DNA from: a virus
IMG/VR virus record: IMGVR_UViG_3300044949_001206
Location: 1-30,736 of that record
Length of the DNA stretch: 30,736 bases
Reading direction: 5' to 3' (one strand)
A model generated the notes under the pieces. That model was not told the DNA's origin. It was given only the letters and a program-made list of their open reading frames with translations, and did no database searches. A program made the translations under genes and the position numbers. Each line of letters begins with the position of its first letter. Position 1 is the first letter of the stretch. Of this stretch, positions 1 to 30,736 are shown piece by piece.

Positions 1-1473
1 CATGTCACCGAGGCGGTTCGTCGGATTCCCCACGGTTGGCATGTAGCTGGTTGGCACCCAGCCAGATTCAAACTGACCTCCCCAGACGTACATGCCGAGG
101 CCGCCCGTCTCCAGGATCTCGAGGATCGCGCTGGTAGTCGTCGATGACGAACCTGACGCCACGAGCCGCGTCCATGTGGTTCCAACAGTAACCGATCCAG
201 ACGTGCCGCGGACAGCTGATGTGCTGGCGTCGTACCATTTCAGCTCCGCTGACACAGTGCCAGCCACGGCGCGGACCCAGATCGACGCCGTGTATTGTGT
301 CGATGCTGACACGGATATCGTCTGCTTGGCGAATGTCCCACCGATGGTCACCAGGAGCTGGTCGGCGTTCGTTCCGCCATCTGGAGAGACGGCAGCATCT
401 CCCGTAACGCCGCCAGTGCTTTTAGTCCATGCGGCATTCGTCAGGTCTGCCGAGTAAAGGCACAGGTTGCGGCTCTCGCCTTCGACGACGAGCCCGGCAC
501 TGCCTCCCGTGACTGCTGGATACCCGATGCGTGGTTCGTCCGTGCCTGCCGTGAGGATGGTCGTGCCGTCCCAGTAGGTATTCGTCGCCATCGTAGACGT
601 CGTTCCGACCGTCGACGTGTTCAGCGATCGGCTCGTGGTCAGCACGGGTCCGAGGTCGAACCGCGTGACCGAACCGGCCGCAGCGTTGCCCGTGAAGCGC
701 CAGGTCGTTCCGAACAGCGACATGACGGTGATGCTCGTCAGGGTCGTCGTGCCAGTGGCCGCAGCGTATGCGGTGATGACGTTCCGGCCCGGGGCCAGAT
801 AGAAACCTGCGCGCTCGTCGATTCGGCCCATGCCGTTCGCGTCCGTGGTGATCGGAACTCGTCGCCCCGTTGCGCTCGTCGCCAGATAGTAGGTGGTGGA
901 ATTCGCGCCCTTGATGGTCACGACCGCCGGGGTCGGGGCATCGCCGAGGACCGTAACCGTTCCGACGCCAGATGACATCGAGACGGTCGTGGCGGACTCG
1001 TTGATCGCGGCCGTGTCGATGGCGAGCGCCTGAGCATACCCGGTGCCCGCGCTCACCGAGCTGGAGAACGTGGCCGGGACAGCCGTGCCAGTGACCTGGT
1101 ACCGGATGGTGCCGGTCAGCCGCTTGAGTTCGTCGGCCTGGATCTGAACGCGCCCGAAGTCGACGAGCAGCTCGAGCGACCCGACGACCACCCGCGAGGG
1201 CCGGGGGGCATAGATACCCTGGAGCCAGTCCAGCGCCCGTAGCTTGTCAGCGTAGGACACCGAGGCGATGTAGAGGCTGCCGACGATTGTAATCTCGCGC
1301 ACGCCGTAATCGACTGTGGTCTGCCGCACGCGGAACGGACCTTCGAAGGTCTCGACCGTGCCGGGCTCGACCAGGGCCGCGGGATCCCACAGGCCCGTCG
1401 TCTCGCGGATGTTGAGCCGGTGGATCGGCCCGTTGACCAGCTCGAGGCCGTTGACGAAAACTTGCAGGCTCAT
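1..1473 (-). CDS. Distal tail protein with C-terminal carbohydrate-binding-like domain (partial, C-terminus off the left edge)
   Basis: The frame is open from the ATG at 1473 to base 1, giving 491 codons with no stop, so the C-terminus lies outside. The start overlaps the stop of the upstream tail-hub gene as ATGA. The first ~130 residues (starting MSLQVFVNGLELVNG) look like a siphovirus distal-tail type N-terminus. The middle is Thr/Ser/Gly-rich beta-type sequence. The last ~120 visible residues have the pattern of the jelly-roll carbohydrate-binding modules common in phage tails, ending in the typical GGQFESGWVPTSYMPT. That motif family binds surface glycans, so host-surface adhesion is inferred. 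It could also be annotated as a minor tail or baseplate protein. The structural role is fairly sure; the exact position in the tail tip is not. Confidence 0.75.
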   Translation of the reverse strand, partial: MSLQVFVNGLELVNGPIHRLNIRETTGLWDPAALVEPGTVETFEGPFRVRQTTVDYGVREITIVGSLYIASVSYADKLRALDWLQGIYAPRPSRVVVGSLELLVDFGRVQIQADELKRLTGTIRYQVTGTAVPATFSSSVSAGTGYAQALAIDTAAINESATTVSMSSGVGTVTVLGDAPTPAVVTIKGANSTTYYLATSATGRRVPITTDANGMGRIDERAGFYLAPGRNVITAYAAATGTTTLTSITVMSLFGTTWRFTGNAAAGSVTRFDLGPVLTTSRSLNTSTVGTTSTMATNTYWDGTTILTAGTDEPRIGYPAVTGGSAGLVVEGESRNLCLYSADLTNAAWTKSTGGVTGDAAVSPDGGTNADQLLVTIGGTFAKQTISVSASTQYTASIWVRAVAGTVSAELKWYDASTSAVRGTSGSVTVGTTWTRLVASGSSSTTTSAILEILETGGLGMYVWGGQFESGWVPTSYMPTVGNPTNRLGDM

Positions 1474-4400
1474 AGCGAATAGTCCCTCAGCGTGTAGGTA
1501 GCCATATTGTCACCCGGCCCGCCACTATCTGTTATGCCCCAGAGGAGGAGGGTCTTCTGCGAGCCGTCCGGGAGCTGCACGAGGACCGTGTCGCCAGGCT
1601 CGGCATAGTCCAGGAGCGGAGCCTCGACCGTATAGACCAGGTGGCTGCGCAGGTACTCGTCCATGTAATTTTCAGCGTAGCTCCTGCACTCGGCCTGCGG
1701 CATGTTGCCCAACCGGATGATCTTCGTGCGGCCCCTCGCGATGTGAGCCTGGGCCGTCGCTGCCGTGGTCGGCGAGCCGCCCGTGAATGTCACCGTGGGG
1801 ATGCTCGTGAAGCCTCGATTGACCGAACCGGAGATGAACAGCCGGGTGACGCGTCCACCGACCACCTCGGTCGTCGCCGTGTCCGTGTTCGTCCCGTCGG
1901 ACAGGCTCACGGTCGGAATGCTGGTGTAGCCAGCTCCTCGACCGGTGACGACTATCTGATTCGTGACCTGCCCATAGGTGGCGCTGTTGCGCTTCATCCA
2001 GGCCGTCGGGGCGTACCGGAAGCTCACGTTAAGGTTGCCGTCAGGCTGCGCCCAGGTCGTGCCGAACCCGGCAGCGTTCAGCGTCGCATTGCTGGCGAGG
2101 TTGCTGTTATCGGTCATCGTGGCCGTGTGGGCGTTCGTGTCTCGCTGGAGGATCTCGATCGACGTAATGCCCTTGTTGACCGTGTCCGTGATCTGGCGAA
2201 CCGATATAGCAATAAAGCTATAACGGTCCGGGCGGATCATCCGCTCGAGGTCCTTCTTCTCGATCGTAAATGGCTGGTTGTTCTGAAGCGGTATCCAGTC
2301 AGCCGAAGGAAGCAGGGTCCAGTTGTATACGAGGTTATCTTGCGTCAATTCCTGGAGCGGCTGGGTTCCGGTCGACGCAAACACGCCAATGATCATTCCC
2401 TGCCCAGAAATGCGTATGCTCTCGATGGTCGGGTAAACTTCAATAGGGTTGCTCGGCGGAATCGTAAACCACATCGTGTTAAGAAAGCTCTCGACATCGC
2501 CGCCAATGTCAACGGGAACCGCCTTCGTCGTGTCGTCGCCATCGAAAGCCGCTTGTGGGTTTGACCACGTCTTAGTGCCTGCAACCGCCGAGACTCCGCC
2601 AAAAGCGATGCTCGCGATGTCAGTCGGGTCATCGGTATCGTTTTGCGAGATGACCGTCATGCTAGTGATTCGCTCAGCGCGATCCTCTACCTTGACTTGA
2701 GCGATTCCAGGTAAAACATATGCGGGTGCTGCGGCCTGGGTAACAGGTCCGATCTTGACCTTCCCATCGATACGATCGCGGAGCAGTACGTTTGGCGGAA
2801 AGCTCGTCGCCATCCACTCCTTGACCATCTCGTCCATGTAGATGCTGGATGCGGTGCGCTCCTTTGATACGATACCGGTGTTCTCGATAATCCAGTCGTT
2901 GACGTAATCAAGAGGTCCATCCACGAACTGCTTGCTCGTGGCAATAGCTATCCATGTCTCGACGTTGTTATTGACCGCTTGTCCGTTCAGCGTGTCATTC
3001 TTGGCTTCGACCGTGTAAACGCCAATATCGTTGTTATTCCATGCGTCGTAATCGCGGGAATCTCTATTGAGTAAAAGATGACTCGTCGAAAGCCAGTATT
3101 GATCAGTTGCTGAGCTTGTTCTATGTCCAGTGAACGGGATCATGTGTCCGATCTGATAGTATGCGCCCGCGCATTGAGGTCGCAGGCCGTTGATGCTTGT
3201 GGCCGCTGTTGGCAGCTCGCCGACAGCGACGGGTGTGCGACCAGAGAACGCCTGCACGGCTTCGAGGGTGGAAACCCGGATGCGGTCACCCGGGCCGGCA
3301 TTCGCACCGCCAACCGGGTTCGTCGGGAACACATCGACGGTCATCTGTCCGGTCGTGCGATTGATCGCCGTGATCTCGACCGTGCGCTCGTTGCCGTCAG
3401 CGAACGTGACCGTGAGATACTCCTTGTTCGACCACCCAGAGGCCGGGAGACCTGGCTCCGTGCCGCCGAGGTCGGAGATGCCGGTGATGTAGCTGGCTGC
3501 GTCGGTGGGCGTGATGAACCGGCTTCCGACGTTCACCGATGCAATGGTGGTCGGAAGCAGGTTCTGCGGGTCCCTCCGGTTGCAGAGAAAGTAGGGCTCG
3601 CGACCGCGGGCGTTGATGACCTCGAAGGTGGTGATCGTGCCGGACATCGTGAACGTCACTGACGTGGTCGCCGTCAGGTTAAACGCCGCCACGAGACGAC
3701 TGTAGTAGGTTCCAGTTGGTCCGCCTGAGAGCGTCATCGTGCTAAGCGTATCGCCGTCAATCATCGCCAGGTAAAACCCGGCTGGCAGACTGATCGTCTG
3801 CGTAGAGACACCGGTTGCGAGGTTCGTCGGGCGGATCTTCGGGACGATCCAGCGATCGACCACCCGATACCTGACATAAAAGTTACTGGTGAAGCTATTC
3901 TTCCAGTGAATCTCATACGGGAACACGTTTGTGACGGTGTGGTAATCTGCCGACCCGCCACCGCTTGAGTAGAGCGTGGCGAAGTTCGCATCGCTTGCCA
4001 CCTGGACAGCCGTCCCGATAGAGGTGTCGTGTGCCGCGCTTCCACCCGTCTCGCGCAGGTACATGTGGCTATCACCGGAGAGTTGCCACACGGTCGTGGC
4101 GTTGACGCTGGTCGCCGGGTGCTTATACTGGATCGTCCTGGCGATTCCGATGAGCGGATGAAACCGCGTGAGCAAACCTGGTCCGATGAACCTGCGTGGC
4201 GTATAGTTCCCGCGAAGCTTCGACAGCACGCCCTCGCACGAGACCTCCAGCACCTCCACGATGCTGCCGCCCCGACGGGTCACGCTCTCGCGGACCTCCT
4301 GGATGACGCCCCGGAAGTATGCCCACAGGCCACCGCCGATCCCGCGGTCGACCTGCACCTGCTGGTACTGGCTCACCGTCAGCCCCGCCGGGATGCGTGC

Positions 4401-4601
4401 CTTGAGCAGCGTGAGGTTCAGCGTCCACGTGCCCTTGTCGAGGTCGAACGACCGGGAGCGAGACAGCACCGCGCCACCGTTCAGCGACCACGCCGCGCCC
4501 AGCTCGTCCAGCAGCCGGAAGTCGTAGCGGATCGAGACCTGGCGCGATGATAGCGCCCGGTTGAGGCCGTCCACCGAGAGGCCGGTCAGCTCGTTAATCA
4601 T
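1470..4601 (-). CDS. Large tail tip / hub protein (Tal-like minor tail protein)
   Basis: This 1043-aa protein lies directly after the tape measure, the usual place of the tail-tip hub gene in siphoviruses. It starts with ATG at 4601 (MINELTGLSVDG), overlapping the tape-measure stop by 4 nt. The N-terminal ~140 residues resemble a hub domain. The middle (about 590-790) contains a stretch resembling a discoidin/F5-8C-like beta sandwich. Two consecutive glycine-rich units (GAGYTSIPTVSLSDG and RGFTSIPTVTFTGG, about 895-955) repeat a pattern often seen in phage fibre and structural proteins. The C-terminal ~80 residues (YTVEAPLLDYAEPGDTVLVQ) resemble the end of hub proteins that close the tail channel. 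I see no lytic active site. The hub assignment rests on synteny and general resemblance. Confidence 0.72.
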   Translation of the reverse strand: MINELTGLSVDGLNRALSSRQVSIRYDFRLLDELGAAWSLNGGAVLSRSRSFDLDKGTWTLNLTLLKARIPAGLTVSQYQQVQVDRGIGGGLWAYFRGVIQEVRESVTRRGGSIVEVLEVSCEGVLSKLRGNYTPRRFIGPGLLTRFHPLIGIARTIQYKHPATSVNATTVWQLSGDSHMYLRETGGSAAHDTSIGTAVQVASDANFATLYSSGGGSADYHTVTNVFPYEIHWKNSFTSNFYVRYRVVDRWIVPKIRPTNLATGVSTQTISLPAGFYLAMIDGDTLSTMTLSGGPTGTYYSRLVAAFNLTATTSVTFTMSGTITTFEVINARGREPYFLCNRRDPQNLLPTTIASVNVGSRFITPTDAASYITGISDLGGTEPGLPASGWSNKEYLTVTFADGNERTVEITAINRTTGQMTVDVFPTNPVGGANAGPGDRIRVSTLEAVQAFSGRTPVAVGELPTAATSINGLRPQCAGAYYQIGHMIPFTGHRTSSATDQYWLSTSHLLLNRDSRDYDAWNNNDIGVYTVEAKNDTLNGQAVNNNVETWIAIATSKQFVDGPLDYVNDWIIENTGIVSKERTASSIYMDEMVKEWMATSFPPNVLLRDRIDGKVKIGPVTQAAAPAYVLPGIAQVKVEDRAERITSMTVISQNDTDDPTDIASIAFGGVSAVAGTKTWSNPQAAFDGDDTTKAVPVDIGGDVESFLNTMWFTIPPSNPIEVYPTIESIRISGQGMIIGVFASTGTQPLQELTQDNLVYNWTLLPSADWIPLQNNQPFTIEKKDLERMIRPDRYSFIAISVRQITDTVNKGITSIEILQRDTNAHTATMTDNSNLASNATLNAAGFGTTWAQPDGNLNVSFRYAPTAWMKRNSATYGQVTNQIVVTGRGAGYTSIPTVSLSDGTNTDTATTEVVGGRVTRLFISGSVNRGFTSIPTVTFTGGSPTTAATAQAHIARGRTKIIRLGNMPQAECRSYAENYMDEYLRSHLVYTVEAPLLDYAEPGDTVLVQLPDGSQKTLLLWGITDSGGPGDNMATYTLRDYSL

Positions 4602-7189
4602 CGGTAGGCCACCGCGTTCGCATTGAGGCTGCGGGTCGTATCCACCGAGGGCGCCCGGAAGTAAGCGCTGTCCGGGAACGCCTCGCGGAAGTCCCGCACG
4701 TTGACGACCTGCGTGTAGATCGGGCGGTCCGGCGTCTCGCCGGGCATCGCCGCGGGCTTCTCCTCGGGTTTGATCCCGAGCATTGCCAGCGCCTGATTAC
4801 GAAGATCAAACAGATTTGGGCCTTGCATGTTCGGAACGACAGCACGACCGCCGCCGATCGGGATGAGCGTCGCGTCGATCGGCATGTCCTTGGGCGTCTT
4901 GGCCATCTCCTGAAAGATCAGGTTAGCCTGATCGCGAGCCTTCTTGGCAGCCTCTTGAAGGGCGCGAAGCTCAGCGCCTCCGATGAGGCCAAAGCTCAGG
5001 CTGTATGCTGGACTGCGCTGAAAGTCAAAGACAGCCTGCTCGGCTTTCCTGGCTCGCTCTTCAGCCGCCTTCGTTTCTCGCTGGAGCTCATCGAACCTCG
5101 GGTTCCTGTTGGCATACTTCTCCGGGTTCACTAGCTTGTCGATCTTCTCGGCGTTGTCTTTGACCTCCTTGGAGATCCGCTCCGCTTCCTTGCCAGCGTT
5201 GACCACGCCCTCGTACATCATCAGCCCGAACATGGCGGCGATGCCGAGCGGACCAGTCAGTGCAGACGACAGACCGTCAATCGCAGAACGAACAGCCGGA
5301 CTCTGCGCCAGGGCCTGGACGATCTGATCTTTCAGTTTACCTCCGATGGTGCTTGCGACTGCACCGAAGTTGCCGGCGAAGAGCTGTGACGCCATAGACA
5401 GCGCGTCATTGAGTTGAGCCGCGGCGTTCTTGGCAGCTTCCTGATCCTGCTTGGCCTGCCACGCGATGTAATCGGTCTTCAGCTTCTTCCGGCGCTCGTC
5501 GTCATCGCGGTCCTGCTTGGCCTGCCACGCGATGTATTCGCTGGTCAGCTTGCGGCTGCGCTCGTCCGCGTCGCGGTCCTGCTCGGCCTGCCACGCGACA
5601 TAATCGGCGATGATCTTCTTGCGATGCTCGGCGTCCTTTTGAGCCTTCTTAATCTCCTCGGATGTCGGACCACCTGCGCCGGCTGGTTTGGTCCCGCTCA
5701 GGCCCTTGAACGCGGTCGACACGCCGCCCGTCTTCGCCGCGTCGATCAGCGCCTGCACGTCAGGCGTGATCAGCCCACCGAGCGCCCGGATTCCCGACCC
5801 GGCAGCCGTGGCCGCCTTCCCGCCCAGCGTGATCACGCCCTGGACGGCGCCACCGATCGCGTCCTTCACATCTTCGGCCTTCGTCTGGAGGAACGTCAGC
5901 GCGTTCCCGAGGGCCTGCTTGATCGGAGCCGGGACGAACGCCCCGATCCGCTCGAGCACACCAGAGACGATCTCCAGGAGCGATCGTAGCTTCTCGCGAA
6001 TCCAGTCGATCACCGCGGTGAACGGCTTGCGGATGTTCTCGACGAGCTTCCCGACGAGGGTCGAGATGCCGGAGAACAGACCCGAGAAGAACTTCGTCAG
6101 GCCTTCCCAGTTGCGAGCGATGGTGTAGGCCAGCGCCGCGACAGCAGCACCCGCCGCGAGGAACGGGCCGGCAGCGACGACGGCTGTGCCGAACGCCGTG
6201 GCCACTCCCGTGAGGGCCGGGATCATCGAGGCCGTGAGCGCCCCAGCAATGGCGACGATCGTGACCTGGAGCCCGGGCGGGAATAGCTTATCCATCGCCG
6301 CGACGAGCCCGGCGTTCTCGATGGTTGCCGCGAACCCGGCGATGATGCTCGCCGCGTTGCCGATGATGTCAGCGACGTGGAACGCCCGGATCAGCCGCTC
6401 GCCGATCAGGGTCGCCGTGCGGGTTGCGCCGTCCACGAGGTTCGAGAACACGCCGTTGATCGTCTTAGCCTGCTTCTCCATCATCCCGGGGAACTTCTCG
6501 TTCATCCCGTTGATGAGCGCGTTGATCGCGGTGGTGCTGTCGATCGCACCCTTCTCGGCGCGCTTCATCGCCTCGGGAATGCTCACCCCGATAGCGCTCG
6601 CGATCATCTTCCAGCCGGGGATGCCCATCTCGGCGAGCTGGTTCATTTCCTCAGCGGAGACCTTGCCCTTCGCCTGCATCTGCCCGAGCGCCAGGGTCAC
6701 GCGGTCGATCTGCTCCTTGCCGCCCCCGAGGCCAGCGACGGCGTTGCCGATCGAGTTCATCAGCGGGATGATGTCCTGGGCGGCGAACCCGAACGCGAGC
6801 AGGCGCCGAGCGCTGTCTTGCAGCCCGACGAACTCGAACGGGGTGGACGCGGCGAACTTGGCGAGGTCCTTGAGGAACGCGTCTGCCTTCTCGGCAGACC
6901 CGAGGAGCGTCGTGAACGCGACGCGGGACTGCTCGAGATCCGCGGCGAGCTTGATCGACGCGATGCCTGCCGCAGCCAGGCCGGCAGCGACAACGGCCAT
7001 CGTGCTGGCCGCAGCCTGCGAGACACCGCGCAGCCGCTCGAGCTTGTCGGCGTGAGCGGCTGCCGCACGGGCCGCCTTCGCCTGCTCACCCTCCAGTGCC
7101 TCGATGCGACCGATCAACTCCTGGAGCTGCTTGCTAGCATCCCCGGAATCGACCTTCGCCGTGATGACGATGCTACCTTGAAGAGCCAT
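4598..7189 (-). CDS. Tail tape measure protein
   Basis: At 863 aa this is a typical tape measure, the helical protein that sets tail length and fills the tail tube. Residues ~60-250 match the known tape-measure N-terminal domain, including TPFEFVGLQDSARRL, ALGQMQAKGKVSAEEMNQL and EMGIPGWKMI. Hydrophobic, Ala/Gly-rich segments lie at about 300-355, and long charged helices follow. Three tandem 21-aa units of the type DYIAWQAKQDRDDDER lie at about 516-582, a periodic coiled-coil-like block. The ATG at 7189 lies inside the end of the frameshifted chaperone frame, which stops at 7173, giving a 17-nt overlap and coupled translation. Position after the chaperones and before the hub protein confirms the role. 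Confidence 0.93.
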   Translation of the reverse strand: MALQGSIVITAKVDSGDASKQLQELIGRIEALEGEQAKAARAAAAHADKLERLRGVSQAAASTMAVVAAGLAAAGIASIKLAADLEQSRVAFTTLLGSAEKADAFLKDLAKFAASTPFEFVGLQDSARRLLAFGFAAQDIIPLMNSIGNAVAGLGGGKEQIDRVTLALGQMQAKGKVSAEEMNQLAEMGIPGWKMIASAIGVSIPEAMKRAEKGAIDSTTAINALINGMNEKFPGMMEKQAKTINGVFSNLVDGATRTATLIGERLIRAFHVADIIGNAASIIAGFAATIENAGLVAAMDKLFPPGLQVTIVAIAGALTASMIPALTGVATAFGTAVVAAGPFLAAGAAVAALAYTIARNWEGLTKFFSGLFSGISTLVGKLVENIRKPFTAVIDWIREKLRSLLEIVSGVLERIGAFVPAPIKQALGNALTFLQTKAEDVKDAIGGAVQGVITLGGKAATAAGSGIRALGGLITPDVQALIDAAKTGGVSTAFKGLSGTKPAGAGGPTSEEIKKAQKDAEHRKKIIADYVAWQAEQDRDADERSRKLTSEYIAWQAKQDRDDDERRKKLKTDYIAWQAKQDQEAAKNAAAQLNDALSMASQLFAGNFGAVASTIGGKLKDQIVQALAQSPAVRSAIDGLSSALTGPLGIAAMFGLMMYEGVVNAGKEAERISKEVKDNAEKIDKLVNPEKYANRNPRFDELQRETKAAEERARKAEQAVFDFQRSPAYSLSFGLIGGAELRALQEAAKKARDQANLIFQEMAKTPKDMPIDATLIPIGGGRAVVPNMQGPNLFDLRNQALAMLGIKPEEKPAAMPGETPDRPIYTQVVNVRDFREAFPDSAYFRAPSVDTTRSLNANAVAYR
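5456..5645 (-). repeat. Three tandem ~63-bp repeats inside the tape-measure gene
   Basis: The plus-strand words cctgccacgcgatgta or close variants recur three times at 63-bp spacing and encode 21-aa units centred on DY(I/V)AWQA(K/E)QD. Tape measures grow or shrink by in-frame repeat changes, so this block may reflect tail-length variation. Confidence 0.75.
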
Positions 7190-7918
7190 CCGCCTGCCGT
7201 TCCTCGAGAGCCTGCCGTTCTAGTTCCCCTCTTATCCTTATGCCCAGACGCCAATCACCGAGCGTCCAGTGCTCCGGCGCTGGCATCCCGGCCTCGATGA
7301 GCATCGCCATTTCGCCGTAATACTGGATTGCCCCCCACACGGGCCACAGGTACGCGCACCCGTCGTCCCAGGTCTTGTCCTCGGGGCGCTTGTTCCCGTG
7401 GCAGTAGAGCCGCTCCTGGGCGGCTCCCCACCGGGGCTCCTCGCGTTTCCACGGACAGTTCGTGCAGCTCAGCCCGCCCGGCTCCTTGCGCAGAATGCGC
7501 TGCCGGTCGCGGTACAGGGCTACAGACCGGACAAAAAATCGTCCGTGACCTCGATCTCGTCGGCGTCGTCCTCGGCAGCTTCGGCCTTGCGCACGGGGTT
7601 CAGGATCTCGGACAGCGCCGGGAGCCAGTATTTCTGGGCCTCGTGGTGGGCGAGGAACGCGCGGGCGTTTTCCTCGTTCAGCTCGAGGTCAGCGCCGTCA
7701 TCGCCCTGCACACCGGACCATCCGACGAGCAGCTTGAGCGCGACCGCTTCCATAATCTTGATAAACTTGTCGGCGAAGTTCTTCTTGCCAGCGATGAGCG
7801 CGAGCTTCTTGTCATAGACGCCGCGCTCGTCCTTGGTGAACCCGCGGAACTCGAGCGCCAGGCCGTCCGAGAACTCGAAGCGACGTACCACGGGCTTGCT
7901 GGACAGGGTGAATGCCAT
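7173..7918 (-). CDS. Tail assembly chaperone GT-type fusion (made by -1 frameshift)
   Basis: Translation starts at 7918 as for the short chaperone, slips -1 at the T_TTT_TTG heptamer (7538-7532) and continues in the second frame to TAG at 7175-7173, giving about 248 aa. The post-shift part (119 residues, starting VRSVALYRDRQRIL) is an open frame without its own good start. It contains four cysteines, including CTNC, spaced as in a possible metal-binding site. Short and long chaperone forms bind the tape measure and recruit tube protein during tail assembly, as in lambda G and GT. The location between tube protein and tape measure, the heptamer and the exact continuity of the second frame all support this. 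No direct evidence of shift efficiency is available. Confidence 0.88.
7520..7918 (-). CDS. Tail assembly chaperone (G-type, unshifted product)
   Basis: This 132-aa acidic protein (MAFTLSSKPVVRRFEF...) sits between the tail tube gene and the tape measure, the fixed position of G-type chaperones in siphoviruses. A strong GGAGGAG Shine-Dalgarno lies just before the ATG. The C-terminus ends in an Asp/Glu-rich tail (EAAEDDADEIEVTDDFLSGL), and the slippery heptamer lies in its last codons, six codons before the stop. The protein shields the tape measure before tube polymerisation; it is not part of the finished virion in known systems. Sequence identity to named families is too weak for me to give a symbol. 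Confidence 0.88.
   Translation of the reverse strand: MAFTLSSKPVVRRFEFSDGLALEFRGFTKDERGVYDKKLALIAGKKNFADKFIKIMEAVALKLLVGWSGVQGDDGADLELNEENARAFLAHHEAQKYWLPALSEILNPVRKAEAAEDDADEIEVTDDFLSGL
7532..7538 (-). promoter_or_regulatory. Programmed -1 ribosomal frameshift site T_TTT_TTG
   Basis: On the coding strand the codons GAT TTT TTG form a canonical X_XXY_YYZ heptamer. A -1 slip re-pairs both tRNAs (TTT TTT) and opens a 119-codon frame ending just inside the tape-measure start. The zero-frame stop is only 10 nt past the heptamer. Confidence 0.9.
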
Positions 7919-7948
7919 GTATCTCTCCTCCCGAGAGGCTCCGAAGGT

Positions 7949-8002
7949 GGGACGGGCAGGGGTGGAGCGTTCCCCGTTCGGCTGGCCAGCCTAGCCCGTC
8001 CC
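7949..8002 (-). promoter_or_regulatory. Structured intergenic RNA between tail tube and chaperone genes
   Basis: A perfect 9-bp inverted repeat (gggacgggc 7949-7957, gcccgtccc 7994-8002) encloses two smaller hairpins: GGCT-GGCC-AGCC and GGGG...CCCC. This predicts a three-way-junction-like fold. There is no U-tract, so it is not a normal intrinsic terminator. It could be a partial terminator, an RNA-processing site or a stability element that sets the large tube-to-chaperone expression ratio. That role is inference. Confidence 0.5.
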
Positions 8003-8016
8003 GGCGATGGTAGCGT

Positions 8017-9057
8017 TTAGGTGTAAGCGGTCTGCGCGTTGATCACGACCAGGCGAGCCGCCTCGCCATCGACGGGATCGTACATGCCCGTAAAGGTGAT
8101 CGGCTTCTCGAGCTTGCCGCGCTGCCCGGCCACCGATCCGTCAGCGAGGGCCGCCGCGCGGATGGTGATCGTCGCCGAGTGACCTGACGTTCCGCCGCCG
8201 ATCGCGAGGATGATCTCGGGCAGGGTCTGGAGCCCGAGCGTCGTAGCCGTGTCGATCTTCGTCATGTAGGTGTCGATGGTCGAGAACACGCTGGCCGAAG
8301 CGTCAGCCTTGAGCGTGAACGAGCCGCTCACGTTGAATCCGATACGCTCCATCGCGGGGACCATGATCGAGCCGGCAGCCATCTCGGCGGCTTCGTCGAA
8401 AACGTTCTCAAACACGAACTCGAAAGACTTGAGCTGGTTCAGCAGCGAGGTTCCTGCGATGCTGAACGTCGATACGCGAGCCATCGCGAGGATGGGATCG
8501 ACAGCCAGACCGAGGAACGCCGGAAGCGTCAGGGTCTGCTCGTCCTGTGCGCCGGTGGTCGAGCTCACGGGCTTGCCGGAGATCAGGTCAACGGACATCG
8601 TGACCTTGCCGCCCGCCTCGCCGGCGATCGTCATCCGCGAGACCTTCGTCCCGGCGAACTGCCAGGCTTTACCGCTCGAGTTGAAGGCATCCTGAAAAAC
8701 GTGCGTGAAGCTCGGGAGCGCCCGCTCAGCGGCGCTGCTTCCGACGGTGATCGTGTGCGTGTACGGACCGACGCCGCTGGTCGCGAGCTTGCCGAAACCG
8801 AACTTGCCGAACGTAGCCATCGCGTCGAGACGGGCGTCCATCTCGATCGTCTGCGTGGCCGTGACCTTCGTGACGATCGACTGGAGGCCGTTCTCCAGGG
8901 CGCCGATGAGCGTGTCCTGATCGTTGACGGTCTCGACGTTGATCACGGGGCGGTCAGCGCGGACGGGATAGCTCTTATCCAGCGTGACGACAGCGGTTCC
9001 GTAGGTGCTCTCGCCCGTGACGTCCAGGGCGATGCGATTAAAAGTTCCGACCGACAT
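8017..9057 (-). CDS. Major tail tube protein
   Basis: This 346-aa protein precedes the chaperone pair, as tail tube genes do. It starts MSVGTFNRIALDVTGESTYG, and the ATG at 9057 has a GAGGAGGG Shine-Dalgarno and overlaps the upstream stop by one base (TAATG). It is rich in beta-type sequence and Thr/Ser/Gly, with phrases such as GGKVTMSVDLISGKP and YDPVDGEAARLVVINAQTAYT near the end, as in phage tail tube proteins. It would polymerise into the tail tube around the tape measure. At 346 residues it is longer than simple ~200-aa tube proteins, so an extra surface domain is possible. I see no clear Ig-like signature. Confidence 0.85.
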   Translation of the reverse strand: MSVGTFNRIALDVTGESTYGTAVVTLDKSYPVRADRPVINVETVNDQDTLIGALENGLQSIVTKVTATQTIEMDARLDAMATFGKFGFGKLATSGVGPYTHTITVGSSAAERALPSFTHVFQDAFNSSGKAWQFAGTKVSRMTIAGEAGGKVTMSVDLISGKPVSSTTGAQDEQTLTLPAFLGLAVDPILAMARVSTFSIAGTSLLNQLKSFEFVFENVFDEAAEMAAGSIMVPAMERIGFNVSGSFTLKADASASVFSTIDTYMTKIDTATTLGLQTLPEIILAIGGGTSGHSATITIRAAALADGSVAGQRGKLEKPITFTGMYDPVDGEAARLVVINAQTAYT

Positions 9058-9257
9058 TAGAGACCCTCCTCGTGGCTCTCGGTGGCCTCGTCGGCCGGGT
9101 GTTCACAGTGCTCGTCGTGGACGTGCTCGAACGCTTCGAGCTGGAGTAGCTGCTCGGCCTGCTCCTCGGAGACTTCGCGGGGCTCGCCGGGTGCCCAGGC
9201 GCCCCCACCGGGGAACCAGCACGGGAGCCGATCTGCTTTCAATTGAATCAGCGGCAC
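9057..9257 (-). CDS. Small acidic hypothetical protein of the head-tail region
   Basis: This 66-aa protein starts with GTG at 9257, preceded by an excellent TAGGAGGT Shine-Dalgarno. It begins MPLIQLKADRLPCWFPGGGAWAPGEPREV and continues with a Glu-rich helix (SEEQAEQLLQLEAFEHV). Small phage proteins with a similar layout, an SH3-like beta start followed by 'pGe.reVseeqAe.Ll', occur next to tail tube and connector genes. Its His/Cys-containing tail (HVHDEHCEH) might bind metal. The stop overlaps the tube gene start, so it is translationally coupled to it. Function is unknown. Confidence 0.72.
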   Translation of the reverse strand: MPLIQLKADRLPCWFPGGGAWAPGEPREVSEEQAEQLLQLEAFEHVHDEHCEHPADEATESHEEGL

Positions 9258-9266
9258 GGAAACCTC

Positions 9267-9785
9267 CTACGAGTCCTGTAGAGTTATCTGTAGTGTTATA
9301 CCCGACGCGATCGACGCGAAGTAACCGTCCGGCGTGGCCTGCTCGTCCGGGCTTCCACCCTGAGCGAGAGCCAGCTCCGCGAGCCCACCGAACTGCCCAC
9401 CGCCGGGTCCGATCTCGAGGGCCATCAGCGTCTCGATGCAGGACGCTGCCCGCTGGATGCTCGTCAGCAGGCCCACCCGGTCGCCGGGGCGATGCTCCAC
9501 GGGGAGCCTGCCCATCATCCGGATCTCGAGCCGGACCAGGTAATCAGTCTGCCCGGCCGCATCATCGTCCGCCGCGCGGTCGTGACCGGCGTACTTAACC
9601 GAGGCCACCACGACCCCGTGACGCGCCATCACGGCCTGCTCGATGTCGTGCTCGACCACCTGCGTCACGACGCCCACCCCGCCCGCGATGGCGCTGGCGT
9701 CCATGAAGGCCGTGCTCGAGCGCAGCACGGTCGCCACGGCGTTCACGGCCTGGTTAATCCAGTTAAAGCGATCAGCGTTGCTCAC
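9267..9785 (-). CDS. Probable tail terminator / minor tail protein
   Basis: This 172-aa protein starts with GTG at 9785 behind a GGAGGCACCG Shine-Dalgarno and overlaps the previous gene by 14 nt. It lies between the Mu gpG-like completion protein and the tail tube gene, where siphoviruses encode the tail terminator that caps the tube and joins it to the head. An N-terminal helix (WINQAVNAVATVLRS) is followed by a beta-rich region with basic Arg patches (YLVRLEIRMMGRLPVEHRPGD) and a final strand (SGITLQITLQDS), compatible with the terminator fold. No catalytic motif is visible. The name depends mostly on position. Confidence 0.6.
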   Translation of the reverse strand: MSNADRFNWINQAVNAVATVLRSSTAFMDASAIAGGVGVVTQVVEHDIEQAVMARHGVVVASVKYAGHDRAADDDAAGQTDYLVRLEIRMMGRLPVEHRPGDRVGLLTSIQRAASCIETLMALEIGPGGGQFGGLAELALAQGGSPDEQATPDGYFASIASGITLQITLQDS

Positions 9786-10428
9786 CGGTGCCTCCGATCG
9801 TGCCCTCGAGGATCATCCGCTCGAGCGTGTCGCGGTCGTTATTCGTGAAGAACAGGAACGGGCGGGTGCGGTTCTGCACCTCGGCATACGGGACGGCCGT
9901 GCCGAACCGCATCTCGAGCGGACCACGCTCCCGGATGGCGCCCATCCCGCTCACGCTGGTCAGGCTCGTGAGCAGCCGACGCGTGTCCTGGAGGATGGAG
10001 TCGCCTTCTTTGAGGCGCTTACCCGAGGGTCGCAGGTGCCCGCGAACCGTTCGCTCCTTCACAGTCGAGCGACGATCGCGCACGATGCTGCTGCCACTAT
10101 TCCGGTTGCGATTAGAAAACGAACCCAGGACAGAGAGTCGCCATCCCGCAGTGCCTTGATAAGCTCGGATCGCAGCCAGGCGAGGCACGCCACCCCACGG
10201 CGGGACAGCCACGCCGTCAGTCTTGCGGACATAGACCGGGGTCTTGAAGTAGCTCCATGTGACTCCACGGTTCGTCCCCCCGAGCCGCAGCTCCTGGAAG
10301 TGTTCGATCATCTGCGTGCGCATGTGGTTCTCGAAGCGTCGGAACGCGACCGAGTGATTCCCGAGCCGTCCGTTGAGGCGGGACAGCTCGATCTTGAGCG
10401 TCTTGATCTCGTTTCCGACGATCGCCAT
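9772..10428 (-). CDS. Virion morphogenesis / tail completion protein (Mu gpG-like)
   Basis: I place the start at the ATG at 10428 (MAIVGNEIKTLKIELSRL), where the upstream connector stop overlaps as TGATG. A longer reading that extends upstream only re-reads the connector gene out of frame. The 218-aa product has an N-terminal helix pair, a basic middle and the C-terminal phrase NRTRPFLFFTNNDRDTLERMI. This matches the end of the phage virion-morphogenesis family (PF05069), typically 'ARPFLG.s..D...i..il'. These proteins complete the head-tail joint. Its position between the gp6-like connector and the probable terminator agrees. Confidence 0.7.
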   Translation of the reverse strand: MAIVGNEIKTLKIELSRLNGRLGNHSVAFRRFENHMRTQMIEHFQELRLGGTNRGVTWSYFKTPVYVRKTDGVAVPPWGGVPRLAAIRAYQGTAGWRLSVLGSFSNRNRNSGSSIVRDRRSTVKERTVRGHLRPSGKRLKEGDSILQDTRRLLTSLTSVSGMGAIRERGPLEMRFGTAVPYAEVQNRTRPFLFFTNNDRDTLERMILEGTIGGTGEQR

Positions 10429-11411
10429 CACCACACCCGGACGGCGCGGAACGGGTCGAGCAGGACGCGGATGCCGCTCGGCAGCTCCTGGCCGCCACGG
10501 TTCTCGTAGAACCACGCGATGGCCTGGAGCACGGCGAGCTTGAGCTGTGCCGGAACGCTCGCAGCCGTGCCGAACCCGGTAACGTACCGGATGCGCAGCC
10601 CGGCAACGTCCCGGAGACCGTCCGGCCAGGTCTGCCCACGAACGAGGACCAGGCGCGGGACGAGTCCGGAGCTGTCGAGGTAATAGTTCGTCGCGGCGAA
10701 GGTCTGCGCCACGTTGTCATCGCCGAAGTAGCTCACCGAGGTCACCGACTGCACGGGCCCTCGCGGAAGCTCGACCCACGGGAGCCGACGCGCGCGACCG
10801 CTCAGGTAGAACGGGGCCTCGGGCAGGGGATACCGGTAGTCGACCGGGTCTTCGACCGGACGGTCCAACCACAGGTCCCAGGTCTGCGTGATCAGAGACC
10901 GACGGGTGTAGTCCTCGACGAGCCCCCGGGCCTGCGCGATGAGGCTCGTAATCAGGGTGTCGTCGGGGCTCGAGGCCGCGTCCTTCACGATGGTCAGCGA
11001 GAACGGGGCCGCAGCCGTGGCGACCGTGGCGACAGCCCGCAGGTACTGTGCGGCGCCAGTGTATTCAATCTCATGGATCTGGTCATCGTTCGATGCCGCA
11101 ACCTGGCCGAAGTCGGCGAAGGTGGTCCAGGTGACGGTATCGGACGACTGCTGGATGCGCACATCGACGGCCGCGCCGCCGGTAAACGTGCCAGCGTTGA
11201 GCTGCACGAGGACCCTGCCCGAGAACCCGAGGACCGACACGGTCGACCCCACGAGGCCGTAGGCAGCGACCACGGACTGGAGAGCGGGCTTGATCGATTG
11301 GACCTCGGTAACATCCGCGGCGAACTCCGTCGAGTCGATGCGCAGAAACGCCTTCGCCTCGGTGAGCGTGACCGGCTCGGTAGCCGGTGCCGTGTAGAGT
11401 TGCAGGCCCAT
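10428..11411 (-). CDS. Head-tail connector (HK97 gp6-like) with inserted beta domain
   Basis: The 327-aa protein starts at the ATG at 11411 (MGLQLYTAPATEPVTL) after a GGGAGGGATC Shine-Dalgarno. Residues 1-30 (VTLTEAKAFLRIDS) and ~149-175 (DDTLITSLIAQARGLVEDYT) are the two halves of the helical gp6-like connector core, which is normally continuous. About 115 residues (~34-146) are inserted between them, and these resemble the 129-aa capsid-adjacent protein encoded just upstream. The C-terminal half (PRGPVQSVTSVSYF, LRIRYVTGFG) is the common extended part of this connector family. It would form a ring under the portal. The insertion is unusual and may project outward as a decoration-like domain. 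Confidence 0.82.
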   Translation of the reverse strand: MGLQLYTAPATEPVTLTEAKAFLRIDSTEFAADVTEVQSIKPALQSVVAAYGLVGSTVSVLGFSGRVLVQLNAGTFTGGAAVDVRIQQSSDTVTWTTFADFGQVAASNDDQIHEIEYTGAAQYLRAVATVATAAAPFSLTIVKDAASSPDDTLITSLIAQARGLVEDYTRRSLITQTWDLWLDRPVEDPVDYRYPLPEAPFYLSGRARRLPWVELPRGPVQSVTSVSYFGDDNVAQTFAATNYYLDSSGLVPRLVLVRGQTWPDGLRDVAGLRIRYVTGFGTAASVPAQLKLAVLQAIAWFYENRGGQELPSGIRVLLDPFRAVRVW

Positions 11412-11467
11412 GATCCCTCCCGGGGTGGGGATAGGGGAGCCCCTCGCGGAGCCCCCCTCCCTTGACG

Positions 11468-11857
11468 TTAGACCGCGACGCCGCCCTTGTGGCGCTCGTT
11501 GCCGCGAGCGACCATTGCCTCGACGATGGCGCCGGTAGCAGGAGCGCCGGCGACCGTCAGCACCACGCGAACGTAGCGCTTGTTGCCGATGTAGCTCACG
11601 GACTGGATCGCGTTCTGCGAGCAAGCCGCCAGGCTGCCGATGAGGTCAGCAGCCGCCACCGCGGTGTAGCCGGACCCGGAAGCGTCCGAGTGCTCGACCG
11701 ACGGGGTATGCGTGCCGTCCGTGATCGCGCCGCAGTGGACGATCACGAGTGCGCTCTCGTAGCCCTGGAGATCCACCGCGGCGCCGTTCGTGGACGACGT
11801 GCGAGCGGCAGGGTTCAGCGAGAGAGCGGGTTCGATGTTGTTCTTGAGGTCCTTCAT
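11468..11857 (-). CDS. Capsid-adjacent structural protein, possible decoration or head protein
   Basis: This 129-aa protein starts with ATG at 11857 behind AAGGAGGGG. It lies between capsid and connector genes, where phages keep small head decoration or completion proteins. The sequence has alternating beta-type segments (AVDLQGYESALVIVHCGAIT, GNKRYVRVVLTVAG) and an alternation SGYTAVAAADL. The same order of segments recurs inside the connector insertion (LGFSGRVLVQLNAG, AQYLRAVATVA). It is a recurrent phage protein type, normally annotated only as hypothetical. A head surface or joining role is inferred from position and from the shared domain. Confidence 0.75.
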   Translation of the reverse strand: MKDLKNNIEPALSLNPAARTSSTNGAAVDLQGYESALVIVHCGAITDGTHTPSVEHSDASGSGYTAVAAADLIGSLAACSQNAIQSVSYIGNKRYVRVVLTVAGAPATGAIVEAMVARGNERHKGGVAV

Positions 11858-11869
11858 CGTCGCCCCTCC

Positions 11870-12976
11870 TTAGGTCGAACACTTGAGCTTGCGGATCGCC
11901 TCGGGCAGAACCACCTGGCCACCCACCCGCTTGCGGGCGATGAACCGGATGTTCCCGGAAGCGGCCTGGGTGAACGGGTCACGCTGGACTTCGATGGCGA
12001 CGCGATCGACGATCGTGTAGCCGGCGCCGAAGTCACCGAACAGGACGGGGAACGCACCGGCGCCTTCGGCGGGCATGTCCGGGGCTTCGACCACGGGGCG
12101 GCCGAGGAGCAGGCTGGGCTGGTCCCCGCCGAGGCCGGGCTGCCACAGGTACTGACCCGAGGTCACATCCTTGAGCTTGCGGACGCTGGCGATGGTCGCG
12201 CGACGCATCATCCACACCGCGTTCCGAGCATAGCCGTCCTTAACCGCATAGAACAGCTCGATGAGCCCGTCCGCGCCTACAGCGGTCGCGACGCCCGAGT
12301 TCGTCTCACCGATCGAGGCGTTCGTGAGCAGGCCTTCCGGCTTTCCGATCGCATCGCCCGAGATGAAGGCGGAACCTTCAGCCACGGCGAACCGCTCCGA
12401 GAACTCGGCGTTGAGTTCAGCCTCAACGTTGAACGCGGCATCCTCGAGCATCTGGCGCGAGACGTCCACCAGGGCGTACATCTCGTGCGTGGGGATCTCT
12501 TCGAGGCCGAAGGTCAGGCCGGTGGTCTCGGCGCGGGCGCCGGACTCGGCGACCCAGGCAGCCGAGAACACGCCGGAGCGCTTCGGGAGCTGGATGGCCT
12601 TCGCGGCGGTCTGACGGACGCGAGCGACCGAACGGACCGGGCTTGCGACCGTGATGCCCTTGATGATCTCGCGGACGAACTCTTCGGGGGCCAGGTATCC
12701 GCCCAGGGTGTCGTCAGCCAGGATCAGGGCCTTCTGCTCGACAGCGCCGGTGCGCAGGAACTTGTTGTAAGCGGCCTTCGCCTCATCGACACCAGCCGAA
12801 GCGTTGCCGAGGAGAGCGGGGCGGTTGGTCTTGGTCTCGAGTGCGTCGATGCGCTCGTTGATGCGATCGACGTGGGCGCGAGTCTCAGCAGCCGATTCGC
12901 CGAGCTTCTTGGCTTCCGCCAGGGCCCGGTCGTTGACCGATTTGAACTCGTGCCAGAGATTCTGAATCTCGGACAT
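11870..12976 (-). CDS. Major capsid protein, HK97 fold
   Basis: This 368-aa protein begins with a charged helical delta domain (about 1-55, SEIQNLWHEFKSVNDRALAE), which acts as internal scaffold in HK97-type phages and is removed by the protease encoded upstream. The mature part starts near GGYLAPEEFVREIIKGI and continues with ALVDVSRQMLEDAAFNVEAE, AVAEGSAFISGDAIGKPEGL and a C-terminal RVGGQVVLPEAIRKLKCST. This is the full canonical layout of the family. No separate scaffold gene is seen, in agreement. A weak Shine-Dalgarno AAAGGATAACGAAC precedes the ATG, so the very high expression expected for a capsid may depend on transcript structure or coupling. Confidence 0.95.
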   Translation of the reverse strand: MSEIQNLWHEFKSVNDRALAEAKKLGESAAETRAHVDRINERIDALETKTNRPALLGNASAGVDEAKAAYNKFLRTGAVEQKALILADDTLGGYLAPEEFVREIIKGITVASPVRSVARVRQTAAKAIQLPKRSGVFSAAWVAESGARAETTGLTFGLEEIPTHEMYALVDVSRQMLEDAAFNVEAELNAEFSERFAVAEGSAFISGDAIGKPEGLLTNASIGETNSGVATAVGADGLIELFYAVKDGYARNAVWMMRRATIASVRKLKDVTSGQYLWQPGLGGDQPSLLLGRPVVEAPDMPAEGAGAFPVLFGDFGAGYTIVDRVAIEVQRDPFTQAASGNIRFIARKRVGGQVVLPEAIRKLKCST

Positions 12977-12981
12977 GTTCG

Positions 12982-13998
12982 TTATCCTTTCAGTGCCGCA
13001 CGCAGCAGGGCGGCGAGGGTGTCCATCTCCGGCTCGCCCTCCTCGGGCATGCCGGGCTCCTCCGGTGCGGCTCCTTCGGGCGGGGTGGATTCATCCGGCC
13101 CCTCCATCAGGAGTGCTTCCATCATGGCCTGCGCCATGACCAGATTGTTCATACCCACCTCGATGAGCGTGAGTACCTGGGCCATCCGGGACTGGTGCTC
13201 GGCGCCGTCCTTGATCGCGGTCACGCCGGCGAGCTCGTTCGCGGGAAAAGTCACGAGGCTAACCTCCAGCAGCTTGAGTTCCTTCAGCTGGCGGACCTTA
13301 CCCTGCCAGCCGTCCTGCACGACCTGGTAACCGATCGACAGGCCCTTGATGGCGCCCTGGCGGAGCAGCGCGTAAGCCTCACGACCGCGGGCCGTCTCGA
13401 GGTTGATCTCGCCGCGCACGACGCGCAGGCCCTTCGAATCCTCGACCAGCTCGAGCACGCCGACCGGCTCGGTGGTGTCGTGCTGCCAGAGCAGGGGGAC
13501 GACGTTGCCGCGCTCGGTCAGCGACTTGCGGAACGCGCCGGGCATCACCACGTCGCCGTGCTGGTCGACGTTGTTGAAGATGCTCGCGTAGCCGGTGAAC
13601 ACTCCAGCCTCGTCGGCCAGGTCGCCATCCGAGATGCGGACGGCCTTGCGGTCGATGGTCTTCATGGCCTTTCCGGCCTCCTCTCGGTCGATCATTGCAG
13701 CCACCTTGTTACTCCATACCCGCCCGGGCTCGCCGCCCCAGAGCAGGAACGCGACGTATCCCGGGGTCGGCGGGCTGTCCCAACCGGGCCGCTTGTCGAC
13801 CGCGTGGCGAGCGTGCCATGCTCTCATCTTGATGATCTTGTCACGGCTCGCGGGTTCCCCCGAGGCCATCCGACGAGCCCATGCCACCGTCTCGGGCTGG
13901 AGACCTTCTCCGCTTGCCCCGGCCTCGTGCAGCTCCAGGCCCCGGCGCAGCGCCTCCCTCACCCCCTGCGGGGGCGTCAGGTACTTTTCGATCGGCAT
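12982..13998 (-). CDS. HK97-type prohead protease fused to an N-terminal phage domain
   Basis: The ATG at 13998 follows a strong AGAGGAGGCGACCG Shine-Dalgarno, so the full 338 aa is probably translated. Residues ~112-270 form the S78 prohead protease: FTGYASIFNNVDQHGDVV, the catalytic His in LLWQHDTTEPVG, the catalytic Ser in GLSIGYQV, and LLEVSLVTFPANELAG. It would cleave the capsid delta domain during maturation. The first ~110 residues (PPQGVREALRRGLELH, ETVAWARRMASGEP, DKRPGWDSPPTPGYVAFLLW) are a separate domain that I have a general impression also occurs alone or fused in other phages; its function is unknown to me. The C-terminal tail is Met- and Glu-rich with a Pro/Glu spacer. An internal ATG at 13668 could produce the protease alone. 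Confidence 0.92.
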   Translation of the reverse strand: MPIEKYLTPPQGVREALRRGLELHEAGASGEGLQPETVAWARRMASGEPASRDKIIKMRAWHARHAVDKRPGWDSPPTPGYVAFLLWGGEPGRVWSNKVAAMIDREEAGKAMKTIDRKAVRISDGDLADEAGVFTGYASIFNNVDQHGDVVMPGAFRKSLTERGNVVPLLWQHDTTEPVGVLELVEDSKGLRVVRGEINLETARGREAYALLRQGAIKGLSIGYQVVQDGWQGKVRQLKELKLLEVSLVTFPANELAGVTAIKDGAEHQSRMAQVLTLIEVGMNNLVMAQAMMEALLMEGPDESTPPEGAAPEEPGMPEEGEPEMDTLAALLRAALKG

Positions 13999-14010
13999 CG
14001 GTCGCCTCCT

Positions 14011-14244
14011 CTAGTGATCCGCGCTGTACGGGTGCATCTCCTTGACCCGATGGAAGGTCCACGTCCAGTCGCTTCTTGCGACGAGATAGCCCTCTGTCTC
14101 GAGGACGTATGTGCTGCCGGGGTTCTCTCGACACTCATCCTCCGCTCCCGCACGGGCCGCGGGTTGACTTTCGTGCCAGATCTCCCGGTCCCACTTGTCC
14201 AGCGAGGGCCGGTAATCGTACCGCTTCCCGCGCTCGTCCTGCAT
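14011..14244 (-). CDS. Small hypothetical protein (77 aa)
   Basis: The frame ends in TAG at 14013-14011, just before the protease ribosome-binding site. It encodes MQDERGKRYDYRPSLDKWD... and ends TWTFHRVKEMHPYSADH, rich in Trp, Tyr and Asp. I chose ATG 14244 because it lies 4 nt past the upstream stop, as expected for coupled translation. A GTG at 14268 in the same frame is an alternative that would add eight residues and overlap the upstream gene. No family is recognised. Frames extending further upstream look like an artefact. Confidence 0.55.
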   Translation of the reverse strand: MQDERGKRYDYRPSLDKWDREIWHESQPAARAGAEDECRENPGSTYVLETEGYLVARSDWTWTFHRVKEMHPYSADH

Positions 14245-14248
14245 GAGG

Positions 14249-14545
14249 TCATCGAGGGTCGGCCTCACTATCGGCGGGATCGGGCCACCGGAAGATGGTG
14301 ACGGGTGCCACCCCCGCGTGGACCGCGTCACAGAAGACTTCCGCTTCGCCACCGCCATCACCATCCCAGAACATGCTCCGCCGGGTCTTGACCCCGGGGA
14401 ATCGTGCGCGCAGGTCCTCCTCGAGGATCGCGCAGGCAGCCACCGCGTGCCGCTCGCCCTGGACGTGCGACACGATCGGGTGGATGATCGCCCGGCGGAT
14501 CGCCTCGCTCGGGTCCGGGCTCGCGGGGTGCACGGGCTCACTCAT
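14249..14545 (-). CDS. Small hypothetical protein (98 aa)
   Basis: The ATG at 14545 (MSEPVHPASPDPSEAIRRA) overlaps the stop of the previous small gene by 8 nt (ATGAGTGA). An in-frame ATG at 14572 is less likely because it would overlap more of that gene. The product has an N-terminal helix, a middle with HAVAACAILEEDLRARF, and an acidic end. I recognise no family. It lies between the portal-MuF and protease genes with two other small genes, a place where accessory head proteins are often encoded. Confidence 0.55.
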   Translation of the reverse strand: MSEPVHPASPDPSEAIRRAIIHPIVSHVQGERHAVAACAILEEDLRARFPGVKTRRSMFWDGDGGGEAEVFCDAVHAGVAPVTIFRWPDPADSEADPR

Positions 14546-14711
14546 GCTCGTTGATCCAGGTGTGGACTTCAAGCACGTCGTCGCCCTTGAGGATGACGCT
14601 CGCGCGGTCCTGATGCAGCACCGAGGCCAGCGGACCGTACCTCTCGCTCTTGATTTGCGCCGCGTTCATGGCGATGCGGCGGTTGCCGTGCTGGATGATC
14701 TCGACCATCAT
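14538..14711 (-). CDS. Very small hypothetical protein (57 aa) after the portal gene
   Basis: The frame starts MMVEIIQHGNRRIAMNAAQI and ends HTWINEHE, with TGA at 14540-14538. The two adjacent ATGs at 14711 and 14708 overlap the portal stop, and a GGAGGGGA purine tract lies just upstream, so the second ATG is the better-spaced start. It fills what would otherwise be a gap of about 160 bp in a tightly packed operon, and both of its ends overlap neighbouring genes. Function is unknown. Confidence 0.6.
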   Translation of the reverse strand: MMVEIIQHGNRRIAMNAAQIKSERYGPLASVLHQDRASVILKGDDVLEVHTWINEHE

Positions 14712-16795
14712 TCCCCTCCGATCGGGACTTCGACGTAGACCTCATCGCATCGGCATTCGCAGACGTTCGCGGCGCCTCCTGCCGGGTCCTTCGGGTGCAT
14801 CATGCTCACTCCGCCGACATCGTAAGGCTCGTCCATCGCGACCACCTTGCCGTTCATCTTCGCGTGGTCCTCGCGGGTCCGGCTGTCGATCACCGAGATC
14901 CACCGCTTCCGTAGCTCGATGCCCAGCGGCTGGATGTCCTGGTTGAGGCTCACGGCCTCGAGGTTCGCGCCCTTCGACGCCGCCATTCCGACCTCGGTGC
15001 GAGCGATGAGCATCGGCCGGTACTGATAATTCGTCTGGTAATCGCCAGGCAGCACCCCGGCATCCGTGACCTCGTAGAGCCCGCGGATCTGCTCAGCGAT
15101 GGCCTTGTAGTCCAGCGCCCGCTCGATGCCGTCCAGCACGATGCTCTGTATCTCGTCCTGCGTCGTCTGGTTGATCAGGCTCACCTGCGAGGCGACCACG
15201 GTCTTGACCCATGAATCCCACAGCGACCGGACGTTCGCGAACACACCCTTGACCTCGCGCGCCCCGAGAGCCTTGCGACGATGCGCCAGGGCCTTGCCCA
15301 CGAGGCTCGCGCTGTCACGCCCGACACGATCGTACAGGCTCGTCAGGACGGGCGTGAGAGCGTCCTGCGAGCCGAAGCTAGGGTTTACGTTGCCGCCCTC
15401 CACCTGGTCGGCGATGTCGCCCAGGCCGGCGCGGAGAGCCTTTCGGACGCGGGGCTCGTAGATCCCGACCCAGTATTCCCGGCGACGGTCCATGGCCTCG
15501 TTAAGCTGCTCGAGCGGGTCGGGCGCTGCCTTGACCTCGGGAGCCGGTGCGGATGCTTGGCCGGTGACAGGTGCAGGCGCCACTGGTGCGGGGGCCGGAG
15601 CCGTCAGCGCGTCGAGCGGCACGAGGGTCCCGGGCTCGAGGATCACGTCACCTTCTGGGCGCTCCTCGTAACCGGCCATCACGCGCTGCTCGTTGACCGT
15701 CAGCCACGACGCGGCCTTGATCTGATTGAACAGCGCCTCGCGGTCCTCCTGGAGCGCCTCGATGCTGTCGCGGTCGTAGGACAGCGTGAGCGCCGGGCCG
15801 AACTGGGGCGCAAGCCAGTTGTTCAGGTCGTCGGCGATGCGGTCGAGCAGGGGCAGGATCGTCTCGGTGTAAAGCGCCTTCCGGGCCTCGCGGCGGTTCT
15901 GGTAGGTGGCGCTCATCAATCCGACCAGCTCGCCCGGCACACCGAACGCCGCGCAGATCCGCTGAGCCGACCACAGCATCGACTTGTCCATCGACATGTC
16001 CTGCGGCGAGAAGCTCAGCGGCTGAGCCTCGAGGCCACCATCCAGGATCATCGGGCGCCCGACATTGTCCGTGCCCTGGTAGAGCTGCTGGATCTGCGAC
16101 TTGAGCCGGTCGTACTGCCGATCGTCGAGGGCGTCTTGCGATCGTAGGACCATCCCGGGCATCGCCTGGTTCTGGAGAAGCCGGACCTCGTACCGCGCCA
16201 GCTCGTTGTCCTGGTCGATCGCACGGGCCGCGGCTTCGAGGGGCGACATCCCGTACCAGTCGTCGAGCGGCGAGAAGAGCCGGATGTGAAGGCAGTGCTC
16301 CGTGTCGAGGTCGATGCGAGCGGTGGAGACTTCGTAGCGATAGCCGCGCACCCGGTTCTGAGCGTCCGGGAGCACGCGCATGCGGTCGGGCCGGAGGATG
16401 TAAAGCTCTCGGGGGGCGCCCCGGTCGGGACCGACGGCCTCGACGTAGCTGTTCCCGGCGATGAGCAGGAAGCTCACGAGCTGCTCGGCCCACGCCCCGT
16501 AGCCCTGCTCGGGGTTCGGGCGGCGCAGCAGGTCGAGGAGCGGGTGGCTGTCCAGCTCACGGGCGGCGTCGCCGCGGCCCTGATAGAGCCGCCAGGGAAT
16601 ACCGGCGATGCCACGGGCGATCTCGGTCACGCAGGCATAGACCCACGGGTTCGTCGCATAGCCCTCACGGCTCAGCGCCTGGTAATCCCGGGGCGTCCAG
16701 ACCGCGTCCGGCAGGTTGCGCACGAGCGCCTGCGTGGTCGCGCTGGCCTTCACCTCGACGCCCAGCGCCCGGCGCATCCAGTCACGGAATCCCAT
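14708..16795 (-). CDS. Portal protein fused to a MuF-like minor head domain
   Basis: I prefer the start at 16795 (MGFRDWMRRALGVE), where a GAAGGGAG Shine-Dalgarno is well placed. ATGs at 16798 and 16816 are alternatives, the last adding seven residues. The first ~400 residues are an HK97-type portal: YATNPWVYACVTEIARGIAG, YILRPDRMRVLP, DDWYGMSPLEAAARAIDQDN, EDREALFNQIKAASWLTVNE. A Pro/Ala linker follows at ~400-430. The C-terminal ~240 residues match phage Mu F-like minor head proteins (PF04233): LIARTEVGMAASKGANL, RWISVIDSRTREDHAKM, AANVCECRCDEVYVEV. The portal is the DNA channel and packaging-motor dock; MuF-type proteins sit inside the head and may be ejected. The two are usually separate genes, so the fusion is notable. 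Confidence 0.93.
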   Translation of the reverse strand: MGFRDWMRRALGVEVKASATTQALVRNLPDAVWTPRDYQALSREGYATNPWVYACVTEIARGIAGIPWRLYQGRGDAARELDSHPLLDLLRRPNPEQGYGAWAEQLVSFLLIAGNSYVEAVGPDRGAPRELYILRPDRMRVLPDAQNRVRGYRYEVSTARIDLDTEHCLHIRLFSPLDDWYGMSPLEAAARAIDQDNELARYEVRLLQNQAMPGMVLRSQDALDDRQYDRLKSQIQQLYQGTDNVGRPMILDGGLEAQPLSFSPQDMSMDKSMLWSAQRICAAFGVPGELVGLMSATYQNRREARKALYTETILPLLDRIADDLNNWLAPQFGPALTLSYDRDSIEALQEDREALFNQIKAASWLTVNEQRVMAGYEERPEGDVILEPGTLVPLDALTAPAPAPVAPAPVTGQASAPAPEVKAAPDPLEQLNEAMDRRREYWVGIYEPRVRKALRAGLGDIADQVEGGNVNPSFGSQDALTPVLTSLYDRVGRDSASLVGKALAHRRKALGAREVKGVFANVRSLWDSWVKTVVASQVSLINQTTQDEIQSIVLDGIERALDYKAIAEQIRGLYEVTDAGVLPGDYQTNYQYRPMLIARTEVGMAASKGANLEAVSLNQDIQPLGIELRKRWISVIDSRTREDHAKMNGKVVAMDEPYDVGGVSMMHPKDPAGGAANVCECRCDEVYVEVPIGGE

Positions 16796-16817
16796 CATCG
16801 CTCCCTTCGCAGACATG

Positions 16818-18083
16818 TCATAACCTGCGTATACCCGGCTCGGCCGCTCGCTCGAGCATCAGCTCGGTGATGCCCCACACCAGCGCGTCCATCCTGTCCG
16901 GGCTCTCGTGCCCCGGGGTCCACCCGCACAGCTGGTCCTCGAGGCCGGACCACGCCCCGACGTGATGAACCTTGCCCTGCTCGTAGAGGGCCGCGACGGG
17001 CTCGGCACGGGCCACCTTGCCGCGGGATGCCCGCACCTCACGGATCGGGAGCCTTCCTTGCAGTGTACCCAGCAGGTGCCGAACGAGGTCCCCGCCCTGG
17101 TTCACCTCGACCACGATCGCATTCGCCTTGTGGCGATTGTAGCAGGCCACGACTTCCCGACCCCACGCGTCCGGACTGCCGCGCATCGAGCGGTCGTCAA
17201 GGACGTACCCGTGGCCGTCAGTGCCGAGGCCTACCACGATGATCCCGGTCTCGTCGGCTTCCTCGCCGGCGGTAACCGCGGGGTCGACAGCCACGACGAC
17301 CCGCACGAGCTCGGGCAGGACGTGCCTGCGGTTCGCGTCGATCTCGGCGCGCTGCCAGAGGGCCGCGGGGTTGTCGTCGAGGTCCTCGCCGAGCAGCTCC
17401 TGGCGCCCGATGCGCGTGCCCTCGTACCGCGACACGATCGCCTCTAAGAACTCCCGGGCCAGGTTCGCGCGGTTCTGGTAGGTAGTCCCGCGGGTGACCA
17501 CGGTCCCGGGGTCGGCAGCGATGCGACGCATGAGGTCCGTCGGCCTGGGCGTGGTCGTAACGACAGCACGAGGATCGCTCCCGAGACGGAGGCCCATCCG
17601 AAGCTGGTCCCACGCCTCGGGGTACCGCCAGGCGCCGACCTCGTCGCACCACGCCGCGTGATGCTGCGGGCCTCGCAGGCGCTCGGGCTCGTCGGCGGAA
17701 TAGCAGTAGGCAAGCGCGCCCGACGGGAACACGAGCCGGCGTCGGGAAGGCTGGTACTCGGGCCGATCGTGCGGGCCGCAGATGCTCATGATCCCGCTGT
17801 CGCCCTCGACCATCACGTCCCGCACGTCGGCAGCCGTTGGTCCCACGAGGGCGATGCGCCCGACGTTACGGGCCTGCTGGCGCACCCACTCAGCACCGAC
17901 GCGCGTCTTGCCCCACCCGCGTCCTGCCTTCACGAGCCAGGTGCGCCAGGTGCCCGCGGGGGCGAGCTGCTCGGGCCTCGCCCAGAATGGCCACGCGTAG
18001 CGGAGTGCAGCCAGCTCGGCGGGCGTGAGGCTCGCGAGGATGCTCTCCCCGTCGGGGCTGCCGGCCAGGTCGTGCAGGTTCAC
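16818..18083 (-). CDS. terL: Terminase large subunit (packaging ATPase and nuclease)
   Basis: This 421-aa protein starts with GTG at 18083 (MNLHDLAGSPDGES) and ends TGA at 18820-scale spacing just before the portal gene, at 16820-16818. The ATPase Walker A is AGRGWGKTRVGAEW near residue 55, with the Walker B and coupling region AAWCDEVGAWRYPEAWDQLR near 145 and motif III TTTPRPTDL. The RNase H-like nuclease part has VVAVDPAV, a middle VVEVNQGGDLV and a C-terminal HESPDRMDALVWGITEL, supplying the acidic metal ligands. It cuts concatemers and pumps DNA through the portal. Its Shine-Dalgarno is weak, so it may depend on coupling to the small subunit 13 nt upstream. Confidence 0.96.
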   Translation of the reverse strand: MNLHDLAGSPDGESILASLTPAELAALRYAWPFWARPEQLAPAGTWRTWLVKAGRGWGKTRVGAEWVRQQARNVGRIALVGPTAADVRDVMVEGDSGIMSICGPHDRPEYQPSRRRLVFPSGALAYCYSADEPERLRGPQHHAAWCDEVGAWRYPEAWDQLRMGLRLGSDPRAVVTTTPRPTDLMRRIAADPGTVVTRGTTYQNRANLAREFLEAIVSRYEGTRIGRQELLGEDLDDNPAALWQRAEIDANRRHVLPELVRVVVAVDPAVTAGEEADETGIIVVGLGTDGHGYVLDDRSMRGSPDAWGREVVACYNRHKANAIVVEVNQGGDLVRHLLGTLQGRLPIREVRASRGKVARAEPVAALYEQGKVHHVGAWSGLEDQLCGWTPGHESPDRMDALVWGITELMLERAAEPGIRRL

Positions 18084-18096
18084 GGGATAACCGCGC

Positions 18097-18498
18097 TCAC
18101 GCTGGACCGTCCTGGCTGCCCGTCAGCGCCCGTAGCTTGGACATCACGGCTTCCGCGTCGACCTTCACCTGCTCCTCGCCTTCACGGGCCTCCTGGAGGC
18201 CTTCCCGGCCATCCCTGCGCCCGTAGTCGTTCGGGTATCGGCGTTCGAGCTTCCACGCGGCAGCGGTCCAGTTGCCCTCGCTCGCCGCCTTCTCGATCCG
18301 GGCCAGCCACCCGACCGTCGCCTTGCCCTCAGCTTCTTTTATAGCGTCATGAAACGCCGGAGATTCGCGCATCCAGCGCCTGAACGTCTCGTAGCTAATG
18401 CCCGCGAAGTTGCAGGCGTGGGCGTAGGTGGCGCCCAGCTCGATGGCGTGGCAGAGTCGCTCCTGGCGCTCGGGAGTGCACTTGCTCGTGCGGCCCAT
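18097..18498 (-). CDS. terS: Terminase small subunit
   Basis: This 133-aa protein starts with ATG at 18498 (MGRTSKCTPERQERLC) behind TGGAGGAACC. It has an N-terminal helix-turn-helix (ATYAHACNFAGISYETFRRWM) that would recognise packaging-site DNA, then an acidic oligomerisation helix and the phrase GNWTAAAWKLERRYPNDYG, typical of small terminases. It is the first gene of the late block, right before the large subunit, and should direct packaging initiation. The end is Glu/Arg-rich. Confidence 0.92.
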   Translation of the reverse strand: MGRTSKCTPERQERLCHAIELGATYAHACNFAGISYETFRRWMRESPAFHDAIKEAEGKATVGWLARIEKAASEGNWTAAAWKLERRYPNDYGRRDGREGLQEAREGEEQVKVDAEAVMSKLRALTGSQDGPA

Positions 18499-18684
18499 GG
18501 TTCCTCCATGTAGAGACGCCAGGATCGCCCCTGTCCCGTCACCCCGGGGGCGCCTGGCGGGCCTAAGGTAGCATCCTCGCGGCCCAGAGCTGCACCACCG
18601 ACACGAACGGTGCGGAAGGTCAGAACACGACCAGCCGGCGAACCTGCATGCAGCCTATGTGAGCATTGTACCCAGACAGCGCGA
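18499..18684 (-). promoter_or_regulatory. Intergenic region before the terminase genes, presumed late control region
   Basis: This 186-bp non-coding stretch lies between the terminator at 18711-18685 and terS. An extended -10-like element TGCTACCTT lies at 18573-18565, but no good -35 is present, which would fit an activator-dependent late promoter. A second candidate -10 TACAAT lies at 18670-18665. A 10-bp palindrome ctgcatgcag is at 18644-18653. A packaging site could also lie here; nothing seen defines it. Confidence 0.35.
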
Positions 18685-18711
18685 AGCCCCCGGGATGCTC
18701 TCCCGGGGGCT
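18685..18711 (-). terminator. Hairpin terminator after the early block
   Basis: A perfect 11-bp inverted repeat (agcccccggga, loop tgctc, tcccgggggct) lies 30 bp past the stop of the 73-aa gene. It is followed in the transcript by CTTCGCGC rather than a long U-tract, as in some high-GC phages. It would insulate the late block from early transcription. Confidence 0.75.
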
Positions 18712-18740
18712 GGCGGGTTGGTTCGTGTCAGGGATTCAGC

Positions 18741-18962
18741 TCAGGCAAGCTCCCGAGCCGTGATCACGTCGGCGCGGTCCGTGGCGCTGCGGACCTCATC
18801 GGAAACGATGAAAACGACTCCGGGCTCCTGGCTGAAAAGACCGGCAACCGAACCGTCTGCGCGGACACGGGCCATGAATCCCGTGGGGTGGTAGACGTTG
18901 GTTCCGCCCGTGGGGGCGACGATGGTGACGGGGTTCGAGGTAAGGTTAACGAGGCGGTTCAT
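18741..18962 (-). CDS. Small hypothetical protein (73 aa)
   Basis: The ATG at 18962 follows a GAAGGAGACC Shine-Dalgarno almost identical to that of the preceding gene. The sequence (MNRLVNLTSNPVTIVAPTGG...) is beta-rich in its first half, with VYHPTGFMARVRADGSVAGLF, then GVVFIVSDEVRSATDRADVI. That layout hints at a small beta fold plus helix. It is the last gene before a strong hairpin terminator and is presumably expressed from the promoter at 19264-19235. No family recognised. Confidence 0.7.
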   Translation of the reverse strand: MNRLVNLTSNPVTIVAPTGGTNVYHPTGFMARVRADGSVAGLFSQEPGVVFIVSDEVRSATDRADVITARELA

Positions 18963-19010
18963 TTAGGTCTCCTTCGGTGGTGGTGTGTCGGGTCTCGTGG
19001 TGGGTGCGGA

Positions 19011-19193
19011 TCAGGCTGCGAGCATGTTATCCAGCGCTCGGTTCCATTCCTCGCGGAGACGCTCACGGATCCGGGCCTCGTAGCGGATCTGGTTCTCGCT
19101 CTTTCCGTTCCAGTTTTGAGCGATTCGGATGCTCTCGGCGTAGCGACGGCGGGCGATCGTCAGGCGGCGGAACAGCAGGTCGGCGTAGTGCAT
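19011..19193 (-). CDS. Small basic helical hypothetical protein (60 aa)
   Basis: The ATG at 19193 has a GAAGGAGACCGAG leader and lies about 35 bp downstream of a strong promoter. The protein is almost wholly helical and Arg-rich (DLLFRRLTIARRRYAESI, NQIRYEARIRERLREEW), so it may bind nucleic acid or a partner protein. It is the first gene of a short two-gene unit set between a terminator and the late block. High early expression is likely from the promoter. Function unknown. Confidence 0.7.
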   Translation of the reverse strand: MHYADLLFRRLTIARRRYAESIRIAQNWNGKSENQIRYEARIRERLREEWNRALDNMLAA

Positions 19194-19234
19194 CTCGGTC
19201 TCCTTCGGGTGGGTGGTGCGCTCTCGATGAATTA

Positions 19235-19264
19235 ATACTACGACGCCACGTATGAAGCTGTCAA
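19235..19264 (-). promoter_or_regulatory. Strong sigma-70-type promoter for the two small genes
   Basis: Read on the minus strand: -35 TTGACA (19264-19259), an 18-bp spacer, -10 TAGTAT (19240-19235). The octamer TCGAGAGC begins 8 nt after the -10, as in the promoter at 25040-25011. It lies just past a terminator, so it restarts transcription. Confidence 0.85.
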
Positions 19265-19277
19265 CACTTTTCTGCGC

Positions 19278-19308
19278 AAAAAATCACCCGGGCCGAGACC
19301 CGGGTGAT
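19278..19308 (-). terminator. Strong intrinsic terminator
   Basis: A 10-bp perfect stem (atcacccggg 19283-19292 with cccgggtgat 19299-19308, 6-nt loop) is followed on the transcript by six U residues (plus-strand A-tract 19278-19283). It ends the long early transcript coming from the right, about 80 bp after the last gene of that unit. Confidence 0.93.
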
Positions 19309-19391
19309 CGAAGGAGATCGAGAGCGGCGCGTGCGCCAGGGCGGTTTGTCTTCGGGGGGCCCCGTCCCTTTCAGCCTCGCGGCCTAGCTGT

Positions 19392-19529
19392 TCACCCCGG
19401 GATGATCATACCACGGCGCAGCCACGCGAGGAGCCCGGCGGTGTCGTCCGCGTCGTCGAGCTGCTGCTCGAGCTCGTCGTCCTGGCGGTCGGCGTCATCG
19501 GCCCCGGGGTCGCCGCTCGGTCGATTCAC
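19392..19529 (-). CDS. Tiny acidic protein (45 aa)
   Basis: A GTG at 19529 overlaps the stop of the zinc/HTH protein as GTGA. The frame reads VNRPSGDPGADDADRQDDEL and ends LLAWLRRGMIIPG. It is strongly acidic in the middle (many Asp/Glu/Gln) with a short hydrophobic-basic end. The close coupling and the location just before the terminator support it as a real last gene of the unit. No family recognised. Confidence 0.5.
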   Translation of the reverse strand: MNRPSGDPGADDADRQDDELEQQLDDADDTAGLLAWLRRGMIIPG

Positions 19530-20155
19530 CGGACGAGGTTGCCGAACGTGTCGAACCGAGACGGTGCCGTACTGTATCGGTCGAGCAGCGAATCGAACTC
19601 GCCAGGGTCGAGCATGATGGGGTCGTGGCGCCAGTCGCAGTAACGGCCGTCTCGGAGGGCCGCCCGGGAGCTCCCGCAGATGAGACAGCCACCTGTCGCC
19701 TGGTGGCCTTTCGCGAGGATCGACTTCCACCGAGGATCGTCTCGCCACGTCCTCGTGTGATCCGGGTCACGCTGCTGGAGGTCAGCGTCTGGCGTGCAGG
19801 TGTCACACACGGTCCTCTGCCGTCCCTTTGACTGCCCGACCAGCTGCCCGAGGAGCCCGCAGTAACGACAGCCGACTGCGATGACCTTCGGTCTCTCGGC
19901 GGTGAGCTTCCGGTTGCGCTTGAGGTTCTCGACGTACGGGATCTCCATCCGAGACTGACCGCGCTTGTAGCTCATGAGCCCTTTGAGTTCCTTGCCGCGC
20001 CCGACCTCTACCATCCGGTTAGCGACCCATCGCACCCAGGCGTCCGACCGTTTGAGCTTCCGCGCCAGCTCCGTGACGTGGATCGGACCGTGCCTCAGCA
20101 CATCGACGATCGCCGCCACATCGTTCTCGTTGATATCCCGTATCTGCCATGCCAT
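19526..20155 (-). CDS. Winged-helix plus cysteine-rich zinc protein
   Basis: The start is ATG 20155 (MAWQIRDINENDVAAIV) with an AAGGAGATCGAG leader. Frames starting further upstream are rejected. Residues ~10-50 form a helix-turn-helix (IHVTELARKLKRSDAWVRWVANRM). Cysteine pairs follow: CRYCG at about 95, CDTC at about 115, CLICG at about 155 and a further Cys at DGRYCDWRHD. These make one or two zinc knuckles plausible, and the last part loosely recalls small HNH-type sites, but a catalytic HNH set is not visible. It may be a regulator or nucleic-acid-binding protein. The recognition helix resembles that in the four-HTH protein at 21698-22381. Confidence 0.75.
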   Translation of the reverse strand: MAWQIRDINENDVAAIVDVLRHGPIHVTELARKLKRSDAWVRWVANRMVEVGRGKELKGLMSYKRGQSRMEIPYVENLKRNRKLTAERPKVIAVGCRYCGLLGQLVGQSKGRQRTVCDTCTPDADLQQRDPDHTRTWRDDPRWKSILAKGHQATGGCLICGSSRAALRDGRYCDWRHDPIMLDPGEFDSLLDRYSTAPSRFDTFGNLVR

Positions 20156-20176
20156 CTCGATCTCCTTGTTAGCGCG

Positions 20177-20215
20177 ATGCCCGGCCCCTCGAACCGCTCG
20201 AGGGCTACCGGGCAT
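20177..20215 (-). promoter_or_regulatory. Leader hairpin directly upstream of the HTH/zinc gene
   Basis: Nested inverted repeats (atcgggc-type arms: atgcccgg 20177-20184 with ccgggcat 20208-20215; ccctcga 20186-20192 with tcgaggg 20198-20204) form a strong stem with a small bulge and 5-nt loop. It ends about 10 nt before the Shine-Dalgarno. Without a U-tract it is better seen as a 5' stabilising or regulatory element than as a terminator. Confidence 0.6.
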
Positions 20216-20237
20216 GCGGGTGGTGGACACCCTGATT

Positions 20238-20378
20238 CTACCCGATCCCGTCGCGTTTCTCACGCTGCTCGATGAGCGTGGCGGTCGCCTCGGCGAGGAG
20301 CCGGAGCGCCCGGTGCAGCACCTGGTCGTCCTCATCCTGTCGCGCCCGCATCCTCTCGCGTTCCTGGTCACCGCTCAC
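20238..20378 (-). CDS. Tiny helical protein (46 aa)
   Basis: A GTG at 20378 is preceded by GAGGAGGCAAGCC and overlaps the end of the MazG gene by 11 nt. The product (VSGDQERERMRARQDEDDQV...) is one long charged helix, ending LIEQREKRDGIG. The Shine-Dalgarno and the overlap support translation. Function unknown; it could pair with the MazG product, but that is only positional. Confidence 0.55.
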   Translation of the reverse strand: MSGDQERERMRARQDEDDQVLHRALRLLAEATATLIEQREKRDGIG

Positions 20379-20919
20379 GGCTTGCCTCCTCGCTGAAGCC
20401 GCCCGGGTATCTCGCCCGGAGCTTCGCCACGTTCATCCCTGCCACCACGCCCATCTCGGCACCGAGCAGGCTCGTCAGCTCCGCGATGTACCATAGCACG
20501 TCGCCGAGCTCCTCGAGCATGTCCAGCGTGTCCAGATCGTGGCCGTGTCCGATGTGTTTCTTGACCGCCTCCGAGACCTCGGCAGCCTCGCCCACGAGCC
20601 CGAGGGCAGCGACGGCCAGGCGGTCACGGAAGCTCACGTCCGTCCGGGCCGTCCGCTGCGCCTGCTCCTGATAGGCCGTGAAACCTGCGTCGATCGTCGC
20701 CCACACGTCCGTCGCAGCACCGTCTCGCAGCTTTCTGCCTGCCTCAGCGTCTTCGAGAAGTTGGCTAATGTCCATTTTTAAGTCATTAAAATCTATGCAC
20801 GATGATCGCTGATAACCAAGCGTGACATAATATGATCCGCATCCGTCAGACTCATATCCGAATGATTTTCCGCCATCTTTGACCCACTGACTCAGCCACT
20901 TGTATGCTTGATTCTCCAT
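20368..20919 (-). CDS. MazG-type NTP pyrophosphohydrolase fused to an AYKWL-family domain
   Basis: This 183-aa protein starts with ATG 20919 (MENQAYKWLSQWVKDGGK), overlapping the previous paralog stop (TAATG). Residues 1-70 belong to the small family also encoded by the two genes just upstream, ending in DISQLLEDAEAGRKLRDG. Residues ~75-183 are a MazG-like domain: LAVAALGLVGEAAEVSEAV, DMLEELGDVLWYIAELTSLL and LRARYPGGFS, giving the E-x-x-E and E-x-x-D metal-binding pairs. MazG enzymes hydrolyse (d)NTPs or modified/alarmone nucleotides to monophosphates; in phages they are thought to alter nucleotide or ppGpp pools. The fusion suggests the small family acts in the same pathway. Confidence 0.88.
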   Translation of the reverse strand: MENQAYKWLSQWVKDGGKSFGYESDGCGSYYVTLGYQRSSCIDFNDLKMDISQLLEDAEAGRKLRDGAATDVWATIDAGFTAYQEQAQRTARTDVSFRDRLAVAALGLVGEAAEVSEAVKKHIGHGHDLDTLDMLEELGDVLWYIAELTSLLGAEMGVVAGMNVAKLRARYPGGFSEEASRER

Positions 20920-21116
20920 TACGCGCCCTCCCTGAGCTTCCGACCTGCATCGGCGTCAGACAGGAGCTGGCTCATGTCCTGTTCGAACCCGACGCCGTCG
21001 CTTGAGTACGAGCGCGCATAGCCAAGAGCAAGCGGCCATACCCCAGCGTATGAGTCGAAGTTCCAGTATCCGTTATCCAGCCACTCCCGCAGCCACTTGT
21101 AAGCTTCGTTATCCAT
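20919..21116 (-). CDS. AYKWL-family small protein, copy 2
   Basis: This 65-aa protein (MDNEAYKWLREWLDNGYWNF...) starts at ATG 21116, which shares its A with the upstream TGA (TGATG). It repeats the order of the N-terminal domain of the MazG fusion: AYKWL.eW, an aromatic/variable centre (VWPLALGYARSYSSDG), then DMSQLLSDADAGRKLREGA. The codons for the conserved C-terminus contain the Shine-Dalgarno (GGGAGG) of the next gene, so translation of the family is chained. No known domain recognised. Confidence 0.75.
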   Translation of the reverse strand: MDNEAYKWLREWLDNGYWNFDSYAGVWPLALGYARSYSSDGVGFEQDMSQLLSDADAGRKLREGA

Positions 21117-21364
21117 CACACCCCCTCCCGCATTTTGCGTCCGGATTCGGCGTCAGCCAGTAGCTGGCGCAAGTCCTCCCTGAGCTTGCGTCCAACCTCG
21201 GCGTCGGCCAGGAGCTGGCGCAAGTCTTTACGAAACACGATGTTATCGACTGATCCTGAGATAGGACCGAGCAGGTTAAGATACCGGACACGGGATACTG
21301 AGTGCAGATGCCAGCTCCCGTTTCCGACCCACTCGCTAAGCCACTTATAAGCCTTGTTCTTCAT
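21116..21364 (-). CDS. AYKWL-family small protein, copy 1, with internal duplication
   Basis: This 82-aa protein begins MKNKAYKWLSEWVGNGSWHL at ATG 21364, again with a TGATG junction to the gene before. The C-terminal unit is duplicated: DLRQLLADAEVGRKLRE is followed immediately by DLRQLLADAESGRKMRE, encoded by a 51-bp tandem repeat. The rest follows the pattern of the two paralogs downstream. Function unknown; gene order and the MazG fusion suggest a shared role. Confidence 0.75.
   Translation of the reverse strand: MKNKAYKWLSEWVGNGSWHLHSVSRVRYLNLLGPISGSVDNIVFRKDLRQLLADAEVGRKLREDLRQLLADAESGRKMREGV
21125..21226 (-). repeat. 51-bp tandem duplication within the AYKWL copy 1 gene
   Basis: Plus-strand 21125-21175 and 21176-21226 are adjacent copies that differ at scattered positions (for example tagctggcgcaagtc versus gagctggcgcaagtc). 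Each encodes one 17-aa DLRQLLADAE(V/S)GRK(L/M)RE unit, in frame. Confidence 0.9.
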
Positions 21365-21534
21365 CACACCCCTGCCTCCGTCCAGTCGCTCGCCTCGTCG
21401 AGGAGACGCTCAAGCTCCGCCATCCGGACCTTGCGGATCGCGTAGATCTCCTGCCGGTCCCTGGCGGCCCAGTCGGACACGATGTCCTCGATCAGCTCCC
21501 ACATCGCGAGCTGCGCGGCTTCCTGTCTCGTCAT
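21364..21534 (-). CDS. MTRQE-family small protein, copy 2 (56 aa)
   Basis: ATG 21534 overlaps the upstream stop as ATGA and follows GAAGGAGAAGGA. The product (MTRQEAAQLAMWELIEDIV...) is helical and shares its start and spacing with the gene just upstream: MTRQE, LIE, W, then R and LE.LL further on. These look like tandem paralogs. An in-frame ATG further upstream (21636) re-reads the neighbour and is less likely. Function unknown. Confidence 0.65.
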   Translation of the reverse strand: MTRQEAAQLAMWELIEDIVSDWAARDRQEIYAIRKVRMAELERLLDEASDWTEAGV

Positions 21535-21698
21535 TCCTTCTCCTTCACGTCGTCGATCACGCCGCATAGCTCCTCCAGGATCACGAGGTCCGTGAACCTT
21601 ACCGCCATCGTCGATGGCCTGTTCAGCGAGCCCCACTCGACGAGTAGCATCTCGATCAGGTCACGCAAGGCGACCATCGCGCGTTCCTGCCTCGTCAT
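21531..21698 (-). CDS. MTRQE-family small protein, copy 1 (55 aa)
   Basis: ATG 21698 shares its A with the stop of the four-HTH gene (TGATG), and an AAAGGAGATC motif precedes it. The frame reads MTRQERAMVALRDLIEMLLV and ends GVIDDVKEKE at TGA 21533-21531. It aligns by eye with the next gene along most of its length (MTRQE, ALRDLIE against AMWELIE, VEWG against SDWA, VILEEL against AELERL). The last codons double as the Shine-Dalgarno of copy 2. Function unknown. Confidence 0.65.
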   Translation of the reverse strand: MTRQERAMVALRDLIEMLLVEWGSLNRPSTMAVRFTDLVILEELCGVIDDVKEKE

Positions 21699-22381
21699 CA
21701 GATCGATCTCCTTTCGCGGTATCCTGCGAGGGCCTTCTGACGCTGGCTCTGGATGCCAAGCTCCCGGAGCTTCGCTTGCAGTGTCTTGTTGCTCACGCCG
21801 ATCACATAAGCGATCGCGTGCATCGCATGCCCGGCCTCGATCAGCTTGCGGATCTGCGGAATCTTGTTCTCCCAGTCGATCTTCTTCCAGCGCTTGAGAT
21901 GCTCCTCTGAGAACTTCAGCACGCCCTCAGCTCGCTTCTTCGCCCTCATGTGTGTGACCCATGCCTCAGACCGATTGACCTCGACGGCGATCTCAGCGAT
22001 TGTCGCGCCTTCTTCCGTCATCTTGATCACGAGGTTAACGGCCCTATCGTGGTCATCAGGCAGGGGGCGACCACGGCGACGGCCCTCGAGAGCCCCGGCG
22101 TCGATCATCTGCCGGATGATGGCGTAGCAGGTGGACATGTTCCGGTTCACCCGCACCGAGATGTCGGCGACGGACACGCCTGATCTGTACATGTCCACCA
22201 CGGCCTTGACGAACTTCGGATCGCGCACCATCGTGCGAGGCGCGATATCTCCTCGCATCTCCATCCGACGGATCATCTGCGCCACGGAGGCGCGGTGCCT
22301 CCCGAGTTCCGTCGCCATGTATTCCTGCGTGCGGCCCTCCTCGAGCCACTGCTTGATCTGCTTGTGGACGTCTCGCTTCAC
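21698..22381 (-). CDS. Protein with four helix-turn-helix units
   Basis: I choose the GTG at 22381 (VKRDVHKQIKQWLEEG), which has GGAGGGAAAGCT before it and overlaps the previous stop as GTGA. The 227-aa product carries four HTH-like segments: TQEYMATELGRHRASVAQMI (about 18-37), SVADISVRVNRNMSTCYAII (about 69-88), TIAEIAVEVNRSEAWVTHMR (about 126-145) and AMHAIAYVIGVSNKTLQAKL (about 189-208). Basic linkers (LEGRRRGRPLPDD) lie between. This is a DNA-binding protein, likely a transcriptional regulator or nucleoid-like binder of long or repeated sites. No catalytic domain of a resolvase or transposase is visible. Confidence 0.75.
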   Translation of the reverse strand: MKRDVHKQIKQWLEEGRTQEYMATELGRHRASVAQMIRRMEMRGDIAPRTMVRDPKFVKAVVDMYRSGVSVADISVRVNRNMSTCYAIIRQMIDAGALEGRRRGRPLPDDHDRAVNLVIKMTEEGATIAEIAVEVNRSEAWVTHMRAKKRAEGVLKFSEEHLKRWKKIDWENKIPQIRKLIEAGHAMHAIAYVIGVSNKTLQAKLRELGIQSQRQKALAGYRERRSI

Positions 22382-22713
22382 AGCTTTCCCTCCGCTCGCA
22401 ACGTACGGACGATCAGGCTCACGGTCGGTTGACTGCACCCGAGCTTCTCGGCGATCTCGACCTGCTTCGCCCCGGCGCGGGTCATCCGCAGGACCAGCGC
22501 GATGAACTCCTCGGGGCGGGCGTTCGGGCGGATCTTCACGCCGAGCTTCCTGAGCTCCAGGGCGACGGCGTAAGGGTGCAGTGTTCCGCCTCGTGTTCCC
22601 GTGTAGCCCATCTCGATGAGGCTGTCGGCGATCTCTCGGAGGCTCGCGCCTGCCCGGTAGGCGTCAGCCGCCGCGTGCATCGCCTTCTCGTCGGGGGGGT
22701 TCTTCGTCGTCAT
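22378..22713 (-). CDS. Protein with two helix-turn-helix units
   Basis: This 111-aa protein starts with ATG 22713 (MTTKNPPDEKAMHAAADAY) behind GGAGATCTGAC. It has one HTH-like unit near the N-terminus (ASLREIADSLIEMGYTGTRG) followed by a second (KQVEIAEKLGCSQPTVSLIV, about 83-102). It is coupled by GTGA to the four-HTH gene downstream. The two probably come from repeated duplication of the same HTH type and may act together on DNA. Confidence 0.72.
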   Translation of the reverse strand: MTTKNPPDEKAMHAAADAYRAGASLREIADSLIEMGYTGTRGGTLHPYAVALELRKLGVKIRPNARPEEFIALVLRMTRAGAKQVEIAEKLGCSQPTVSLIVRTLRAEGKL

Positions 22714-22714
22714 G

Positions 22715-22966
22715 TCAGATCTCCACGTCTACGCCGCGACGTTCCGCGGCCTGTCTTGCTTTCCGTTCCCGATCGTTGCGTCGCTTCGCCTGTCGTCGGC
22801 ACGGCTCGCCGCAGTAACGGGATTTGACCTTCGTCGCGTGGCCGCCGGCTCTCCAGGCCGGGATCCATGATGCCGGGTAGAGCTTGCCGCACAGCTCGCA
22901 CGTCTCGGTGGCGTGAGGGCTCTCGACCGCGCTGTAATTCCCGACCGGTCTAATCGGTCCGATCAT
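22715..22966 (-). CDS. Small zinc-finger protein
   Basis: This 83-aa protein starts with ATG 22966 (MIGPIRPVGNYSAVES) behind GGAGGTGAGAG, overlapping the upstream gene by 17 nt. It carries CELCGKLYPASW and, after a basic loop, SRYCGEPCRRQAKRRN, a four-cysteine zinc-binding set (C-x2-C and C-x3-C) followed by a strongly basic helix. It likely binds nucleic acid. The zinc set resembles small HNH-associated or ribbon-type fingers, but no HNH histidines are seen. Confidence 0.72.
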   Translation of the reverse strand: MIGPIRPVGNYSAVESPHATETCELCGKLYPASWIPAWRAGGHATKVKSRYCGEPCRRQAKRRNDRERKARQAAERRGVDVEI

Positions 22967-23174
22967 CTCTCACCTCCGGTATGTCCAGCCGGCGGGACCA
23001 CCACCGGATTTGCTGCGCTAGGCCCTTGAGCCTGTCCCACGGGATCCGGATGTCGATCCGCAGGCCCGGGCCTTCCTCGAACTCCACGAGGGTCACGACC
23101 GTCTCGAGGGGTGGAGGGATCGGTGCGGTCTGATTCGGACCCGTCTGCTTCCGTCGTTCAAGCCAATCGAACAT
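22950..23174 (-). CDS. Small hypothetical protein (74 aa)
   Basis: The start is ATG 23174 (MFDWLERRKQTGPNQT), which overlaps the upstream stop as TGATG and follows GGAGGTCTGCTG. A longer frame from 23357 re-reads the neighbour. The product has a short basic start, a Pro-rich link, then beta-type sequence (LETVVTLVEFEEGPGLRIDI) and a Trp/Arg helix (GLAQQIRWWSRRLDI). No family recognised. Confidence 0.65.
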   Translation of the reverse strand: MFDWLERRKQTGPNQTAPIPPPLETVVTLVEFEEGPGLRIDIRIPWDRLKGLAQQIRWWSRRLDIPEVRDDRTD

Positions 23175-23491
23175 CAGCAGACCTCCAGCAGCTCGAGCTG
23201 CACGCCCACCTGGTCGTCGTTGAGAGGGTGGACATCCGCCCGGATGAGGGCGCTGCGGTCCTCGTCGAAGTCCGCCTCGAGTTCGATGTAGTCCCCGATG
23301 TCCAGGTCGTCGAGCCCGCACCGCGGGAGCACGAACCAGGAGTTCGACAGCTCCCACCGGTCACCAGGGCCGGCCTCCGGCGAGACCTTGACCCGGTCGA
23401 TCGTGAGCTCCGCCTCCAGGGCGTCGAGCAGCCTCTCCGTGAACTCCCGCACGAACGGTGACCACCGCTTGACCTCCATGCTTACCGTCAT
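23174..23491 (-). CDS. Hypothetical protein (105 aa)
   Basis: ATG 23491 (MTVSMEVKRWSPFVREF) follows GAGGAGGTCTAGTA, two bases past the upstream stop. The N-terminal third is helical (FTERLLDALEAELTIDRVKV). The rest is beta-like and acidic (DDLDIGDYIELEADFDED, VGVQLELLEVC). The strand order resembles a small beta barrel, but I cannot place it in a family. Confidence 0.65.
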   Translation of the reverse strand: MTVSMEVKRWSPFVREFTERLLDALEAELTIDRVKVSPEAGPGDRWELSNSWFVLPRCGLDDLDIGDYIELEADFDEDRSALIRADVHPLNDDQVGVQLELLEVC

Positions 23492-23493
23492 TA

Positions 23494-23703
23494 CTAGACC
23501 TCCTCGAAATCGCTGAACGCGATCCGGACCATTTCGTCGTCAATCTTCTCGACCTGCCCGAGCGCGTCTTTCATCACCATCCGGATCCTGGCGTGGCTCC
23601 ATCCAGCCCGGACCATCGCGACCGTCACGGCCGAGGTGAACTCTTCGCGGATGCGCGTCACGATGTCCTTGAGCATCGCGACCTCATTCTCCGTCATCGC
23701 CAT
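23494..23703 (-). CDS. Small hypothetical protein (69 aa)
   Basis: The ATG at 23703 (MAMTENEVAMLKDIVTR) is spaced 7 nt after CAGGAGG, better than the longer upstream reading. The protein is helical: LKDIVTRIREEFTSAVTVAM, HARIRMVMKDALGQVEKI. It overlaps the previous gene by 10 nt. No family recognised. Confidence 0.6.
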   Translation of the reverse strand: MAMTENEVAMLKDIVTRIREEFTSAVTVAMVRAGWSHARIRMVMKDALGQVEKIDDEMVRIAFSDFEEV

Positions 23704-23831
23704 TCGTCTGCCTCCTGGGCCATCACCGCGGCAAGTTCTCGCATCGCGCGGTTCCACAATCTCACTGTCTCTGGGTGCCCGAACAAACGGCCCTCCACGA
23801 GGGCGTCGATCCCGTCGAGCATCGCCTCCAC
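23694..23831 (-). CDS. Tiny helical protein (about 45 aa, start uncertain)
   Basis: The frame ends TGA at 23696-23694 and contains VEAMLDGIDALVEGRLFGHP and RAMRELAAVMAQEADEWR. I place the start at GTG 23831, just past the upstream stop; ATG 23822 has a GTGGAGG purine tract close before it and is an alternative. Residues further upstream are an out-of-frame reading of the neighbour. Function unknown. Confidence 0.45.
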   Translation of the reverse strand: MEAMLDGIDALVEGRLFGHPETVRLWNRAMRELAAVMAQEADEWR

Positions 23832-23835
23832 GCGG

Positions 23836-24306
23836 TCAGAAGAGACGGATGTCGTCCGCCGGGTCTGGCTGCTCGAACAGCCGCTGCTGCCGCGGGTCGT
23901 GCTGCGTGACATCCTTCGGCCTCCTCCACCACGAGCCGACCTCGAGGATCAGCGTCTCGGGTACCCATGTTGTCTCGTCGTCCGGTGTCCAGTCCGCATC
24001 AGCGGTGGCCGTCGCCTCGACGAGCTGCCAGAGCGGGCCGTTCGTCAGGCGCGTGACCTCGGTTCCTTCGACGGTCACGACACCCACCGAGAACTGAAAC
24101 ATGCTCTCCGTCAGCTCGCGGATCGCCGCCACGCTGTCCGTGATGTGGTCCCACTCGATCTCCTCGTTCCGGCGGAGCATCCCCCGGATCTCCTTGTCGA
24201 GATCCACGGTGATGCGGGTGGCCGGGGCGGACCGCTTGAGGATCTTTAGCAGCACCGCGTGCCACTCGAGAGCGAGCACCGATAGGTTCCCGACCTCGGG
24301 ACTCAC
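23836..24306 (-). CDS. Hypothetical protein (156 aa)
   Basis: A GTG at 24306 overlaps the upstream stop as GTGA. The protein (MSPEVGNLSVLALEWHAVLL) has helices in its first half (ITDSVAAIRELTESMFQFSV) and beta-type sequence after (VVTVEGTEVTRLTNGPLW). The C-terminal ~35 residues are Pro/Asp/Gln-rich and probably disordered (HDPRQQRLFEQPDPADDIRL). No family recognised. Its end motif QQRLF..P recalls partner-binding tails such as sliding-clamp binding peptides, but this is only a resemblance. Confidence 0.62.
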   Translation of the reverse strand: MSPEVGNLSVLALEWHAVLLKILKRSAPATRITVDLDKEIRGMLRRNEEIEWDHITDSVAAIRELTESMFQFSVGVVTVEGTEVTRLTNGPLWQLVEATATADADWTPDDETTWVPETLILEVGSWWRRPKDVTQHDPRQQRLFEQPDPADDIRLF

Positions 24307-24647
24307 AGGATGCCCCGGAATCCGCGGTCCTGCGCCTCGAGGTCGAGGACCAGGTCACGCTCCACACGTTCGTCAATCGCCGTGAAGATCCCGCAGATGC
24401 CGACCAGCGACTGACGGGAATCCCAGTAGCCCTCCGCCTTGAGGTAGCTCCTCAGGATGCTCACCGCCAGGTCGGCGGAACTCTCGCAGTTGACGTGCAG
24501 GTTCACATGCTGGTCGTCCTGGACGGACCACACGAGGCTCGCGGCCACGCGGCCATCGGCGTCCCGGACGATAACCTCGACCTCTGGGCGGACCGGCAAA
24601 TCCCGACGGCCGTGCGGGTGCCAGCAAATCTCGACATGGTTCGGCAT
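24303..24647 (-). CDS. Hypothetical protein (114 aa)
   Basis: The ATG at 24647 (MPNHVEICWHPHGRRDLP) follows GGGAGATCACC. A much longer upstream frame is rejected because it lacks a start signal and re-reads neighbouring genes. The protein is beta-rich at first (EVEVIVRDADGRVAASLVWS, HVNLHVNCESSADLAVSILR) and then helical (AIDERVERDLVLDLEAQ). No family recognised. Confidence 0.65.
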   Translation of the reverse strand: MPNHVEICWHPHGRRDLPVRPEVEVIVRDADGRVAASLVWSVQDDQHVNLHVNCESSADLAVSILRSYLKAEGYWDSRQSLVGICGIFTAIDERVERDLVLDLEAQDRGFRGIL

Positions 24648-24658
24648 GGTGATCTCCC

Positions 24659-24799
24659 TCAGAAAACAGTCTCGCGCTCGGCGATGTAGTGATGACGGGG
24701 TGCCCGATCGTGGGCTTCCTGGACAGAGCCGCAGCCGACGTAGGCCACGGCGAAGATGACGGCGGCGGCTGAAATCCAGCCGATAATCTCGCGAATCAC
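24659..24799 (-). CDS. Small single-pass membrane protein (46 aa)
   Basis: A GTG at 24799 overlaps the upstream stop as GTGA. The product VIREIIGWISAAAVIFAVAY continues VGCGS and then a polar, His-rich end. One membrane segment (about residues 5-22) is followed by Cys in a weak lipobox-like context (Y-V-G-C). It could be a small membrane-anchored or lipoprotein-like early protein, for example a superinfection-exclusion factor, but nothing in the sequence proves this. Confidence 0.6.
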   Translation of the reverse strand: MIREIIGWISAAAVIFAVAYVGCGSVQEAHDRAPRHHYIAERETVF

Positions 24800-24960
24800 A
24801 GCGCGTACACCCGGCCATCGACGCCAAACAGCTCGCCCCAGATGATTCCGGTCTGCTGCTCGCTGCTCGAGAGACCCGCCAGGATCGTCTCGTAAAGCTC
24901 AGCCTCGGCATCGGTCAGGCGGCGGATGATGTCACCGGTGTTCGCTTCGTGCAGGTCCAT
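24796..24960 (-). CDS. Small early protein (54 aa), first gene after an early promoter
   Basis: ATG 24960 (MDLHEANTGDIIRRLTDA) follows AACGAGGAGATCGA, itself preceded by a small hairpin GCCCC-GCCC-GGGGC. It is the first gene below the promoter at 25040-25011, so early high expression is likely. The product is helical (EAELYETILAGLSSSEQQ) with a short hydrophobic end. No family recognised. Confidence 0.65.
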   Translation of the reverse strand: MDLHEANTGDIIRRLTDAEAELYETILAGLSSSEQQTGIIWGELFGVDGRVYAL

Positions 24961-25010
24961 TTCGATCTCCTCGTTGCCCCGGGCGGGGCGTGCTTGCTCT
25001 CGACACATTG

Positions 25011-25040
25011 ATATTAACGCGTCATCCTTCGACGCGTCAA
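25011..25040 (-). promoter_or_regulatory. Early sigma-70-type promoter
   Basis: On the minus strand: -35 TTGACG (25040-25035), 18-bp spacer, -10 TAATAT (25016-25011). The spacer contains a second GACGCG word, giving GACGCGT twice 15 nt apart, a possible operator. TCGAGAGC begins 8 nt past the -10, as in the other early promoter. Confidence 0.82.
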
Positions 25041-25072
25041 CGGGTTTCGCGAAGATTCCCGGAAATTTTTTT

Positions 25073-25110
25073 CGGCGGTTTATCGGCGAAGCGCCGGCGG
25101 TTTATCGGCG
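25073..25110 (-). repeat. Two 16-bp direct repeats upstream of the early promoter
   Basis: The plus-strand word cggcggtttatcggcg occurs exactly at 25073-25088 and 25095-25110, a 22-bp period (about two helical turns). It sits 33 bp upstream of the -35 and just after a stop codon. Binding sites for a phage regulator are likely. Confidence 0.85.
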
Positions 25111-25111
25111 G

Positions 25112-25327
25112 TCACCAGTCGATCGCGGCGCCCTGGAGCTCGAGCTCCGTCAGCTCGCCGATGATCGTCCGCAGCCGCGCGAGGGCCGCCTCCCACTGCG
25201 GGTGGTCGTCGTCGTGGTCCTCGAGCCACGCCTCCGCCTTCGCGAGCCGGTTCAGCGCGTCGAGCACCCGCGGATCAGGGGGTGTTGTCTTCGGGGTCGA
25301 GCTCGTCGACAAAGGTTTCTCGGTCAT
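25112..25327 (-). CDS. Small hypothetical protein overlapping the primase-helicase end
   Basis: The frame ends in TGA at 25114-25112 and contains MTEKPLSTSSTPKTTPPDPR then a helical acidic part (LDALNRLAKAEAWLEDHDDD, LARLRTIIGELTELELQ). ATG 25327 overlaps the primase-helicase gene by 53 nt. A further in-frame ATG at 25444 has the better Shine-Dalgarno (GGAGATCAAGG) and would give 110 aa nested in the helicase end. Both are possible. The first ~20 residues are Thr/Pro/Ser-rich and probably flexible. Confidence 0.6.
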   Translation of the reverse strand: MTEKPLSTSSTPKTTPPDPRVLDALNRLAKAEAWLEDHDDDHPQWEAALARLRTIIGELTELELQGAAIDW

Positions 25328-27137
25328 CGCGTCCGGCTGCGGCGTCTCGTCCGGTGGTGACGCTTTCGCCAGCGCCTCCTGATTGAACAGACTGTTTCTG
25401 TCCGATCGATGCCCACGCGGTGTGGACGCTGCTTTTCTTTCCATCCTTGATCTCCTCCGTAATGGTCGTCTCGAGTACGAGCTTGCTGTCCGGGTTTACG
25501 ATGACGGCGACCTTCCCCAGGGTGCCGTGCTCTCGGTGTTTCAGCACCTCGATGGTCGAGTGCGCCTCGTGGCGTGTGACCACGATGACGTTGTGAGCAA
25601 GGTCCGTGATCTCGCTCGTGCCCTTGATCGCGGCCTTGTCAACGCCCTGGTGGTCGCTGGCGCCCTTGCGCGGGTGGGCGACCAGGTGGACGTGCGCGTC
25701 GTAGGTCCTCGCGAACGCAGCCAGGCGGTCCACGGTGGTCTTCTGCGCGGTGTAGTCGTCCACCCCGATCCGCAGCCTCATCATGCTGTCCACGACGAAA
25801 TGCCGAACGTCGTACCGGCGCCGGGCGTAGGTCCAGACCTCCAGCAGGCGGTCGACCTCGAGGGTTCCAACGTGGTCGAGGAACCACAGGCCCTCCCCGA
25901 GCTGCCGGACCGTCTCGCGGACCATCGGCTCGTCGAGCTGGTGGCTGCCGGCCGTCTGCATGACCAGCCAGCGGCTGTACCTCGGGACCGGAAGCTCGAG
26001 GGTGGCGATGCAGACGCGCTCGCCGGCGTGCACGATGATGTTGCTCGCGACCTGCCCGAGCACGGTGCTCTTGCCGCTGCCATTCGCGCCGGTCCAGACG
26101 GTCAGCTCTCCCGCGCGAAACCCTCGCAGGATGCCATCGAGACCACGCAGCCCCGATGCCGTGCCGACCAGCTTGCCCTCGTCGAGGAACGCGGCAACGA
26201 TCGCGTCCTCGCAGTCCAGGATGCTCACCAGCGCGTCCGGGGTGGTCACCGTGGCGTTGTTCACCGCAGCCACGATGTCCGATGCAGGCAGCCCCGCCAC
26301 GAGGCACTCGTTGAGGTCCTTCATCGGCCACTTGACCACCGCGGTCCGCCAGTGGCCGATCCGCTTCGCCAGCTCAACGGCACACTTGCGTCCGGCGTCG
26401 TCGTCGTCCAGGCCGATCATGATCTCCGAGAACCGGTCCAGCCACGGAAGCCACTCCTCGACCCAGCGCAGGTCACCAGTGCCGCCAGGCATGCTCACCA
26501 CCGACCGGATGCCATACTCGGTGGCGCTCATCGCGTCGATCTCGCCCTCGACGATGAGCAGGCTGTCCGCGTCGTCCGGGATCAGGTGCATACCGACGAG
26601 GCCCGGCCTGGCATCGACCTCGTGAAAGAACCCCTTGCCAGCGATCGTGCGGCGCTTCACGTCGATCAGGGTGCCGGCGTCATCGTACACGGGCCAGAGG
26701 ATGCAGCCGTCACGGAATCCCACCCGCCACGCCCGGGCCGTCTCCACCGAGATCCCGCGACGCTCGAGGTAGGCCAGGTGGTTGCTGCTCGTGCTGGCCG
26801 CGGCTTCCTCGGGCGGGAGCCGGTAGACCTTGCGCGCGGTCTGGACCGAGACCAGCTCCCGCGGCTCGGCGATCGGCCGTGCACCGGATAGCCGCTCGAC
26901 CAGGGTGTAGTAGCCGCCGCGCTGCCCGCAGCTGTCCTGGCGGTTGCAGATGAAGCGACCGTCCGTCAGGCTGACGCGGAACGTGCGCTCGGCGGTCCGG
27001 CCCTTCCGGTCCCCAGACCCGCAGAACGGGCACCGGGCCGCAGCCTCGGGTCCCTTGCTGCTGTTGACCTCTGTCCAGCCCGGTATGTAGCGATCACAGA
27101 ATGACCGGATCTCGGTCATCGTTGGGGGGTTGAGCAT
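25275..27137 (-). CDS. Primase-helicase (T7 gp4-like: zinc finger, Toprim, DnaB-type ATPase)
   Basis: This 620-aa protein begins MLNPPTMTEIRSFCDRY at ATG 27137, with TAGGAGATCGAG before it. A CHC2-type zinc finger is at ~36-70 (CPFCGSG and CNRQDSCG). The Toprim primase centre follows: LLIVEGEIDAMSATEYGI (about 195) and IMIGLDDDDAGRK (about 240). The RecA-fold helicase starts with Walker A WTGANGSGKSTVLG (about 350), a Walker B-like RHFVVDSMMRLRI, and HVHLVAHPRKGASD with KGTSEITDLAHNVIVV towards the end. One polypeptide thus primes and unwinds DNA at the fork. The Asp-rich C-terminal tail (FVDELDPEDNTP) may bind polymerase or SSB, as in T7. Confidence 0.94.
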   Translation of the reverse strand: MLNPPTMTEIRSFCDRYIPGWTEVNSSKGPEAAARCPFCGSGDRKGRTAERTFRVSLTDGRFICNRQDSCGQRGGYYTLVERLSGARPIAEPRELVSVQTARKVYRLPPEEAAASTSSNHLAYLERRGISVETARAWRVGFRDGCILWPVYDDAGTLIDVKRRTIAGKGFFHEVDARPGLVGMHLIPDDADSLLIVEGEIDAMSATEYGIRSVVSMPGGTGDLRWVEEWLPWLDRFSEIMIGLDDDDAGRKCAVELAKRIGHWRTAVVKWPMKDLNECLVAGLPASDIVAAVNNATVTTPDALVSILDCEDAIVAAFLDEGKLVGTASGLRGLDGILRGFRAGELTVWTGANGSGKSTVLGQVASNIIVHAGERVCIATLELPVPRYSRWLVMQTAGSHQLDEPMVRETVRQLGEGLWFLDHVGTLEVDRLLEVWTYARRRYDVRHFVVDSMMRLRIGVDDYTAQKTTVDRLAAFARTYDAHVHLVAHPRKGASDHQGVDKAAIKGTSEITDLAHNVIVVTRHEAHSTIEVLKHREHGTLGKVAVIVNPDSKLVLETTITEEIKDGKKSSVHTAWASIGQKQSVQSGGAGESVTTGRDAAAGRDDRETFVDELDPEDNTP

Positions 27138-27146
27138 CTCGATCTC

Positions 27147-27848
27147 CTAGGGGTTCGGCCATGCCTCAAGGGGCTTGATCTTATCATCTCTCAGCAGCTT
27201 GGAGAGCTTATGCGCCGGGAAGTCATCCGGCTTTCTGTTGATGTAATCGAGGATGCGATCGAAGTATGGGCCTTTCCATCCGCCGACACGCTCGAGGTTA
27301 GCGGCAAGCCACGCAACACAATTCGCTTGCTCATACTCGTCCAGGTCTGCCCGATGAGGATACATGTCCCACAGCATCCGCCAGTGCTCGGACTCGTATA
27401 TCTCCCTCTTCTTGGAACTGTCATCGAGAGAGCGCCGCGGCTTGTCCGCGGCTGACTGTCGCGGCTCGTCCGCGACTATCTCTCTCTTCTTTTTCTCATG
27501 TAAGACCATGGGATCATGGGGAGTAAGATGTGTCCCTTTCACGGGGATTTCGTAACCAGAACCAGTCCCTTTCACGGGGAAGCCTGTCCCTTTCACGGGG
27601 ATCGGGTACACCCGGATGTTGCGATAGCCCTGCTTCGTGCCTTGACCGTGATTCGCGCCGAACCGATAGACCATCTTCTGCTGATGCAACCAATCAATCA
27701 TCGGACCGATCTTGTTCTTGCCGATGCCGAGCCTTGCCGCGATCTGCTTGTCCGAAAGCCCCACCACCATGTTCTCATCAGCCATCATCAGCAGCTCGAC
27801 ATGTAGGCCGATGTGAGAAAGCCTATCGAGGCCCTTACCTACCGCCAC
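27147..27848 (-). CDS. Replication initiator-like winged-helix protein
   Basis: The GTG at 27848 (MAVGKGLDRLSHIGLHV) is 8 nt past GGAGG and overlaps the upstream gene by 10 nt. The 233-aa product has an N-terminal winged helix (VGLSDKQIAARLGIGKNKIG), a basic and repeat-rich middle (three PVKGTG units at about 83-105, then two KKREI boxes) and a C-terminal domain (HWRMLWDMYPHRADLDEYEQ) like those of phage O/DnaT-type initiators or helicase loaders. It precedes the primase-helicase, and its coding sequence carries iteron-like DNA. It would open the phage origin and load the helicase. The family name is inferred from layout. Confidence 0.75.
   Translation of the reverse strand: MAVGKGLDRLSHIGLHVELLMMADENMVVGLSDKQIAARLGIGKNKIGPMIDWLHQQKMVYRFGANHGQGTKQGYRNIRVYPIPVKGTGFPVKGTGSGYEIPVKGTHLTPHDPMVLHEKKKREIVADEPRQSAADKPRRSLDDSSKKREIYESEHWRMLWDMYPHRADLDEYEQANCVAWLAANLERVGGWKGPYFDRILDYINRKPDDFPAHKLSKLLRDDKIKPLEAWPNP
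27434..27476. repeat. Two tandem 19-bp inverted repeats in the initiator gene
   Basis: gccgcgg-cttgt-ccgcggc (27434-27452) and gtcgcgg-ctcgt-ccgcgac (27458-27476) are perfect 7-5-7 inverted repeats spaced 24 bp apart, nearly the same word twice. They lie about 55 bp from the iteron cluster and may bind a protein or fold on single-stranded DNA. Confidence 0.75.
27532..27600. other. Candidate replication origin: three identical 15-bp iterons
   Basis: gtccctttcacgggg occurs exactly at 27532-27546, 27565-27579 and 27586-27600. Start-to-start spacings are 33 and 21 bp, near whole helical turns. A pyrimidine-rich tract tctctctcttctttttctc lies at 27478-27496. Iterons inside the initiator gene are the arrangement of lambda-type origins. 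All wobble positions agree between the copies, which a protein-level repeat alone would not require. Confidence 0.65.
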
Positions 27849-28066
27849 GACCGCACCTCCGTCGCGACGATCACACTGCCGTCCTCGTCACGCACGGTCA
27901 GCCGACCGTGACGGGTGGCCGCGTCGTATGCTGCCTCGAGGACCTTCCCGCGCCCATACTCCAGGTGCTCGAGCGTGAGCTCCAGCCGCTCTCGCTGGTA
28001 GCTCAGCCAAGTTGGGTCCTTCGCCGCGAACTCCCAGATGATGCCCATGAACTCAGGATCCCACAT
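27839..28066 (-). CDS. Small hypothetical protein upstream of the initiator gene
   Basis: ATG 28066 (MWDPEFMGIIWEFAAKD) has GAGGAGGTCGAG before it. The 75-aa product is helical and aromatic (WLSYQRERLELTLEHLEY), ending in a beta-type segment (GRLTVRDEDGSVIVATEV). It is the first gene after the SSB-gene terminator and overlaps the initiator start. No family recognised; a replication accessory role is possible. Confidence 0.68.
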   Translation of the reverse strand: MWDPEFMGIIWEFAAKDPTWLSYQRERLELTLEHLEYGRGKVLEAAYDAATRHGRLTVRDEDGSVIVATEVRSWR

Positions 28067-28135
28067 CTCGACCTCCTCAGAGCCCCTAGAAGCGATTTGT
28101 TCCCGCCATAGGTCACGTTGTACCTTCCGACGAGA

Positions 28136-28168
28136 AGAGCCGCCTTGCCGGGGCAGGCAGGCGGCTCT
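28136..28168 (-). terminator. Hairpin terminator or attenuator after the SSB-like gene
   Basis: A 10-bp stem (agagccgcct 28136-28145 with aggcggctct 28159-28168) and a 13-nt loop lie just past the stop of the SSB-like gene. The transcript continues TCTCGTC, so termination may be partial and let replication genes be expressed at a lower level. No obvious promoter lies between it and 28066. Confidence 0.65.
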
Positions 28169-28182
28169 CGCGACGTTCCGTG

Positions 28183-28602
28183 TTAGAAGTCCAGCTCGTC
28201 CGCGTTCGGGAGAACGGCCTTGATGATCGAACGCTGGCTCTCACCCTCGCCGATGGTCATCGTGAGGACCTGGACTTGCCGGCCCACCAGCTCGTCGAGC
28301 TTGCGGACCAGGTCGGGGCTCGAGACGGGCAGGTTCATCATGGCCGCGACCCACTCGCGGGCCACGCTGGGCTTCTCAGCGTTGCCCCACTTCGTGCTCG
28401 TGAAGCCGGGGATCTCGAACTCGCCCTTCTTCGTGATGAGGTTGAAGGTCCAGGCGATCCGGTCTTCCATCACGCCGGTGTCGCGGTTCGGCTTCTGATA
28501 GATACGGTAGCCCGTGAACCCGGCGGTGTAAGTCCGATCTGGGATCTTGTGGTTCACGCGGTCGGACGGGGCTGCCTTCTCAGGCTGGAACTCGAATGAC
28601 AT
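28183..28602 (-). CDS. Probable single-stranded DNA-binding protein or related OB-fold protein
   Basis: The start is ATG 28602 (MSFEFQPEKAAPSDRVNH) with GAGGAGGTCAAGC before it; a longer reading from 28695 crosses the promoter and is rejected. The 139-aa product is beta-rich with aromatic and basic residues (YTAGFTGYRIYQKPNRD, RIAWTFNLITKKGEFEIPGF), a helical part (VAREWVAAMMNLP) and strands near the end (GRQVQVLTMTIGEGESQRS), finishing with the acidic ADELDF. The acidic aromatic tip is typical of SSB-like proteins that bind partners. Its own promoter and place before the initiator and primase-helicase fit. No definite SSB signature is seen, so the call is moderate. Confidence 0.55.
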   Translation of the reverse strand: MSFEFQPEKAAPSDRVNHKIPDRTYTAGFTGYRIYQKPNRDTGVMEDRIAWTFNLITKKGEFEIPGFTSTKWGNAEKPSVAREWVAAMMNLPVSSPDLVRKLDELVGRQVQVLTMTIGEGESQRSIIKAVLPNADELDF

Positions 28603-28660
28603 GCTTGACCTCCTCGGGTCTTGTCGTCGGGTATGCTTGTGTCGGGGTGCCGACATGTCC

Positions 28661-28688
28661 ACTCTACCCCGGGTTTCTCGGGAGTCAA
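28661..28688 (-). promoter_or_regulatory. Candidate leftward promoter for the SSB-like gene
   Basis: On the minus strand: -35 TTGACT (28688-28683), 16-bp spacer, -10 TAGAGT (28666-28661). The 8-bp palindrome gacatgtc (28652-28659) lies just downstream and a related agcatgtc (28691-28698) just upstream, 39 bp apart, possible operators. The site lies between divergent genes. Confidence 0.6.
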
Positions 28689-28728
28689 CGAGCATGTCAG
28701 GTTAATTATTCGTGCAGGAGATCCGGCC

Positions 28729-29094
28729 ATGGGCGAGAGCGCGATCGTAAACGAGGTCATTCGGGCGCTGTACGATGAGCCCGGCGTGTGGATCTGGCGG
28801 AATAACTGCGGCGTCGCGAAGCCTCCCGGGGCTCGTCGTGCCATCCGGTTCGGCATCCCGGGCCAGGGCGACATCTCTGGTATTGTGCGGTTGGACCTCG
28901 GGATCGGCATTCCGGTAGGGGTGCGGCTCGAGGTCGAATGCAAGGTGCCGGGCGGGCGTCAGTCGCCAGAGCAGAAAGACTTCCAGGCGAAAATCGAAGA
29001 ACTCGGCGGGTGCTACCTGCTGGTCCACAGCGCCGATGAAGCCCTGCGAGAGCTGCGGGCATGGCGAGCGGACAGATCACCGGAGGAGAAATGA
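28729..29094 (+). CDS. VRR-NUC family nuclease
   Basis: This plus-strand ATG at 28729 (MGESAIVNEVIRALYDEPG) is preceded by GCAGGAGATCCGGCC. The 121-aa product is a single VRR-NUC domain: a helical start, IWRNNCGVAKPPG, FGIPGQGDISGIV with the G-x-x-D metal ligand, LEVECKVPGGRQSPEQKDF with E-x-K and the Gln, and CYLLVHSADEAL. Such small phage nuclease domains may act in recombination or branch cleavage. It is one of only two genes in the window transcribed rightwards, opposite to its neighbours. Confidence 0.93.
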   Translation: MGESAIVNEVIRALYDEPGVWIWRNNCGVAKPPGARRAIRFGIPGQGDISGIVRLDLGIGIPVGVRLEVECKVPGGRQSPEQKDFQAKIEELGGCYLLVHSADEALRELRAWRADRSPEEK

Positions 29095-29339
29095 ACGAGG
29101 GTCCGATCGAGACGGACATCGACGTGACAGTTCGCCACTCGGCGAACCGGCCAGGGAAGATCATCATGCATCGGATTTTCAGCGGCGATCTCGGGCTCCT
29201 GGAGGCCAAGGACCGCGTGTCAGACTACGTCCGCCTCGAGCTGCTGAACGAGCACGGGAAGGTCTGGGTCGCGGCTAGCCCTCGGACGGTTGACTGGCGG
29301 GCGACGCTTGAACCGGAGGCCGCTCTCCGAGAGCTTTAG
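29091..29339 (+). CDS. Small protein coupled to the VRR-NUC nuclease
   Basis: ATG 29091 overlaps the nuclease stop as ATGA, and GGAGGAGAA lies before it. The 82-aa product (MNEGPIETDIDVTVRHSANR) is mixed strand/helix, with MHRIFSGDLGLLEAKDRVSD and VWVAASPRTVDWRATLEPEA. No family recognised. Its 3' end overlaps the minus-strand gene 29275-29733 by 65 bp. Confidence 0.7.
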   Translation: MNEGPIETDIDVTVRHSANRPGKIIMHRIFSGDLGLLEAKDRVSDYVRLELLNEHGKVWVAASPRTVDWRATLEPEAALREL

Positions 29340-29733
29340 CCAGACAGGTCGCCTTTCCCAACTGCTCGAACCTGAGATATTGAAGATAGTTAAACCACTG
29401 CACGTTCACAGTCCACACGCTAACGGACCACCACTTCGGCAGCGTCTGGTATTCGCTCGTGACACGGACGTGGCTCGGAGATTCCGACGCGACCTGCTCG
29501 AGCGCATCGACTTCCGCCTGGGTGCGGAGGATCCACCGGGCTTCAAAGTGCTTGTCCACGAGAGCCTCCACTTCATCCGCCGTGTCGACGGCCTGCTCAG
29601 GTTCCTCGTCGTCCGAAAACTCGACATCAGTGCCGCTGATGATCTGCACCGTGCAGCCATTGAAGGTCACGCGCTGAGGCGAGGAGGCGCGCTCGCCGAA
29701 CAGACGTTGCCATAGCTTCGCGAAAACGTTCAT
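29275..29733 (-). CDS. Hypothetical protein, convergent with the nuclease unit
   Basis: ATG 29733 overlaps the metallophosphoesterase stop as ATGA. The 152-aa product starts with an amphipathic helix (MNVFAKLWQRLFGERASS), has an acidic Glu/Asp-rich stretch (VEFSDDEEPEQAVDTADEVE), then Trp-rich sequence (WWSVSVWTVNVQWFNYLQYL). The final ~21 codons lie antisense to the end of the plus-strand gene. No family recognised. Confidence 0.65.
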   Translation of the reverse strand: MNVFAKLWQRLFGERASSPQRVTFNGCTVQIISGTDVEFSDDEEPEQAVDTADEVEALVDKHFEARWILRTQAEVDALEQVASESPSHVRVTSEYQTLPKWWSVSVWTVNVQWFNYLQYLRFEQLGKATCLAKALGERPPVQASPASQPSEG

Positions 29734-30539
29734 TTGTCGCCCCCCATGTTAAAATACCCACGATCGAGCATTTCGGCACGCACGTGGCGGCCCTGTTTCG
29801 TGTACCTCAGCGTCAGAAGGTAGCACCCGGTGTCCGTGGGCGGGAACGCGCCGTCGCTCGCATAGCCGCCGTACCGGTGCATCGTGCCACTGTTCACAAA
29901 CCAGCGCTTGCTCCAGTAGAATCCGGGACCCGGCTTGAACTTCATCACGGTGCTGCTCGTGAAGCTCGCCCTGTGATGGTGCCCGTGAACGTAGATGTCG
30001 GCCACGACGTTCTCGGTCATGTCGTGGATCGCGTTGAGGCTGGCTCCGGGCTTCCGGCCAGTACCCCGGACGCCGTGCTGCATATAGACTACCCACGAGG
30101 CGCCATGCGCTTGAATGGCAAGCGCCCCGGCCTTGTCCAAATAAGGGATCGGCGCTGCACCCGTAAAACCTTTAGCCCACAATCCGACCACATCGACATC
30201 CGCCTCGCGAGACGTCCGGGCCTCGTGGTTGCCCGTGAGGCAGGCCAGGATGCGATGCCGGCGAGGACCGAAGATGGCGTCGAGCTCCAGGAGCTGATCC
30301 TGCGGTGACAGCGTCTGCTCGTGCGGATTGCCGACGCTCCGGCGGATGCTCATCTCCAGCATGTCGCCCGCGAGGATGATGTAAGCACCCTGGCGGTCGG
30401 CTTCCTTGAGGATCCGCTCCATCAGACGGGTGTCGCACCACGGGGAGCCGATATGCCAGTCAGACGCTACGAGAATCTTGAGGTCGCCCGTCGGTGCCAG
30501 CGAGACCTCAGCGGTCGGAATACCTAGCGGAGCGTGCAT
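29730..30539 (-). CDS. Calcineurin-like metallophosphoesterase
   Basis: I start it at ATG 30539 (MHAPLGIPTAEVSLAPTG); a longer frame re-reads the next gene. The 269-aa product has the full motif set of the family: VASDWHIGSP (D-x-H), ILAGDMLEM (G-D), CLTGNHEART (G-N-H-E), YMQHGVRG, and DIYVHGHHHRAS (G-H-x-H). It would bind two metals and cleave phosphodiesters or phosphomonoesters. The phage substrate is unknown; it may be DNA end processing or signalling nucleotides. Its upstream overlap with a small membrane protein gene suggests a shared transcript from the right. Confidence 0.9.
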   Translation of the reverse strand: MHAPLGIPTAEVSLAPTGDLKILVASDWHIGSPWCDTRLMERILKEADRQGAYIILAGDMLEMSIRRSVGNPHEQTLSPQDQLLELDAIFGPRRHRILACLTGNHEARTSREADVDVVGLWAKGFTGAAPIPYLDKAGALAIQAHGASWVVYMQHGVRGTGRKPGASLNAIHDMTENVVADIYVHGHHHRASFTSSTVMKFKPGPGFYWSKRWFVNSGTMHRYGGYASDGAFPPTDTGCYLLTLRYTKQGRHVRAEMLDRGYFNMGGDK

Positions 30540-30736
30540 AGCCCGCGCACCTGAGCGATGATCTCGTGGACGCGGGGCAGGAGCCCCCAGACGATAGCCG
30601 CTGCCGCGACCAGCTGCTCGGGATTGATCTCGCCCCACCGCCCCGCATGCGCGCTCTCGACGGCGATCAGGATCGCCACGATCGCCCCGACGAGGGTCAT
30701 GTGCTGCCGCGGGCTCTCAGGGTCTGCCTTGATCGG
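30524..30736 (-). CDS. Small membrane protein, possible holin (open at the right edge)
   Basis: The frame ends in TAG at 30526-30524, overlaps the phosphoesterase start by 16 nt and is open to the window edge, so the start may lie outside. An internal ATG at 30700 begins MTLVGAIVAILIAVESAHAG, a membrane segment, followed by INPEQLVAAAAIVWGLLPRV, a second hydrophobic part. Two short membrane helices would fit a small holin-like or other phage membrane protein, but there is no lysis gene next to it in view. Confidence 0.55.
   Translation of the reverse strand, partial: PIKADPESPRQHMTLVGAIVAILIAVESAHAGRWGEINPEQLVAAAAIVWGLLPRVHEIIAQVRGLCTLR

Follow-up and report, generated by a model that had tools for sequence, protein, structure and literature searches.

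The window analysed here, which covers the whole of the IMG/VR record IMGVR_UViG_3300044949_001206 (30,736 bp), contains a locus that is very probably (we put it at about 85%) a phage replication origin embedded in its initiator gene, in the manner of gene O of lambda and gene 18 of P22. A candidate origin of this lambdoid type had already been proposed inside the initiator gene in the first-pass annotation, and it is the best-supported reading of the locus, resting on what is observed there: repeats that are conserved at the level of the DNA, the dyad within them, an adjacent tract, a fold, the gene order, and the recurrence of the same layout in other phages. The arrangement of iterons, an easily melted stretch, and hairpin-forming sequences has long been known from lambda and P22. 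This lambda/P22-like intragenic origin is of a known kind and of a new sequence lineage, and the locus provides an uncultivated phage lineage, which has no annotated relative, with a concrete candidate origin and initiator.

The candidate initiator gene (27,150–27,848, minus strand) encodes a protein of 233 aa with an N-terminal winged helix, a linker in the coding sequence of which the iterons lie, and a C-terminal domain, as judged from the open reading frame, weak PHROG matches, and AF2 modelling. No Pfam family matched this protein, and its sequence similarity to lambda O is at the level of noise. The only close relative found is the contig L005 (primase 94% identical), the initiator of which weakly matches three families of phage initiators, phrog_270 (E = 0.0016), the O-like phrog_345 (E = 0.043), and phrog_186 (E = 0.052), in the same register; no other close homologue of the initiator was found in phages, viral contigs, or genome contigs. 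The AF2 model of residues 1–82 (pLDDT 75), for which nine N-termini of initiators encoded at this locus in other phages were used, has the form of a winged helix; the full-length model, built from two sequences, had a pLDDT of 42 and was too poor for use. The best matches of the domain model among solved structures are MarR-like winged helices, and its viral matches include replication initiators, a replication protein O among them. The winged helix is a generic fold, common to MarR-type regulators, and the 233-aa protein is predicted from the model to be a winged-helix initiator. The next gene downstream (25,275–27,137, minus strand) encodes a primase/helicase of the TOPRIM plus RecA/DnaB type (phrog_239, E = 1.5e-104; Toprim_2, DnaB_C), and the place of the initiator directly upstream of it is that of replication protein O in Sf101, which has the same gene pair with a primase/helicase of the same family. 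Elsewhere in the window, a 246-aa protein (21,701–22,438, minus strand) matches several helix-turn-helix families at different positions.

Three exact copies of the 15-bp sequence GTCCCTTTCACGGGG (plus strand) lie at 27,532–27,546, 27,565–27,579, and 27,586–27,600, as the first-pass annotation had it, and no further copy occurs across the 30,736 bp. The spacings are 33 bp (3.1 helical turns) and 21 bp (2.0 turns). The repeat unit extends beyond the 15-mer to 17–18 bp and, in coding order on the minus strand, iterons 1, 2, and 3 occupy 27,585–27,602 (ATCCCCGTGAAAGGGACA), 27,564–27,581 (TTCCCCGTGAAAGGGACT), and 27,531–27,548 (ATCCCCGTGAAAGGGACA), respectively. Their core is a hyphenated dyad, TCCC-CGTGAAA-GGGA, the arms of which (TCCC-N7-GGGA) are unchanged in all seven copies from the window and L005. 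The iterons lie between the two domains of the initiator, at relative positions 0.35–0.45 of the gene. The peptide PVKGTG that they were said to encode is found in the first two copies and gives way to PVKGTH in the third; likewise, the wobble bases are identical, as claimed, within the 15-mer, but the Thr codon just outside it varies (ACA, ACT, and ACA). A GC-skew switch near 27.5 kb had been suggested as a further check, and this speaks neither for nor against an origin there: the cumulative skew reaches its minimum at 28,432, about 0.9 kb from the iterons, but nearly all genes lie on one strand and the skew is uninformative.

On the evidence of these sequences, the iterons are selected as DNA. 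In this phage, AAA accounts for 10% of the Lys codons and ACA plus ACT for 9% of the Thr codons; the iterons use AAA every time and ACA or ACT for Thr, and codon usage alone would give the same P/V/K/G codons in all three copies with a probability of about 0.003. Moreover, the initiator gene of L005 has four iteron copies with the core TCCC-Y-GTGAAA-GGGA, as in the window, and TCCCYGTGAAAGGGA is kept in all seven copies (three in the window and four in L005), a conservation that spans two phages, L005 being the single close relative in the collections searched. The residue preceding PVKG is I, F, or V, but its codon ends in TC in every copy, and one copy in L005 reads VPVKGK, with K in place of T. 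Synonymous drift is visible around the iterons since, in the helix-turn-helix domain, 18 of the 66 codons for the same residue (27%) differ between the two phages. The first-pass annotation had taken the identical wobble bases as a sign of selection on the DNA and scrambled synonymous codons in homologues as a sign of the contrary; the rare codons and the seven-copy core support the former, and no such scrambling was seen in L005.

Along the initiator gene, an AT-rich tract that includes a purine run (GAGAAAAAGAAGAGAGAG) comes after the iterons, and the hairpins come after the tract. The tract (27,487–27,530, minus strand; CATGATCCCATGGTCTTACATGAGAAAAAGAA on the coding strand), which is partly purine-rich, is a candidate DNA-unwinding element; between 27,487 and 27,531, it is 60% AT as against 44% for the gene, in a GC-rich genome, and is weaker in this respect than that of lambda. 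Two nearly identical 7-5-7 inverted repeats, reported at 27,434 and 27,458, are indeed present on the minus strand: repeat A, at 27,458–27,476, reads GTCGCGG-ACGAG-CCGCGAC on the coding strand (GTCGCGG-CTCGT-CCGCGAC on the plus strand), and repeat B, at 27,434–27,452, reads GCCGCGG-ACAAG-CCGCGGC (GCCGCGG-CTTGT-CCGCGGC on the plus strand). Their stems are set apart by a single, compensated pair (T-A versus C-G), and a search of the record that allowed up to 3 mismatches gave no further site. The pyrimidine-rich tract noted earlier does exist on the plus strand, at 27,477–27,501 towards the iterons (purine-rich on the coding strand), and to this can be added an outer stem that had been missed, in which GAGAGAG (27,426–27,432) pairs with CTCTCTC (27,480–27,486) over 7 bp and encloses both hairpins, so that the block (27,426–27,486, minus strand) folds as a three-way junction. 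The z-score of this fold is about −5.4, whether as DNA or RNA, and none of 200 dinucleotide shuffles folded as well. A search of Rfam at the origin locus returned nothing. The idea that the 19-mer of the hairpin is a REP-like or mobile palindrome was rejected, given its single copy in the record and one match in each of 11 viral contigs.

Comparison with L005 divides the gene in two. In blastn, the DNA of the two phages is about 89% identical up to 27,487 and again from 27,154, and nothing aligns between these positions. This C-terminal cassette (27,154–27,486, minus strand, from blastn and alignment), which is non-homologous in L005 (there at about 4690–4962), has its upstream boundary at the edge of the outer stem and its downstream limit at the end of the gene. 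As the alignments have it, the C-terminal domain and the hairpins are exchanged as one piece, and the DNA-binding domain, the iterons, and the first part of the AT-rich tract are retained in both phages; the initiator of this pair splits cleanly into a module comprising the iterons and the DNA-binding domain and an exchangeable C-terminal module. L005 has a different, weaker 8-bp inverted repeat, which begins 52 bp past the last iteron, as does that of the window; the notion of a strong conserved hairpin in L005 was dropped, its fold being weak, and only the 8-bp inverted repeat is counted. Since the two phages have nearly the same primase/helicase, this helicase is presumably what both C-terminal domains serve, unless they serve something else. 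Outside the gene, the intergenic region at 28,603–28,729 is identical in L005 throughout, with flanking genes about 89% identical; it has a promoter-like site on the minus strand (28,688–28,661) and a divergent plus-strand open reading frame from 28,729, and is probably a regulatory region in which operators could lie.

The lambda origin consists of four iterons and an AT-rich region of 38–40 bp in gene O (PMC3349717, PMC5043065), and its iterons are hyphenated dyads (PMC5043065, PMC6022878); in lambda, its lambdoid relatives, and the Stx phages, such iterons lie mid-gene, as they do in the window (PMC7466680, PMC5043065). The arms of the lambda iterons read TCCCTC...GAGGGA, and the TCCC...GGGA common to these and the window would be due to chance or convergence. 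In the lambda sequence, the iterons are followed by aaaagaaaaaagaaaag and then by GTCAGAGAATTCTGGCGAATCCTCTGAC; as in the window, an AT/purine-rich tract comes after the iterons and an inverted repeat after the tract, and the initiator gene adjoins a gene for helicase recruitment. The window differs from lambda in that its initiator has no detectable sequence homology to that of lambda, in its three dyads of 15 bp as against four of 18–19 bp, in its next gene, which encodes the primase/helicase rather than the loader P, and in its two hairpins inside an outer stem, a doubled and enclosed version of the lambdoid hairpin. In P22, the annotated rep_origin lies inside gene 18, with repeats, an AT-rich tract, and an inverted repeat, CCCCCTTACCCCCTAAAGGGGG, in that order, within it or at its edge; the iterons and initiators of P22 and Sf101 are unrelated in sequence to those of the window, the background of which is GC-rich. 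The paired inverted repeats beside the iterons had been described as a layout not recognised, and this does not stand: the layout is lambdoid, as seen in lambda and in the annotated origin of P22. To judge from its description, oriL of SPP1 is also comparable, with direct repeats and an AT-rich unwinding element in gene 38, which encodes the origin-binding protein (PMC6316719); SPP1 differs in having a separate loader (gp39), a DnaB-type gp40, and two origins.

Among phages that use this primase/helicase, many show the lambda arrangement, built from unrelated sequences. The gene immediately upstream of a relative of the primase/helicase was taken from each of 80 viral contigs, which gave 60 distinct genes, non-initiators among them, with gene starts as predicted and unchecked. 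Iterons, defined as three or more similar 14-mers that fall in a stretch of 160 bp and cluster mid-gene, are present in 16 of these 60 genes, as against 1 of 300 codon-shuffled versions, and their sequences are mutually unrelated. Of 20 comparable genes, 18 show AT enrichment over the 60 bp that follow the last iteron on its 3′ side (p = 7e-6), and the folding just beyond the iterons has a median z of −2.45 versus −0.7 in control segments. An inverted repeat no more than 90 bp past the last iteron occurs in 12 of 21 iteron-bearing genes, the window excluded, where shuffles lead one to expect 1.4 (some of the genes are related, a few of the inverted repeats are of low complexity, and the score threshold of at least 7 was chosen after the first results had been seen); control segments of the same 21 genes have one in 8 of 119 cases. 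The initiators upstream of relatives of P22 gene 12 (7 distinct genes) are too small a set for testing; that of P22 conforms to the layout, and 3 of the 7 have no clear inverted repeat or only one built of iterons. An extreme case of the design is found in the contig L095, where a gene in the initiator position (2251–3198) has seven iteron copies (ACCAGTGCAGATGC) in about 140 bp.

In lambda, a complex of initiator dimers assembles on the iterons, the AT-rich tract is melted, and the helicase is loaded (PMC7466680, PMC5043065). By analogy, we infer iteron binding, melting, helicase loading, a role for the hairpins, and origin activity at the locus in the window. The winged-helix N-terminus of the 233-aa protein would bind the three 15-bp dyads, probably as a dimer; these are separated by two and by about three helical turns, which would put them all on one face of the helix. 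The resulting nucleoprotein complex would strain and melt the adjacent AT-rich, purine-rich tract, and the C-terminal domain would deliver the product of the next gene, the primase/helicase, to the opened strand. Beyond the tract, the hairpin block would be an accessory element of the origin, which may provide a site for landing or priming by holding one of the displaced strands in folded form or, alternatively, may stop opposing transcripts or unwinding.

Two other explanations concern the repeats themselves. If they were operators, through which the helix-turn-helix protein represses its own operon from inside the gene, the origin would lie elsewhere, for example at 28,603–28,729; the closeness of the generic N-terminal model to MarR-type repressors and the promoter-like site and complete identity of that intergenic region in L005 fit this idea, which is nevertheless unlikely given that the iterons lie about 250 bp inside the gene and not at its promoter, that an AT-rich tract and a hairpin come after them, as in known origins, and that the genes are ordered as in a replication module. 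It is even less probable that the repeats matter to the protein alone, as a PVKGT peptide that recurs in a disordered linker. Both phages keep them in frame (at spacings of 21 and 33 bp), and they sit in the linker between the domains, but a protein feature would leave unexplained why rare codons are fixed in all copies and why the DNA is constant where the flanking residue varies. Moreover, a DNA scan of viral contigs for three copies of VKGT gave L005 as the sole match in an initiator, the others being unrelated or of low complexity; this rules out PVKGT as a general or widespread peptide motif, and no match to the string came up in the collection of papers searched.

The part played by the hairpins is a separate matter, since they could be unrelated to the origin (a 24-bp tandem duplication, a structure in the mRNA, or an antisense terminator) even if the iterons form one. 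The two units do amount to an in-frame 24-bp duplication (peptides VADEPRQS and AADKPRRS), a T-rich stretch follows them on the plus strand as after a terminator, and the block belongs to the swapped cassette, its sequence not being conserved in L005 and its strong fold being absent there (z of −0.8 to −1.6 over an 86-nt stretch). Against this, the stem change is compensating and there is an outer stem, a terminator scan did not report the block, L005 has its different inverted repeat at the same 52 bp, lambda and P22 each have an inverted repeat too, and 12 of the 21 other iteron-bearing genes have one in the same place. On balance, an accessory origin function is somewhat favoured, with a coincidental or expression-related structure a serious if lesser contender. 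Minimal ori-lambda (39,034–39,160; PMC3349717) ends where the inverted repeat of lambda has barely begun, which suggests that hairpins may be dispensable. An inverted repeat beside the iterons, an element almost wholly outside minimal ori-lambda, is far commoner than chance in other phages, and its recurrence is the part of the result worth following. It is a tentative and rather doubtful extension that a hairpin 20–66 bp past the iterons is a general and functionally required part of intragenic phage origins, its structure being kept while its sequence turns over and its inheritance following the C-terminal helicase-recruiting domain rather than the iterons.

Far from this locus, between phage tail genes, the minus strand at 7938–8001 matches the Rfam int-alpA RNA (39.1 bits, gathering threshold 35.8), which is an odd place for that family.
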